Positions 1 to 57,637 of a DNA stretch of 57,637 nucleotides are shown here, piece after piece (the first letter of the stretch is position 1; every line of letters begins with the position of its first letter). The stretch is taken from NCBI RefSeq assembly GCF_003788585.1, contig NZ_AYKG01000015.1, positions 1 to 57,637 on the forward strand, written 5' to 3'. The DNA comes from Salinisphaera japonica YTM-1. GTDB lineage: Bacteria; Pseudomonadota; Gammaproteobacteria; Nevskiales; Salinisphaeraceae. Position numbers and translations under genes: made by a program. Below the pieces are notes generated by a model. It worked only from the letters and a program-made list of their open reading frames with translations. It was not told where the DNA came from and did not search any database.

Positions 1-60
1 AATAAAACGCTTGCCGAAATCTCGGTGATATTCAAACATATCTTATGACGACACGCCCTA
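1..60 (-). repeat. End of a MITE-like inverted-repeat element, cut by the window edge
   Basis: Read on the minus strand, this stretch starts with TAGGGCGTGTCGTCATAAGA, which matches both termini of the element at 11997-12276. The TAG is also the stop codon of the DUF3429 gene, and the ten bases around the junction (GTTCTAGGGC) are the same as at the end of the porin gene. The rest of the element lies outside the window. Its family is not recognised. Confidence 0.55.
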
Positions 61-513
61 GAACAAGAGCGCGAAGAACAGCGACACCATCGAGGCGGCC
101 GCCACGCCCATCTGTGGCGGGCGCAGAGCCGCGAAGAAGCCCGGCACCTCGCCGCGCCGCGCCGCGCGTGGATCCAGTACCGCGATACCGGCAAAGCCCA
201 ATCCACACAGCAGGACGGCGATAATGGCATAGGGCATGATGAAGATCACCAGCCCCAGCGCGAACAACAGTCCCATCGTCAGCAGCTGAGCCGGCTGCGG
301 CCCGCCCTCGGTGAAAAAGCTCAAACCGCGTCGCACGCCGGCCAGGAAGAAGAACAGGATTGCCGACCAGTAGATGGCGGCCGTCACAAGAAACGCCAGC
401 GTCAGCGGCCCGACGAACCACACCAGAATGCCTGCGATCACCAGCGGTGCCATCGGCAGATAACCCAGTACCAGGCTGCGTGTCGGAATCTGGTGATCGG
501 AAGTGTCGTACAT
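58..513 (-). CDS. DUF3429-type integral membrane protein
   Basis: Small inner-membrane protein of about 151 residues that looks like the DUF3429 family, whose function is unknown. Four or five hydrophobic segments cover most of the chain: roughly residues 15-35, 38-60, 77-110 and the C-terminal 20, which end in a run of Leu and Phe. I chose the ATG at 513; a TTG three codons upstream is possible, and neither has a clear ribosome binding site. The stop codon is part of the terminal sequence of a repeated element. The next gene (593-2563) is on the same strand, 79 bp upstream, so co-transcription is possible. Confidence 0.7.
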   Translation of the reverse strand: MYDTSDHQIPTRSLVLGYLPMAPLVIAGILVWFVGPLTLAFLVTAAIYWSAILFFFLAGVRRGLSFFTEGGPQPAQLLTMGLLFALGLVIFIMPYAIIAVLLCGLGFAGIAVLDPRAARRGEVPGFFAALRPPQMGVAAASMVSLFFALLF

Positions 514-592
514 GAAAGCCAACGTGTGAGAGGGACTAATCGAGCATACCGTCTTGCGTGCAATCTAACACTGCCCGGCGCCTGGGTTGTCG

Positions 593-2563
593 CTAGTGAA
601 AAGCCACTGCCCAGCTGTCTTCGGCGATCTCGACCGTGCGCGCGATATCGGCGTCGGGAATGGCCGAGGGGTCACCTTTTTCCAACGGGTCATAGTGATA
701 GACAAACAGACGCGAGGCGAAAGCGGAAAACGGCAGACTGGCCTCGCCGAAGAACTCGCCGTGGCCTTCGGTGGAGGTGACCACACCCTTGCCCCAGTCC
801 TGGCCGCTGTCGTTGTTCGGGTTGAAGAAATAGACCCGCATCACGCCGGTGGGGTCACGCCCGATACGCAGGATGGTAATGGCATGGCGCCCGATATAAC
901 GCGCCGCGCTGTCGGTGGCCGCGATGCCGGCCGGTTGCGGATGAACCACCGGCAGGTTGTTGTTGTAATCCGGGTGATAGCTGGCATAGAACTGACGCAC
1001 GAAATCCGCATGATCGACGATCCTGTCGGTCGCCGGGTCCGCCACGACACGAAACCCCTGGCCGACCCACCAGCCGTAGAACTCGGGGTGAATCCAGCGG
1101 TGTAGATCATCGTCGCGTGGCCCGCACAGCCGGCCCATCTCGATATAGATCCGGTCCAGATGCGGCACCAGAATCATCGACACCGGGTCGACGTCCAATG
1201 GCCGTGTCTTGGCCAGCCCGTCGGCCAGGCCTTTCGAGGATACGGTCTGGCCCTCGAAGCGAAAGAGAATCTCCTCGTCGCGCGCGGCCCAGGCCAGTAG
1301 CTGAAGCAGGTAATCCGGATCGTTGGCGGCCCACATCGAGACCCCGATCACCGACTGACAGGTCGGGTTGTTGCCCTGGCCCACGCCCAGGGGTTGGCCC
1401 AGTAGCGACAACACGCCGGCCAGCAGGAATTGCCGCGGTGCCAATGCCGTGCCAAAAGCGCTGGCAAGCGTCGCCTGAGTCTCGGCGGACAGGGGCAGCT
1501 GAATCTGGCGCCACAGCCCGGCCGAGACCGGGCTGCTGTAGAGCACCCCGCGCTCGAGCAGACAGGCCAGACCGTAGACCGCCTGTGCGGTCTCGACGTG
1601 AATACATTCATCGATCAGCGTATGTACCAACAGCTGATAACAGCCCAGGGCATCGCGCCCGGTGGTCGACAGGCCCAGGGCGACCGGGATCAGCGCGTCA
1701 CCCTCGGCGCCCAGCGCGCGCAGATGCCGCAAGAATACCGCGTGATAATCCGACACCAGGCCCGTCTGGTGAATCGCACGCGCGAAGCCTTCGGCCTCGT
1801 CGGTCAGGGCGCCGGGCATCATTTCCGTCAGCCGGGTGGCATAGGTCACGATGCCGGGATCCTCGGCACAGCCCGGGGTGGGCGAGAACAGACAGTTCAC
1901 CAGGGCCGCCGCCCCGGTATTGTCGGTATCGATCGACGGGTCGTACAGACAGTGCGCGATCTGGATGACCATGCCACGCGCCTGGTCGATATCGATCGGG
2001 CGCTGATCGAGAATCCGCCAGACCTCACGCACCAGGCTGTCCAGAATGCTTTCGTAGCCCATCGTGGCCAGCTCAAAGGCATAAAGCGCGGCCACGGCCT
2101 CGCCCAGGCCATGCGCGCGTTCACGATCGGACTCGTTGAGCCGCCCGCCCATCAGATCCAGGTTGAGCGCCATGACCTGTGTCATGAACTGATGCGCGCG
2201 CCGTCGGGTGATGCGTGGATGTTCGTAATCACCCACGGCCACGGCCAGCAGGCGCAGTTGAGACAATGCCTCGATCGTGGTGATCGCCAACTCGCCGGTG
2301 CGCAGCGATATCTTGGCGATATCGGCCTGCAGGATCGCGGGCTGATCCCAGTCGGTGCCTGCAAACACCCGCACCGATTCCAGCCGTTTGACACGCTGAT
2401 AGAGCGCGGCCGGCCCGCCGTCCTCGAGCAGCACCTGACCGGCAGCCGCCAGCACCTGGATATTGCTGGCATCGGGCTGGGCCTGGCGCGCCTGGCCCAG
2501 CGCCATGATCGCCTGATCGAGTTGTTTGACGGCAGGGCTGACAGCAGCGGCGGGTGCGGACAT
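593..2563 (-). CDS. Large uncharacterised protein with a papain-like Cys-His-Asn pattern
   Basis: I do not recognise this 656-residue protein. It has no signal peptide or membrane segment and is probably cytoplasmic. The N-terminal 380 residues look mostly alpha-helical. After that comes a segment resembling a cysteine peptidase or transglutaminase fold: GNNPTCQS with Cys402, then IGRHAITIL with His560, then FFNPNNDSGQDWG about 20 residues later. This spacing would suit a Cys-His-Asn/Asp triad, but that is inference from motif shape only. The ATG at 2563 was preferred to a TTG six codons upstream; no ribosome binding site decides it. A long ORF on the opposite strand (1430-2602) is taken as a shadow. 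Confidence 0.6.
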   Translation of the reverse strand: MSAPAAAVSPAVKQLDQAIMALGQARQAQPDASNIQVLAAAGQVLLEDGGPAALYQRVKRLESVRVFAGTDWDQPAILQADIAKISLRTGELAITTIEALSQLRLLAVAVGDYEHPRITRRRAHQFMTQVMALNLDLMGGRLNESDRERAHGLGEAVAALYAFELATMGYESILDSLVREVWRILDQRPIDIDQARGMVIQIAHCLYDPSIDTDNTGAAALVNCLFSPTPGCAEDPGIVTYATRLTEMMPGALTDEAEGFARAIHQTGLVSDYHAVFLRHLRALGAEGDALIPVALGLSTTGRDALGCYQLLVHTLIDECIHVETAQAVYGLACLLERGVLYSSPVSAGLWRQIQLPLSAETQATLASAFGTALAPRQFLLAGVLSLLGQPLGVGQGNNPTCQSVIGVSMWAANDPDYLLQLLAWAARDEEILFRFEGQTVSSKGLADGLAKTRPLDVDPVSMILVPHLDRIYIEMGRLCGPRDDDLHRWIHPEFYGWWVGQGFRVVADPATDRIVDHADFVRQFYASYHPDYNNNLPVVHPQPAGIAATDSAARYIGRHAITILRIGRDPTGVMRVYFFNPNNDSGQDWGKGVVTSTEGHGEFFGEASLPFSAFASRLFVYHYDPLEKGDPSAIPDADIARTVEIAEDSWAVAFH

Positions 2564-2702
2564 AGACAGGCACGGGTTCAAGTGAGGCCGCTTGCAACAT
2601 GACGCTGCGCTCGGCGCCTCTAATGTACATGCGAACGTCGCGCGCCGCCGGTCTATCGATGCAGCCCGGGTTCAGCTTTCAGACGCCGCCACGATGGCGC
2701 GA

Positions 2703-3356
2703 TCAGGCGTCGTCGAGCAGGGCGCGTAGTTCGGCGTTTTCGGCCTCGAGTTCGGCGACGCGAGCCTTGAGTGCCGCGATGTCTTCATCGGCCTCATGCG
2801 GGCCGGCTTCGGCGCCGACCGGCACGCTGCGATCGACCTCGCCGGCCAGCTGGTGCATGAACTGCGCCTCCTTGCGGCCCTTGGCACGCGGCAGACGCAC
2901 AACAAGGCTCGTCTCGGGCGTGTCGTCATCGATCAACGCGCCGGCCGCGGTCGCCACATCATTGTTATCGGCAAACGTATATAGGCGCCCGGCGCGGGCC
3001 CGCAGTTCGCCCGGCGTCTGCGCGCCGCGTAACAACAATAGGGTGACGATGGCAAACTGGGCCGACGTAAGCTGGATATCCACGAAACTGGTCGCCCCGC
3101 ATAGCCGCTGGCGATACTTGGCCACGCCGGTCTTGAAGTTCTCGTCGACCTGAACCAAGCGCCGATCGGCCAGGGCGCGCATGGCCCGCTGCACCTCCGC
3201 CTGGGTGAGCGCCATCACCGGATCACGCGCCGATTTCTGATTGGCCGCGTTGGTCAGCGTGTTCAACGTCAGCGGCATCTGATCGGGTGTCGTCACGGAT
3301 TTTTCCATCAGACAGCCGATCAGGCGGGCTTCGGTTTCAGACAGGTTCGGGAGCAT
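2703..3356 (-). CDS. yceH: YceH family (DUF480) winged-helix protein
   Basis: 217 residues, the usual length for YceH, a conserved proteobacterial protein built from two winged-helix domains whose role is not established. The start MLPNLSETEARLIGCLMEK and the LTLNTLTNAANQKSARDPVM segment are characteristic. The C-terminal 35 residues form a short acidic coiled coil (about 180-214, with repeated Glu and Leu). The gene stands alone, 140 bp from the large unknown protein downstream and 458 bp of repeat-rich DNA from sbcB upstream. Confidence 0.85.
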   Translation of the reverse strand: MLPNLSETEARLIGCLMEKSVTTPDQMPLTLNTLTNAANQKSARDPVMALTQAEVQRAMRALADRRLVQVDENFKTGVAKYRQRLCGATSFVDIQLTSAQFAIVTLLLLRGAQTPGELRARAGRLYTFADNNDVATAAGALIDDDTPETSLVVRLPRAKGRKEAQFMHQLAGEVDRSVPVGAEAGPHEADEDIAALKARVAELEAENAELRALLDDA

Positions 3357-3404
3357 GGCGCGTCGTATTGAGGCTTTGCGCTCATGCTAACGCGTTGCTG
3401 GCTT

Positions 3405-3781
3405 TTATCCGCAGATGGCGGCCGTTTCAGCGCTCGGCGGCTTCGTTCTTTTGTTTATCCGCAGATGACGCAGATGACGCAGATTACGCAGATGGCGGTT
3501 AGGCCGCGGGGCTGTGAACGATTCAGGGGCGCCTTGGTTCAAAGGTGCGCTTCGTTGCGAAGAAATAGAGACCTATTTTTCGAGTGAGTCAGAACCGATA
3601 GCGCCGAAAAACGGGGCGCCCGTTCAGCCGAGCCGACACCCAGGCCGCCCGTCATCTGCGTCCATCGGCGGATCAATGCCTTCGAGGACTAAAACGAGGC
3701 CCGGAACCTGGCAGCGCCTTGAGCGAAAGACGTTTCGACAGTTCAACCGCCAATCTGTGAAATCTGCGTAATCTGCGGATA
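3405..3781. repeat. Intergenic 9-bp-period arrays in opposed arms
   Basis: The 458-bp gap between yceH and sbcB contains no credible gene. At 3452-3497 the unit CGCAGATGA or CGCAGATTA is repeated about four times in tandem with a period of 9. At 3750-3781 the complementary unit (AATCTGCGT, AATCTGCGG) runs the other way, and a shorter piece lies at 3651-3672. Single copies near 3405-3420 suggest a decayed outer arm. The same architecture recurs in the other long intergenic regions of the window. Confidence 0.7.
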
Positions 3782-3812
3782 AAAAGCCGGCCGTATCTCG
3801 TGGCCGGCCACG
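3779..3812 (-). terminator. Intrinsic terminator of sbcB
   Basis: Read on the minus strand, the arms GCCGGCC and GGCCGGC enclose a nine-base loop and are followed by a run of T (the A-run at 3780-3785). It lies directly after the sbcB stop codon. Confidence 0.75.
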
Positions 3813-3814
3813 AC

Positions 3815-5254
3815 TCAGAGGAAGGCGCGCTGTCGGTCGCCCCAGGCTTTGAGTTCCAGCAGTAGTTGCAGCTGTTTGGGCTGGCCTTTCACACGCTCCA
3901 TGAGCGTGGCCACGACCTCGTCGTATTCGTCGAGCGTCAGGCCGCCGTCGGGGGCGAATTCCAGACGTTTGGCCACCCAATTGTTCCAATCGTCTTTTTC
4001 GGCCTCGGCCAGGCTGTCTGGATGGTGCCGGGCGCGCCAACGAAACAGAAGCTCGTTCAGGCGGTTATCGGAAAACACGATATCGCCCTCGGCCAGCCGA
4101 TCGGCGTGAGTGGTATGCACGTCGCGGGCCCTGGCGCGATCGTCGTTGGAGACGAAGCCGTCGTAGAGCGCGGCCTCGGCGTCGGTTTCAGCGTCGAACA
4201 CACGTGCCTCGAACACGGCGATCGCCTTGGCCTCGACCTCGCCCATGCGGTCATGGATAGCTTTCCAGTGACGTCGGCACTGGTTGATATCCAGGTTGAG
4301 CCGGGTGGCTTCGTTGTCGCGCATCATCTCGAAGGGGGCCAGCACCGGGCACTTGTTCACGTGAACGCCCTTGAGCGCAACGCGCGGGGCATCCTCGGGC
4401 AAGTCTTCGCTCGGCGTGAAGATCCGGTCGAAGATCTCGTCGGCTTCCAGTTCCAGCAGCGGGGCCGGATCGTGGCGCAGGTCGTAGGTGATGATGCAGT
4501 TCTTGTTGACCGGGTGGGCCGCGATCGGCATCACCGGCGACAGACAGCCGTTGGCCGCGCCGAACTTGGCCGAGACGTGCAGGGCGGGCTTGCGGCTGTT
4601 CATGTCCAGCAGGGCGCGCGCGCTTTGCTTGTCGCGATGGCCGGTGACCCACTCGAACAGCTTGGGCTGCTTGTCACGAATCAGCCGGGCCAGGTCGATC
4701 GTGGCGTGTACGTCGGACAGGGCGTCGTGGGCCGTCTCCTGCATGAGGCCGTTGGCCTGGGCCAGGTGTTCGAGCTTGAAGCTCGGCGTGCCGTCATCGC
4801 GCGTGGGCCACTCGATGCCGTCCGGACGTAGCGCATAGGCCAGGCGCACCATGTTGATGATGTCCCAACGCGAACAGCCGTTCTTGTATTCGCGTTCGTA
4901 CGGGTCATGGAAATTGCGCCACAGCGCGTGGCGCGTGATCTCGTCGTCGAAAGCCAGGGAGTTGTAGCCCACGCTGCACGTGCCGGGCACGGCCATCTCG
5001 GCGAGAATCGTGGCGATGAACTGCGGCTCGGGCACGCCGTGTTTCAGGGCGTACTGCGGCGTGATGCCGGTGATCAGTGTGGCCTCGGGGTGGCCCAGCA
5101 TATCGGCCGGTGGCTGGCAGTAGAGCGTGACCGGCTCGCCGATGATATTGAAATCGGCATCCGTGCGAATACCGGCGAACTGGGCCGGCTTGTCGCGCTT
5201 GGGGTCGGCGCCGAAGGTTTCGTAATCGTGCCAGAAGTAAGAGAACTCGCTCAT
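3815..5254 (-). CDS. sbcB: Exodeoxyribonuclease I
   Basis: 479 residues, matching the family (about 475). ExoI degrades single-stranded DNA 3' to 5' and acts in recombination and mismatch repair. The DEDDh exonuclease motifs are visible: FSYFWHDYETFG at residues 4-15, SVGYNSLAFDDEITRHAL near 93-110, and ETAHDALSDVHATIDLARLI near 173-192. The C-terminal half matches the SH3-like and helical part that makes the enzyme clamp DNA. It ends in an intrinsic terminator. The ABC-F gene upstream on the same strand ends seven bases before its start, so the two are probably co-transcribed. Confidence 0.95.
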   Translation of the reverse strand: MSEFSYFWHDYETFGADPKRDKPAQFAGIRTDADFNIIGEPVTLYCQPPADMLGHPEATLITGITPQYALKHGVPEPQFIATILAEMAVPGTCSVGYNSLAFDDEITRHALWRNFHDPYEREYKNGCSRWDIINMVRLAYALRPDGIEWPTRDDGTPSFKLEHLAQANGLMQETAHDALSDVHATIDLARLIRDKQPKLFEWVTGHRDKQSARALLDMNSRKPALHVSAKFGAANGCLSPVMPIAAHPVNKNCIITYDLRHDPAPLLELEADEIFDRIFTPSEDLPEDAPRVALKGVHVNKCPVLAPFEMMRDNEATRLNLDINQCRRHWKAIHDRMGEVEAKAIAVFEARVFDAETDAEAALYDGFVSNDDRARARDVHTTHADRLAEGDIVFSDNRLNELLFRWRARHHPDSLAEAEKDDWNNWVAKRLEFAPDGGLTLDEYDEVVATLMERVKGQPKQLQLLLELKAWGDRQRAFL

Positions 5255-5261
5255 GACCGGC

Positions 5262-7154
5262 TCATGCCGCGCTCGGATTGGACAGCGCTTCGAGCTCTTC
5301 GGCGGCGGCCATCCAGCGGGCTTCGGCCGTGTCGAGCTGGCGCGACAGGGTGGCGCGCTCCTGGGTCACGCGGGCCGCATCCACCGGGTTGCCATAGACG
5401 CTGGGCTTGGCCAGCTCGGCGTCCAGGGCCTCGATCTTTTTCGTCAGCCGCGCCATTTCCTCGTCGGCTTTTTTGATCTGGTTCTTGAGCGGCTTTTCGG
5501 CCGCACGCTGTTCGGCCGAGCTTTTACGCGCGGTCTTGTTGTCGCTGACCTTGGGTTTGGCCGTTTCCTTGCCTTCCTTGGCAGCGTTCTGGCGCGACAG
5601 CCACTTGGCGTAGTCGTCCAGATCGCCGTCGAAGGGTTCCAGCGCACCGTCGGCCACGCGCCAGAGCTGGTCACAGGTGGCATCGATCAGATGGCGATCA
5701 TGGGCGATCATCACTACAGCACCCGTATAACCGGCCAGCGCGGTTTCCAGGGCGTGGCGCATGTCCAGGTCGAGATGGTTGGTCGGCTCGTCGAGCAGCA
5801 GCAGATTGGGTTTTTCGTGCACCACCAGCGCCAGCGCCAGACGGGCTTTTTCGCCGCCGGAGAACGGGGCGATGGGCTCCAGCGCCTTGTCGCCGCGGAA
5901 ATCGAAGCCGCCGAGGAAGTCGCGGATATGCTGCTCGCTGGCCTTGGGGTCCTGGCGCTGCAGGTGCTGGGCCGCACTGGCCGTGTCGTCCAGCACTTCG
6001 AGCTGATGCTGGGCGAAATAGCCGATCTTCAGATACTTGTCCGGCTGGGCCTCGCCGGTCATCGGGGCCAGCTCGCCGGCCAGCAGCTTCATCACCGTGG
6101 ACTTGCCGGCCCCGTTGCGGCCCAGAATGGCCAGCCGGTCGCCGGGTACGAGCCGCAGCTTGATATCGCCGACCAACGGGTTGCCGTCATAACCGATATC
6201 CGCGTCGTCGATACGCAGCAGAGTTTCCGGCAGCCGTTCGGGCTTCAAGAACTGGAAAGAAAACGGTGTGTCCCAGTGGGCGGCCTCGACTTTTTCCATC
6301 CGCTCCATCTGCTTGAGCTTGGACTGGGCCTGACGCGCCTTGGTCGCCTGGGCACGAAACCGATCGACAAAGCCTTGCAGCTGGGCCAGCTTCTTCTGCT
6401 GGTTTTCATACGCCGCCTGTTGCTGGGCCTTGGCCTCGGCGCGCATCAGCTCGAAGGTGGAATAGTTGCCGGTATACAGGGTGGCGCCGCCGTGCTCCAG
6501 ATGCAGGGTATGGGTGACCAGGGCATCCAGAAAATCCCGGTCGTGGGATATGACCACGAGCGTGGCCGGATGGGCCGCCAGATATTCCTGTAGCCAGAAC
6601 ACCGCATCCATGTCCAGATGGTTGGTCGGCTCATCGAGCAAGAGCAGATCACAGCGATGCATGAGGGCGGCGGCCAGGTTCAGGCGCATGCGCCAGCCAC
6701 CGGAGAAATCATCGATCGGCGCATCGTGCGCACTGGGCGCGAAGCCCAGGCCGTGCAGCAGGCGCGCCGCCCGGGCGCGTGCGGCGTAGCCGTCGATCTC
6801 GGCCAGGCGGCCGTGCAGTTCGGCCATGGCGTTGCCGTCGCCATCGGCCTCGGCCGTGGCCAGTTTGGCTTCGACGCCGCGCAGCTCGCTATCGCCGTCC
6901 AGCACATACTCGATGGCGGGCTGGCTGCCGGCCGGGGCATGCTGGCGCACGGTGGCGATATCCAGATGCGTGGGGATCTCGATATCGCCGGCATCCGGCG
7001 TCAGCTCGCCGAGCATCATCGAAAGCAGCGAGGACTTGCCGGTGCCGTTGGCCCCGACGATGCCGACCCGCTGGCCGGCCTGAATCCGCAGATCCACGTC
7101 TTCGAGCAGCTTGCGCGGCCCGCGACGCAGGGTGAGGTGTTTGAACGCGATCAT
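5262..7154 (-). CDS. yheS: ABC-F family ATPase, YheS-like
   Basis: 630-residue cytoplasmic protein with two ABC ATPase domains and no membrane segment, so it is a ribosome-associated ABC-F protein rather than a transporter. First domain: Walker A GANGTGKSS near residue 34, signature FSGGWRMR, Walker B LLLLDEPTNHLDMD. Charged coiled linker around 230-300 (KAQQQAAYENQQKKLAQLQGF). Second domain: Walker A GRNGAGKST, signature FSGGEKARL, Walker B LLLLDEPTNHLDLD. The C-terminus (about 540-630) is a Lys/Ala/Glu-rich coiled coil. That tail and the linker fit YheS better than EttA or Uup. The stop codon lies seven bases from the sbcB start. Confidence 0.85.
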   Translation of the reverse strand: MIAFKHLTLRRGPRKLLEDVDLRIQAGQRVGIVGANGTGKSSLLSMMLGELTPDAGDIEIPTHLDIATVRQHAPAGSQPAIEYVLDGDSELRGVEAKLATAEADGDGNAMAELHGRLAEIDGYAARARAARLLHGLGFAPSAHDAPIDDFSGGWRMRLNLAAALMHRCDLLLLDEPTNHLDMDAVFWLQEYLAAHPATLVVISHDRDFLDALVTHTLHLEHGGATLYTGNYSTFELMRAEAKAQQQAAYENQQKKLAQLQGFVDRFRAQATKARQAQSKLKQMERMEKVEAAHWDTPFSFQFLKPERLPETLLRIDDADIGYDGNPLVGDIKLRLVPGDRLAILGRNGAGKSTVMKLLAGELAPMTGEAQPDKYLKIGYFAQHQLEVLDDTASAAQHLQRQDPKASEQHIRDFLGGFDFRGDKALEPIAPFSGGEKARLALALVVHEKPNLLLLDEPTNHLDLDMRHALETALAGYTGAVVMIAHDRHLIDATCDQLWRVADGALEPFDGDLDDYAKWLSRQNAAKEGKETAKPKVSDNKTARKSSAEQRAAEKPLKNQIKKADEEMARLTKKIEALDAELAKPSVYGNPVDAARVTQERATLSRQLDTAEARWMAAAEELEALSNPSAA

Positions 7155-7223
7155 GCACGCATTGTAGAGGACTTAAGCTGCAAGCGAGACGCGCGGGCCG
7201 ATACGAACACGAAAAGCGACGGT

Positions 7224-7229
7224 TATACT
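7224..7229 (+). promoter_or_regulatory. Probable -10 box of the sulfotransferase gene
   Basis: TATACT lies seven bases before the ATG at 7237, so a start site at the usual distance would fall on or next to the ATG. No Shine-Dalgarno sequence fits between them, which suggests a leaderless message. No good -35 box is visible. Confidence 0.45.
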
Positions 7230-7236
7230 CGCGCTT

Positions 7237-8025
7237 ATGCTGATACTGACTGGCCACCCGCGTTCGGGCACCGAGCTGCTCTTCGAGCTCTGTAGCGCTC
7301 ATCCCGATATTGAGTTGACGCTGGAATCCGGCGTTTTTCGTTGCCTGGGCGTGCCGGCGTCGTTGTTTCAACTTTCAATGCTGGGGCGTTCGATCGCCCG
7401 ACGACACGAAACGGTCTTCCGGCTCGATCAGAACAACAGGACGCGTTGGCAACGCCTGCAGAGCCACCGGTTCATGGCCGGCATCGCGCGCGACGTCGCG
7501 GGGCGTCAAAAAGGGCTGGTAAGCGCGGATGATATCGGGGCAGCCTTGCACCGAGCGTGGCCGCATGCACGCATCGTCGGCGACAAGTTTCCGGATTATG
7601 TGTTCAATCTCGGCCCGCTCGTGGACGCGCCGACAATGAAAACCATCGTTATAGAACGCGATGGGCGCGACGTCGTAGCCTCGTATCTGGCGCGCCTGTC
7701 CGGTGGGTGGGCGGATCTTCCCGTATTTGGCGCGTGGCAAGACGCTGCCTCGATCGCCGGTCGTTGGGTAGAGGCTGTGGAAGCGGTCGAACGCCAGGCC
7801 GACAAATTGCTGGTGCTTCGTTACGAGCGCCTGGTGGCCGAGCCTTTGTCAGAGCTTGCGCGAGTCGCTGCGTATCTGAACATCGATCCGGCCGGTTTTG
7901 AAGGCGCGGATGAAAAAATTCACGGCGCTAGCGTCGGCGGCTACGCTGAGCGATTGACTGCGGCACAACAAGCTGACGTGATGCGCGTAGCAGGGCCAAC
8001 GCTTGCGCGTCTTGGGTACACATAA
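7237..8025 (+). CDS. Sulfotransferase family protein
   Basis: 262 residues resembling PAPS-dependent sulfotransferases of the bacterial Sulfotransfer families. The 5'-phosphosulfate loop GHPRSGTELL lies at residues 6-15. The 3'-phosphate-binding segment is TIVIERDGRDVVASYLARL around 130-148. The segment LLVLRYERLVAEPLSELARVAAYL is the usual C-terminal motif. The acceptor substrate cannot be told from sequence. It stands alone between two minus-strand genes. The start is fixed because the P-loop begins at residue 6, yet there is no ribosome binding site in front of it. Confidence 0.8.
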   Translation: MLILTGHPRSGTELLFELCSAHPDIELTLESGVFRCLGVPASLFQLSMLGRSIARRHETVFRLDQNNRTRWQRLQSHRFMAGIARDVAGRQKGLVSADDIGAALHRAWPHARIVGDKFPDYVFNLGPLVDAPTMKTIVIERDGRDVVASYLARLSGGWADLPVFGAWQDAASIAGRWVEAVEAVERQADKLLVLRYERLVAEPLSELARVAAYLNIDPAGFEGADEKIHGASVGGYAERLTAAQQADVMRVAGPTLARLGYT

Positions 8026-8100
8026 GGACCGCTATCCGTCGGGCGAAGGCTTCCGGCACGGGCAACGTTTGATGGCGAGCCCGGTCAAAATGGCTGATTG

Positions 8101-8132
8101 ATACAAAAAGACGAGCCGTGGCTCGTCTTTCT
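8101..8132 (-). terminator. Terminator of rhlE, probably bidirectional
   Basis: Eleven-base arms AAAGACGAGCC and GGCTCGTCTTT are separated by GT. On the minus strand the stem runs into a T-run after rhlE. On the plus strand it could also end the sulfotransferase transcript. Confidence 0.8.
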
Positions 8133-8146
8133 GCTGCCGGAGCGGT

Positions 8147-9550
8147 TTAGCTCTGTGGCTTGTTGCCACCGCCGCCAGAGCGTCGCCCGCCGCGACGATT
8201 ACCGCGTTTGGGGCGTGCGTGGCCGGCCTCGTTGGCGCCGCCGTCGCTGCCCGAACGTCGGCGCCCGCGGTTGCCCGGGTTATTCTGGGGCTTGTCGCCG
8301 CCGCCGGAATTGTTCCCGCCGCCGCGGCGCGACGGTTTGTTGCCACCGCGGCCGCCCCGATTGCCGGGTGTCTGCTGTGGCTCGTTCTTGGCCGCCTCGG
8401 CGTCGCGTGCGGCGGCGGCCTTGATGATTTCGGGGTCCATGCCCTCGACTTCCATGCGCTCGACGCTCTGGTCGATGAGCTTCTCGATGGCTTTGAGATA
8501 GCTGCGCTCGTCCTTGGCCACCAACGAGATGGCTTCACCGGCCGCGCCGGCGCGGCCGGTCCGCCCGATACGATGGACATAATCCTCGGCGACGTTGGGC
8601 AGCTCGTAGTTGACCACGTGCGGCAGGCCGTCGATATCGATGCCGCGGGCGGCGATATCGGTGGCGACGAGCGCGGTCACGGTGCCGTCCTTGAAACCGG
8701 ACAGCGCCTTGGTGCGCGCATTCTGTGATTTGTTGCCGTGCAGGGCGGCCGCGGTGATGCCGTCGGTTTCCAGCTGTTTAACCAGGCGGTTGGCGCCGTG
8801 CTTGGTGCGCGTGAACACGAGCACCTGGCTCCAGTCGCCGCTGCGGATCAGGTGCGACAGCACCGCCCGTTTGGCTGATTTTTCGACCAGAACGGCGCGG
8901 TGGCTGACGCGTTCGGCCGTGGCGTTGCGCGGGGCGACATCGATTTCCACCGGGTCGGTGAGCAACGAACCGGCCAGCTTGCGGATTTCCTTGGAGAAAG
9001 TGGCCGAAAAAAGCAGCGTCTGGCGCGATTTGGGCAGATATTTCAACACGCGCTTGATGTCGTGGATGAAGCCCATGTCGAGCATGCGATCCGCTTCGTC
9101 GAGCACCAGTGTGGTCAGATCCGACAGATCGAGACGGCCTTCATCGAGATGATCGATCAGCCGGCCCGGCGTGGCCACCACGATATCCACGCCACGCTTG
9201 AAGGCCGAAATCTGGGGCTGATAGCCCACGCCGCCAAAGACTACGGTGTGCTTGAGCTTGGTATCGCCGGCATAAGTGGCCACCGACTCGGCGACCTGGG
9301 CCGCCAGTTCACGTGTCGGGGCCAGGACGAGCACGCGTGGTTTTTTCTGATGGCCGGTGCCCAGGCGCTCCAGAATCGGCAGTACGAAGGCTGCGGTCTT
9401 GCCGGTGCCGGTCTGGGCCGCACCCAGCACGTCAGCGCCCTTGATGATCGGCGGGATTGCCTGTGATTGAATCGGCGTCGGCTGGGTATAGCCGGCGTTC
9501 TCGATGGTCGCCAATAGATGCGGCGACAGGCCCAAGCTGTCGAATGACAT
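8147..9550 (-). CDS. rhlE: DEAD-box ATP-dependent RNA helicase RhlE
   Basis: 467-residue RNA helicase. The N-terminus [33 protein letters not shown] carries the Q motif. Further motifs visible are AQTGTGKT (I), PTRELAAQV (Ia), [13 protein letters not shown] (DEAD, II), [15 protein letters not shown] (SAT, III), and [22 protein letters not shown] with [10 protein letters not shown] (V and VI). The last about 85 residues are a low-complexity Arg/Gly/Asn-rich tail of the kind that binds RNA. RhlE proteins act in ribosome assembly and mRNA decay, often at low temperature. Monocistronic, with its own terminator. Confidence 0.93.
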
Positions 9551-9731
9551 AGGTGTCCTGATCGGTCCTGATCGATGGAAGGGCCGAGCGGGTCACATGA
9601 ACGGGATGTCATGGGGTCGGCCGAGAGTGAGTCGATCGCAAGCCGCGATCGACAGGCAAGTATAGCAGGGCGTGCCGATCGGCATGCGGCTATGGCAGGC
9701 TAGTCGCTTGTTGCCATCCCGATCATCGCCC

Positions 9732-10247
9732 ATGGCCGACGCATTCGTTGCTCTTCGTATTGCTGTTCTCACCGTCTCGGATACACGAGACAGCCAATCG
9801 GACAAATCCGGTGCCGCACTCGTGGCGCGCCTGGAAAACGCCGGCCATGTGCTACACGACAAGCGGATCTGTCGTGACGATATCTACGAGCTGCGGGCGA
9901 TCGTTTCGCGTTGGATCGCCGATGAGGCGCCGGATGTTGTCATTACGACCGGTGGCACGGGGTTGACCGGGCGCGATGTGACGCCGCAGGCGCTGTCGAT
10001 CCTGTTCGACCGCGAGATCGACGGCTTCGGTGAGATGTTTCGCTATCTATCTTATGAAACGATCGGCACCTCCACGCTGCAATCGCGGGCAATCGCCGGC
10101 GTGGCCAAGGCCACGTTCATTTTCTGCCTGCCGGGATCGTCCGGCGCGGTGCTCGATGCCTGGGACAAGTTGATCGCCGCGCAGATCGATTGTCGGACCC
10201 GCCCCTGTAATTTGCACGACCTGCTGCCGCGCTTGACCGAGCGTTGA
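9732..10247 (+). CDS. moaB: Molybdenum cofactor biosynthesis protein MoaB/MogA family
   Basis: 171 residues from the ATG at 9732, the usual MoaB length; an in-frame upstream extension to 9672 does not belong to the family. The MPT-binding motifs are present: LTVSDTRD at about residues 12-19, VVITTGGTGLTGRDVTPQAL around 73-92, and FCLPGSSGAVLDAWDKL around 130-146. The family adenylylates molybdopterin or is a close paralogue of the enzyme that does. No other moa or moe gene is nearby. A TATAGC about 65 bp upstream could be its -10 box. Confidence 0.88.
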   Translation: MADAFVALRIAVLTVSDTRDSQSDKSGAALVARLENAGHVLHDKRICRDDIYELRAIVSRWIADEAPDVVITTGGTGLTGRDVTPQALSILFDREIDGFGEMFRYLSYETIGTSTLQSRAIAGVAKATFIFCLPGSSGAVLDAWDKLIAAQIDCRTRPCNLHDLLPRLTER

Positions 10248-10326
10248 TCAACCCACGGTAAAACCGATAAAAAAATCTGTCACGCACTGATGTGTCAGTC
10301 GCCAATGCGTTGATTGCGCAGAATAA

Positions 10327-10342
10327 TACGCCTAAAGGTGTA
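10327..10342. promoter_or_regulatory. Palindrome with 7-2-7 layout upstream of the porin
   Basis: TACGCCTAAAGGTGTA is two near-complementary heptamers separated by two bases, 67 bp before the porin ATG. The layout recalls sites of LuxR-type response regulators such as NarL, but each half has one deviation from that consensus. The 161-bp region between moaB and the porin has no other clear signal. Confidence 0.3.
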
Positions 10343-10408
10343 TGCGACATCCACCTATAAAATCGCTAGTCTGTGCTCGCTTTAATCGCTGGATAAGGGG
10401 GCATTAAT

Positions 10409-11998
10409 ATGACATCGGTGGTATGTCGACTCATCGGGTCGGCCACGTTGGGTATGACGATCGCGACGGCTTATGTGCCGGTAAGTCTGGCGGCAGACGG
10501 CCCGACCAACGAAGAGCTGGCGGCGCTGGTTCAGCAACAGGCCGCACAGATCGCGCGCCTCAAGCAGCGTCTCGACACGGTCGAGGCCAATCAGGCACCG
10601 CAATCGTCACGGATCGCCGCCAACGACAAGGCTCGCTCGCCGGCCACGCCCGGGCGGCGCGAACCCGCCAGCGAGCCGTCTCGCCAGAACCAGATCGAGC
10701 CGGGCGCCGACGAGGCGACTGCACCGGCCGTGGGTAACCAGGCGACCGGCAATGATCGCTTGGCTGCAATGCAAAACGATATCAATACGCTCAAGGAAAC
10801 CGGGGTCAAAGTTGACTGGTCATCGGGCACGCCCGAGTTTTCGAGCCCCGACGGGCGGTTCACGTTCGGTTTCGGGGGGCGAATCCAGTACGACGGCTCG
10901 ACCACGAGCGGTTCGCGCTTTGACGGCGAGTCCGGTGATCTGAACTCGCGCAATATTGCCGGTACCGAGTTTCGGCGGGTGCGTCTGGATGTCGAAGGCC
11001 AGATCACCGACCCGATTCTCTACAAGATCGAGATGGAGCTGGCCAACAGCACCATCGGCCTGCGTGATGTCTATCTCGCCGGTCAGCGCCGCTTTGAGCT
11101 GGGCCAGGGCATCGTTTATCTGGGCAGCAAGTTCGCCGACTCGGGGCTTGACGGGCGTACCTCGTCGAAGTGGACCTGGTTCACGGATCGTAACGTTGTC
11201 TCCAACGATATCGACGGCGTGCCCGGGTCCTACAACGTAGGCTTGACCACCGCGTTCTACGGCAACCACGACGATCATATCTCGTTTGCCGTGAGCAAGG
11301 GCTCGACCAACGAAAGCCAGACCTCGTCAAACAATTTCCTGGTGCGCTCGCGGGCGCATTGGAACCCGATCAACACGGGCGACGTGATCCTGCATCTGGG
11401 GGCTAACGGTTATTACAAGGACTTTGATCGTGAGCGCGAGCCCAACTTCGTGGATCGCTCAGTCATTGCCGGCGCTTATAACGACAATCTGCGGGTGACC
11501 GGTCCGGTGGTGGATGCCAAGGACAGTACCTCCTGGGGGCTGGAACTGGCGGGCCTGGCCGGGCCGTTCGCCGCAGGCGCGGAATACGGCTCGCTCAACG
11601 TCAACTCGCGTAGCGGCGGCGACGCCCACCTGGAGGCTTACTCCGCACAGGTCGGCTGGTCGATCACCGGTGAGCAGTTCGGCTATTCCACCAAGCAGGG
11701 TGTGTGGACACTGCCCGAGATCGAGAATCCGGTTACCAGTGGCGGCATGGGGCACTGGGAGATTATGGCTCGTTACGGCGCGATCAATAGCGACGACACC
11801 CGCTTTGGCGGCGGCAGTGGCCACGGCACCACGTTCGGGGTGAACTGGTATCTCAACCGCTTCGCGCGCTTGATTCTCGCCGACACGATCTGGACCACCA
11901 ACAACAAGCAGTCGACCCTGGTGGGCGCGCCGACCGATGGCTACAACGGCCACGATGACGGCAACACCGTCAACGCCCGCGCGCAGATCGTGTTCTAG
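10409..11998 (+). CDS. OprP/OprO-type outer-membrane porin
   Basis: 529-residue outer-membrane porin of the phosphate-selective O/P family. Layout: signal peptide (about 1-28, ending in SLAAD), a short coiled coil that probably trimerises (LAALVQQQAAQIARLKQRLDTVEA, about 35-58), a Pro/Ala/Ser-rich spacer, then a beta-barrel. The family-typical segments GRFTFGFGGRIQYDG, GTEFRRVRLDVEGQI, and YKIEMELAN start the barrel, and it ends in a terminal Phe (RAQIVF). The start follows AAGGGGG at 10395-10401. Substrate is uncertain: family members carry phosphate, pyrophosphate or other anions. No canonical Pho box is visible. The TAG stop overlaps the end of a MITE-like element. Confidence 0.85.
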   Translation: MTSVVCRLIGSATLGMTIATAYVPVSLAADGPTNEELAALVQQQAAQIARLKQRLDTVEANQAPQSSRIAANDKARSPATPGRREPASEPSRQNQIEPGADEATAPAVGNQATGNDRLAAMQNDINTLKETGVKVDWSSGTPEFSSPDGRFTFGFGGRIQYDGSTTSGSRFDGESGDLNSRNIAGTEFRRVRLDVEGQITDPILYKIEMELANSTIGLRDVYLAGQRRFELGQGIVYLGSKFADSGLDGRTSSKWTWFTDRNVVSNDIDGVPGSYNVGLTTAFYGNHDDHISFAVSKGSTNESQTSSNNFLVRSRAHWNPINTGDVILHLGANGYYKDFDREREPNFVDRSVIAGAYNDNLRVTGPVVDAKDSTSWGLELAGLAGPFAAGAEYGSLNVNSRSGGDAHLEAYSAQVGWSITGEQFGYSTKQGVWTLPEIENPVTSGGMGHWEIMARYGAINSDDTRFGGGSGHGTTFGVNWYLNRFARLILADTIWTTNNKQSTLVGAPTDGYNGHDDGNTVNARAQIVF

Positions 11999-12276
11999 GG
12001 CGTGTTGACATAAGATAAGGGGGCGCACCGGCGGCCACGCCGTGGCAAGACAAGGCATCGCGAGTGCGGCGTGGCTGCGCCGTGTAAGCGAGCCAGGCGG
12101 ATGACGATAACGCCGGATTGCTGCGGCTTGGCCACCGGCCCCTTTTGGGGGTGCTCGCGCCGGACGCGCCATGCTGCTGACGGACTTTAACCTGATACGC
12201 CACGCTCGGCGGCCCGCGCCTTGCTCGGCACGCCCGGCGCGAGCGATGCGACGTCATATTTCATGACGACACGCCC
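11997..12276. mobile_element. MITE-like non-coding element with terminal inverted repeats
   Basis: The left end reads AGGGCGTGTTGACATAAGAT; the right end, reverse-complemented, reads AGGGCGTGTCGTCATGAAAT, so about 15 of 20 terminal bases agree. The roughly 280 bp between have no convincing ORF and are GC-rich. A piece of a related end starts this window, and a third end-like sequence is at 57499. No clear target duplication flanks it. It may be the non-autonomous relic of an insertion sequence; the parent is not in the window. Confidence 0.6.
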
Positions 12277-12333
12277 TGGCATCCATGCATACCCGCGGCT
12301 TCGCCGATCATCCGGCGTGGATCTTGCTTGGCC

Positions 12334-12364
12334 GTGCTCGGCCCGCGCGTACGCGGCCGAGCAC
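12334..12364 (+). promoter_or_regulatory. Perfect hairpin just ahead of the peptide transporter start
   Basis: Ten-base perfect arms GTGCTCGGCC and GGCCGAGCAC enclose 11 bases. The hairpin ends about 14 bp before the ATG and immediately before the purine-rich ribosome binding site. There is no T-run, so it is not an intrinsic terminator. It could act on translation or mRNA stability. Confidence 0.4.
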
Positions 12365-12378
12365 GACAGGGGCAGGGC

Positions 12379-13881
12379 ATGACAACCACTTCGGGACCGC
12401 TTGTAGCTAAAGGTCGATCGTTTTCGACGGTCTGCCTGATCGAACTCTGGGAGCGCTTTGGCTATTACGGCATGCAGGCGCTCATCGTCTATTTCATGGT
12501 CCAGCAGTTGGGCTTTGATGATCGGCGAGCCAATTTGGTCTGGGGGGCCTGTGCAGCATTGATTTATGTCTCGCCCGCGATCGGCGGCTGGATCGGCGAC
12601 AAGATACTGGGCACGCGGCGCACGATGTTGCTCGGTGCGGCGGTGCTTTCATTGGGCTATGCGTGCATGACCATGCCCACGGTGAACAGCTGGCTGCTGT
12701 TTTCAGCGCTGGGCGTGATCGTGGTCGGCAACGGCCTGTTCAAGGCCAATGCCGGTAATCTGGTGCGCAAAATCTTCGAGGGCGATGATTCGAAGCTGGA
12801 TAGCGCGTTCACGATCTATTACATGGCGGTCAATGTCGGGGCGGCTGTCTCCCAGCTGTTCACGCCCTGGGTCAAGGATTACGTCAACGTGGTCTACGGC
12901 CACGGGTATGGCTGGCACGCGGCGTTTGCGGTGTGTTGTATCGGCCTGTTGTTCGGGCTGGTCAACTATTTCCTCATGCGTCAATCCATGCGGCATATCG
13001 GCTCCGAGCCGGATTACCGGCCGATCCAGTGGGGCCGGTTTTTCGCGGTTGTCGCCGGGGCGGTGGCGCTGGTCGGGCTGTCGGCCGCGATCCTGCAATA
13101 CGAATGGTTGGCCCGCCTGTTCGTGATTGTTGCAGGGCTCAGCGTGCTCGCGATCTTTTTGTTTCTGATCAACAAAGGGGATCGGCGTGAGCGCGCCGGT
13201 TTGATCGCCGCACTCGTGCTGATCGTTCAGACCGTGTTTTTCTTTATCTTCTATCAGCAGATGTCCAGCTCGCTGGCCTTGTTTGCGCTGCGTAACGTGG
13301 ACTGGGATTTCACGCTGTTCGGTACTCATTTGTGGACATGGTCGCCGGCACAGTTCCAGGCTCTCAACCCGATCTGGATCATGGTGTTGTCGCCGATTCT
13401 GGCCACGATCTATGCCCGAGCCGGTAGCCAGGGCCGGGATCTGCCGATCGCCGCGAAATTCGCGCTGGGGTTCGCGGTCGTGGCCGTTGGCTTTTTTATC
13501 TATGGCTTTGCCGCGCAATTCGCGACCCAAGGCAAGACCTCGTCCTGGATCATGATCTGGGGCTATGGTTTCTACTCGCTGGGCGAGCTGTTGGTCAGCG
13601 GTCTGGGATTGGCCATGATCGCGCGTTATGTGCCGGCCCGGATGGGCGGCTTCATGATGGGCGCTTATTTCGTCTCCTCGGGCTGCTCGCAGTATCTGGG
13701 CGGTATCGTCGCCAATTTCGCCAGCGTGCCCGAAGGCATCACGAACCCGCTACAGACGCTGCCGATCTATACCCGACTGTTTTTCAATCTCGGCTGTGCC
13801 GCGGTGATTTGTACCGTACTTGCCCTGGCAGTCCTGCCCTGGATGCGACGCCTCACGCGCATTCATCAGGGCCTGGACTGA
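12379..13881 (+). CDS. Proton-dependent oligopeptide transporter (POT/PTR2 family)
   Basis: 500-residue inner-membrane transporter of di- and tripeptides, proton-coupled. The family motif ELWERFGYYGMQALIVYF lies at residues 18-35 (ExxERFxYYG, needed for proton coupling). The second family signature around GNGLFKANAGNLVRKIFEGDDSKLDSAFTIYYMAVNVGA is also present. About 14 hydrophobic segments are seen. The ATG at 12379 was chosen over an upstream TTG because it has a ribosome binding site (GGGGCAGGGC) and gives the family's normal N-terminus. The next gene encodes an exported peptidase and converges on it, which fits a peptide-scavenging theme. Confidence 0.9.
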   Translation: MTTTSGPLVAKGRSFSTVCLIELWERFGYYGMQALIVYFMVQQLGFDDRRANLVWGACAALIYVSPAIGGWIGDKILGTRRTMLLGAAVLSLGYACMTMPTVNSWLLFSALGVIVVGNGLFKANAGNLVRKIFEGDDSKLDSAFTIYYMAVNVGAAVSQLFTPWVKDYVNVVYGHGYGWHAAFAVCCIGLLFGLVNYFLMRQSMRHIGSEPDYRPIQWGRFFAVVAGAVALVGLSAAILQYEWLARLFVIVAGLSVLAIFLFLINKGDRRERAGLIAALVLIVQTVFFFIFYQQMSSSLALFALRNVDWDFTLFGTHLWTWSPAQFQALNPIWIMVLSPILATIYARAGSQGRDLPIAAKFALGFAVVAVGFFIYGFAAQFATQGKTSSWIMIWGYGFYSLGELLVSGLGLAMIARYVPARMGGFMMGAYFVSSGCSQYLGGIVANFASVPEGITNPLQTLPIYTRLFFNLGCAAVICTVLALAVLPWMRRLTRIHQGLD

Positions 13882-13917
13882 TCGAAAGCCGCGTCTGACA
13901 AAGTCGCAACCGACGGG

Positions 13918-16263
13918 TCACGGCTTCGGCGTTGCATCGTCTTTTGTCGAGGCGGTGCCGGCCGTCGTTGTCGTGTCGTCGGCGTTGTTGTGGGGTGCCG
14001 CCCGGTTTTCTTCGTGCCGATCATCAAACGGTTGTTCGTCGGCCAGGCCGCGATATTCAAGCATTGGGCCCACGGTAGGGTCGTGGCCCAGCCATGCGAG
14101 ATAAGCATCATGCAGATCTCGGGTGTTGCCGATTGACAGGATCATTCGACGAAACCGATCCCCATTATCTCGGGTCAGTCCGCCGTGGGCCTTGAACCAT
14201 TCAAAGCCGTTGTCGGCCAGCATCTGGGTCCAGAGATAGGCGTAGTAACCCGCAGCATAGCCGTTGCCCCAGATGTGCTGGAAATAACTGGAGCTATAGC
14301 GCGGCGGTACCTTGTGCGGTAGATAGATATTCGCGCTCTTGAGCGCCCGTTTCTGAAAGATGGCCGTATCTTTGTTGGCCGCGCCGGCAGAGATGGTGTG
14401 CCAGGCCATGTCGAGCAGGGCCGCGCTGATCAGCTCGGTCATGCGATAGCCCTGATTGAAATCGCGTGCGGCTTTCAGCTTGGTCTTGAGCGTCTCGGGC
14501 ATGGGCGCGCCGGTCTTGTAGTGCAGCGCGTAGTGGTCGAAGACTTGGGGCGCCATTGCCCAGTGCTCATTGAACTGTGACGGGAATTCGACGAAATCCC
14601 GGGGCGTCGCGGTCCCGGATAGTGTGGGGTAGGTCGTATTGGCGAAAAAACCGTGCAGGGCATGGCCGAATTCATGGAACATCGTGATCACATCGTCATA
14701 GCCCAGCAGCGCAGGCTCACCCGGCGCCGGTTTGGCGAAGTTGCAGACGTTGTAGATCACCGGTTTTGTGCCGAAGAGTGTGCTCTGGCCGACAAGGCTG
14801 GACATCCATGCGCCGCCGCGTTTGTTCTCGCGCTTGAAATAGTCGGCGTAGAACAGGCCGAGTTCGCTGCCGTCGGCGTCGTATACCGTGAAGACACGAA
14901 CATCGGGTTGATAGACCGGCAGGTCTTTTCGTTCTTTGAATGTCAGGCCGTAAAGCTGATGTGCGGCATAGAAAACGCCTTTTTGTAGGACGTTATCCAG
15001 TGCGAAATACGGTTTGACGGCGGCCTGATCGAGATCGTAGCGCTTCTTGCGGAGCTTTTCGGCGTAGTAGTTCCAATCCCAGGGCTCAAGCTTGAACGAC
15101 TTGTCATCAGCTTCGATCTCGGCCTGAAGATCAGCGGCCTCAGCGTTGGCGCGCTCGACCGCCGGTTTAGCCAAGCGGTGCATGAAACCCAGGGCAGTCT
15201 GCGGCGTTCGAGCCATCTGGTCATAGAGTTTGTAATCGGCGTAGGTGTCATAGCCCAGCAGTGCCGCCTTGTCAGCGCGCAATCCGGCCATGGTTTCGAT
15301 CACATCGCGGGTGTCTTCGTCACCGCCCTGGGCGGTTCGTGTCCAGGAAGCCTGGAACAGCGTCTTGCGGGTTTCGCGGTTTTTAAGATCTGCCAGCGGT
15401 GGCTGCTGCGTGGTGTTCTGTAGTGCCAGGCGATACGCATCCTCTTGGTCGTTGTCGGCCGCTGAGCGCTTGGCTGCGGCGATATCGCTTTCAGAAAGCC
15501 CTTCCAAAGCCTTGGCGTGTTTGAAGATCGGTGCTTGCGCCTTGTTTGCGGCCAACAGCTTCTGCGTAAATTCGGTGGCTAGGCTGGACAGCTGCTTGTT
15601 GATCTCGCGCAGCTGGGCCTGGTCAGCGTCGGAGAGTTTGGCGCCGCGGTGCACGAACGTCTTGTAGTAATGGCGTAGTAAACGCTGTGCCTCGGCGGAC
15701 AGGTCGAGTGAGTCGCGCTGCTCGTAGAGCCGGGCCACACGTTTGAACAGGGCCGAGTTCAGATAGATCCCATCCTGATGGGCGGCAAGGCGCGGCGCCT
15801 CGACCTGTTCAACGTGCTGCAGGGCGTCGTTGGTGTCGGCGCCGGTCAGGGCATGAAAAACGTTCGTGGTTCGCTCGAGAAGTCGGCCGCTCTTTTCAAG
15901 TGCAACGATCGTGTTCTCGAACGTTGGGGCCGCCTCGTTCTGCGCTATCGCAGTGATTTGCCGGGCCTGGCGGCGCATGCCTTCGTCGATCGCCGGCATG
16001 AAATCAGCATCGTCGATCGTGTCGAATGCCGGGGCCTGGAAGGCCAGTCCGCTCGGTTGAGCGAACGGATTATCGGCGGTGAAGGCGGATTCGGTAGCCG
16101 GTGGTGTCTGTTGCTTGGCTTGGGTTTTTTCGGTCGTCTCAACGTCGCCCGGCTCCGGCGTATCCGCAGCCTGGGCAAGCCCCGTCGTACTGCCCAGAGC
16201 GGCCAGACATATAAGCAGCGCGCGGGGCTGCACACACCGCTGGCGGTTGTCGAAAGGTTTCAT
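13918..16263 (-). CDS. dcp: Exported M3-family peptidyl-dipeptidase
   Basis: 781-residue zinc metallopeptidase of family M3, most like peptidyl-dipeptidase Dcp, which releases C-terminal dipeptides. The active-site motif HEFGHALHGF is near residue 530. The N-terminus (MKPFDNRQRCVQPRALLICLAALGSTTGLAQAA) is a signal peptide, so the mature enzyme is probably periplasmic; a Thr/Glu/Gln/Pro-rich spacer follows it. I chose the ATG at 16263, preceded by AAAGGAC, instead of an ORF extension to 16497 that lacks family similarity. The C-terminal 30 residues (Thr/Asp/Ala-rich) are unusual. It is divergent from tonB, with a 282-bp shared upstream region. Confidence 0.88.
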   Translation of the reverse strand: MKPFDNRQRCVQPRALLICLAALGSTTGLAQAADTPEPGDVETTEKTQAKQQTPPATESAFTADNPFAQPSGLAFQAPAFDTIDDADFMPAIDEGMRRQARQITAIAQNEAAPTFENTIVALEKSGRLLERTTNVFHALTGADTNDALQHVEQVEAPRLAAHQDGIYLNSALFKRVARLYEQRDSLDLSAEAQRLLRHYYKTFVHRGAKLSDADQAQLREINKQLSSLATEFTQKLLAANKAQAPIFKHAKALEGLSESDIAAAKRSAADNDQEDAYRLALQNTTQQPPLADLKNRETRKTLFQASWTRTAQGGDEDTRDVIETMAGLRADKAALLGYDTYADYKLYDQMARTPQTALGFMHRLAKPAVERANAEAADLQAEIEADDKSFKLEPWDWNYYAEKLRKKRYDLDQAAVKPYFALDNVLQKGVFYAAHQLYGLTFKERKDLPVYQPDVRVFTVYDADGSELGLFYADYFKRENKRGGAWMSSLVGQSTLFGTKPVIYNVCNFAKPAPGEPALLGYDDVITMFHEFGHALHGFFANTTYPTLSGTATPRDFVEFPSQFNEHWAMAPQVFDHYALHYKTGAPMPETLKTKLKAARDFNQGYRMTELISAALLDMAWHTISAGAANKDTAIFQKRALKSANIYLPHKVPPRYSSSYFQHIWGNGYAAGYYAYLWTQMLADNGFEWFKAHGGLTRDNGDRFRRMILSIGNTRDLHDAYLAWLGHDPTVGPMLEYRGLADEQPFDDRHEENRAAPHNNADDTTTTAGTASTKDDATPKP

Positions 16264-16458
16264 AGTCGGTATGTCCTTTGAGAAGACCGCCGCCGGGCGC
16301 GCGTGGCGATGGGGCAAACGCTGGGCCCGTACCAAAGCAGTCGATATATCCAATATCCATGTTTGCGGGTTTGGTCGGCGCGGCCAACCAGCTGCTCTAT
16401 CTGCACGAGATATGCCATCTCGGCGCGCCAGGTGTCGTGCTCCAGCTTCGGGGCGGCA

Positions 16459-16474
16459 TGGCACGTTGTTTGCT
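16459..16474 (+). promoter_or_regulatory. Sigma-54 (-24/-12) promoter of tonB-exbB-exbD
   Basis: TGGCACGTTGTTTGCT matches the sigma-54 consensus TGGCACG-N4-TTGCW at every fixed base, with the invariant GG and GC in register. Transcription would start near 16485, about 60 bp before the tonB ATG. The upstream region to dcp (16264-16458) could hold an enhancer; it contains a loose palindrome (GGTTTGGTC..GGCCAACC near 16364-16388) but no motif I can name. Confidence 0.65.
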
Positions 16475-16545
16475 TCAACCCTGTCGCTGGCCGGCACGGC
16501 TGACAGCCGGGTCGTGGTTTTCTATTTCGAAGCAGCCCTACACGT

Positions 16546-17298
16546 ATGACCGAGGATTTCGAGATCAACGACTCGCGGCCGCCCCGGGCTCGTCGGCGCG
16601 GCCTGGGCACGCTCGAGATCGGCGGCGTCATTTTGCTGTCGGGCCTGATTCATTTCGGGCTGTGGACGCTGTACCAGAAAGCGCCGATAGAACAGCCCGA
16701 ACCGCTGAAGATCGCCAGCCCGCCGCCGGTACAGGTAACTCTGAGCCAGCCGACACCGCCGAAGCCAAAGGCGCCGGTCGTGGACAAGCATGCGGTCAAG
16801 CCGCCGGAAGAAAAGAAACCCGAGCCGGAACCCGAACCGGAGCCGGAGCCCAAACCCAAACCCAAACCCAAACCGGAACCAAAGCCAAAGCCTGAACCCG
16901 AACCGAAACCCGAACCGAAACCGGAACCGAAACCCGAACCAGCGCCCAAGCCGGCACCGGAGCCAGAGCCGGCGCCGGAACCCGCTCCGGCACCGGCCCC
17001 AGAAAAAGTCACGCCGGCGAAGTCATTCGGGCCCGGCGGCGTGGCCGGAAACCCGCATCCGACATATCCGTCTCGTGCGTTGCGTCGTGGGCACGGCGGC
17101 ACGGTCCAGCTCAAGATTCTGGTCAGTCCGGACGGTAGCGCCAAGACCGTGACCGTCGTGTCGTCCAGCGGCTATTCCGAGCTGGACCAGGCCGCGGTCG
17201 AAACGGTTCGCAAATGGCACTTTGAGCCGGCTCATCGCGGCGATCAGCCGATTGCCGGTTATGCCCTGCAAAACATCAGTTTCACGCCGCCGAATTGA
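16546..17298 (+). CDS. tonB: TonB energy-transducing protein
   Basis: 250 residues. An N-terminal cytoplasmic tail (1-23) is followed by one membrane anchor (about 24-45, GVILLSGLIHFGLWTL). Then comes a Pro-rich periplasmic spacer (about 58-160) made of Glu-Pro and Lys-Pro repeats, and a C-terminal TonB domain (about 165-250) with the PTYPSRALRRGHGGTVQLKILV motif. It couples the proton motive force, via ExbB and ExbD, to outer-membrane receptors. exbB and exbD follow on the same strand, and the receptor at 18982 is the likely client. A sigma-54 promoter precedes the operon, which is unusual for TonB systems normally run by Fur. Confidence 0.93.
   Translation: MTEDFEINDSRPPRARRRGLGTLEIGGVILLSGLIHFGLWTLYQKAPIEQPEPLKIASPPPVQVTLSQPTPPKPKAPVVDKHAVKPPEEKKPEPEPEPEPEPKPKPKPKPEPKPKPEPEPKPEPKPEPKPEPAPKPAPEPEPAPEPAPAPAPEKVTPAKSFGPGGVAGNPHPTYPSRALRRGHGGTVQLKILVSPDGSAKTVTVVSSSGYSELDQAAVETVRKWHFEPAHRGDQPIAGYALQNISFTPPN
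16806..16980 (+). repeat. Codon-level repeat encoding the TonB Pro-Glu/Pro-Lys spacer
   Basis: Short alternating units of six bases (CCGGAR, CCCAAA, CCCGAA and variants) encode more than 25 Glu-Pro or Lys-Pro dipeptides. Such DNA can expand or contract by slippage in steps of six bases without loss of frame, changing spacer length. Confidence 0.7.
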
Positions 17299-17344
17299 TA
17301 TCGCCACGCGCATTTTTTTTTAAGCGTTCCAGGAGCACGCCATC

Positions 17345-18082
17345 ATGTTGAGTACGTCTATTTCATCCTTCGTGGTACCCGGTGTTCTGTGGTGCCTGAT
17401 CCTGTTGTCGGTGGTGACCTGGGCGCTGCTGGTCATCAAGTTGATCCAATATGGCCGCGCGCGTGCGCTCGACGGTCGTTTCCGCCGTAATTTCTGGGCC
17501 GCAGACAGCCTTGAGCAAGGCGAGTCGGTGAGCGACACCGCCAGTGGGCCAATGGCCGAAATCGCCAAAGCCGGCTTTGCGGTAATCACCGGCCGGGATA
17601 TCGCGCCCGGCAATCGGGATCTTGCCCACCAGATCGACAAGGGGGAGCGGCTCGAGCGCACCCTCAAACAACAGATTGAGCGCGAGCGGCGCTCGCTGGA
17701 AGGCGGTTTGGCTATTCTGGCCAGCTTCGGCAGTACAGCGCCCTTCATCGGCTTGTTCGGCACGGTCTGGGGCATCATGGAAGCGTTGGTCAATATCGGT
17801 GAAAGCGGGGCGACAGGCCTCGAAGCGGTCGCTGGGCCGGTCGGACATGCATTGATCGCCACGGGGCTGGGTATTGCCGTGGCGGTGCCGGCCGTTCTTA
17901 TTTATAACTTTCTGGTGCGTCGACTCAAGGTCGGCACGCACTCAATGAATGATTTCGCCTCGGATTTCTATGCCTTGTGTCAGCAAGGCGGCTTTCGTAT
18001 CGAGGGGGCAACGCTGGGCTCGCGACGTGAGACGCCGAAAGCCAACGCGACTGTCGGTCAAAAAACCCATGCAACGGCCTGA
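17345..18082 (+). CDS. exbB: ExbB-type proton channel subunit (MotA/TolQ/ExbB family)
   Basis: 245 residues. One N-terminal membrane segment (about 10-33) and a pair of C-terminal segments (about 125-150 and 170-195) are visible. The family core LAILASFGSTAPFIGLFGTVWGIMEAL and the later GPVGHALIATGLGIAVAVPAVLIYNFLVRR are clear. It forms the inner-membrane channel with ExbD that energises TonB. The start ATG follows an AGGAG-like site (CCAGGAGCACGCCATC). It lies 46 bp after tonB and 45 bp before exbD. Confidence 0.92.
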   Translation: MLSTSISSFVVPGVLWCLILLSVVTWALLVIKLIQYGRARALDGRFRRNFWAADSLEQGESVSDTASGPMAEIAKAGFAVITGRDIAPGNRDLAHQIDKGERLERTLKQQIERERRSLEGGLAILASFGSTAPFIGLFGTVWGIMEALVNIGESGATGLEAVAGPVGHALIATGLGIAVAVPAVLIYNFLVRRLKVGTHSMNDFASDFYALCQQGGFRIEGATLGSRRETPKANATVGQKTHATA

Positions 18083-18127
18083 ATCTCGATCGCGTTTGAT
18101 CGATTCCAACGACTCGGAGAATTGACT

Positions 18128-18538
18128 ATGGCCATGTCAGGTGGTGGTGGAGAAGACGACGAAGTCCTGAGCGAAATGAACGTAACCCCGCTCGTGGACG
18201 TAATGCTCGTGCTGTTGGTCATGTTTATCGTGACGGCGTCGGCTGTGACCACGTCGGTACACGTTAATTTGCCCAAAACCGATGCCGTGGCGCCGCCGGA
18301 TACCAAGGAACCGCTCGTTATCGCGGTTGATAAATCCGGGCAGTATTTCCTTGATGACAAGGCGATGGATCTGGACACGCTCAAGCAGAAGCTGGCAGCA
18401 GCACATCAACAGAATCCGAAAGTAGCCGCGCAGCTGCAGGCTGATGAAGGCGTTCCCTACGGTAAGGTCGGGAAAGTCATGGCCGCGTTACAGGCCAACG
18501 GAATACAGAAGATCGCGGTGCTCTCCAGCCCGCAGTGA
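18128..18538 (+). CDS. exbD: ExbD-type accessory protein (TolR family)
   Basis: 136 residues. The single membrane helix NVTPLVDVMLVLLVMFIVTASA (about 20-41) contains the Asp that carries protons in this family. A periplasmic domain follows. I chose the ATG at 18128 because GGAGA lies seven bases upstream; a TTG at 18122 is less likely. It is the last gene of the tonB operon. The 443 bp from here to the receptor hold no gene. Confidence 0.92.
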   Translation: MAMSGGGGEDDEVLSEMNVTPLVDVMLVLLVMFIVTASAVTTSVHVNLPKTDAVAPPDTKEPLVIAVDKSGQYFLDDKAMDLDTLKQKLAAAHQQNPKVAAQLQADEGVPYGKVGKVMAALQANGIQKIAVLSSPQ

Positions 18539-18719
18539 ATGGCCGGGTGCCGTGGCGGTGCATTGGCTTCGCACCGGCTGCTCGGCTTTGAGGTGTGTCG
18601 TCACGGTGAAAGATGTCTCGTTGACGGCGCCCCGGACAACAGCCAGAGCGGCCATAGGGCCTCTAGTTGCTTGGAGTCACATCATGCCGGTCTTGGCCCG
18701 TAGCGTCTGATTGGACCAA

Positions 18720-18871
18720 AAAATTCTTTTGATTCGACGGCATCGTCATCGTTATAGCCATTCATTAATGAATGTATTTACAGGAACGGAAAAAATACCG
18801 TTCGGTCGTGCTAGATGTTTTTCTAGATAAATAATTTTGTTTTTTTGTTTAATAAACAGTTTTATTAAAAA
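18720..18871 (+). promoter_or_regulatory. AT-rich upstream region of the TonB-dependent receptor with palindromes
   Basis: Roughly 150 bp of strongly AT-rich DNA in an otherwise GC-rich window. It holds ATTCATTAATGAAT near 18762-18775 and a 20-bp inverted repeat at 18784-18803 (GAACGG, eight bases, CCGTTC). Interrupted palindromes follow near 18810-18826 (CTAGA..TCTAG) and 18850-18867. The 20-bp repeat sits 95-115 bp before the predicted start site, the normal place for a sigma-54 enhancer site. I see no Fur box. Confidence 0.4.
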
Positions 18872-18888
18872 CTGGCACGCCCTGTGCT
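18872..18888 (+). promoter_or_regulatory. Sigma-54-like promoter of the TonB-dependent receptor
   Basis: CTGGCACGCCCTGTGCT has the complete TGGCACG block and GC at the correct 12-base offset; only the first T of TTGC is replaced by G. Transcription would start near 18899. A hairpin follows in the leader (ACGACAAG at about 18899 and CTTGTCGT near 18926). Confidence 0.5.
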
Positions 18889-18981
18889 TTTGCTTGATTA
18901 CGACAAGCCAGCGACTATCGCTTGTCGTGGGGGACGCCGAAGTTGATCGGTGTCGCAAACGTCAGTACAGGGGAATTTCGC

Positions 18982-21879
18982 ATGACGGTAGAAACCAACG
19001 GGGCCGCCGTTGCAGCGCTTTCGCGCCGTAAACGACGGTATGCTTCGGCCAGTTCACTAGGCCTCACCTTAGTATCGGTCTTGGCGCCATTCTCCGGCGC
19101 CTGGGCCCAGCCGGAAGAGCTCCAGGGCGATATGCGCTACATAGCGCAAACGAATGCGGCATCGGAAGACACGGATCCAGCCGCACCGGCGCCTGCCGAA
19201 CCTGCGCCGGCAGCGCCTGCGACACCGGCAGCACCGGCAGCCGCCGCCGCGCCTGCTGCTGCCGCGCCTGCTGCTGCCGCGCCTGCTGCTGCCGCTGCGC
19301 CCGTGTCGGGCACCACCACGCGCCAACTCAGTGATATTGCGGTCACCGGTAGTGCACTGGCCGGCACGACATCGGCGACCGCGTTGCCGGTAAGCCGCTA
19401 CTCCAAGGAACAGCTCGTTCAGCAGGGCATTACGTCCACCGAGCAGGCACTGGCCCAGATTCCGGCACTCAGTACGTCGACCGGGGCCGGGGCGGCAACG
19501 GGTACAGCTATTCTGGGCGGGGCACGGTTTGCATCACTGCGCAGCTTACCCTCGGATTTCACGCTCGTATTGCTCAACGGCAAGCGTCTGCCGCTCGAGC
19601 CGTTCAACGGCGGCGCGGCGGTCGATATCAACCAGATCCCTTTCGCGGCGATCGAGCGCGTCGAGGTGCTTCGAGACGGTGCTTCGGCGCTTTATGGTTC
19701 TGATGCGGTCGCCGGTGTGATCAACTTCATCACAAAGAAGAATCTGCAAGGCGGCGATGTGGCGCTGCAGTACGGTATCCGTCCTGAAGATGGCGGCGGC
19801 AATCAGCGTTTTCTGAGTGGCACCTGGGGCAAGGGTGATCTGGAAGAGGATCGCTACAACATCCTGGCCACATTCAATTATCGCCGACAGGATGCCGTGA
19901 GTGCCCGGGGTCAGGATTTCGTCGTCGACCGGGACCTGCGCCGTGGCATTGATGCCACGTCCAGCTTTCCGATTCCGGCAAGTTATCGGGTGGGACAGAA
20001 TCTGTATAACCCGGCCGCCCCGGACTGTGGCGGCCGCTTGTTGAGTGCGTCAGGCGACAACTGCCGGTTCAATTATCAACAATACGGCAATATCGTCACG
20101 CCCAGTGACCAGTTCTCGTTGTATACCGATGGTACTTACAAGATCGCGGACAACCACGAGGTTTCGTTGTCGTATCTGTACTCGGCCAACGACAGCACGG
20201 ATATCGGCGCGCCAGGGCTGACCTCCAACACCGTGGGCTTGTCGCCACAGTCACCGTTTTTTCCGGGGAACGCCCAGGGTCCGGCGGTGCCTGATGCCGA
20301 CATGTTCGACCCGGATAACGAGGTGCCCTTGTACTACCGAAACGCCGGGCTGGGACCGCGAGTCACGGAGAACGAAAATCGCTATCATCATGCCGTGCTG
20401 ACATTCGATGGCCGTTTCGAGCGCGTTGATTACAATACGGCCTTCACCTTCAACCAGGGCGATACCGAAATCGCCTATGCCGGCGGGTATTTCAATCCCG
20501 GCCAGCTCGGCGCCTTGTTCAACAACGGCACGGTCAACCCGTTCACACGCTTTGACGATCTGACACAAGCCGAACGCAGCGCCATTGGGGATACGCAGTC
20601 CACAGGTACGGTGACCGATAACCGCTTTCGTGAATATGTCTGGGATGGCCAACTCTCGCGCGAACTCGGGGATTGGTTCGGTGGCGGCCAGGTCGCGATG
20701 GCGCTGGGCAGTCAGTATCGTCATCAGCTGTTCGAGGTTAGCCGCAACGGCGGCTTGCTGACCCAGGTCGCCGGTTCCGGCGGCGGGCTGTCGCCGGCCG
20801 ATCCGGTGTCGGAAACACGTGATATCGGCAGTCTCTACAGCGAGCTGAACGTGCCACTCATCGATTCGCTCGAGGTCACCGGCTCGTTTCGTTACGATAA
20901 CTATGACGACGTTGGGGACACCGTGAACCCCAAGGTCACATTGCGCTATCAGCCGTTCGAGCAGCTCGTTCTACGCGGCTCCTACGCCGAAGGGTTTGCA
21001 GCGCCCACGCTTAGCGATCTCTATGACCCGGCCTCTACCACGTTCACGACCGTACTCAACGATCCGCGTTACTGTGACGAGCAAGGCAACCCGCTGGGCG
21101 GCGCACCGGCCAATAGCTGTAACTTCCAGTTCAATCGTCAGAACGGCGGCAATGCGGATCTCGACCCGCAAACTTCGAAAAGCTGGACACTGGGCCTCGT
21201 GGCCACGCCGATCGAACGCATGGATATCGGCGTCAGCTTCTGGTGGATACAGATCAAGGACCAGGTATCTGCGCTTTCGCCCTCGTATGTGTTGGACAAT
21301 GCCGGCCAGTTTGCCGACAACATCGTGCGCAACCCGGATACCGATGCGATCGATTTGATTCGTACGCCGAACTTCAATTTGGGCAGCACCTATACCAACG
21401 GGGTAGATTTCACGTTCGATTACGTTCTGCCGACAAAGTCCTTCGGTAGTTTTGCACTGCAATTTAACGGCACGTTGACCAACAAGTACGAGTTCCAGAG
21501 CATTCCCGACGGCGAATATATATCGGCCGAAGGGCGTTATGCCGTTGCCACTGACCAGGTGGTGCCCGACTGGAAACATTTGATTCGTCTATCGTGGGTA
21601 CGCGGGCCTGTGTTCGCTAACGTTACGAATAATTTCTTTTCCGGCTACGATGATTTTGACCCGACGCTCAACCCCGAGGTCAACGATTACACGACTTTTG
21701 ACGTGTCCACCGGCTATCGCTTTGACAGCGGCATCGAGCTGTTGCTGGGCTCGCGAAATATCTTTGACCAGGATCCAGTGTTTTCCAACCAGCCCTCGGT
21801 CGGATTTCGGGGCTACAACGCGTCGTATTCCGATCCCCTGGGGCGCACCGTATTCGGTCGCGTAAGCTATGAGTTCTAG
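18982..21879 (+). CDS. TonB-dependent outer-membrane receptor
   Basis: 965 residues. Signal peptide about 1-42 (ending SGAWAQ), then an Ala/Pro-rich low-complexity extension (about 68-108), and a TonB-box-like SDIAVTG (about 117-123). The plug domain has LLNGKRLPLEPFNGGAAVDINQIPFAAIERVEVLRDGASALYGSDAVAGVINFITKKN. A 22-strand barrel follows and ends in a terminal Phe (RVSYEF). The ligand is not evident: the plug resembles large proteobacterial receptors for iron complexes or organic substrates. The ATG at 18982 has AGGGGAA upstream and begins a good signal peptide. tonB-exbB-exbD lies just upstream, and an intrinsic terminator follows. Confidence 0.9.
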   Translation: MTVETNGAAVAALSRRKRRYASASSLGLTLVSVLAPFSGAWAQPEELQGDMRYIAQTNAASEDTDPAAPAPAEPAPAAPATPAAPAAAAAPAAAAPAAAAPAAAAAPVSGTTTRQLSDIAVTGSALAGTTSATALPVSRYSKEQLVQQGITSTEQALAQIPALSTSTGAGAATGTAILGGARFASLRSLPSDFTLVLLNGKRLPLEPFNGGAAVDINQIPFAAIERVEVLRDGASALYGSDAVAGVINFITKKNLQGGDVALQYGIRPEDGGGNQRFLSGTWGKGDLEEDRYNILATFNYRRQDAVSARGQDFVVDRDLRRGIDATSSFPIPASYRVGQNLYNPAAPDCGGRLLSASGDNCRFNYQQYGNIVTPSDQFSLYTDGTYKIADNHEVSLSYLYSANDSTDIGAPGLTSNTVGLSPQSPFFPGNAQGPAVPDADMFDPDNEVPLYYRNAGLGPRVTENENRYHHAVLTFDGRFERVDYNTAFTFNQGDTEIAYAGGYFNPGQLGALFNNGTVNPFTRFDDLTQAERSAIGDTQSTGTVTDNRFREYVWDGQLSRELGDWFGGGQVAMALGSQYRHQLFEVSRNGGLLTQVAGSGGGLSPADPVSETRDIGSLYSELNVPLIDSLEVTGSFRYDNYDDVGDTVNPKVTLRYQPFEQLVLRGSYAEGFAAPTLSDLYDPASTTFTTVLNDPRYCDEQGNPLGGAPANSCNFQFNRQNGGNADLDPQTSKSWTLGLVATPIERMDIGVSFWWIQIKDQVSALSPSYVLDNAGQFADNIVRNPDTDAIDLIRTPNFNLGSTYTNGVDFTFDYVLPTKSFGSFALQFNGTLTNKYEFQSIPDGEYISAEGRYAVATDQVVPDWKHLIRLSWVRGPVFANVTNNFFSGYDDFDPTLNPEVNDYTTFDVSTGYRFDSGIELLLGSRNIFDQDPVFSNQPSVGFRGYNASYSDPLGRTVFGRVSYEF
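19246..19290 (+). repeat. Three perfect 15-bp tandem repeats in the receptor gene
   Basis: The unit GCCGCGCCTGCTGCT is present three times without change, encoding Ala-Ala-Pro-Ala-Ala in the low-complexity extension before the plug. The length is a multiple of three, so copy-number change would keep frame. Confidence 0.85.
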
Positions 21880-21902
21880 CGACGCGGGATGACCGATGAC
21901 AG

Positions 21903-21934
21903 GAGCCGCCACCCAATAAGGTGGCTCTTTTTTT
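21903..21934 (+). terminator. Intrinsic terminator of the TonB-dependent receptor
   Basis: A stem of GAGCC..CACC with GGTGGCTC (three-base bulge, CAATAA loop) is followed by seven or eight T. Confidence 0.7.
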
Positions 21935-21984
21935 GGCCATTCGTCACCGGCTAACAAACGAATACGCGCCCGCCCCCCCCAGCG

Positions 21985-22050
21985 CCCGCAGCCGTGATCT
22001 ACAAGCCACGCCAAGCCCACATCGGCGCAATCTGTGTAATCTGCGGATAG
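21985..22050. repeat. Single short arm of the 9-bp-period intergenic repeat
   Basis: CGGCGCAATCTGTGTAATCTGCGGAT at 22023-22048 has the AATCTGYGT unit in the same orientation as the right arm of the longer elements. The opposing arm is absent, so this is probably a truncated copy between the receptor and ppa. Confidence 0.55.
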
Positions 22051-22075
22051 TCTTGAAAGAACAAAGCCTAAAATC

Positions 22076-22114
22076 AAAAAAGCCTCCGATGCATACAGCA
22101 TCGAAGGCTTTGAA
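22076..22114 (-). terminator. Intrinsic terminator of ppa
   Basis: On the minus strand AAAGCCTTCGATGC pairs with GCATCGGAGGCTTT around a short loop, followed by a T-run. Confidence 0.8.
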
Positions 22115-22132
22115 GCGCGATACCGGCTTCGA

Positions 22133-22666
22133 TCAGGCGTTGTTATAAGCGTCGATCGATTTCTGGATTTCGGCCTTGGCTTTCTCGGCGCCTTCCCAAC
22201 CGGAAATCTTGGACCACTTGCCTTTCTCGTGGTCTTTGTAGTGCTCGAAGAAGTGGGCGATCTTGTTCTTCAAGCGCTCGTCCACGTCGTCTAGATCCCG
22301 CACGTCCTTGTAATAGTCCGTGGCGACCTTGTCTTTCGGCACGGCCAGGATCTTGGCATCCAGGCCGGATTCGTCTTCGGTGCCCAGCACGGCCACGGGG
22401 CGGCATTCGATCACCGAGCCGGGTACGATCGGCTCGGGGGTGAGCACCAGCACGTCGACCGGGTCGCCGTCGTCGTACAGGGTCTTGGGTACGAAGCCGT
22501 AGTTGGCCGGGTAGTGCATGGCGACGTTCATGAAACGATCGACCATCAGACAGTTGCTGTCCTTGTCGACCTCGTACTTGACCGAGGATGCGCCTTCGAC
22601 GATCTCGATGATGACGGTGATTTCCTCGGGCGCCTTATCGCCCGGGGTCAGTGCTTCATAGCCCAT
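22133..22666 (-). CDS. ppa: Inorganic pyrophosphatase, soluble family I
   Basis: 177 residues, the normal length for bacterial family I enzymes. It hydrolyses PPi to two phosphates in the cytoplasm. The metal-binding signature DDGDPVDVLVLTPEPI is at about residues 65-80, with the family-typical DRFMNVAMHYPANYGFVPKTL just before it and DVDERLKNKIAHFFEHYKDHEKGKW later. Monocistronic, with a terminator. It lies directly downstream of the PPi-dependent phosphofructokinase on the same strand, with a 45-bp gap; that enzyme uses the same PPi pool. Confidence 0.95.
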   Translation of the reverse strand: MGYEALTPGDKAPEEITVIIEIVEGASSVKYEVDKDSNCLMVDRFMNVAMHYPANYGFVPKTLYDDGDPVDVLVLTPEPIVPGSVIECRPVAVLGTEDESGLDAKILAVPKDKVATDYYKDVRDLDDVDERLKNKIAHFFEHYKDHEKGKWSKISGWEGAEKAKAEIQKSIDAYNNA

Positions 22667-22711
22667 GAGCTGTCCTTTTGTGCATGAATGTGAAAACGGG
22701 TGTTGAGTGTC

Positions 22712-23965
22712 TCAAACCTCGAAAGAGGTGCCGAGTTTTTTCGCAACCGGCGCCAGTGTGAGCCGCGCATAGTCCGGCAGCCCGTCAACATAGGGCGGGT
22801 AGCTTTCTCCGGCGATCAACGGCTTGAGATAGCGTCGCGCGGCGTCGGTGATATGAAAGCCGTCGTCGCTGATGAAGTTACGCGGCATGAACTTCTCGAC
22901 GTTGGCCACTTCCGAAAGCGGGGCCTCGCCGATCGTCCACTCATAGGGGGCGTCGTTTTGGCGATCGATGGTGACCATCACGCCGGATTTGCCGGCCACG
23001 GCGTATTCGACCGCGGCCCGACCCACGGCATAGGCCTGCTCGACGTCGGTGGCCGAGGCGATATGCCGGGCCGCGCGCATCAGATAGTCGGCGATCGCAT
23101 AGTGGTATTTGTAGCCTAGCTCTTTCTTGATCAGCTCGGCCAGCGTGGGCGCGACACCGCCGAGCTGAACATGGCCGAAGGCATCGATATCGCGGTCGTC
23201 ACGATCGTTGGCCACCTCGACGCCCTCCGAGGCCACGATCGTACAGAAACCGTGGGCCTTGACCGTGGCATCGACCTTGGCCAGAAACTTGGCCCGGTCG
23301 AACTCGATTTCCGGGAACAGCAGGATATGCGGGGCATCGCCCTCGACCTCGGCGGCCAGGCCGCCGGCCGCGGCCGTCCAGCCGGCGTGCCGGCCCATCA
23401 CTTCGAGAATGAAGACTTTGGTCGAGGTCTTGCACATGCTGTGTAGATCAAAGCCGGCCTCACGGATCGACACGGCCGTGTACTTGGCCACGCTGCCAAA
23501 GCCCGGCGAACAGTCGGTGTGCGGCAGGTCGTTGTCCATGGTCTTGGGGATATGGATGGCCTGGATCGGATAGCCCATCTCGTCGGACAGATGGCTGATC
23601 TTTTCGCAGGTATCGGCCGAGTCGCCGCCGCCGTTGTAGAAGAAATAACCGATGTTGTGGGCCTTGAAGACCTCGATCAGCCGCTCGTACTGGGCCCGGT
23701 TCTCTTCCAGGCTCTTGAGCTTGTAGCGGGCCGAGCCAAAGGCGCCCGCCGGGGTATGGCGCAGGGCCGCGATGGTCTCGTCGGTTTCGGCCGAGGTATC
23801 GATCAGGTCCTCGGTCAGCGCGCCCACGATGCCGTCGCGCCCGGCATAGACCGTGCCGATGGTGTCGTGGTGTTGTCGTGCGGCCTCGATGACGCCGGCG
23901 GCCGATGCGTTGATTACGGCGGTCACGCCACCGCTTTGGGCATAGAACGCGTTCTTCTTCGTCAT
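22712..23965 (-). CDS. pfp: Pyrophosphate-dependent 6-phosphofructokinase
   Basis: 417 residues of the phosphofructokinase family, converting fructose 6-phosphate to the 1,6-bisphosphate. The residues that separate PPi from ATP enzymes point to PPi: GGGDSADT, with Asp at the position of Gly104 in E. coli PfkA, and PKTMDND, with Lys where ATP enzymes have Gly. The N-terminal loop AQSGGVTAVINASAAGV and the sugar-binding EVMGRHAGW are clear. I chose the ATG at 23965, preceded by AAGGGGAAAA, over an in-frame extension to 24034. The reaction is reversible, so it can also serve gluconeogenesis. Inference of cofactor is from motif only. Confidence 0.88.
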   Translation of the reverse strand: MTKKNAFYAQSGGVTAVINASAAGVIEAARQHHDTIGTVYAGRDGIVGALTEDLIDTSAETDETIAALRHTPAGAFGSARYKLKSLEENRAQYERLIEVFKAHNIGYFFYNGGGDSADTCEKISHLSDEMGYPIQAIHIPKTMDNDLPHTDCSPGFGSVAKYTAVSIREAGFDLHSMCKTSTKVFILEVMGRHAGWTAAAGGLAAEVEGDAPHILLFPEIEFDRAKFLAKVDATVKAHGFCTIVASEGVEVANDRDDRDIDAFGHVQLGGVAPTLAELIKKELGYKYHYAIADYLMRAARHIASATDVEQAYAVGRAAVEYAVAGKSGVMVTIDRQNDAPYEWTIGEAPLSEVANVEKFMPRNFISDDGFHITDAARRYLKPLIAGESYPPYVDGLPDYARLTLAPVAKKLGTSFEV

Positions 23966-24193
23966 CGAGTTTTCCCCTTGCCGAGTGGTTGTACTTTTGC
24001 GGTCCGGCGACGGGCGGGCCAGCCGGTGATGCATCGATCAGGGGCCAGAGCATACGCGAGCGCTTCTGGCGCCGACAATTGACTTGCCGCAGGCGCACCG
24101 CTAAGTTGCTGGGTCGGTCGGTGACGGGCAGGAACGCTCGTGCGCAGATGACCGCAAAAATGTTTTATACCAAGGTCTTTTGGCGGAGATGAC

Positions 24194-24751
24194 ATGCTGA
24201 AAATCGTGCTGCTGGGCGCGCCCGGCTCGGGCAAGGGAACACAGAGTGCCAAGCTCGTGGAGCGCTACGGCGTGCCTCAGGTTTCGACCGGTGATCTGCT
24301 GCGAAACGCGGTGGCCGAACAGACCGAGCTGGGCCAGAAGGCCAAGGCGGCCATGGATGCCGGCGAGCTCGTCTCCGACGATATCGTGGTGGGCATGATG
24401 CGCGAGCGCCTGACCCAGGCCGATACCGAGAACGGTTTCATTCTGGATGGCTTTCCGCGGACTGCCGCTCAGGCCGAGGCACTCGATGAGCTGCTTGCCG
24501 AGCTGGATCGCCCGCTCCAGGCCGTGGTGCATCTGCAGGTCGACAACGAAGAGATCGTGGGCCGGCTGATGGCCCGCGGGCGCTCGGACGACAACGAGGA
24601 CACGATCCGTAATCGTCTGTCGGTGTTTTCTGAGCAGACCGCGCCACTTGCCGAGCACTATCGCAAGCAGGGCCTGCTCAAGGAAGTGCACGGCATGGGC
24701 GAGGTCGATGAGATCTTTGCGCGTATCGAGGCTGCGCTCGAAGACGTCTAG
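24194..24751 (+). CDS. adk: Adenylate kinase, short form without the zinc-type LID
   Basis: 185 residues. Interconverts ATP + AMP and two ADP. Walker A GAPGSGKGTQ is at residues 8-17, then STGDLLR, DGFPRT (about 84-89) and the short loop GRSDDNEDTIRNRL in place of the long LID domain of the E. coli enzyme (214 residues). This short form is known from several gammaproteobacteria and actinobacteria. The ATG follows GGAGATGAC. A -10-like TATACC lies about 30 bp upstream, and an intrinsic terminator follows. Confidence 0.94.
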   Translation: MLKIVLLGAPGSGKGTQSAKLVERYGVPQVSTGDLLRNAVAEQTELGQKAKAAMDAGELVSDDIVVGMMRERLTQADTENGFILDGFPRTAAQAEALDELLAELDRPLQAVVHLQVDNEEIVGRLMARGRSDDNEDTIRNRLSVFSEQTAPLAEHYRKQGLLKEVHGMGEVDEIFARIEAALEDV

Positions 24752-24774
24752 CGTCGACTCATAAACAGGCCAAG

Positions 24775-24808
24775 GGCCCGGTACGCGTTCGCGCGACCGG
24801 GCTTTTTT
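24775..24808 (+). terminator. Intrinsic terminator of adk
   Basis: GCCCGGTACGCG and CGCGACCGGGC pair around TTCG and are followed by six T. Confidence 0.9.
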
Positions 24809-24814
24809 GTGGGG

Positions 24815-25942
24815 CTAGTTGGCCGCCTGATGGGCCTGGATGGCGGCGAGCACATCGCGCCCGGCGATTTCCTCTCGCCAGCCGGTCAGCAGGCGCGTAT
24901 CGCGCCGGCCGGCGACAAGACGCGCGATCTCGGCGCGGCTGCCAAGCGTGGCCGCGGGCAGCTCGGCCGTCTTTGCGGCCTGCTCCAGGGCCTGCATGCC
25001 GTGCTTGATGGCGCGCTTGGTGGGGCCATCGGGCGGGCCGGCATCCGGATCCAGCACGGTGGCCGGGGCGGCCTTGCCGCGCTTGATGGCGGCCAGCAGC
25101 TCATCGGCGTGGCGGGCCAGCATCTTGTCAGACAGCTCGACGGTGTCGGCCAGGGCCATGTCATCAGCCGGGCCCTGTTCGGCCAGCGTCATCAGGGCCG
25201 TATCGCTGACGATCCATCGCCGCGGCCGGTCAGCCTCGATCGCCACCCGCTCACGCCAGGCGGCAAGCTCGGCCAGTATTTGCTGGGCGCCTGCGGGCAG
25301 ATGGAACCAGCCTTTCACGCGTCGCCAGGCGGTTTCCGGCGCGGGGGCAAAGCGGGCGGGGTCAGTCATGCGGGCCGTGTCGTCCATCACCCAGCCCAGG
25401 CGATCACGTGCGTTCAGAGCCGCGACCAGCCGCGGATAGGCCACGGCCAGATACCGCACGTCGTCCGCGGCGTAATCGATGGCGCCGGCGGGCAGCGGAC
25501 GCCGACTCCAGTCGGTGCGGGTATGGGCCTTGGACAACGAGACATCCAGCAGTGCCGCGATCATGCGGGCATAGCCCATCTGATCATCCAGGCCGACGAG
25601 CGGGGCGGCCAGCTGGGTATCGAACAAGGGCGCGGGCATGACGCCGAAGGTATGCAACAGGACTTCCAGATCCTGCTCGGCCGAATGAAAGACCTTGATC
25701 GTCTCGGCATCGACCAGCAGTGCCACGAGCGCGGATAAGTCATCGATCGCCAGCACGTCGATGACGCCCGATATGTCGGCGTCGGCAATCTGGACCAGGC
25801 AGAGCTTCGGGTAATAGGTTTTTTCCCGCAGGAACTCGGTGTCGATCGCGACCCACGCCCGATGCGCCACGGCATCAATGAAGCGTACAAGCTCAGCTGT
25901 GGTGGTTATCGTTGTCGCTTGGGCCGGTGGCTCGGGTATCAT
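24815..25942 (-). CDS. rnd: Ribonuclease D
   Basis: 375 residues, a 3'-5' exoribonuclease of the DEDDy class that trims tRNA and other small RNA precursors. Exo motifs are WVAIDTEFLREKTYYPKLCLVQI (about 29-51), VFHSAEQDLEVLLHTFG and DYAADDVRYL (the last with the class Tyr). HRDC-type helical domains follow (about 210-375). The ATG at 25942 gives the normal family N-terminus; an extension to 26056 would overlap the divergent gene and is not supported. The gene upstream starts 41 bp away on the other strand. Confidence 0.92.
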   Translation of the reverse strand: MIPEPPAQATTITTTAELVRFIDAVAHRAWVAIDTEFLREKTYYPKLCLVQIADADISGVIDVLAIDDLSALVALLVDAETIKVFHSAEQDLEVLLHTFGVMPAPLFDTQLAAPLVGLDDQMGYARMIAALLDVSLSKAHTRTDWSRRPLPAGAIDYAADDVRYLAVAYPRLVAALNARDRLGWVMDDTARMTDPARFAPAPETAWRRVKGWFHLPAGAQQILAELAAWRERVAIEADRPRRWIVSDTALMTLAEQGPADDMALADTVELSDKMLARHADELLAAIKRGKAAPATVLDPDAGPPDGPTKRAIKHGMQALEQAAKTAELPAATLGSRAEIARLVAGRRDTRLLTGWREEIAGRDVLAAIQAHQAAN

Positions 25943-25982
25943 CGGGTTCGCCAACTCGCGCTTGGACTGCATAGGACGCGCC

Positions 25983-26519
25983 TTGAACATAGGAATTGTC
26001 CGCCGACTCATCGATCTGGTGCTTTTCCGCTGCGGTCCACAGGACCTGCCGGGCAACCAGTCGACGCTGATCGCGACGGCCGTCGCTTATTGTATCGCTC
26101 AATTCGCCCAGATCGGCTTGCTGGGGGCGCCGACGGCTGCATTCGTCCAGGCGATCCTGGCGACGATCCTGCTCGGCCTGTATGCCGCGGCGGTGCTGCG
26201 TATTCGTAAACTGTCGAACCGGCTTCACCAGACCGGTACGGCGCTGTTCGGCACGGGCAGCTTGCTCACGCTGGCCATGCTGCCGGCGACCTGGGCCTTG
26301 TTGCCGTATCTGGAAAGTATTGCCCAGGCTCAGCGCGCCAGTGATATCACCCTCAACTCGCCGCTTGCCGCATTGGCCTACGTGATCATCGGCATCTGGG
26401 GCCTGGCGGTCTACAGCCATATCTATCGTCATGCCCTGGATGTATCGATCGCCCTGGCGATCGGTGTGACCATCGGCTTCGAAGCGCTCGTGCTCGTGGT
26501 GTTTTCGGTTCTGGGGTAG
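25983..26519 (+). CDS. Uncharacterised four- to five-pass membrane protein
   Basis: 178 residues if read from the TTG at 25983, which has TAGGAC upstream; no ATG gives a sensible start. Hydrophobic segments lie at about 30-45, 50-72, 85-105, 125-145 and 155-177, loosely like a small YIP1-type or related membrane domain, but I cannot name a family. It sits between rnd (divergent) and mpl (same strand, 84 bp downstream). Confidence 0.65.
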   Translation: MNIGIVRRLIDLVLFRCGPQDLPGNQSTLIATAVAYCIAQFAQIGLLGAPTAAFVQAILATILLGLYAAAVLRIRKLSNRLHQTGTALFGTGSLLTLAMLPATWALLPYLESIAQAQRASDITLNSPLAALAYVIIGIWGLAVYSHIYRHALDVSIALAIGVTIGFEALVLVVFSVLG

Positions 26520-26603
26520 GCGGGTAGCGCCCGGCTGCCGGCGGGCACCAAAACGACCTGAATTGTCGGCGACAGGCTGTCGTCGTGTTTCCAAGGAGTG
26601 CTG

Positions 26604-27959
26604 ATGCACGTTCATATTCTGGGCATCGGCGGCACGTTCATGGCCGGTGTGGCCATGCTGGCCCGCGCGGCCGGCCATCGCGTGACCGGCTCGGATGCCA
26701 ATGTCTATCCGCCGATGAGCACACAGCTGGCCGAGGCCGGTATCGCGGTCTGCCAGGGTTATGATCCGGCCGATCTTTGCCCGCACCCGGATCAGGTGAT
26801 CATCGGCAACGCCATGAGCCGTGGCAACGCCTGCGTGGAATATGTTCTCGATGCCGGCCTGGCCTATGTCTCGGGCCCGCAATGGCTGGCCGAGAACGTG
26901 CTGGCCGGGCGTCATGTGATCGCCGTGGCCGGCACCCACGGCAAGACCACGACCACGAGCATGATCGCCCACGCGCTGACCCATTCCGGGCGCCGCCCCG
27001 GGTTTCTGATCGGCGGCATCGCCCAGGATCTGGGTGTGTCCGCCGCGCTCGGCGATGCCGACGAAGTCTTCGTTGTCGAGGCCGACGAGTACGACACCGC
27101 GTTTTTCGACAAGCGCTCGAAGTTCGTCCATTACCGGCCGCGCATGCTGGTGTTGAACAATCTCGAGTTCGATCACGCCGATATCTTTGATGATCTGGCC
27201 GCCATTCAGCGCCAGGTTCATCACTTGATTCGTACGGTGCCCGCGGCCGGGCAGCTGGTGGTTAACGGCGCCGAGCCGGCACTGGCCGACGTATTGGCCC
27301 AGGGATGTTGGACACCGGTCACCGAGTTCAACAGCGCCTCCGGCTGGCACAGCCAGCAGGCGAGTGCCGATGGCCAGCACTGGACACTGGTACGCGGGGC
27401 ACAAACGCTTGGCGAGCTTGAGTGGCGACAGCGCGGGGCCCATAACATCGCCAACGCCTGTGCCGCGCTGGCTGCTCTGGATGCGGTAGGCGTGGCGCCC
27501 GGCGAGGGCTTGGCCGCGCTGTCGGTCTTTCGCGGTGTCAAGCGACGCCTGGAGCTGCGAGGGACACCGGGCGGTATCGCGGTGTTTGACGATTTCGCCC
27601 ACCACCCGACGGCCATCGCGGCCACGCTCGACGGGCTGGCCGGTGCCACCGCCGGCCGGCTTGTCGCGGTGTTTGAGCCGCGTTCGAACACCATGCGTGC
27701 CGGGGTACACGCCGCCACCCTGGCGGCCAGCTTTGCCAGTGCTGATCGCGTGTTTGTCTATGCCGACGGGCTGGACTGGTCGCCGGAAACCGTCTTTGCC
27801 GAGCACAAGACGGGCGTGGCCAGTGCCACCGATATCGAAACCCTCATCGACGATATCGCGGCGGTCGTACAGGCCGGGGATACGATCGTGATCATGAGCA
27901 ACGGCGGGTTTGGCGGTATTCACGAGCGCCTCATCGCACGCCTAGAGCAGGCTTTATAG
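26604..27959 (+). CDS. mpl: UDP-N-acetylmuramate:L-Ala-gamma-D-Glu-meso-DAP ligase
   Basis: 451 residues of the Mur ligase family. Mpl recycles the murein tripeptide by joining it to UDP-MurNAc in the cytoplasm. The N-terminus HVHILGIGGTFMAGVAMLARAAGH is the Rossmann-like UDP-binding part. The ATP loop GTHGKTTTTSMIAHAL is near residue 113, followed by VVEADEYDTAFFDKRSKFVHY, typical of Mpl. The C-terminal domain carries DDFAHHPTAI. The ATG at 26604 has AAGGAG upstream. A very long ORF on the opposite strand (25893-27923) is a codon-bias shadow. Confidence 0.94.
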   Translation: MHVHILGIGGTFMAGVAMLARAAGHRVTGSDANVYPPMSTQLAEAGIAVCQGYDPADLCPHPDQVIIGNAMSRGNACVEYVLDAGLAYVSGPQWLAENVLAGRHVIAVAGTHGKTTTTSMIAHALTHSGRRPGFLIGGIAQDLGVSAALGDADEVFVVEADEYDTAFFDKRSKFVHYRPRMLVLNNLEFDHADIFDDLAAIQRQVHHLIRTVPAAGQLVVNGAEPALADVLAQGCWTPVTEFNSASGWHSQQASADGQHWTLVRGAQTLGELEWRQRGAHNIANACAALAALDAVGVAPGEGLAALSVFRGVKRRLELRGTPGGIAVFDDFAHHPTAIAATLDGLAGATAGRLVAVFEPRSNTMRAGVHAATLAASFASADRVFVYADGLDWSPETVFAEHKTGVASATDIETLIDDIAAVVQAGDTIVIMSNGGFGGIHERLIARLEQAL

Positions 27960-27974
27960 ACACAAAAACGGATC

Positions 27975-28210
27975 ATCGCAGATTAGCGGGACGCCACGCC
28001 GCGCAAGCGAATCGTCCGCAAAGAACGCAAATGAGCGCAAATAACGTGCGATGTGGCATCGAAGCGACTCGGGCAGCCCGAACGCGTGCGCGCTGAAAGG
28101 GAGTTATTCCGAAAGACGTCTTTCATGGGCCTTCATCGCCCACTTGATCCGCATGAATAGACCGTAACCGCTATGGCCTGTGGTCTTTATTTGCGTCTAT
28201 TTGCGGACTG
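27975..28210. repeat. Opposed-arm intergenic repeat, variant with GCAAA units
   Basis: Left arm 28017-28046 has CGCAAAGAA, CGCAAATGA and CGCAAATAA units in tandem; right arm 28185-28208 has TTTATTTGCG and TCTATTTGCGG, the complementary orientation. Between them is about 140 bp with no gene. Same architecture as the CGCAGATTA elements, with a variant unit. Confidence 0.55.
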
Positions 28211-28241
28211 TCATTGTCGAATCCCGGCGATCTGCGAACAA

Positions 28242-28272
28242 CCAAAAAAAAGGCCGCTTGCGCGGCCTTGGA
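28242..28272 (-). terminator. Intrinsic terminator of the candidate small RNA
   Basis: On the minus strand AAGGCCGC and GCGGCCTT pair around GCAA and run into eight T. There is no annotated gene upstream on this strand until glrR 550 bp away, which is the first hint of a separate transcript. Confidence 0.88.
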
Positions 28273-28587
28273 TCGCTGATTCAGCGACAGTAAAAGAGCT
28301 GTTTCAACAGCTTTTATATTTCAGATCCGTTGAGCCGAGCCGACGACGCCGAGGCACGAGGGGGGACCGGGAGACGCCGGCACGATCAACGAAACATCTG
28401 GCGATCTCGAAGATCGCTTCTTAATTCGCCTTGATCGGGCCACGTTGCCGAGGCACGAGGGGGGACCGAGGGTTCATGGCCCGACCAGGCGAAACCGGGA
28501 CCGAGCACGCCGTTGCGGCTCGGCCTTGAACGGTGTTGTGTCACGGTCTAAAACGCGATCGCACCCGCGTTTCTGTTGGTGTTGATC
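28242..28587 (-). ncRNA. Candidate sigma-54-driven small RNA with twin C-rich loops
   Basis: Transcript of about 345 nt bounded by a consensus sigma-54 promoter (start near 28587) and a strong terminator, with no convincing ORF. It contains two identical 22-base segments (plus-strand 28348-28369 and 28447-28468) whose RNA form includes GGUCCCCCCUCGUGCCUCGG. The upstream copy is enclosed by long arms (28477-28493 with 28425-28442), the downstream copy by six-base arms (28375-28380 with 28340-28345), so both would be displayed in loops. Other hairpins are CCGAGC..GCTCGG, GCGATCT..AGATCGC and AAAGCTGTT..AACAGCT. C-rich loops of this kind pair with Shine-Dalgarno sequences in known sRNAs. Position after glrR and an upstream TGTC-N10-GACA site suggest control by GlrR. 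Not recognisably GlmY or GlmZ. Confidence 0.65.
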
Positions 28588-28595
28588 TATACCTA

Positions 28596-28612
28596 AGCAA
28601 GCCGCGTGCCAA
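28596..28612 (-). promoter_or_regulatory. Consensus sigma-54 promoter of the candidate small RNA
   Basis: Minus strand TTGGCACGCGGCTTGCT agrees with YTGGCACG-N4-TTGCW at all fixed positions. Predicted start is around 28585-28587. An AT-rich stretch (28611-28660) lies just upstream and could bend. Confidence 0.75.
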
Positions 28613-28726
28613 CTTAAAAACAGTTATTAATCAGTGGCTTGAAAAGCAATCGATCAAACATCGTGGTCACGGATACGCTGAGTGCGGCGTGTGGGCGACG
28701 AAACGTTGCCTGACGGCGACACATCA

Positions 28727-28742
28727 TGGCCGAATTCGGCCA
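28727..28742. promoter_or_regulatory. Perfect 16-bp palindrome upstream of the small RNA promoter
   Basis: TGGCCGAATTCGGCCA lies between the GlrR-type site and the sigma-54 promoter, about 115-130 bp before it. It could be an operator for another regulator; no protein is assigned. Confidence 0.35.
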
Positions 28743-28769
28743 AAGCCTTGATTAGAGGAAGACAGTGAC

Positions 28770-28787
28770 TGTCGTCGATAGGCGACA
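28770..28787. promoter_or_regulatory. GlrR-type enhancer site TGTC-N10-GACA
   Basis: TGTC at 28770-28773 and GACA at 28784-28787 with exactly ten bases between. This is the site described for GlrR (QseF) upstream of glmY and glmZ in enterobacteria. It lies about 185-200 bp before the predicted start of the small RNA, normal for an enhancer, and in the gap directly after glrR. Confidence 0.6.
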
Positions 28788-28824
28788 TATGGGCCGTGTC
28801 GTCGCAGATACTGTCGTTGATCGG

Positions 28825-30207
28825 CTACAGCGAGCCGGCATCCGGCTTGTAGCGGCCGGCGTCCACGCCGTGTTTCGACAACAGTTTGTAGAACTCGGTG
28901 CGGTTGCGCTCGGCCAGACGTGCGGCGCGCGAGACGTTGCCCTGGGTCAAACGCAACAGGTGGATCAGATAATCGCGCACGAACTCGTCACGCGCCTCGG
29001 CCAGTGGGCGTACCAGCGTGGCTTCGGCGTGTGCATCGCCGTATTGTGCCAGCGCCTTGTCCACGGTCTGTCGATTGATCACCGGCCCGCGCGAGAGCGC
29101 GATATTGTGTTCGACCAGGTTGGACAGCTGGCGAATATTGCCGGGCCAGCCATAAGCCACAAGGCGCTCCATGGCGTTGGGTGAATACACCTTGGCCCGG
29201 CTGCCATCGACCGCGCTGAAACGCTCGAGAAAATGCCGTGCCAGCGGGGCGATATCTTCCGGGCGCTGGGCCAGCGGAGGCAGCGCCAGCGTGACGACCG
29301 CCAGGCGGTAGTACAGATCCTGGCGAAAACGGCCCTCGGCGATCGCGGTATCGAGCTGGCGATGGGTGGCCGACAGCACGCGCACGTCGATGGGAACCGT
29401 CTGGCTGGCCCCGACGGGCTGCACCTCGCGTTCTTGCAGCACGCGCAGCAGTTTGACCTGTAACGACAGCGGCATATCGCCGATTTCGTCGAGCAGGATC
29501 GTGCCGCCACGCGCGGTGCGTAGCAGGCCGGGCTTGTCGGTCTTGGCGTCGGTGAATGCGCCTTTTTCATGCCCGAAAAGCTCGGATTCCAGCAGCGACT
29601 CGGCCAGCGCGCCACAGTTGATGGCCACGAACGGCCCGTCGGCTCGCGGGCTGGCCTCGTGAATCACGCGCGCCATGACTTCCTTGCCGGTGCCAGAGTC
29701 GCCGGTGATCAACACGCTGGACTGGGTGGCCGCCACGAGCCGGGCCTCTTCCAGGCGCTCGGCCATGAGCGGCGAGCGGGTGATCAGGCGTTTCTGCCAT
29801 ACCCGTCGCCAGCCGCCGCGCGTGGTGCCGCCCTGGGCCAGCGCCTGATCCACGCGCGCAAGCAGCTCGGTCTTGTCGATGGGTTTGGTCAGAAAATCGA
29901 GTGCGCCGGACTGGGTGGCCGCCACGGCTTCGGGAATCGTGCCGTGCGCGGTGATGAGAATCACCGGTAGATCGGCGTGCTCGGCACACAGGCGTGTCAG
30001 CAGGCCCATGCCGTCGATACCGGCCATGCGCAGATCGGTGATCACGCATTCAACGGGTTGCTCGTTGGCGACGACCAGCGCGGCCTGTGCATTGTCCACG
30101 TCGGTGACCGTATGGCCCACGCTTTCCAGGCGAAGTGTCAGAAGCCGGCGCAGGCTCGGATCATCGTCGACGAGCAGGATATGACCGGTGCGCGGGCTTG
30201 ACGTCAT
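28825..30207 (-). CDS. glrR: Sigma-54-dependent response regulator GlrR (QseF)
   Basis: 460 residues. Receiver domain 1-125 with phospho-acceptor Asp58 in ITDLRM and Lys108. AAA+ domain about 140-370 with Walker A GDSGTGKE (169-176) and Walker B GGTILLDEIGDM. The C-terminal Fis-type helix-turn-helix ends in GNVSRAARLAERNRTEFYKLLSKHGVD, closely like GlrR. Phosphorylated by GlrK, it activates sigma-54 promoters. The sigma-54 contact loop reads GAFTDA (216-221) instead of GAFTGA. Its ATG overlaps the qseG stop (ATGA). rpoN is 11 kb away in this window. Confidence 0.92.
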   Translation of the reverse strand: MTSSPRTGHILLVDDDPSLRRLLTLRLESVGHTVTDVDNAQAALVVANEQPVECVITDLRMAGIDGMGLLTRLCAEHADLPVILITAHGTIPEAVAATQSGALDFLTKPIDKTELLARVDQALAQGGTTRGGWRRVWQKRLITRSPLMAERLEEARLVAATQSSVLITGDSGTGKEVMARVIHEASPRADGPFVAINCGALAESLLESELFGHEKGAFTDAKTDKPGLLRTARGGTILLDEIGDMPLSLQVKLLRVLQEREVQPVGASQTVPIDVRVLSATHRQLDTAIAEGRFRQDLYYRLAVVTLALPPLAQRPEDIAPLARHFLERFSAVDGSRAKVYSPNAMERLVAYGWPGNIRQLSNLVEHNIALSRGPVINRQTVDKALAQYGDAHAEATLVRPLAEARDEFVRDYLIHLLRLTQGNVSRAARLAERNRTEFYKLLSKHGVDAGRYKPDAGSL

Positions 30208-30779
30208 TGTCCGCCCCGGTCGCGTTCGATCTGGCGCTCAATATTCGAAAGCGCGGATATCTTGGCCCGGGCCGCGGCCAATTCCTGCTCGAGGTCGGCG
30301 ATTCGTGCGCGGTCGCGTGCGGGCGCTGGCGTTACGTTGTTATGGCGCGCCGCTTTGCTGCTGATGCGATCCATGTGGCGTGCCTGATCGATCAGAAACC
30401 GACGGCTGATCCGGTCCCAGTCGTTGGGTGTCGTGGCCAGTGCCTTGCGCGCATAGCGCGCGGCTTCGTCGGGGGTATACAGCCGCTGACGCGGCATCCC
30501 CAGCGCGATCGACAGCCGCGCATAGTTGGCCGCCGTGGGATGAGCGCGTACCCCGCGGCGCATCTGATGCACGGCTTTTTGTCTGACTTCGGGATTGGCC
30601 CGATCCAGCATATCGCTGTACTCCAGCAGGCCCACCACCGGTGAAACACGAGGGCTGGCCACGCGATCCGGGGCCGACGAACCGGTCGACGGCCGATGGG
30701 CACAGCCGACAGCCGTCAGCGCGGCGATGAAAGCCACGAGATTAACCAGCGCGATTTGTCGGATGCGGGATATGGACAT
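30204..30779 (-). CDS. qseG: QseG/YfhG-like lipoprotein of the glrKR operon
   Basis: 191 residues. Signal peptide with lipobox AVGC (about residues 23-26), so the protein is probably anchored in the outer membrane. The middle is helical (YSDMLDRANPEVRQKAVHQM..) and the C-terminus is a coiled coil (ARIADLEQELAAARAKISALSNIERQIE). In E. coli the lipoprotein between glrK and glrR (QseG) interacts with the kinase and tunes its activity; I infer the same here from position and layout, as sequence similarity is weak. The ATG at 30779 overlaps the end of glrK by 38 bp. Confidence 0.78.
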   Translation of the reverse strand: MSISRIRQIALVNLVAFIAALTAVGCAHRPSTGSSAPDRVASPRVSPVVGLLEYSDMLDRANPEVRQKAVHQMRRGVRAHPTAANYARLSIALGMPRQRLYTPDEAARYARKALATTPNDWDRISRRFLIDQARHMDRISSKAARHNNVTPAPARDRARIADLEQELAAARAKISALSNIERQIERDRGGQ

Positions 30780-32217
30780 GAAAGACACTTGAATGAACAG
30801 AGTGAGCTGCGACCTCGGCATACCCGCCATGTGCCTCGGCACACTCGCGAACCACGGACAGGCCGATGCCGGTCCCGGTGACATGGGCTCGACCGGCCGC
30901 GGGGCGTTCACCGCGTTCGAACGCCTGGAAGATGCGGCGCCGATCGGCTTCGGGCACGCCGGCGCCTTGGTCGATCACATGGAAATCCAGGCCGTTGTCG
31001 TCGCGACTCAGCGTAATACGAATATCGCTGTTATCGGGCGCGTATTTCAACGCGTTGGTCAACAGATTGTCGACAATCAACTGCATTCGGTCGATATCGA
31101 GTGCGAAAATGATGCTTTCGGCCGGTGTGTGGACGGTCAGGCCGCGTGCCTGCTGGACAAGACGATGCCGCCTGACCTGGGCCTCGATCAAGCCCGAGAC
31201 ATCACACTCGGCGATATCCAGACGAACCTGGGCATCCTGCCAGCTGGCGAAGTTCAACAGGTTATCGATCAGGCTGGTCAGTTCCTGAGTATTGGCATCC
31301 ACCAGGCGGGCAACCTCGGTCTGAGGCGTGCTCAAGTGGCCCAGCGAACCATCCACCAGAAGCGCCGAGCCTTCGCGTATCGAGGCCAGCGGTGTTTTCA
31401 GCTCGTGCGACATATGTCGTAGAAACTGTTGCTTCTGGGCTTCCTGATCGACCAGGCGGGCGCGCATCCAGTCCAGACGCTCACCGATGCGATCGAATTC
31501 GGCCACCGGCGCCCCGATCTCGATCGGCGAACGCATATCGCCTTCGCCCAGGGTGCGGATTGCGGCCACGATTTCGCGCATCGGCCGGGCAATGAGAAAG
31601 CCCAGAAACACAGCCAGGGCGATCACGATCGGCACGAGCGCAAACAGACAGACGAGCATCACATGGCGCGCGGTGGCCGCGGTCGCACGCAGCGCGGTCA
31701 GACGCTCGCGCACGAAACGCCGCCCGTGTGCCGCGAGATTCTCGATGACCGTGCGACTGGTATCCAGATCGGCGATGACCCGGCCGACATCGGCCGGATC
31801 GGCACGCAGATGTGACGTCATGGCCCGGGTGCGCCGGGCCAGCGTGGCCAGGCGACGATCCGGCAGGCCGGTAATATCAAGGTCTGCGAGATCGTTCAGG
31901 GTTGCGGTCACGGCCTCGGCCTGGCCGGCGAAGCGATCGATCAGGGCCGGATCGCCCAGCACGCGATACTGACGCGCGCTGCGTTCCATATCCACGACCA
32001 GCGAAGCCAGGTGACGCGACTGGCGCGTCACGGTCACGCCCTGAATCACCAGGCGCTCGCTTTGTTGATACAGGCTATCGACATAAAACAGCCCCGTGCC
32101 GATCGCCACGATCAAGGGCAGGGCCACGATGGCAAAGGCCGCGAGCACCAGGCCGATGATCGAGCGCGGTCGAAAGTAACCACGACGGTCGCGAGCGATA
32201 TCGGCTGGAGGTTGCAT
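30742..32217 (-). CDS. glrK: Sensor histidine kinase GlrK (QseE)
   Basis: 491 residues, inner-membrane kinase. First membrane segment about 21-45, periplasmic sensor domain of helices about 46-185, second segment about 186-210, HAMP linker (LIARPMREIVAAIRTLGEGDMRSPI). The phospho-acceptor His lies in RHMSHELKTPLASIREG, and the ATPase has DNLLTNALKYAPDN, DQGAGVPEADRRRIFQAFERG and GTGIGLSVV boxes. With QseG and GlrR it makes the three-gene envelope-stress operon known in enterobacteria. A TATGAT box ends six bases before the ATG, so the message may be leaderless. Confidence 0.88.
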   Translation of the reverse strand: MQPPADIARDRRGYFRPRSIIGLVLAAFAIVALPLIVAIGTGLFYVDSLYQQSERLVIQGVTVTRQSRHLASLVVDMERSARQYRVLGDPALIDRFAGQAEAVTATLNDLADLDITGLPDRRLATLARRTRAMTSHLRADPADVGRVIADLDTSRTVIENLAAHGRRFVRERLTALRATAATARHVMLVCLFALVPIVIALAVFLGFLIARPMREIVAAIRTLGEGDMRSPIEIGAPVAEFDRIGERLDWMRARLVDQEAQKQQFLRHMSHELKTPLASIREGSALLVDGSLGHLSTPQTEVARLVDANTQELTSLIDNLLNFASWQDAQVRLDIAECDVSGLIEAQVRRHRLVQQARGLTVHTPAESIIFALDIDRMQLIVDNLLTNALKYAPDNSDIRITLSRDDNGLDFHVIDQGAGVPEADRRRIFQAFERGERPAAGRAHVTGTGIGLSVVRECAEAHGGYAEVAAHSVHSSVFHVHIPHPTNRAG

Positions 32218-32305
32218 GGCCGCATCATAACCGGCACCGGCCCGGATTGCGCCGCAGGCCCCACCCCGTTATTTTGGCCTGCTTTCCCGAACGAGCCGCC
32301 TGCGT

Positions 32306-33688
32306 ATGGCCACCGATACCGAACTGACCGCGGCCTGGCGTGATCTGCCCGAGCGCGACACGCTCGAGGCCTCGATCTGCGACATGCTCGCGCAAGCCAA
32401 ACGCCTGGGGGCGGATGCCGCCGAAGCCAGCCTGAGCGCCTCGCGCGCCCTGTCGGTCTCGGTGCGCGACGGCAGGCGTGAGGCACTGGACTTCGAGGGC
32501 GATCGCACGGCCTCGATCACGGTCTATCGGGCGACGGGCGATGGCCAAAGCAAAGGCCAGGCCAGCGGCTCGGCCTCCACCACGGATCTCTCCAGCGCCG
32601 GCCTGACCCAAGCGCTGGAATCGGCTTTCACGATCGCCCGCTTCACCGAGGCCGATCCCTATGCCGGGCTGGCCGATGCCGATCTCATGGCCGGTGAGCC
32701 GCCGGATATGGGCCTCTACAACCCCTGGCCGATCACAGCGGCCGAGGCAGAGGCGATGGCCGGCGAGATCGAGCAGGCCGCGCTGGGTTACGACGAGCGG
32801 ATCACCCAGACCGAGGGCGCGACCGTGGCCACCCAGGACGCAATCTCGGCCTATGCCAACAGCCACGGTTTCATCGGGATCGAACAGGCCAGCCGGCACG
32901 TGCTGTCGTGCAGCGCGATCGCCCGTGATGCCGATGGCGGCATGCAGCGCGAGATCGCGTTTTCCCAGGCACGCCGGGCACAGGATCTCGAGGCCAGTGC
33001 CGCCATCGGGCGTTTGGCCAGCCAACGCGCCATCGACCGGCTGGGCGCGCGCTCAGCCACCACCGGCAGCTATAGCGTGGTGTTCACGCCGCGCGTGGCA
33101 CGGGGCTTGTGGGGCCATCTGCTGGGGGCGATCTCGGGCGGGCCGCTCTATCGCGACGCCAGTTTTCTCAAGGACGCGATTGATACCCAGATTGCCAATC
33201 CCGCGCTGACAATCACCCAGCACCCGCACCGACGTCATGGCCTGGCCAGTGCCGGCTTCGACGGCGACGGTGTGGCCACGCGTGATCGCACGCTGGTCGC
33301 TGACGGCATTTTGCGCGGCTATGTGCTTTCAGCTTATTCCGCGCGTCGGCTGGGCCTGCCGCCGACCGGCAATGCCGGCGGCGTGTTCAATATCGATATT
33401 GCACCCGGCGCGGACTCTTTTGAGGCACTCGTGGCCAATATGGGCACGGGTCTGGTCGTGACCGAACTCATGGGCCAGGGCGTCAACCTCGTCAACGGTG
33501 ACTACTCGCGTGGAGCCGCCGGCTGGTGGGTCGAAAACGGCCAACTGGCCTATCCAGTTGAAAACGCCACCATCGCCGGCAACCTGGCGGATATGTATCG
33601 CGGTATCACACTGGGTAACGACGTCGATCGCACCGCGGCACTGGCCACCCCCAGCGTACGTATCGAGCGCATGACCGTCGCCGGCTAG
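32306..33688 (+). CDS. pmbA: TldD/PmbA family protein PmbA (TldE)
   Basis: 460 residues. With TldD it forms a heterodimeric peptidase that processes small peptides such as microcins and antitoxins; PmbA is the subunit without the HExxxH zinc site, and none is seen here. Family segments are AKRLGADAAEASLSASRALSVSVRDGRREALDFEGDR at the N-terminus and TGNAGGVFNIDIAPG with TELMGQGVNLVNGDYSRGAAGWWVENGQL near the C-terminus. Divergent from glrK with an 88-bp gap; tldD is not in the window. Confidence 0.92.
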   Translation: MATDTELTAAWRDLPERDTLEASICDMLAQAKRLGADAAEASLSASRALSVSVRDGRREALDFEGDRTASITVYRATGDGQSKGQASGSASTTDLSSAGLTQALESAFTIARFTEADPYAGLADADLMAGEPPDMGLYNPWPITAAEAEAMAGEIEQAALGYDERITQTEGATVATQDAISAYANSHGFIGIEQASRHVLSCSAIARDADGGMQREIAFSQARRAQDLEASAAIGRLASQRAIDRLGARSATTGSYSVVFTPRVARGLWGHLLGAISGGPLYRDASFLKDAIDTQIANPALTITQHPHRRHGLASAGFDGDGVATRDRTLVADGILRGYVLSAYSARRLGLPPTGNAGGVFNIDIAPGADSFEALVANMGTGLVVTELMGQGVNLVNGDYSRGAAGWWVENGQLAYPVENATIAGNLADMYRGITLGNDVDRTAALATPSVRIERMTVAG

Positions 33689-33689
33689 G

Positions 33690-34283
33690 CGTTTTCTGGT
33701 TTTGTGAGACTGATTCTTTGGAAACGATCCACAGATTTCACGGATTGCGCAGATTTGGCGGACGATTGCCACGGCTTCGAATGCTTTGGAGGCGCCATTT
33801 CGTCGTCTCGGCTTCGTTCTTTAAGGCAATCCGCAGATGGGCGCCGATGAACGCAGATAAGCACGAATAAGGCAGTAGAAGACAGGTCAAACGCCAATGC
33901 CCAGGTTTCAAGCGTTGGCCTGAACTTGATGGATAATCAAGAAGCGGATTGTTTTATTTTGATGGATTGCCGGCATCGCCAAGCCCGAGCGAAAGCCGTC
34001 GTGATCGCGGAGGACCACCCAATGCACATCGGCGGCCATCTGCGGATTAAGTTAAGTCAAGGACAGCGCCCCGAAAAGCGATGGCGCCACGCTCTCGAAA
34101 CATCTCGTGATCGACCGCCACAATCTGCGCAATCTGTGAAATCTGCGGATAGTTCTTAAAGAACGAAGCCCCAAAAGACAGCGGCGCGGAAAAACCGGCA
34201 ATGTCTCATGACAAAATCCGCCATCGGCGCTTATCGGCGCGCATCGGCGGATTGTTTTCAGAACTTCGCTCGCGCCAGGCCAA
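33690..34283. repeat. Repeat-filled 600-bp gap between pmbA and mgtE
   Basis: No gene is supported. Four blocks of the 9-bp-period arrays occur. CGCAGATTT-type units lie at 33727-33763. CGCAGATRN units with CGCCGATGA lie at 33828-33870. The complementary AATCTGCGC/AATCTGTGA units lie at 34121-34151, and ATCGGCGCT-type units at 34216-34254. Left blocks face right blocks, so the region looks like one or two complete opposed-arm elements with a divergent centre. Confidence 0.65.
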
Positions 34284-35636
34284 TCAGTGCATGAGGAACA
34301 GGGTGCCCAGACCCAGAAAGGTCCCGAAGCCGACGACGTCGGTGAAGGTTGTGAGCACCACGGAGCCGGCCAGGGCCGGATCGATGCCCATCTTTTTCAT
34401 GGCCAGCGGCACCGCCACGCCCGTGATCGCGGCGTTGAGCTGGTTGAGCACCAGCGCGGCGGCCATGATCAGGCCGAGGGTGAAGTTGCCGAACCAGACG
34501 AGGGCGATGCCGCCAACCACGACGCCCCACAGGATGCCGTTGATCAGGGCCACGGCCAGTTCCTTGGCCAGCAGCGCACGGGCGTTGGCAAAGCCGATCT
34601 GGCCCAGCGACAGGCCACGGATCATCAGGGTCAGCGTCTGTGAACCGCCGATGCCGCCCATGCTGGCCACGATCGGCATCAGCACGGCCAGGGCGACGAC
34701 CTGCGACAGGGCCTCGGAGAACAGCCCCACGACCTGAGAGGCCAGAAACGCGGTGGCCAGATTGGCACCCAGCCAGACCGCGCGGCGCCGGGCGCTACGC
34801 GTAATCGGGGCGAAAACGTCTTCTTCTTCATCCAGGCCGGCCAGACTCATGATGCTGTGCTCGGCCTCGTCGCGAATCACGTCCACGACGTCATCGATGG
34901 TGATGCGGCCCAGCAAAATACCGTCGGCGTTGACCACGGGGGCCGAGATCAGGTCAAGATCCTGAAATCGCTTGGCCACCTGAGAGGCCGGCATGTCCAC
35001 GGCCAGGGCATCGATATCGGTATCCATGATCTCGGATACGTCACGCTCGGGATCCAGCGTGACCAGCTTGGACAAGGGCAACATGCCCAGATAGCGGCCG
35101 TAGCGGCTGACCACGAACAATGCCTCGGTGTCTTCGGGCAGGCTGGCGCGCTGCTTGAGATAACGCGAGACGACATCCAGCGACACGTCGGGGCGGACCG
35201 TGACTGTGTCGTTGTTCATCAGACCGCCGGCCGAGGCCGGGTCATACGACAGGACGACTTTGAGGCGTTCCCGGTTCTCGATATCCATCGCCCGCAGCAT
35301 TTCGCGGGTGACCTGTTCGGGCAGATCCTCGATCAGATCGGCCAGGTCATCGATGGCCAGGCCTTCGGTGGCGGCCAGCAGCGTATCGTGCTCGAGCGCG
35401 TCGATCAGCTCGGCGCGGACTTCGTCGTTGACGTGGAGCAGTGTCTCGCCGTGGTCGGCCTCGGGCACGAGGTTCCAGACCACCTCGCGCTTGTCGCGCG
35501 GGATCGATTCCAGCAGCAGCGCGGTTTCGGCCGGATGCATCGAGGCCAGCATCGGTTTCAGGCGACGCATGCGGCCCGAGGCGACAGCCGAATCGAGCTT
35601 TTCCAATCGCTCTTCAAGTGCTTTTTGATCGGTCAT
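34284..35636 (-). CDS. mgtE: Magnesium transporter MgtE
   Basis: 450 residues, full-length MgtE. N-terminal superhelical domain about 1-125 (LLLESIPRDKREVVWNLVPEADHGETLLHVNDE), two CBS domains about 130-255 (GRLMNNDTVTVRPDVSL.. and MDTDIDALAVDMPASQVAKRF), a connecting helix, then five membrane helices about 285-450. The pore signature is in ASMGGIGGSQTLTLMIRGL. Cytoplasmic domains sense Mg2+ and gate the channel. It lies 157 bp after the PTS enzyme I gene on the same strand. I see no recognisable Mg riboswitch in that gap. Confidence 0.94.
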   Translation of the reverse strand: MTDQKALEERLEKLDSAVASGRMRRLKPMLASMHPAETALLLESIPRDKREVVWNLVPEADHGETLLHVNDEVRAELIDALEHDTLLAATEGLAIDDLADLIEDLPEQVTREMLRAMDIENRERLKVVLSYDPASAGGLMNNDTVTVRPDVSLDVVSRYLKQRASLPEDTEALFVVSRYGRYLGMLPLSKLVTLDPERDVSEIMDTDIDALAVDMPASQVAKRFQDLDLISAPVVNADGILLGRITIDDVVDVIRDEAEHSIMSLAGLDEEEDVFAPITRSARRRAVWLGANLATAFLASQVVGLFSEALSQVVALAVLMPIVASMGGIGGSQTLTLMIRGLSLGQIGFANARALLAKELAVALINGILWGVVVGGIALVWFGNFTLGLIMAAALVLNQLNAAITGVAVPLAMKKMGIDPALAGSVVLTTFTDVVGFGTFLGLGTLFLMH

Positions 35637-35793
35637 GCGCGCTCTCGCTGGCCGGGGCTGGCCCCGGGTGGATTACCGTATCGTCATACGATCAACATGC
35701 CACGTTGCCCTGCGGCCCGGCAGCTTGCCTGGCAGGGGTGGCGCCGCGATCAGACGCGGCCACGAGGCATAGCCTACGCCAGACCGGCTGAAC

Positions 35794-37533
35794 TCAGGCC
35801 GCGATCTCGCGGCCCAGGGCGTCGAGTGCTTCGCGATAGGCCGCGACATCGGTCAGCGCAAGGATCTCGCTGGCACGCTGGCGCAGGCGGGCGACATCGG
35901 CCCCCATCACGGCGCGTTTGACCTCGAGCACGCTGGCCGGGTGCATCGAGAACTCGGTCAGCCCCAGGCCGAGCAGGAGCGCGGTATAGCGTTTGTCCGA
36001 GGCCATCTCACCGCACATCGAAACACTGATACCGGCGGCCTTGCCGGCCTCGATGGTCATGCGGATCAGCGTAAGCACGGCCGGGTGGAGCGGGTCATAG
36101 AGATAGTTGATCTCGTCGTCGATCCGGTCGATGGCCAGGGTGTACTGGATCAGATCGTTGGTGCCCAGCGAGAAGAAATCGCAGTAGCGTGCCAGCGTGG
36201 GTGCGGCCAGTGCGGCGGCCGGCACTTCGATCATCGCCCCCACGGCCAGATTCTCGTCGAAGGGGATGTTCTCGCGCTTCAACTCCTTGCCGACTTCGTC
36301 GATGAGATGACGGGCCTGGCGCATTTCACCCACGGTGGAAATCATGGGCAGCATGATGCGCATGGGGCCTTCGGCCGAAGCCCGCAGCAGGGCCCGTAGC
36401 TGGGTCCGAAACAGGCCGGTTTCCTTCAGGCACAGACGAATCGCGCGCAGGCCGAGCGCGGGGTTGGTCGCGATCTTGCTGGTACGGCCCAGCTGCTTGT
36501 CGGCGCCGGCATCCAGGGTACGGATCGTGATCGGCCCGTCGACGGCGGCCAGAACCTGTCGATAAGCCTCGAGTTGTTCTTCCTCGCTGGGGGACTCCTC
36601 GCGATTCATGAACAGAAACTCGGTGCGATACAGGCCGACGCCTTCAGCGCCGACCTGGCCGGCTTCTTCGGTATCGGTGGGCAGCTCGACGTTGGCCAGC
36701 ATGGTCACGTGTACGCCGTCGGCCGAGACTGCCGGCTCGTCTTTCAGAACCGCCAGCATGCGTTGATAGCGTGCATTGGCGGCCTGGCGATGCCGGAAGA
36801 ACGCCAGCGCGCCCTCGTCCGGGGTGGCCAGCAGATGCCCGGCCTCGCCGTCGATGATCAGCGTTTCGTCATCGGCCAGAATACGCCGCACGCCGCGTAC
36901 GCCCACGAGTGCCGGGATACGCAGGCTGCGCGCCAGAATCGCGGTATGCGACAGCGGCCCGCCGTGCTCGGTCACGAAACCGGCAATGCCCTGCTGGTGC
37001 AACAGGATGATATCGGCCGGGGCCAGCTCGTCGGCGACCACGATCGGCGGCGGTGTATCCGTGTCTGGGTCGGCCGGGCGTACGGGCTGCTCCTGGTTGA
37101 GCAGCACCCGCTGCAGGCGCGCGGTCACATGCGCGATATCGTCGCGCCGGGTGCGCAGGTAGCTGTCGTCCATCTGATCGAAGACATCGATCAGCTCTTC
37201 GGACTGGAGCTTGAGTGCCCATTCGGCGTTGCACAGATCGTTGGTGATCCGGGCGGCCACGGTATCGATCAGGGCCGCATCGTCCATCATCAAAAGATGG
37301 GTCTCGATGAAGGCGCCGATTTCCGAGGGCGCGTTGGCCGGTATCTGTTCGCGCACGGCCGCCAACTGCTCGCGCCCGTCGCGTGCGGCCTGTTTGAAGC
37401 GAGCGATCTCGGTGTCGACATCGCTGGCCTCGATCCGGTATTCCGGAATATCCAGATCCGTGCCGTGCATGCGATGACACCGTCCGATGGCGACACCGCG
37501 CGAGATCCCGATTCCTGATAGCCAGAGACTCAT
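35794..37533 (-). CDS. ptsI: PTS enzyme I (phosphoenolpyruvate-protein phosphotransferase)
   Basis: 579 residues. Takes phosphate from PEP and passes it to HPr. The active-site His is in GGPLSHTAILARSL; the PEP-binding barrel has IRTLDAGADKQ, EGPMRIMLPMISTVGEM and SMCGEMASDK. It begins directly with the enzyme I N-domain, so it lacks the GAF domain that marks PtsP of the nitrogen PTS, though context suggests a regulatory role. It is the last gene of the EIIA-HPr-EI run; its start is seven bases after the HPr stop. Confidence 0.92.
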   Translation of the reverse strand: MSLWLSGIGISRGVAIGRCHRMHGTDLDIPEYRIEASDVDTEIARFKQAARDGREQLAAVREQIPANAPSEIGAFIETHLLMMDDAALIDTVAARITNDLCNAEWALKLQSEELIDVFDQMDDSYLRTRRDDIAHVTARLQRVLLNQEQPVRPADPDTDTPPPIVVADELAPADIILLHQQGIAGFVTEHGGPLSHTAILARSLRIPALVGVRGVRRILADDETLIIDGEAGHLLATPDEGALAFFRHRQAANARYQRMLAVLKDEPAVSADGVHVTMLANVELPTDTEEAGQVGAEGVGLYRTEFLFMNREESPSEEEQLEAYRQVLAAVDGPITIRTLDAGADKQLGRTSKIATNPALGLRAIRLCLKETGLFRTQLRALLRASAEGPMRIMLPMISTVGEMRQARHLIDEVGKELKRENIPFDENLAVGAMIEVPAAALAAPTLARYCDFFSLGTNDLIQYTLAIDRIDDEINYLYDPLHPAVLTLIRMTIEAGKAAGISVSMCGEMASDKRYTALLLGLGLTEFSMHPASVLEVKRAVMGADVARLRQRASEILALTDVAAYREALDALGREIAA

Positions 37534-37540
37534 GGCGTGC

Positions 37541-37810
37541 CTATTGGGATTCGCCGAAGCGATCCGCCACCAGATCGGCGATACCGTCCAGGGCTTCTTC
37601 GGCGTCCGGGCCTTCGGCGGTGACCGAGATATGGCTGCCGCGTGCTGCTGCCAGCATCATCACGCCCATGATCGACTTGCCCGACACCTCGCGCCCGTCC
37701 TTGACCACGGTGATCCGTGACTCATAGCGCGAGGCCACGGTCACGAACTTGCTGGCCGCCCGTGCATGCAGGCCAAGCTTGTTGACGATAGGCAGATCAC
37801 GCGTGGGCAT
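37541..37810 (-). CDS. ptsH: HPr phosphocarrier protein
   Basis: 89 residues. His15-type site in NKLGLHARAASKFV, and a Ser46-type site in SGKSIMGVMMLAAARG. The latter is the substrate site of HPr kinase, which is encoded two genes upstream, so the pair appears functional. GGAAC precedes the start. HPr here probably serves as a regulatory carrier (NPr-like), because no sugar EIIB or EIIC gene is in the cluster. Confidence 0.93.
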   Translation of the reverse strand: MPTRDLPIVNKLGLHARAASKFVTVASRYESRITVVKDGREVSGKSIMGVMMLAAARGSHISVTAEGPDAEEALDGIADLVADRFGESQ

Positions 37811-37837
37811 AGGTCGTTCCTTGTTTCAAGACGGCGG

Positions 37838-38233
37838 TCAGGCCGGCGGCGTCAGTCGAGCGGTGCTGCGGCTGCCGGCCTCGGCGGCCAGCGTGGCCAA
37901 TGTCGCCAGATCGCTGTCGTGGTAATTATAAACCCGCAAGAGCATGGCCAGGCTGAGGCCCGCCACGATCTCGATATCGCGACGGTCTCCGGCCGCGCGC
38001 AGGACACTATTACACGGCGAGGCGCCGGCGACATCGACCAGTACCAGCGTATTGGCATGCGCTGAAGGGGCCAGAGCGGCTACGATCTCGCGCGCGGCGC
38101 CGCCCTCGGCGCGAGCGTGGTCGAAATCGATGGCCACGGTCGACAGCATCGGCGGGCCGAGAATCGTCTTGGCCGCTGTGGCCAGCGCCGAGGCCAGCGG
38201 GGCGTGAGCGACCAGTACCAGACGCGGGCTCAT
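37838..38233 (-). CDS. PTS EIIA component, mannose family
   Basis: 131 residues. The active His is in LVLVAHAPLASALATAA (His10), as in EIIA-Man proteins (VxHGxLA). No EIIB, EIIC or EIID partners are present. Similar orphan EIIA-Man proteins with HPr, EI and HprK are known from Xanthomonas and betaproteobacteria as regulatory PTS. The start overlaps the rapZ stop (ATGA), so translation is coupled. Confidence 0.87.
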   Translation of the reverse strand: MSPRLVLVAHAPLASALATAAKTILGPPMLSTVAIDFDHARAEGGAAREIVAALAPSAHANTLVLVDVAGASPCNSVLRAAGDRRDIEIVAGLSLAMLLRVYNYHDSDLATLATLAAEAGSRSTARLTPPA

Positions 38234-39084
38234 AGCTCGTTGTGGCGGACCAGGACATGGTCGTTATCCGCGCGCAGACAGGCCGCCACCGCCTCGGCCA
38301 GATAGACCGAGCGATGCTTGCCGCCGGTACAGCCGATCGCCACGGTGATGTAAGTGCGGTCCTGGGCGGCGAAATCCGGCAGCCAGCGGGTCAGAAAGCC
38401 GGCGATATGATCACGCATTTCCGGCAATGCCGGCTGGGCGTCCAGGTGATCGATGACGGGTTGATCCCGGCCGGTCAGCGCGCGCAGCTCGGGCACCCAG
38501 TGCGGGTTGGGCAGACAGCGCACGTCAAAGACGAAATCGACCGCCGGCGGCAGGCCGTATTTGAACCCGAACGACTGCACCAGGATCGCCAATTCGCCGG
38601 CCACGCGGCCCTCGACCTCGTTGCGCACCAGATCGCGCAGCTGATGGATATTGAGCCGGCTGGTATCGATCGAGACATCGGCTTTTTCGGCGATAGGCCG
38701 GGTCAGCGCGATATCTGCGGCCACCGCATCCACGAGCGTGCGGTTGTCGCCGGTCAGCGGATGCCGTCGTCGTGTCTCGGAATAACGCCGTAGAATCGTC
38801 TTCTCGTCGGCGTAGAGATAGAGCACGTGCAGATCGATGCCGGCGGCGCGCAGGGTATCGATGCGCTCGGCGAAATGGCCGATTTCGGCCTCGCGCGCCC
38901 GTGCATCCACCCCCACGGCCAGACGATCGAAATCCAGGCCCTGGCGGTGCAACGTCTCGGCCGAGACCTCGCCGAGCAGGCCCAGCGGCAGGTTATCGAT
39001 ACAGTAATAACCCAGATCCTCGAGCATGTTGAGCGCGACGGACTTGCCGGCGCCGGCCAGCCCGCTCACGACGGTCAGTCGCAT
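38230..39084 (-). CDS. rapZ: RNase adapter protein RapZ
   Basis: 284 residues. N-terminal P-loop GLAGAGKSVALNMLEDLGYYCIDNLP (about 8-33) and C-terminal domain with GCTGGKHRSVYLAEAVAACL, the part that binds sRNA and RNase E in E. coli. There it targets GlmZ for cleavage and is titrated by GlmY, controlling glmS. In the same window are glrKR and a new candidate GlrR-controlled sRNA, so an RNA partner other than GlmY is conceivable. Overlaps hprK upstream by ten bases. Confidence 0.93.
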   Translation of the reverse strand: MRLTVVSGLAGAGKSVALNMLEDLGYYCIDNLPLGLLGEVSAETLHRQGLDFDRLAVGVDARAREAEIGHFAERIDTLRAAGIDLHVLYLYADEKTILRRYSETRRRHPLTGDNRTLVDAVAADIALTRPIAEKADVSIDTSRLNIHQLRDLVRNEVEGRVAGELAILVQSFGFKYGLPPAVDFVFDVRCLPNPHWVPELRALTGRDQPVIDHLDAQPALPEMRDHIAGFLTRWLPDFAAQDRTYITVAIGCTGGKHRSVYLAEAVAACLRADNDHVLVRHNEL

Positions 39085-40076
39085 TCGTTTCTCCCGATCG
39101 CCTGTGCTTGACGGGCGGCAAACTGCTCGTCGGAGTGCTGGCCCTGCATGCGCAGCAGATGATCGCGGGCCGCGGCCTCGACCAACACCGACAGATTATG
39201 CCCAACGGCCACGGGCAGACAGATCTCGGGAATCCGGGTATCCAGAATATCGCGCGTCGTGCGTGCCCCGGTCAGCCGATCCGGCTCCAGCGGCACCTCG
39301 GCGTCGGGGCGTACCAGCCGGATGATCAGGCCGAGCTGCTTGCGGCGTTTGATCGCGGCCTCACCGAACATGGCACGGATATTGAGAATACCCAGGCCGC
39401 GCACTTCCAGAAAATCCTGGAGCAGGGGCGGGCTGCCGCCGTTGAGATCGTCCGGGCCGAGCAGCACGAACTCCGGCGCATCGTCGGCAACCAGGCGATG
39501 CCCGCGATTGATCAGCTCCAGAGCCAGCTCGGACTTGCCCACGCCCGGATCACCGATCAACAACAGCCCGATCGAGAGCACTTCAAGAAACACGCCGTGC
39601 AGGGTGATCTGACGCGCCAGGCTTTCGCCGAGGAAATGACGTAGCCGATACGCCACGCGATGGCCGCTGGCCGCAGTCGTGAATACCGCGATATCGGCGC
39701 GGCGCAGGGCGTCGTGCAGGCGTGATTCAAGCTGACAGTCGTCGGCCAGGATCACCAGTTTGGTACGCGCCGTGGACAGCTGTTCGCTGACATGAGCGGC
39801 CAGCTCCGGCGACAGCCCGGCCAGGTAGGCGATCTCGGGCTCACCGACGATCTGTACCTGGGGCGGGTGAATGAAATTGAGATAGCCGACCGTTGGCACG
39901 CGCCAGCCGCGATGTTCGGTCGGCCCAATCGTCTGGCCCGCGCCGATATCGCGATCGGGCCAGGCCAGCGCCAGCGAGGCCGCCAGCTGTTCATGGACGG
40001 TCTCGATAGCCACCCGCCGTTCGCTGGCATGGGCTTCAGCGCTCTGGGCCACGTGTTCGGACAGGTCTTCGTGCAT
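39075..40076 (-). CDS. hprK: HPr kinase/phosphorylase
   Basis: 333 residues. Walker A GDPGVGKSELALEL is near residue 170, with the His-containing HGVFLEVLSIGLLL before it, and the HprK signature LEVRGLGILNIRAMFGEAAI after it. It phosphorylates and dephosphorylates the Ser46 site of HPr. Enterobacteria lack it; many other gammaproteobacteria keep it next to ptsN and rapZ as here. The ATG touches the ptsN stop codon. Confidence 0.93.
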   Translation of the reverse strand: MHEDLSEHVAQSAEAHASERRVAIETVHEQLAASLALAWPDRDIGAGQTIGPTEHRGWRVPTVGYLNFIHPPQVQIVGEPEIAYLAGLSPELAAHVSEQLSTARTKLVILADDCQLESRLHDALRRADIAVFTTAASGHRVAYRLRHFLGESLARQITLHGVFLEVLSIGLLLIGDPGVGKSELALELINRGHRLVADDAPEFVLLGPDDLNGGSPPLLQDFLEVRGLGILNIRAMFGEAAIKRRKQLGLIIRLVRPDAEVPLEPDRLTGARTTRDILDTRIPEICLPVAVGHNLSVLVEAAARDHLLRMQGQHSDEQFAARQAQAIGRNECD

Positions 40077-40540
40077 CAGCTGAGCACGACGTCGTTTGCC
40101 AACAGGGTGCGATAAAGCGCGGCGTCATCGTCGGCATCGCGCAGCTCGATGATCACGGCCTCGTTGGAAAACAACTCGGCCAGGGCGCGCAGCAGTTTCA
40201 GGTGCTCGTCGGTCGCGGCCTCGGGGACCAGCATGCCGAAGATCAGATCGACCGGCATATTGTCGCTGGCCTGGAAATCCACGCCCTGGGGCAGACGGAT
40301 GAACGCGCCGATACAGTCATCGGTGCCTTTCATGCGGGCATGCGGCAGGGCCACGCCGTCGCCGACGGCCGTGCTGCCCAGTTTCTCGCGCCCGATCAGG
40401 CCGTTGAAGACATCGGCCGCCGTCAGATACGGGGTGCCCTCGGCCAGGATCTCGGCCAGCTGTTCGAGCGCGCGTTTCTTGGATTGAACATCCGGCACGC
40501 GACGCACGCGCTCGGGGGCAACGATATCGGCGATGGTCAT
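40076..40540 (-). CDS. ptsN: Nitrogen-regulatory EIIA protein (EIIA-Ntr)
   Basis: 154 residues, normal for PtsN. The phosphorylated His is in GDGVALPHARMKGTDDC. Known roles in relatives are control of K+ transport, sigma-54-linked metabolism and stress. I chose the ATG at 40540, which gives the family N-terminus MTIADIVAPERV; an extension to 40660 would run into the intercistronic hairpin and is not supported. Confidence 0.92.
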   Translation of the reverse strand: MTIADIVAPERVRRVPDVQSKKRALEQLAEILAEGTPYLTAADVFNGLIGREKLGSTAVGDGVALPHARMKGTDDCIGAFIRLPQGVDFQASDNMPVDLIFGMLVPEAATDEHLKLLRALAELFSNEAVIIELRDADDDAALYRTLLANDVVLS

Positions 40541-40618
40541 GCCGAACAGCCCGCGGGCACGAAACGAGACAAACCGAAAAGACTGTTCATGCGACACCGG
40601 TATCAATGGACGAATAAG

Positions 40619-40647
40619 GCCGGCCGAATCAGATAGATCCGGCCGGC
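40619..40647. promoter_or_regulatory. Intercistronic hairpin between hpf and ptsN
   Basis: Perfect eight-base arms GCCGGCCG and CGGCCGGC enclose 13 bases. On the minus strand CTTATT follows, too weak a T-run for a strong terminator. It may be an attenuator or processing site that lowers expression of ptsN and later genes relative to hpf. Confidence 0.45.
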
Positions 40648-40700
40648 AGGTGATGATCACCGACGGCCCGACCCGGGCAACGGGCCGAGCCGGAGACTGT

Positions 40701-41027
40701 CTAGTCGGTGCTCATGTCGATATGACGGGCCTCGCGATTGTGATGATCGCAGGCTTTTTCCTTGTGCTTGACGGTCTGGCGATCGAGCTTGTCCACCATG
40801 GCGTCGATCGCGGCGTACATGTCGTCCTTGGTGGCCTCGGCATGCAGCTTGGCCCCACGGATCTGCATGGTGGCCTCGGCCTTGTGACGCAGCTTTTCCA
40901 CTTCCAGAACGACCTCGGCATCCAGCACGTGATCGAAATGGCGCTCGATGCGCTCCATCTTCGAGCCGACGTAGTCTCGCAGGGCATGGGTCATATCCAG
41001 ATGATGACCAGAGACATTGAGGTTCAT
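40701..41027 (-). CDS. hpf: Ribosome hibernation promoting factor, short form
   Basis: 108 residues. Binds the 30S subunit in stationary phase and promotes inactive 100S ribosomes. The core MNLNVSGHHLDMTHALRDYVGSKMERIERHF is typical, and the protein ends in a His-rich tail (KHKEKACDHHNREARH). The ATG at 41027 has AAGGAG upstream. It lies directly downstream of rpoN, as in most gammaproteobacteria. Confidence 0.93.
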   Translation of the reverse strand: MNLNVSGHHLDMTHALRDYVGSKMERIERHFDHVLDAEVVLEVEKLRHKAEATMQIRGAKLHAEATKDDMYAAIDAMVDKLDRQTVKHKEKACDHHNREARHIDMSTD

Positions 41028-41102
41028 TGCGTGCTCCTTGGCAGCAGTGGGTAAACGCTGCGACCGGTGCGGCGACAAGACCCGCGCCGGTCGGATCCGA
41101 AT

Positions 41103-42542
41103 CTATGTCTTTCTGCGTCGTTCGTGCGAGGGCGCGATCGATAGCGCCTCGCGATACTTGGCCACGGTACGCCGGGCGACACGGATGCCGTTATCCAGCA
41201 GCCGCTCGGCGAGCTTGCTGTCGGATAGCGGCTTGTCCGCGGCTTCGCCGGCCACCATGCGCTTGATCATGGCCTGAATCGCCGTGGCCGAGGCGCTTCC
41301 GCCGTCGGTGGTCGATACATGGCTGGAAAAGAAATACTTGAGCTCGAACACGCCGCGCGGCGTCTGCATGTATTTGTTCGCCGTCGCCCGGGAGACGGTC
41401 GATTCATGTATGTCCAGTCGTTCGGCAACATCACGCAGCACCAGCGGCTTCATGGCCTCCTCGCCATATTCCAGAAAACCGCGCTGGGCTTCAACTATGG
41501 CGTGGGCGACCTCGAGCAGGGTGTCGTTGCGCGACTTGAGGCTGTTGAGAAAGAACCGGGCCTCCTGCAGATGCGAGCGCAGCGTGCTCTGGTCGGCCGA
41601 CTTGTCCGCGCGCTTGATCAACGACAGGTAGTGCGCGTTGATACGCAGTTTCGGCGCGATCTCCGGGTTCAGCGCCACCTGCCAGCCGGCCGCACTGCGC
41701 GTGACGTGAACCTCAGGCACGACGTAGTCGGCGGCCTGGGCCGAAAACGCATCCCCCGGATAGGGCGTAAGTGAGCGCACCACGCGCCGGGCGGCCGCCA
41801 GATCGTCGGCGTCCACGCCCAGCTGGCCCGCCAGATCCGCGTGCTCGCCCTCGGCGAGCACGGCCAGCCATTCATCGCTGAGCAGGCGGCCGGCCAGGGC
41901 ATGGCCGGGCAGGCTCGAATCCAGGCCGGCCCATTGAATCTGCAAACATTCGCCCAGCGAGCGCGCGGCCACGCCCGGCGGGTCAAACGCCTGGATCGCG
42001 GCCAGCACGGCCTCGGTCTCGGCATGATCCAGCGTGGTGTCGCGCGCGACGGTGGTGGCCAGCTCGTCCCAATCGTCGATCAAACCGTTGCCATCGATGG
42101 CATCGATGATGATTTCGGCCGCCGCCCGCTCGGCGGGTGAAAAACCGGCCATGTCGGCCTGCCAGATCAGGTGCGTGGCCAGATCCGGGGTGCTCGACAG
42201 ATTGGCCTGGCGATAGGCCCAGTAGTCGTCGTCGTCACCGGCGGGCGCGCTGCTGGTCGGGGCGGGCGCACTGGCGTAGATGTCGTTCCAGTCGGCGTCC
42301 ACGGGCAGGTTTTCCGGAATATCGGGGCTGTCGCCGCCCGAGGCGTCCGGCTCGGCCTGGCGCGTCTTGGCATCAACTTCCTGTGTGCCGTCGTCGGCCT
42401 CGAGCATGACGTTGGTTTCCAGCGCTTCCTGGATCTCGGTCTTCAGGTCGAGCGTGGACAGCTGCAGCATGCGGATGGCCTGCTGCAGGGCCGGCGTCAT
42501 GGTCAGCGTCTGGCCGAGGTTGAGGCCCAGTGACTGTTTCAT
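41103..42542 (-). CDS. rpoN: RNA polymerase sigma-54 factor
   Basis: 479 residues. Region I (1-50, MKQSLGLNLGQTLTMTPALQQAIRMLQLSTLDL) interacts with activators. An acidic region II follows (about 50-120). The core-binding part is next, then the helix-turn-helix and the RpoN box ARRTVAKYREAL near the end. It recognises -24/-12 promoters, three of which are proposed in this window, and needs an activator such as GlrR. Either of two nearby ATGs (42542 or 42548) could be used. The gap to lptB is 46 bp or less, so the operon continues from the lpt genes. Confidence 0.95.
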   Translation of the reverse strand: MKQSLGLNLGQTLTMTPALQQAIRMLQLSTLDLKTEIQEALETNVMLEADDGTQEVDAKTRQAEPDASGGDSPDIPENLPVDADWNDIYASAPAPTSSAPAGDDDDYWAYRQANLSSTPDLATHLIWQADMAGFSPAERAAAEIIIDAIDGNGLIDDWDELATTVARDTTLDHAETEAVLAAIQAFDPPGVAARSLGECLQIQWAGLDSSLPGHALAGRLLSDEWLAVLAEGEHADLAGQLGVDADDLAAARRVVRSLTPYPGDAFSAQAADYVVPEVHVTRSAAGWQVALNPEIAPKLRINAHYLSLIKRADKSADQSTLRSHLQEARFFLNSLKSRNDTLLEVAHAIVEAQRGFLEYGEEAMKPLVLRDVAERLDIHESTVSRATANKYMQTPRGVFELKYFFSSHVSTTDGGSASATAIQAMIKRMVAGEAADKPLSDSKLAERLLDNGIRVARRTVAKYREALSIAPSHERRRKT

Positions 42543-42588
42543 GCTCATTGGGCTCAGGCACCGCCCGTCGTGGCGTTGCAAACACGGC

Positions 42589-43365
42589 TCATAGCCGGAA
42601 ATCTTCGCCGAGATACACGTCGCGCACCTTCTGATCGGACAGGATCTTGTCGCCTGCACCTTCAGCGATCACCTCGCCGTCGGCCAGGATATAGGCCCGG
42701 TCACAGATCGACAGCGTTTCGCGCACGTTGTGATCGGTGATCAACACGCCGATGCCGCGATTCTGCAGGTGGCGGATGATCGCGCGGATATCGCCGATCG
42801 AGATCGGGTCGATCCCGGCAAAGGGCTCGTCCAGCAGCATGAAGGTGGGCTCGGCCGCCAGGGCACGGGCGATCTCGACCCGGCGCCGCTCGCCGCCCGA
42901 CAACGACAGGCCGGTCGAATCCGCGATATGCCCGATCGACAGCTCGTCGAGCAGCTTGGTGAGCTCGGATTGAATATCGGCCCTGGACAGGCCGGGCCGA
43001 ACCTGCAGGATCGCGCGGATATTGTCGGCGACGGTGAGTTTGCGAAACACCGAGGCTTCCTGCGGCAGATAGCCGATTCCGAGCCGGGCGCGTCGATGCA
43101 TGGGCAGGCCCACGAGATCGGTCTCGCCCAGCCGGATCTGGCCGGCATCCGGGGCCACCAGGCCCACGATCATGTAAAACGAGGTGGTCTTGCCTGCGCC
43201 GTTGGGCCCCAGCAGGCCCACGACCTCACCGCGGGCAACGCGCAGATCCACCCCGGCGACCACTTCGCGGGCCTTGAAACGCTTGCGCAGGCCCGTGGCC
43301 ACCAATTCGGCGTGTTCATCCGCCCGAGTGGCTCGGGCCTGGCGTTCGGCTTTGGAATCCGCCAT
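42589..43365 (-). CDS. lptB: LPS export ABC transporter ATPase LptB
   Basis: 258 residues. ATPase of the LptBFGC complex that extracts lipopolysaccharide from the inner membrane. Walker [18 protein letters not shown]-loop [15 protein letters not shown], signature [15 protein letters not shown] and Walker [16 protein letters not shown]. It is about 17 residues longer at the N-terminus than the E. coli protein (charged [19 protein letters not shown]). Start and lptA stop overlap as TAATG. Confidence 0.95.
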
Positions 43366-43916
43366 TACGAGCCTGCCTCGCCGGCGCTGTCGGGCTGGAT
43401 CGTGATGCGTACCCGGCCATCGTTGTTGGCCCCGGCGCCGCCACTGCCCTGGGCCTGGGTCTGGCCCGTGTCCAGATTGCGCGTGATCACCGGCGAGTTG
43501 ATCGTGTCACCCCCGGCACGGTTGAGCACAGCGTCGCCGCGCAGGGTCAGCGTGGCGTTGGCATTGGTGTATTCGAGCTGGTCGGCGTGGCCGGTGATGC
43601 GCTCGGGGCTCGTGCTGTCCGGCTGCTTGTCGATATGGGCGGGGTTGCCGGTCAATACTGCTTTGACGTTACCGCGGTCATTGATACGGGTGATCACCAG
43701 CCGGGCGCCGGTCAGCGTCAGCCCGCCGCGGGTGAGATGCACGTTGCCCGTGTAGGTCGATACCCCGGTTTTCTGGGCGAAATCCGCGCTGTTGGATTCG
43801 ATCTGGATCGGCAGGTTCGAGTTGCTTTGGGCGATGGCGGCCAGCGAGACACCGGCCAGCAGCCCGGCGGCGCCCAGGCGCGACAGACAGGTCAGACGAA
43901 GAGTGTTACGGCGCAT
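43365..43916 (-). CDS. lptA: LPS transport periplasmic protein LptA
   Basis: 183 residues. Signal peptide about 1-29 ([12 protein letters not shown]), then the OstA-type beta-jellyroll that bridges the periplasm: [34 protein letters not shown], followed by [12 protein letters not shown]. The last 35 residues are Gly/Asn/Gln-rich and probably disordered. Overlaps lptC by 11 bases. Confidence 0.92.
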
Positions 43917-44463
43917 AGCGGGCCTGTACGTTGCTTAAGAGATAGATCGTGTCGCTGGCCAGATCGGCGCGCATGCCGTCGCCTTCGACCTGTTCGCCCG
44001 GCTGGCGCGCCACAACGTGGGCGTCGGAGTCGATCTGATCCTGATCGGGCCGGATCCAGGCGTGATCGGTGGTGACATGCACGACCTCGCCGTTGGCCTG
44101 TTCATGGGTGGCCACGATGCCGTCATAGAGATAGATATCGTGGGCGCCGGGCGGCATGCGTGCGCGTTTGGCATCGATATCCCACGGGGCAGCCAGTTCG
44201 CGCACGTAGTGCACGGTTATATCCTGCAGGCGCGCGGCCTCGTCGGGAAAATGAAGCGCCTGAACGGTGTGGGCCCTGTAGGCCAGCGCGCCGTCCTTGT
44301 CCAGCTGATAGAGCGTGGCGTCTTCGAGATAATAGTCGCTGTTGTCCGGCGTGGTGACGACATCACGCGCCGGGTCGGCGGCGCTACGCTGGCCACCGAG
44401 CCAGCGCCCGACCCCTATGATAATGACGAGCGCCACAACCAGCGCAATCGCATAGCGCCACAT
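43906..44463 (-). CDS. lptC: LPS export protein LptC
   Basis: 185 residues. One N-terminal membrane anchor (about 4-24, IALVVALVIIIGVGRWL) and a periplasmic jellyroll domain that receives LPS from LptB2FG and hands it to LptA. Family-like segments are DNSDYYLEDATLYQLDKDGALAYRAHTVQALHFPD and the C-terminal [28 protein letters not shown]. Low sequence conservation is normal for LptC; position between kdsC and lptA supports the call. Confidence 0.9.
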   Translation of the reverse strand: MWRYAIALVVALVIIIGVGRWLGGQRSAADPARDVVTTPDNSDYYLEDATLYQLDKDGALAYRAHTVQALHFPDEAARLQDITVHYVRELAAPWDIDAKRARMPPGAHDIYLYDGIVATHEQANGEVVHVTTDHAWIRPDQDQIDSDAHVVARQPGEQVEGDGMRADLASDTIYLLSNVQARYAP

Positions 44464-44466
44464 GGC

Positions 44467-45009
44467 TCAGCTGCGCCCGGCCGCGCGGGCGCCAATCAAG
44501 AGTTCACAGGCCTCGCGCACGGCACCGGCGCCGCCAGGGGCCGCACTGATCCAGTCCGCGGCTCGGCGCAGCTCGACCACGGCGTCGGCGACAGCCAGTA
44601 AAAGCCCGGGCCCGCCGGTCAGGCTGTCCGCCAGGGCCAGGTCGGGCAGATCATCGCCCATCACGGCGATATCGCGTGGGGCCAGGCCCAGCGCATCGCG
44701 GATGCCGGCCAGGGCGCCGGCCTTGTCCTGGCAGGCCAGATGGACACGCTCGATGCCCAGTTCCGCCATACGACGGGCCACGGCCTCGGAGGGCCGGCCA
44801 CTGATCACGGCGATCTCGATACCGGCGGCCTGCAGGCGTTTCAGGCCCAGGCCGTCGCGTACGTGCATGGTCTTGATTTCGCCGCCGTGGGCGTCGAGAT
44901 ACAGCCGGCCATCGGTCATCACGCCATCGACATCAAAGACCGCCAGGCGGATGGCGGCCGCCCGGGTCTGGATATCGTGGGCGCCGTTGTCGCTATCCAG
45001 AAAGGTCAT
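44467..45009 (-). CDS. kdsC: 3-deoxy-D-manno-octulosonate 8-phosphate phosphatase
   Basis: 180 residues, HAD superfamily. Removes phosphate from KDO-8-P in lipopolysaccharide core synthesis. HAD motif I LAVFDVDGVMTDGRLYLD, motif II AVISGRPSEAV, motif III Lys in the KAGALAGI segment, and MGDDLPDLAL. ATG overlaps the kdsD stop by four bases. Confidence 0.94.
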   Translation of the reverse strand: MTFLDSDNGAHDIQTRAAAIRLAVFDVDGVMTDGRLYLDAHGGEIKTMHVRDGLGLKRLQAAGIEIAVISGRPSEAVARRMAELGIERVHLACQDKAGALAGIRDALGLAPRDIAVMGDDLPDLALADSLTGGPGLLLAVADAVVELRRAADWISAAPGGAGAVREACELLIGARAAGRS

Positions 45010-45983
45010 AGCACACCGGCCCGCAGCAGGTCCTGCATGTTCAGCGCGCCCACCGGGCGATGCGCGTCGTCCACCACGATCAGCCCGCCACCGCCGATAC
45101 GATGTGTCTCGAGAACATGCACCGCCTCGGCGGCCAGTATGTCGGCAGTGACGGTCTTGGGCGATACGGTCATATGATCCGCGATGACGGCCTGTTTGAT
45201 ATCGATATCACGATCGAGCGTACGCCGTAGATCGCCGTCGGTGAATACACCGAGCAGGGCGCCGTCGCCGTCCACCACGCCGGTCATGCCCAGGCCCTTG
45301 GCCGTCATCTCCAGCAGTGCGGCGCGCAGGCCGGCGTCGTGAGGCACCAGGGGCAGGGCATCGCCGGTGTGCATCAGATCGGCCACGGTCAGCAGCAGCC
45401 GACGGCCCAGCGAGCCGCCGGGATGGCTGCGCGCGAAATCCTCGACCGTGAACTCTCGTGCCTCGAGCAGGGCGATCGCCAGGGCATCGCCCATGACCAG
45501 TGTGGCCGTGGTCGAGGCCGTGGGGGCCAGTTCCAGCGGGCAAGCCTCTTGGCTGACCGAGACATCCAGATGCACCTCGGCGTGGCGGGCCAGTGTCGAA
45601 GTCGGGCGCCCGGTCAAGGCGATGATCGGCGTGCCGATGCGAGCCAACGGGGCCAGCAGGGTCAATACCTCGGCGGTCTCGCCGGAATAAGACAGGGCGA
45701 TGACCACGTCAGCCGCGGTGATCATGCCCAGATCGCCGTGGCTGGCCTCACCGGGGTGCACGAAAAACGCGGGGGTGCCGGTCGAGGCCAGTGTGGCCGC
45801 GATCTTGTTGCCCACATGCCCGGATTTGCCCATGCCGGTGACGATGACGCGCCCGGTGCAGCCCAGAAGCGTGCGGGTCGCCCCGGCGAAGGTTTCATCG
45901 ATGCGATCAGCCAGGGCGGCCGCTGCCGCGGCCTCGATGCCGATCACGCGTCGGCCGGTGGCCATGAGAGTCGCAGTGTCCAT
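45006..45983 (-). CDS. kdsD: Arabinose-5-phosphate isomerase
   Basis: 325 residues. Makes arabinose 5-phosphate from ribulose 5-phosphate, first step to KDO. SIS domain about 30-170 (VIVTGMGKSGHVGNKIAATLASTGTPAFFVHPGEASHGDLGMI) and two CBS domains about 200-325. The ATG at 45983 gives the family length; an upstream extension to 46037 is not supported. First gene of the long kds-lpt-rpoN-pts cluster, divergent from the ABC exporter. Confidence 0.94.
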   Translation of the reverse strand: MDTATLMATGRRVIGIEAAAAAALADRIDETFAGATRTLLGCTGRVIVTGMGKSGHVGNKIAATLASTGTPAFFVHPGEASHGDLGMITAADVVIALSYSGETAEVLTLLAPLARIGTPIIALTGRPTSTLARHAEVHLDVSVSQEACPLELAPTASTTATLVMGDALAIALLEAREFTVEDFARSHPGGSLGRRLLLTVADLMHTGDALPLVPHDAGLRAALLEMTAKGLGMTGVVDGDGALLGVFTDGDLRRTLDRDIDIKQAVIADHMTVSPKTVTADILAAEAVHVLETHRIGGGGLIVVDDAHRPVGALNMQDLLRAGVL

Positions 45984-46093
45984 GACGCGCCAGTCTATCG
46001 CAGCTGGCCGGGCTCGCGTGCAACATCGATGCCACAACGAGGCCGGTCGGGCGATGAGGCGGCGGATCGCTGGGAGCGGCGGGGCACGAGGCG

Positions 46094-46099
46094 TATACT
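46094..46099 (+). promoter_or_regulatory. Probable -10 box of the yadG-like operon
   Basis: TATACT lies 31 bp before the ATG at 46130, in the 146-bp gap shared with kdsD. The -35 region is not clear. Confidence 0.4.
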
Positions 46100-46129
46100 C
46101 CGCCGCCTTGCCCGATCATCGAGCCTTGC

Positions 46130-47080
46130 ATGACGGAACCGGCGATCTCTTTCAAAAACGTCCAGAAACGCTATGCCACCACGCATGCGTTGAAGGGCGT
46201 GTCCTTCGATATCAAACGCGGCGAATACTTCGGCCTGCTGGGGCCCAACGGCGCCGGCAAGTCCACGTTGATCTCGATCACCGCGGGCCTGGCCCAGGCC
46301 AGCGGCGGCAGCGTAGCTGTGCTGGGCCACGATGTCGTGACCGACTATCGCGCGGCCCGTCGGGCGCTGGGCGTGGTGCCCCAGGAGCTGGTCTATGACC
46401 CGTTCTTCTCGGTGCGCGAGATGCTGCGCCTGCAGGCGGGCTATCAAGGCTGTGGCAAAGAGGTCTGGCCGTGGATCGACGAGCTGCTGGAGCGCCTGGA
46501 GCTCGAGGACAAGGGCGCGAACTCGATCCGTCAGCTCTCCGGTGGCATGAAGCGGCGTGTACTGATCGCCCAGGCCCTGGTGCACAAGCCCGAGGTCGTG
46601 ATTCTGGACGAGCCGACCGCCGGCGTAGACGTCGAGCTGCGGCGCACGCTGTGGAAGTTCACCCGGGATCTGAACGCGGCCGGCCATACCATCGTATTGA
46701 CCACACATTATCTCGAAGAGGCCGAGGAGCTGTGTGATCGCATCGGTATCCTCAACCACGGCGAGCTGCAGGTGCTCGAGGACAAGGCGGCCCTGCTGGG
46801 GCGCCATCCGTATCGCTTCCTGTCGCTCGAGCTGTCGGCCCAGGGTGAAACACAGGCCCTGCCCGACCACGTCGAGCGCTTGGTCGAGGCCCGCCGCGGC
46901 GACACGCTGGATCTGAAGCTGCGCCAGGGCGAGGACTTTATCGGCGAAGTGATCGAGGGCGTACGCGGGGCGGGCTATCGCATCGTGGATGTGCATACCC
47001 GCGAGCCGTCGCTGGAGAATATTTTCGTCGAGCTGACGATGGATAAGGATCAGAACACCGATAACGAGGTGACGGCATGA
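46130..47080 (+). CDS. yadG: ABC exporter ATPase, YadG-like
   Basis: 316 residues. ATPase of an ABC-2 type exporter of unknown substrate. Walker A GPNGAGKSTLISITAGL, signature QLSGGMKRRVLIAQAL and Walker B EVVILDEPTAGVDVELRR, plus the extra C-terminal domain of this subgroup (about 235-316). The stop overlaps the permease start (ATGA). In E. coli this pair is elsewhere; here it occupies the place before ibaG-murA where many gammaproteobacteria have the mla phospholipid transport genes. Confidence 0.88.
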   Translation: MTEPAISFKNVQKRYATTHALKGVSFDIKRGEYFGLLGPNGAGKSTLISITAGLAQASGGSVAVLGHDVVTDYRAARRALGVVPQELVYDPFFSVREMLRLQAGYQGCGKEVWPWIDELLERLELEDKGANSIRQLSGGMKRRVLIAQALVHKPEVVILDEPTAGVDVELRRTLWKFTRDLNAAGHTIVLTTHYLEEAEELCDRIGILNHGELQVLEDKAALLGRHPYRFLSLELSAQGETQALPDHVERLVEARRGDTLDLKLRQGEDFIGEVIEGVRGAGYRIVDVHTREPSLENIFVELTMDKDQNTDNEVTA

Positions 47081-47832
47081 ACTGGCGCGGCTGCTACACC
47101 CTGTTCGTCAAGGAGATCCGGCGTTTCTACAGCGTGATCCTGCAGACCGTGGGCGCGCCGGTGATCACGGCGCTCTTGTATATGCTGGTCTTTGGTCAGG
47201 TGCTCCAAGGCCAGACCATCGAAGGCGTGCGTGCGGTGGAGTTTCTGGTGCCCGGGCTGATGATGATGTCGATCATCCAGAACTCGTTCGCCAACACGTC
47301 GTCATCGATCACGCAGTCCAAGATCATGGGCAACCTGGTCTTTCTGTTGATGTCGCCGTTGTCGGCCTTCGAGATCTATCTGGCTTATATCGCGGCCTCG
47401 TTGGTGCGCGCGGTGCTGGTGGCGATCGTGCTGTATCTGGTGACCCAGTTCTTCGTGAGTGTGCCGATCCACGAGCCGCTGCTGATGCTGGTGATGTTGA
47501 TCTTCTCCGGCGGCACGCTGGCCGTGATGGGGCTGATTGCCGGTATCGTGGCCAACAAGTTCGATCATCTGGCGGCGTTTCAGAATTTCTTCATCCTGCC
47601 GATGAGTTTTCTCTCCGGCGTGTTCTACTCGATCCAGAACCTGCCGCCGTTCTGGCAGCAGCTGTCTTATTTCAACCCGTTCTTCTACATGATCGACGGG
47701 TTTCGCCACGGCTTTTTCGGCGTGGGGGATGCCAACCCGCTGGTCAGCCTGATCGTGGCCGCGCTCTTCTTCGTGGCCGTATCGGCCGTGGCCATCACCA
47801 TGCTCTCGCGCGGCTACAAGATCCGTGGTTGA
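47077..47832 (+). CDS. yadH: ABC-2 type exporter permease, YadH-like
   Basis: 251 residues with six membrane segments, typical of ABC-2 permeases. The N-terminus WRGCYTLFVKEIRRFYSVILQTVGAPVITALLYMLVFG and the later SFLSGVFYSIQNLPPFWQQLSYFNPFFYMIDGFRHGFFG are characteristic of the YadH group. Works with the ATPase just upstream. Confidence 0.9.
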   Translation: MNWRGCYTLFVKEIRRFYSVILQTVGAPVITALLYMLVFGQVLQGQTIEGVRAVEFLVPGLMMMSIIQNSFANTSSSITQSKIMGNLVFLLMSPLSAFEIYLAYIAASLVRAVLVAIVLYLVTQFFVSVPIHEPLLMLVMLIFSGGTLAVMGLIAGIVANKFDHLAAFQNFFILPMSFLSGVFYSIQNLPPFWQQLSYFNPFFYMIDGFRHGFFGVGDANPLVSLIVAALFFVAVSAVAITMLSRGYKIRG

Positions 47833-47872
47833 TCGCGTAGCATTTCGCGTCAGTTTTTAGAAGGAACACGTC

Positions 47873-50073
<2,201 letters not shown>

Positions 50074-50074
<1 letters not shown>

Positions 50075-51369
50075 TGCAGCGGATCAGTACCACCGACGCC
50101 GATTTCCAGGCGATCTTCGAGCGTCTGATCGATCGTGATGCCCCGGGCCTGGCGGAAATTGACACCCGCGTGAGCCAGATCATCGCCGATGTGCGCCAGC
50201 GCGGCGACGCGGCCGTGCTGGAATACACCCGCACGCTCGATCGCCGGCCCGAGGCCGACCAGGCCGCGCTCGAGGTGTCTCAGGCCGATATGCAGGCTGC
50301 GCTGGACGGTCTGGCCACCGAGGATCGCGCAGCCCTCGAAGCCGCGGCTGAGCGGATCGCCGACTATGCCCGCTCGCAAAAGCTGGTTGACCATTCGTAT
50401 GAGGATGACCACGGCAATCGTCTCGGCCAGGTGGTGCGCCCGATCGAGCGCGCGGGGGTGTATGCGCCCGGTGGCAAGGCAGCTTATCCCTCGAGTGTGC
50501 TGATGAACACGGTGCCGGCGAAAGTCGCCGGTGTTTCCGAGATCATCATGGTCTCGCCCACGCCTGACGGCCTGCGCAACCCCTGGGTATTGGCGGCCGC
50601 TGCCGTGGCCGGGGTGGATCGGCTGTTCACCATCGGCGGGGCACAGGCGGTGGCCGCGCTGGCCTATGGCACCGAAACCATCCCCGAGGTGGACAAGATC
50701 GTGGGGCCGGGCAATGCCTATGTGGCCTCGGCCAAGCGACAGGTCTTTGGCCGGGTGGGCATCGAATCCGTGGCCGGGCCGTCGGAGGTGTTGATCATTG
50801 CCGACGGCACCGGCGAGCCCGAGTGGACCGCGCTGGATCTGTTCGCCCAGGCCGAGCACGACGAAATGGCACGCGCCATGGTCGTCTCGCCCGACGCTGA
50901 TTTTCTGGATCGGGTAGCCGCCGCGGTCGAGGCGATGATCGAGACCCAGCCCCGGGCCGATATCATCCGGGCGTCGCTGTCCGGCCAGGGCGCGCTGATT
51001 GCCACCCGCGACATGGCCGAATGCGTGGCGTTGTCCAATCGGATCGCCCCCGAGCATCTCGAGCTTGCCGTCGATGCGCCCTGGGCACTGGTCGAGGATA
51101 TCGTGCATGCCGGTGCCATCTTCTGTGGCCACCGCACGCCGGAGGCTTTCGGCGACTACTGCGCCGGGCCGAACCATGTGCTGCCCACCGGGCGCACGGC
51201 ACGCTTTTCATCGGCGCTGGGCGTCTACGACTTCCAGAAACGTATCTCCGTGGTCGAAGCCAGCGCCGACGGCGCGGCCCATCTGGCCCCCATCGCCTCG
51301 CGCCTGGCGCGCGGCGAAGGCTTGTTTGCGCATGCGGCGTCGGCCGAGGCTCGGGCGCGCGACTCGTAA
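50074..51369 (+). CDS. hisD: Histidinol dehydrogenase
   Basis: 431 residues from the ATG at 50074, which overlaps the hisG stop. Last two steps of histidine synthesis, NAD- and zinc-dependent. Signatures: [60 protein letters not shown] and [13 protein letters not shown] longer in-frame reading back to 49720 runs through hisG and is rejected. hisC, which often follows, is absent; repeats follow instead. Confidence 0.95.
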
Positions 51370-51375
51370 GTCTGG

Positions 51376-51790
51376 CCGCGAATGAATAAAGACAGGAAGA
51401 CAATCCGCCGATGAATGCCGATGGCCGCAGATGAAGATTACGATGGCCTGAACTTAGTGGCTGATCGTGCAAGATGTTTATCCGCAGATTTCACAGATTA
51501 AAAGACTAGGTTTATGAGCTGATTGACCCGGTGAGTGCGATGACTCCGGGCCCGTGACACCGCCCAGCCAATCTGCGTCATCTGCGAAATCTGCGGATTA
51601 TCTTCCTGCCTGTATTCATTTGCGCGTATTAGCGTTCATTCGCGGACGATGCTTTGCTAGTGCGCGCTTTCAAAGCCAAGGCTTCTTGATTGATTGACTT
51701 GGTGAGCGCGATGACTCCGGGCTCGTGGCATCGCCCAGCCAATCTGCGTCATCTGCGCAATCTGCGGATTGTCTTCCTGCCTGTATTCAT
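51376..51790. repeat. About 400-bp repeat, copy A, upstream of sspAB
   Basis: The gap after hisD has no gene. It reads, in order: GCGAATGAAT/CGCCGATG units (51379-51430), TATCCGCAGATTTCACAGATT (51480-51500), AATCTGCGTCATCTGCGAAA (51570-51589), CATTTGCGCGTATTAGCG (51618-51635), then a second AATCTGCGTCATCTGCGCAA (51741-51760). A subunit of about 105 bp occurs twice inside (about 51516-51619 and 51683-51790). The whole is repeated as copy B at 53053-53442 in the same orientation. Confidence 0.8.
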
Positions 51791-51848
51791 GCGCGGATAA
51801 CCAACCAAGCGTTCTCCAAACGCCGACCGAAGCCCGCAGGCCGCGTGC

Positions 51849-51854
51849 TATAGT
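51849..51854 (+). promoter_or_regulatory. Probable -10 box of sspA
   Basis: TATAGT lies 50 bp before the sspA ATG, just after repeat copy A. No convincing -35 box. Confidence 0.3.
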
Positions 51855-51904
51855 CGATGATCGTTCGGCGCGCGTTGTTTGCGTCGCGTTACGGGAAATC
51901 GTCT

Positions 51905-52537
51905 ATGGCCAATCGCCGCGCATCCATCACCCTCTACAGCCGTCCGGCCTGTGTGCACAGCCATCGTGTTCGTCTGGTGATGGAAGAAAAAGGTGTTGCC
52001 AACTACGATATCGTCGAGCTGCGCGAGGGTGAGGAAAGCGAAGACCTGCTTGATCTGAACCCGTACAACACGGTGCCCACGCTGGTCGAGCGCGAGCTGG
52101 TGGTCTATGACCCGCGCATCATCATCGAATACGTCGACGAGCGTTATCCGCATCCGCCGCTGATGCCGGTCGATCCGGTGTTGCGCGCCCAGTATCGTCT
52201 GGCGATCTATCGCATGGAAAGCGATCTGTACCCGTTATTCGATGACCTGGAATCTACGCCGGCCGTGGCCAAGAAGGCCCGTGCCCGCATGACCGAACTG
52301 CTCACCACGCTGGCTGCCGATTTCGCGCCGAAAAAATGGATCGGCGAAGAGTTCTCGCTGTTGGATTGCACGCTCGCGCCCATACTTTGGAGGCTGGAGC
52401 ATTACCAAGTGAAGCTGGGCGAGCGTCACGGCGAACGACTCGAAAAATACGCCGCGCGCCTGTTCGCGCGCGACGCGTTCAAGCGGAGCCTGTCCGCGAT
52501 CGAAGCCGAGATGCGCCCGTCGCTTGCCACGCACTGA
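51905..52537 (+). CDS. sspA: Stringent starvation protein A
   Basis: 210 residues. Glutathione-transferase-like fold that binds RNA polymerase and acts in starvation and acid stress. N-domain ITLYSRPACVHSHRVRLVMEEKGV, then LNPYNTVPTLVERELVVYDPRIIIEYVDERYPHPPLMPVDP, typical of SspA, and the C-domain WIGEEFSLLDCTLAPILWRL. The ATG at 51905 was chosen over 51857 because it gives the family N-terminus. The petABC genes that often precede sspA are absent; repeats lie there. Confidence 0.94.
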   Translation: MANRRASITLYSRPACVHSHRVRLVMEEKGVANYDIVELREGEESEDLLDLNPYNTVPTLVERELVVYDPRIIIEYVDERYPHPPLMPVDPVLRAQYRLAIYRMESDLYPLFDDLESTPAVAKKARARMTELLTTLAADFAPKKWIGEEFSLLDCTLAPILWRLEHYQVKLGERHGERLEKYAARLFARDAFKRSLSAIEAEMRPSLATH

Positions 52538-52560
52538 TTCAACGCATTCGAGGCAATCCC

Positions 52561-53004
52561 ATGGCCGACGAGCAGAAACTCACCTCGCGCCGTCCGTATC
52601 TCATTCGTGCCCTGTACGACTGGGTGCTGGATAACGATTTGACGCCGCATCTTCTGGTGGCCGCTGACGCCCCGGGCGTGGATGTGCCGCGCCAGTTCGT
52701 CACCGAAGACGGCAAGATCACGGTTAACGTCGCCCCGGGTGCGGTGCGTGCGCTCGCGCTGGAAAACGACATCATCCGCTTTTCGGCGCGTTTCTCCGGT
52801 GCCAACTACAACGTCGTCGTTCCGCCCGGTGCGGTGCTGGCCCTGTATGCGCGTGAAAACGGCGAGGGCATGCTCTTCGGGGAAGTCGAGGAGAGCGAAG
52901 ATGTCGCCATCGCCGACGGCGAGAGCGGTGACGAGCCAGCCGCCGAGGAAAGCGCCGAAGAAGCCGCCAAGAAGAAACGCTCGCATCTGAAGGTCGTCAA
53001 ATAG
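52561..53004 (+). CDS. sspB: ClpXP adaptor SspB
   Basis: 147 residues. Tethers ssrA-tagged proteins to ClpXP. Substrate-binding domain about 1-110 (TSRRPYLIRALYDWVLDNDLTPHLLV; INVAPGAV-like VNVAPGAVRALALENDIIRFSARFSG), an acidic flexible linker, and a C-terminal ClpX-binding tail SHLKVVK that matches the family tail. The ATG at 52561 is 24 bp after the sspA stop. Confidence 0.94.
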   Translation: MADEQKLTSRRPYLIRALYDWVLDNDLTPHLLVAADAPGVDVPRQFVTEDGKITVNVAPGAVRALALENDIIRFSARFSGANYNVVVPPGAVLALYARENGEGMLFGEVEESEDVAIADGESGDEPAAEESAEEAAKKKRSHLKVVK

Positions 53005-53052
53005 CGATTCGTCGGTTTGCGGGCAGTTCGCATAAGGCTGTCTGCGAATAAG

Positions 53053-53442
53053 CGCGAATGAATACAGGCAGAAGACAATCCGCCGATTAACGCCGATGGC
53101 TGTAGATGAAGACTACGGTGGTCTGAACTTCGAGGCCGACCGTGCAGGATGTTTATCCGCAGATTTCACAGATTGAAAGATTAGGCTTTCAAGTCGATTG
53201 ATCCGGTAAGTTCGACGACGCCAGGCTCGCGGCATCGCCCAATCAATCTGCGTCATCTGCGGATCGTCGTCCCGCCTGTGTTCATTTGCGCTTATCCGCG
53301 TTCATTCGCGGACGATGCTTTGCTCGTGCGCGGTTTCAAAGCCTAGGCTTATTGATTGATTGCCCTGGCGAGCGCGATGACTCCGGGCTTGCGGCATCGC
53401 CCAACCAATCTGTGTCATCCGTGTAATCTGCGGATTGTCTTC
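53053..53442. repeat. About 400-bp repeat, copy B, downstream of sspAB
   Basis: Follows the same order of blocks as copy A: GCGAATGAAT at 53054, CGCCGATTAACGCCGATGG at 53081-53099, TATCCGCAGATTTCACAGAT near 53155, AATCTGCGTCATCTGCGGAT near 53245, CATTTGCGC near 53284, and AATCTGTGTCATCCGTGTAA near 53407. It differs by many substitutions and short indels, so it is an old duplication or independent insertion of the same element. No gene in it. Confidence 0.8.
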
Positions 53443-53468
53443 AGTCGAACGCGCGCCCAGCGGCTCGA

Positions 53469-54429
<961 letters not shown>

Positions 54430-54443
54430 GCGGCTACTTCAGG

Positions 54444-56426
54444 CTAGTTCAGACCGGCGCCGACGTTACCTTGGGTAGGCGCTGTGTTGGTGCGGTAATC
54501 GCTGCCGCGACTCGGGGCGCGCGAGCTGGGCATGGCTCGCACGTCCGCGGTCGACGGCATCGAGAGCGTCTGTGGCCGGCCGTTTCGGAACACGGCCCAG
54601 CCCAGATAGCGCGTGATGTGCCCGTCGCTGCGCGGGGCCAGCACGCCGGTCATGCCTTCCAGCGGTTCGTCGGCGCTCAGCTCGGCTTTGGCCACCCGGC
54701 GAGCCAGTACCCAGGCATCCATACCCATGGCAAACAGACGCGCATAATCGGTCGCGCTACTGCCATACGTGCTGGCTGCCTCTTGGCGCAGGCGTGCGAT
54801 GGTGCCGCCATTGCCCAGCACCCAGGGCATGTCCACGAAGTTGACGCCGTTGAGATCGATATCGCTGTCCGGATCCGGCTGGCCGGCGTAGGCATGCGAG
54901 GTGGTGACCATGGGCAGGTCGCCGGCGTGGTAATACTTGAGCTGGCTGCGGATCAGACGTGCCTGCGTGGGCTGACCGGCCACGAAGATGACGTCGGCGT
55001 TGGCCTGGTTGCCACGCCCCAGCACGGCCTGGATGGCCTGGCTGTGATCGTGGGTATCGCTGTTGTAGGTGCGGTAATCGACGAGCTGGCCGCTTTCGGC
55101 GTTGAGTGCATCGCGAAAACCGTCGAGCACGCGATCGCCCCAGTCGCCCTGGGGCACCAGGGCGATGGCGTTACGATCCCCCTCATCGACGGCATGACGA
55201 GCCGCCGAAGCCGCCTCGTCCGCCGGATCCAGGCCGAACTGATAAAAACCGTCCCGACGAACCGGCTCATCGATCGTGTTCAGCCCGATTTCCGGCATGG
55301 GCAGCTGCTGACGTGCCATGGCCGCGACCTTGTCCTTGTCCAGCGGGCCGACGAGGATGCCGATACCGTCGTTTTCGGCGCGCTGGGCGAGGGCCTGGGC
55401 GTTCAGGTTGCTCGAATCATAAGAGATCGGGCTCGGCAGGCCGCCGGTGTTGTTGCGATAGGCAAAGGTAAAGCCATCACGAATCGCCCCGGCGGCATTC
55501 TTGAATGCACCGCTCATCGGCAGCGCCAACGCGACCTGATCGCTGCTGGGCTTGGCCGCGGCGCTGCCGGCGGTGTTCACGCCGCCGCGCGTGACCGGCT
55601 GTACTGCCATCGTGCCTTGATAATCGAACTGATCGGCCAGCACGAAGCGATTGGCGGGGTGGCCGCGATAGGTCTGCTGCCACTCGGCCAGGGCGTCGTC
55701 GCGCTGGCTGCGATCAGAAAACGCGCGCTGGCCGATATCGGCCAGGGCCAGCCAGCCGCGCACGGTGTCGTCGGCATTGGCGGCATCCGTGCTGTCCGGG
55801 CCGATCCCCAGGCCGATGGCGTCGGCGGCCGCATCATAAGTGCGCTCGTCGTTGGCTTGAACCGCGGTCTGGCGTTCGAGCCAGGCGCCTCGCTGGACAA
55901 GGGCCGCGATGCCCTCGACCGGCCGGTTGGCCGAAAACTGGATTTGGGCGCGTTTTTCCCACACGCGCTCAGCCACGGCCGGTGCCGTGTTCTTGGCCGG
56001 CGGTGGCAGGTTGGCCAGTGCCTTGCCGGGTGCCATGTCCGCGATCGCGATTTCACGCTGCGCCAGGTTGTAGCGGGCGTGATCGACCGGGCCGAGCGTT
56101 GACGGATCCAGGCTGGCCAGCATCTGACGCGCGGTCTGTACATCACCCGCCTGAGCGGCGGCCAGGCCGGCCTCGAGTCGATACATGCGTTGGGTATCGG
56201 CGTTCGTGGTTCGGCCAGCGGCTTCGCCGTAGCGCGCGGCCGCCTCGGCGTAATCGCCCTGGTCGGCGGCGCGCTGCGCGGCATCGGCCGGTGACAGTCG
56301 CGCCTCGCCCCCGGCGGTGCCCGGGCCGGCGTTCTGGCTGGCACAGCCGGCGACAAACAGCATCAGCAGGCCGATACAAAAAAGACCGGCGCGTGTGCCG
56401 GCGCCGCCATTCAATCGGATCATCAT
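54444..56426 (-). CDS. lpoA: Penicillin-binding protein activator LpoA
   Basis: 660 residues. Outer-membrane lipoprotein that activates PBP1A in peptidoglycan synthesis. Signal peptide with lipobox FVAGC (about residues 24-28). N-terminal TPR-like helices about 40-280, then a periplasmic-binding-protein-like C-domain (VALALPMSGAFKNAAGAIRDGFTFAYRNNT.. to about 640). The ATG at 56426 has GGGAG upstream. TATGAT near 56484 is a likely -10 box. Long opposite-strand ORFs here are shadows. Confidence 0.9.
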   Translation of the reverse strand: MMIRLNGGAGTRAGLFCIGLLMLFVAGCASQNAGPGTAGGEARLSPADAAQRAADQGDYAEAAARYGEAAGRTTNADTQRMYRLEAGLAAAQAGDVQTARQMLASLDPSTLGPVDHARYNLAQREIAIADMAPGKALANLPPPAKNTAPAVAERVWEKRAQIQFSANRPVEGIAALVQRGAWLERQTAVQANDERTYDAAADAIGLGIGPDSTDAANADDTVRGWLALADIGQRAFSDRSQRDDALAEWQQTYRGHPANRFVLADQFDYQGTMAVQPVTRGGVNTAGSAAAKPSSDQVALALPMSGAFKNAAGAIRDGFTFAYRNNTGGLPSPISYDSSNLNAQALAQRAENDGIGILVGPLDKDKVAAMARQQLPMPEIGLNTIDEPVRRDGFYQFGLDPADEAASAARHAVDEGDRNAIALVPQGDWGDRVLDGFRDALNAESGQLVDYRTYNSDTHDHSQAIQAVLGRGNQANADVIFVAGQPTQARLIRSQLKYYHAGDLPMVTTSHAYAGQPDPDSDIDLNGVNFVDMPWVLGNGGTIARLRQEAASTYGSSATDYARLFAMGMDAWVLARRVAKAELSADEPLEGMTGVLAPRSDGHITRYLGWAVFRNGRPQTLSMPSTADVRAMPSSRAPSRGSDYRTNTAPTQGNVGAGLN

Positions 56427-56624
56427 GATCAAACTCCCGAAGACGTGGCCTGGCAGATCGCCCCCGTCTAGGCCACTATGCGCGCATCATAGCAGTGCCA
56501 CCGTGTGGTCGTGCCAGCCCGCCGGCCTGGGGCTGTTCGACTGCGGTTGCCTACGACCGCGCCGCCATCGCGTGGCCACGTCGATTCGCCACCCCTGAAA
56601 GCGATTCTTTATCTCGAGTCTCTT

Positions 56625-57485
56625 ATGAATCAAGCATCGACGCCCGGCATTCTATGGATCGTGGCCACGCCCATCGGCAACCTCGGTGATCTGTCGACGC
56701 GAGGCGCTGCGATCCTGGGCGAGGTCGATCTGATCGCGGCCGAAGATACGCGTCACACCCGGCGTCTACTCGATCATCTGGGGCTCGCCACACGGACGCT
56801 GTCGCTGCACGAACACAACGAGGACGCGCGTGCCCAGGGGTTGATCGCGCGTCTGCGCGACGGGCAGTCGATTGCGCTGGTCAGCGATGCGGGCACGCCG
56901 CTGATCAGCGATCCCGGCTATCGTCTGGTCTCGCACGTACGCGCGGCCGGACTTTGTGTACAAACCGTACCCGGCGCGTCCGCGGTGATCGCGGCACTAT
57001 CGATCTCGGGCCTGCCCACGGATCGGTTCGTGTTCGAGGGGTTTCTGCCGACCAAGCCCGGCGCCCGGCGCAAGCGTCTCCAGGCTTTGGCCGATGAACC
57101 ACGCACGCTGGTCTGCTACGAGTCATCCCATCGTATCGCCGCCTGTGCGGCCGACTTGGGTGCGGTGCTCGGCGAGCGGGCCGTAACACTGGCGCGCGAG
57201 TTGACCAAGCGTCATGAACAAAGCGTCTGTCTGAAAGCCTGTGATCTGGCGGCGTGGCTGGCCGATGACGCCAACCGAACACGCGGCGAATTCGTGCTTG
57301 TCATCGCCGGGGCGCCGGCACGCGATATGCCAGACAGCGCGGTCTCGCTGGAGGCGGTGTTGAACGAGCTCGTGCCGGCACTCGGCACCAAGAAGGCCTC
57401 CACGATCGCGGCCCGTCTGACCGGCACGCCGAAGAAAAGCGCCTATGCCGCGGCCCTGGCGATGACAGGCAACGATAGCCAATAA
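56625..57485 (+). CDS. rsmI: 16S rRNA 2'-O-ribose C1402 methyltransferase
   Basis: 286 residues. Methylates C1402 in the ribosomal P site. SAM-binding TPIGNLGDLSTRGAAILGEVDLIAAEDTRHTRRLLDHLG, ALVSDAGTPLISDPGYRLV and PGASAVIAALSISGLPTDRFVFEGFLP are hallmarks. Divergent from lpoA with about 200 bp between; the ATG at 56625 gives the family start and an extension to 56505 is not supported. The gene after rsmI in relatives is often rnpB, which is not visible before the window ends. Confidence 0.95.
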   Translation: MNQASTPGILWIVATPIGNLGDLSTRGAAILGEVDLIAAEDTRHTRRLLDHLGLATRTLSLHEHNEDARAQGLIARLRDGQSIALVSDAGTPLISDPGYRLVSHVRAAGLCVQTVPGASAVIAALSISGLPTDRFVFEGFLPTKPGARRKRLQALADEPRTLVCYESSHRIAACAADLGAVLGERAVTLARELTKRHEQSVCLKACDLAAWLADDANRTRGEFVLVIAGAPARDMPDSAVSLEAVLNELVPALGTKKASTIAARLTGTPKKSAYAAALAMTGNDSQ

Positions 57486-57498
57486 GCCGATGCCCGAT

Positions 57499-57637
57499 TA
57501 GGGCCTGTTGCCGTTTCATGCGGGCCCGCGCCAAGCGCTGTTTTACGGCAAGATGAGGCGTAGCCCACGCCGCGCAGTCACTCTGCGCTAGTGGGCTAGA
57601 ACGCTGTATTGCCGCAAAACAGCGCTTGTCCCGAAGG
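57499..57637 (+). repeat. Third TAGGGC-end element with a long hairpin, cut by the window edge
   Basis: TAGGGCCTGTTGCC begins 14 bp after the rsmI stop and resembles the MITE-like ends at 60 and 11997. Arms 57532-57551 and 57609-57628 match in 19 of 20 bases as an inverted repeat. Inside, TAGCCCAC (57561-57568) pairs with GTGGGCTA (57591-57598), and GCGCAG (57572-57577) with CTGCGC (57583-57588), leaving a five-base loop. No T-run is seen before the edge. It could be a mobile element end or a structured RNA. Confidence 0.5.

Follow-up and report, generated by a model that had tools for sequence, protein, structure and literature searches.

A conserved locus for a putative GlrR- and sigma-54-controlled RNA with tandem C-rich hairpins in Salinisphaera

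Downstream of the response regulator gene glrR, Salinisphaera japonica YTM-1 carries what sequence comparison indicates to be a lineage-specific structured RNA made up of tandem C-rich hairpins, which often appears to be the 3' portion of a small mRNA, and appears to stand alone in the window analyzed here (the whole 57,637-nucleotide stretch of contig NZ_AYKG01000015.1). Comparison among genomes documents the locus, the geometry of its promoter and GlrR boxes, the structure, the conservation of the loop, and the absences and remnants of an upstream reading frame. The RNA is of a known kind, a sigma-54-dependent sRNA or 3' UTR RNA, in which variable hairpin dosage and repeated ORF absence are unusual; new here are the hairpin copy number, from 2 to 5, and an EF-hand gene before the hairpins in 9 of 14 species. 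It represents a new RNA family that, across the 85 order-level and 369 class-level genomes searched, is so far confined to the taxonomic family to which Salinisphaera belongs.

Reading the minus strand of the window past glrR, the order of elements is GlrR box, sigma-54 promoter, two hairpins and terminator. The features of the locus and its surroundings are:

28825..30207, minus strand: glrR (qseF), sigma-54-dependent response regulator (Pfam Response_reg and Sigma54_activat; NCBIfam NF011695)
28812..28829, unstranded: second GlrR box, with one mismatch, which overlaps the stop codon of glrR and lies about 208 bases before the promoter
28770..28787, unstranded: GlrR box with a perfect TGTC-N10-GACA, centered 166 bases before the promoter
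28704..28721, unstranded: weak candidate for a third GlrR box, with two mismatches, about 100 bases before the promoter (read from sequence)
28596..28612, minus strand: sigma-54 promoter TTGGCACGCGGCTTGCT (sequence match)
28423..28496, minus strand: C-rich hairpin unit 1, containing the 22-mer at 28447-28468 (covariation; covariance model 77.5 bits, the model having been built with both window units included)
28323..28397, minus strand: C-rich hairpin unit 2, containing the 22-mer at 28348-28369 (80.3 bits under the same model)
28244..28269, minus strand: intrinsic terminator, 8-pair stem at 28250-28269 and eight T at 28244-28251, of which the first two also belong to the stem
30204..30911, minus strand: qseG-like gene between kinase and regulator (labeled by position; no Pfam or NCBIfam match)
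30742..32217, minus strand: glrK (qseE)-like histidine kinase (HisKA, HAMP, HATPase_c; labeled by position)
38230..39084, minus strand: rapZ, about 10 kb from the RNA gene (NCBIfam NF003828 above cut-off; alignment to E. coli RapZ)

Transcription would start at about 28585-28587. The predicted 346-nt RNA folds more stably than shuffled sequences (z -5.8; 0 of 100 shuffles as good), and the 22-mer CGGTCCCCCCTCGTGCCTCGGC occurs in it twice in identical form. No minus-strand ORF of at least 60 amino acids lies between promoter and terminator in the window, and two plus-strand ORFs overlap the RNA gene (28173-28424, 83 aa, and 28533-28751, 72 aa). A preliminary description of this DNA had proposed the full-consensus promoter, the perfect upstream box, the two identical 22-base segments within pairing arms, the eight-T terminator and the absence of an intervening ORF, and all of these hold, the last for minus-strand frames of the above length. 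Among NCBIfam models, the window regulator is best matched by GlrR NF011695 at 546 bits, a score below the equivalog cut-off of 763 for that model, with the next model at 400 and NtrC at 391 bits. Less than 15 kb from the RNA, rpoN, hpf, ptsN, hprK, rapZ and the genes for a PTS EIIA, HPr and ptsI form one cluster (35794-42659), in which all labels except that of rapZ come from reading translations.

The promoter is the sole perfect sigma-54 match in the window, where shuffled sequences predict 0.01 (1 of 100 has one). Sites with at most two mismatches number 8 against 7.5 expected and, since this approximates the chance expectation, carry no meaning. Perfect TGTC-N10-GACA sites occur twice in the window against 0.63 in shuffles, 15 of 100 of which reach two; the window box is hence not above chance by itself, and becomes significant because its position is fixed in relatives. 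In 13 of 14 Salinisphaera genomes, a box that departs from the consensus by no more than one base sits 165-170 bases ahead of the promoter, the exception being L005, in which the box sits at 211 only. Further boxes are found at 210-213 bases in six genomes (L004, L005, L007, L008, L011 and L014) and at 102-103 in four (L004, L007, L008 and L014). Perfect boxes are present in 8 of the 13 glrR-to-promoter intervals scored, which omit L013 for having no glrR on its contig, against a shuffled mean of 0.04 and maximum of 1. The sigma-54 promoter is perfect in seven genomes and has one mismatch in the other seven. The boxes of E. coli K-12 glmY lie at 97, 160 and 193 bases, and TGTCN10GACA is described as bound by GlrR/QseF in enterobacteria (PMC8745638). 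Together, this comparative evidence, with a box geometry like that of E. coli glmY, supports control of the RNA gene by GlrR and sigma-54, and GlrR would be expected to bind the Salinisphaera boxes.

The same arrangement of glrR, boxes and promoter was found in 2 of the 16 glrR-like loci read from other genera (L106 and L110), with perfect boxes at 106/173 and 102/168 bases from the promoter, respectively, and is absent in the other 14. At L106 (G021), two perfect GlrR boxes and a sigma-54 promoter lie directly downstream of glrR. At L110 (G022), the region past glrR likewise holds two perfect boxes and a sigma-54 promoter, also perfect, after which come a short signal-peptide-like ORF and then a gene for a BON-like protein, as labeled from reading the translation. 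The control layout thus recurs with a different product, the L110 promoter preceding a BON-like protein gene.

A search of 61 genomes located the same locus in 13 further Salinisphaera genomes, bringing the total to 14. The promoter, at least two loops and the terminator, whose conservation in relatives the preliminary description had put forward as a check, are present in all 14, the terminator as a terminator-like hairpin with at least five T. In 13 of them glrR lies directly upstream of the RNA gene, and in G007 glrR and the hairpins fall on separate contigs. Loop number is two in seven genomes, three in five, four in one and five in one (38 in total), so that the earlier characterization as a twin-loop RNA fits the window, but not the whole genus. 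A stricter loop pattern matched 12 genomes, the two others being missed because of an extra C in both their loops.

Outside the genus, a covariance-model search of 85 genomes of the order revealed one clear unit match, in G015, from another genus of the same family (E 8.9e-7), together with two weak ones (G084, E 0.047; G044, E 0.091). The G015 locus (L086) holds a single unit between a kinase-lipoprotein pair and a Mur-ligase-like gene, as labeled from reading the DNA, with a one-mismatch sigma-54-like site about 100 bases before it and no GlrR box within one mismatch; this genome has its best glrR match on another contig. Beyond the unit, on the minus strand of L086 (1398-2200), there is a further sigma-54-like site, preceded at 164 bases by a one-mismatch GlrR box, and then another C-rich hairpin and a terminator. 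Within the genus, no unit outside the locus scores better than E 0.09, the weak match being in G003 (E 0.099). A search for hairpin units (R1) in 369 genomes of the class, run with stricter filters and with 13 candidates scored per genome in most of the rows shown, matched three genomes, two Salinisphaera and G153 (E 0.009). The G153 match was taken as chance, its surroundings being read as a toxin-antitoxin pair, which we take to be of the BrnT/BrnA type. Viral contigs, searched with the exact 19-mer, and plasmids gave no match. Rfam returned nothing at gathering threshold for the window; at E up to 10, five loci yielded 20 matches, all under gathering scores (best E 0.14), with neither GlmY nor GlmZ among them. 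A narrow literature search on Salinisphaera small RNA listed a single paper, on radiotolerance.

The hairpin stems differ between units, and these differences include compensatory changes. In a model-fitted alignment of 39 units, which leans towards its own structure, 94.1% of cells are paired, 8 of 12 pairs show changes on both sides, and the covariation score is reached by 0 of 500 shuffles, slid controls falling far lower. RNAalifold recovered the same helix from a free alignment of 38 units, again with double changes in 8 of 12 pairs. Wobble pairs number 67 when the units are read as the minus strand and 6 when read as the other strand, pointing to the minus strand as the structured RNA. 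Pairwise identity across units reaches 99% in the loop core, compared with 69% and 64% in the arms. The loops, with 5 to 8 C each, are predicted to be accessible (unpaired probability 0.67-0.89 vs 0.34-0.40 for the whole RNA). Coding through the hairpins was considered and rejected; unit spacing is a multiple of three in only 6 of 24 cases, from which we take the hairpins to be non-coding, and the openness of frames was uninformative.

In 9 of the 14 genomes (L004-L010, L012 and L013), an ORF of 85-98 codons lies between the promoter and the first hairpin, which places the hairpins in its 3' UTR in these species. Its product combines a signal-peptide-like start with EF-hands; the Pfam EF-hand_5 match was obtained on the L009 protein, the other eight being assigned by alignment to it. 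With dN/dS values of 0.03-0.47 (28 of 36 pairs computable), the EF-hand ORF is under purifying selection. The window and its two nearest relatives lack it, and in L011 and L014 it has decayed. Aligned to a relative, the L014 remnant outscores all 200 of its shuffles by a clear margin (47 vs maximum 28), and the L011 remnant does so narrowly (35 vs maximum 32); against a more distant relative, the L014 remnant does not pass the shuffle test. On the GlrR tree, with two main branches inside the genus (support 88/87 and 94/91), the absences amount to three changes, also across the bootstrap range. Shuffled labels need as few changes in 56-71 of 500 trials, and the absences are thus not tightly clustered. 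Because remnants persist in L011 and L014, the three changes are best read as losses of the ORF, one of them in the window clade, where its former presence rests on the tree since no EF-hand remnant is detectable there. A conserved ORF in the interval, which the preliminary description had held to count against its proposal, therefore exists in 9 of 14 species and not in the window, and the hairpins outlast its loss. They are intact in all five ORF-less genomes, and hence in 14 of 14 overall, which is the best evidence that they work as an RNA in their own right.

The locus shares with glmY its TGTC-N10-GACA boxes at near-equal distances from a sigma-54 promoter and its position beside glrK-qseG-glrR; three putative QseF sites have also been described in Proteus. 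Unlike GlmY, the Salinisphaera RNA lies on the other side of the operon, carries repeated C-rich loops, matches no Rfam family and shows no detected pairing with glmS. The closest designs are the cuckoo/CIN1 and NfeR1 RNAs. CcsR1-4 of Rhodobacter (cuckoo/CIN1) is described as a stress promoter followed by a small ORF for a DUF1127 protein, by tandem CcsR RNAs that RNase E releases, and by a terminator (PMC10253847). NfeR1 (alpha-r14) is described as having three hairpins with one ultraconserved, functionally redundant anti-SD C-rich loop motif, stated for alpha-r14 to be CCUCCUCCC, on variable stems (PMC10746234). The cuckoo/CcsR loci are alphaproteobacterial, whereas Salinisphaera is a gammaproteobacterium, with CCCCCCUCGU instead of CCUCCUCCC in the loop, an EF-hand instead of a DUF1127 protein and sigma-54/GlrR instead of RpoH or RpoD. 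The CCUCCUCCC motif, which is also that of CcsR, occurs in 0 of 39 units, and no DUF1127 ORF was found upstream of the hairpins, the L009 ORF being an EF-hand one to which the other eight align and the window having no ORF. NrsZ of Pseudomonas, a processed sigma-54 sRNA encoded just downstream of the activator gene ntrC, is likewise a sigma-54 RNA adjoining the gene for its own activator; it differs in that the activator is NtrC rather than GlrR, which the scores above favor here, and in its described motif, ACAGGCAG. PmaR of Agrobacterium has a C-rich loop on a long stem as well, but only one such loop is described and its locus is unrelated.

By analogy with cuckoo/CIN1 and NfeR1, we favor, at somewhat better than even probability, a GlrR-activated sigma-54 RNA gene whose tandem C-rich hairpins serve as redundant trans-pairing seeds silencing several mRNAs. 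We infer transcription, GlrR dependence, action in trans, Hfq involvement, processing and targets, as follows. Phosphorylated GlrR on one to three TGTC-N10-GACA boxes would trigger sigma-54 transcription of an RNA whose functional part is an array of 2-5 long hairpins, each displaying a single-stranded CCCCCCUCGU loop. In most of the genus the same transcript would encode the small EF-hand protein upstream of the hairpins, and in the window clade it would carry hairpins only. Each loop would most likely act as a redundant seed that pairs in trans to several mRNAs, at sites that are G-rich and resemble Shine-Dalgarno sequences. Hfq, the gene for which is present in 14 of 14 genomes, would probably assist pairing, and RNase cutting in the A/U-rich linkers might precede action. 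An envelope-stress signal would in this way be converted into silencing of a set of genes. Anti-Shine-Dalgarno action of the C-rich seeds is plausible from these analogies; the conserved part of the loop (GGU...UCGUGCCUCG) exceeds generic anti-SD need, which could also mean a protein site.

Searches for targets bear on this point. Allowing one mismatch, the 13-base complement GAGGCACGAGGGG is matched 24 times away from the locus, across 11 of 14 genomes; these matches include no conserved target, and no two of their surroundings are related at the protein or DNA level. The CACGAGGGG pattern near ATG gave 44 rows in 12 of 14 genomes; in the 30 rows with loci, recurrence is limited to the closest genome pairs, where it involves repeat-like DNA or very short frames. 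The forward pattern outnumbers the same pattern read backwards (44 vs 7 rows), a difference not counted as support because the reversed pattern has no start codon. Pairing of glmS leaders with the C-rich loop, using the loop rather than the whole RNA, was equaled by 39-99 of 100 shuffles for the 12 usable leaders of 13 (L164 was left out, and G007 has no glmS match). Likewise, none of 23 start regions in the window, with start codons chosen by reading, paired below p 0.1. All of these tests would miss short seeds of 6-8 bases. Of the circuit outlined in the preliminary description, in which GlrR and sigma-54 drive a different RNA downstream of glrR, the glmY-like box geometry and a conserved RNA without GlmY or GlmZ likeness are borne out, but for its anti-SD type no conserved target was found.

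The glmY-like layout of the GlrR boxes also invites an alternative that we regard as unlikely, in which the repeated hairpins would bind the RapZ tetramer as a decoy or sensor RNA, replacing GlmY without sequence kinship. The E. coli RapZ tetramer is described as fitting structural repeats of GlmZ (PMC9841335), and the GlmZ Rfam model, searched genome-wide, exceeds its cut-off in 0 of 14 genomes. The window RapZ keeps H142, H190, C247, T248, G249, H252 and R253, as well as K170, R184, R196, R238 and K251, of the described contacts, but the phosphate-pocket residues may be kept for metabolite binding. The far C-terminus of E. coli RapZ, which holds a basic cluster described as implicated in RNA binding, is where the alignment falls short, stopping at residue 278 of 284, after which the window protein has one more residue. 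Shape recognition, moreover, does not account for a loop sequence conserved at 99%. K194, K203, F208, R211 and K270, the last of which we take to be a functional position, are replaced in Salinisphaera RapZ. The proximity of rapZ to the RNA gene argues for a link, but rapZ is commonly found near rpoN. A related scenario, to which we give little credence, holds that the GlrR output RNA was replaced wholesale while the enhancer was kept, that a repeat-hairpin RNA docks on RapZ and does GlmY's job, and that this RNA originated at the 3' end of an mRNA for an envelope protein, the frame of which was lost three times.

A sponge that sequesters another RNA or a different RNA-binding protein would be in line with a repeat number of 2-5 and a nearly invariant loop, as titration predicts; with no complementary partner conserved in the genus and no protein candidate, we consider it improbable. 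That the hairpins follow an ORF under purifying selection in 9 of 14 species would suit a cis-acting 3' UTR that stabilizes or localizes the EF-hand mRNA, but the hairpins are intact in the five ORF-less genomes and an mRNA stabilizer does not need an invariant loop, making this quite improbable in our estimation. Hardly credible is a repetitive DNA element or chance, which would explain why the units are palindromic and repeated, but is at odds with a single locus per genome (save for the weak G003 match), strand-specific wobble and a conserved promoter context.

The favored reading, a GlrR-activated RNA with redundant C-rich seeds, would make this locus a convergent counterpart of the alphaproteobacterial cuckoo RNAs, with a loop dosage of 2-5. 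The genus would offer a natural series in which an mRNA gives up its reading frame and an RNA remains. More broadly, these results suggest that the enhancer layout of a two-component system can stay the same between E. coli and Salinisphaera even though the product differs: the shared layout is found with the sRNA gene glmY, with a gene for a BON-like protein in one other genus, with an mRNA that combines an EF-hand frame and hairpins, and with hairpins alone.
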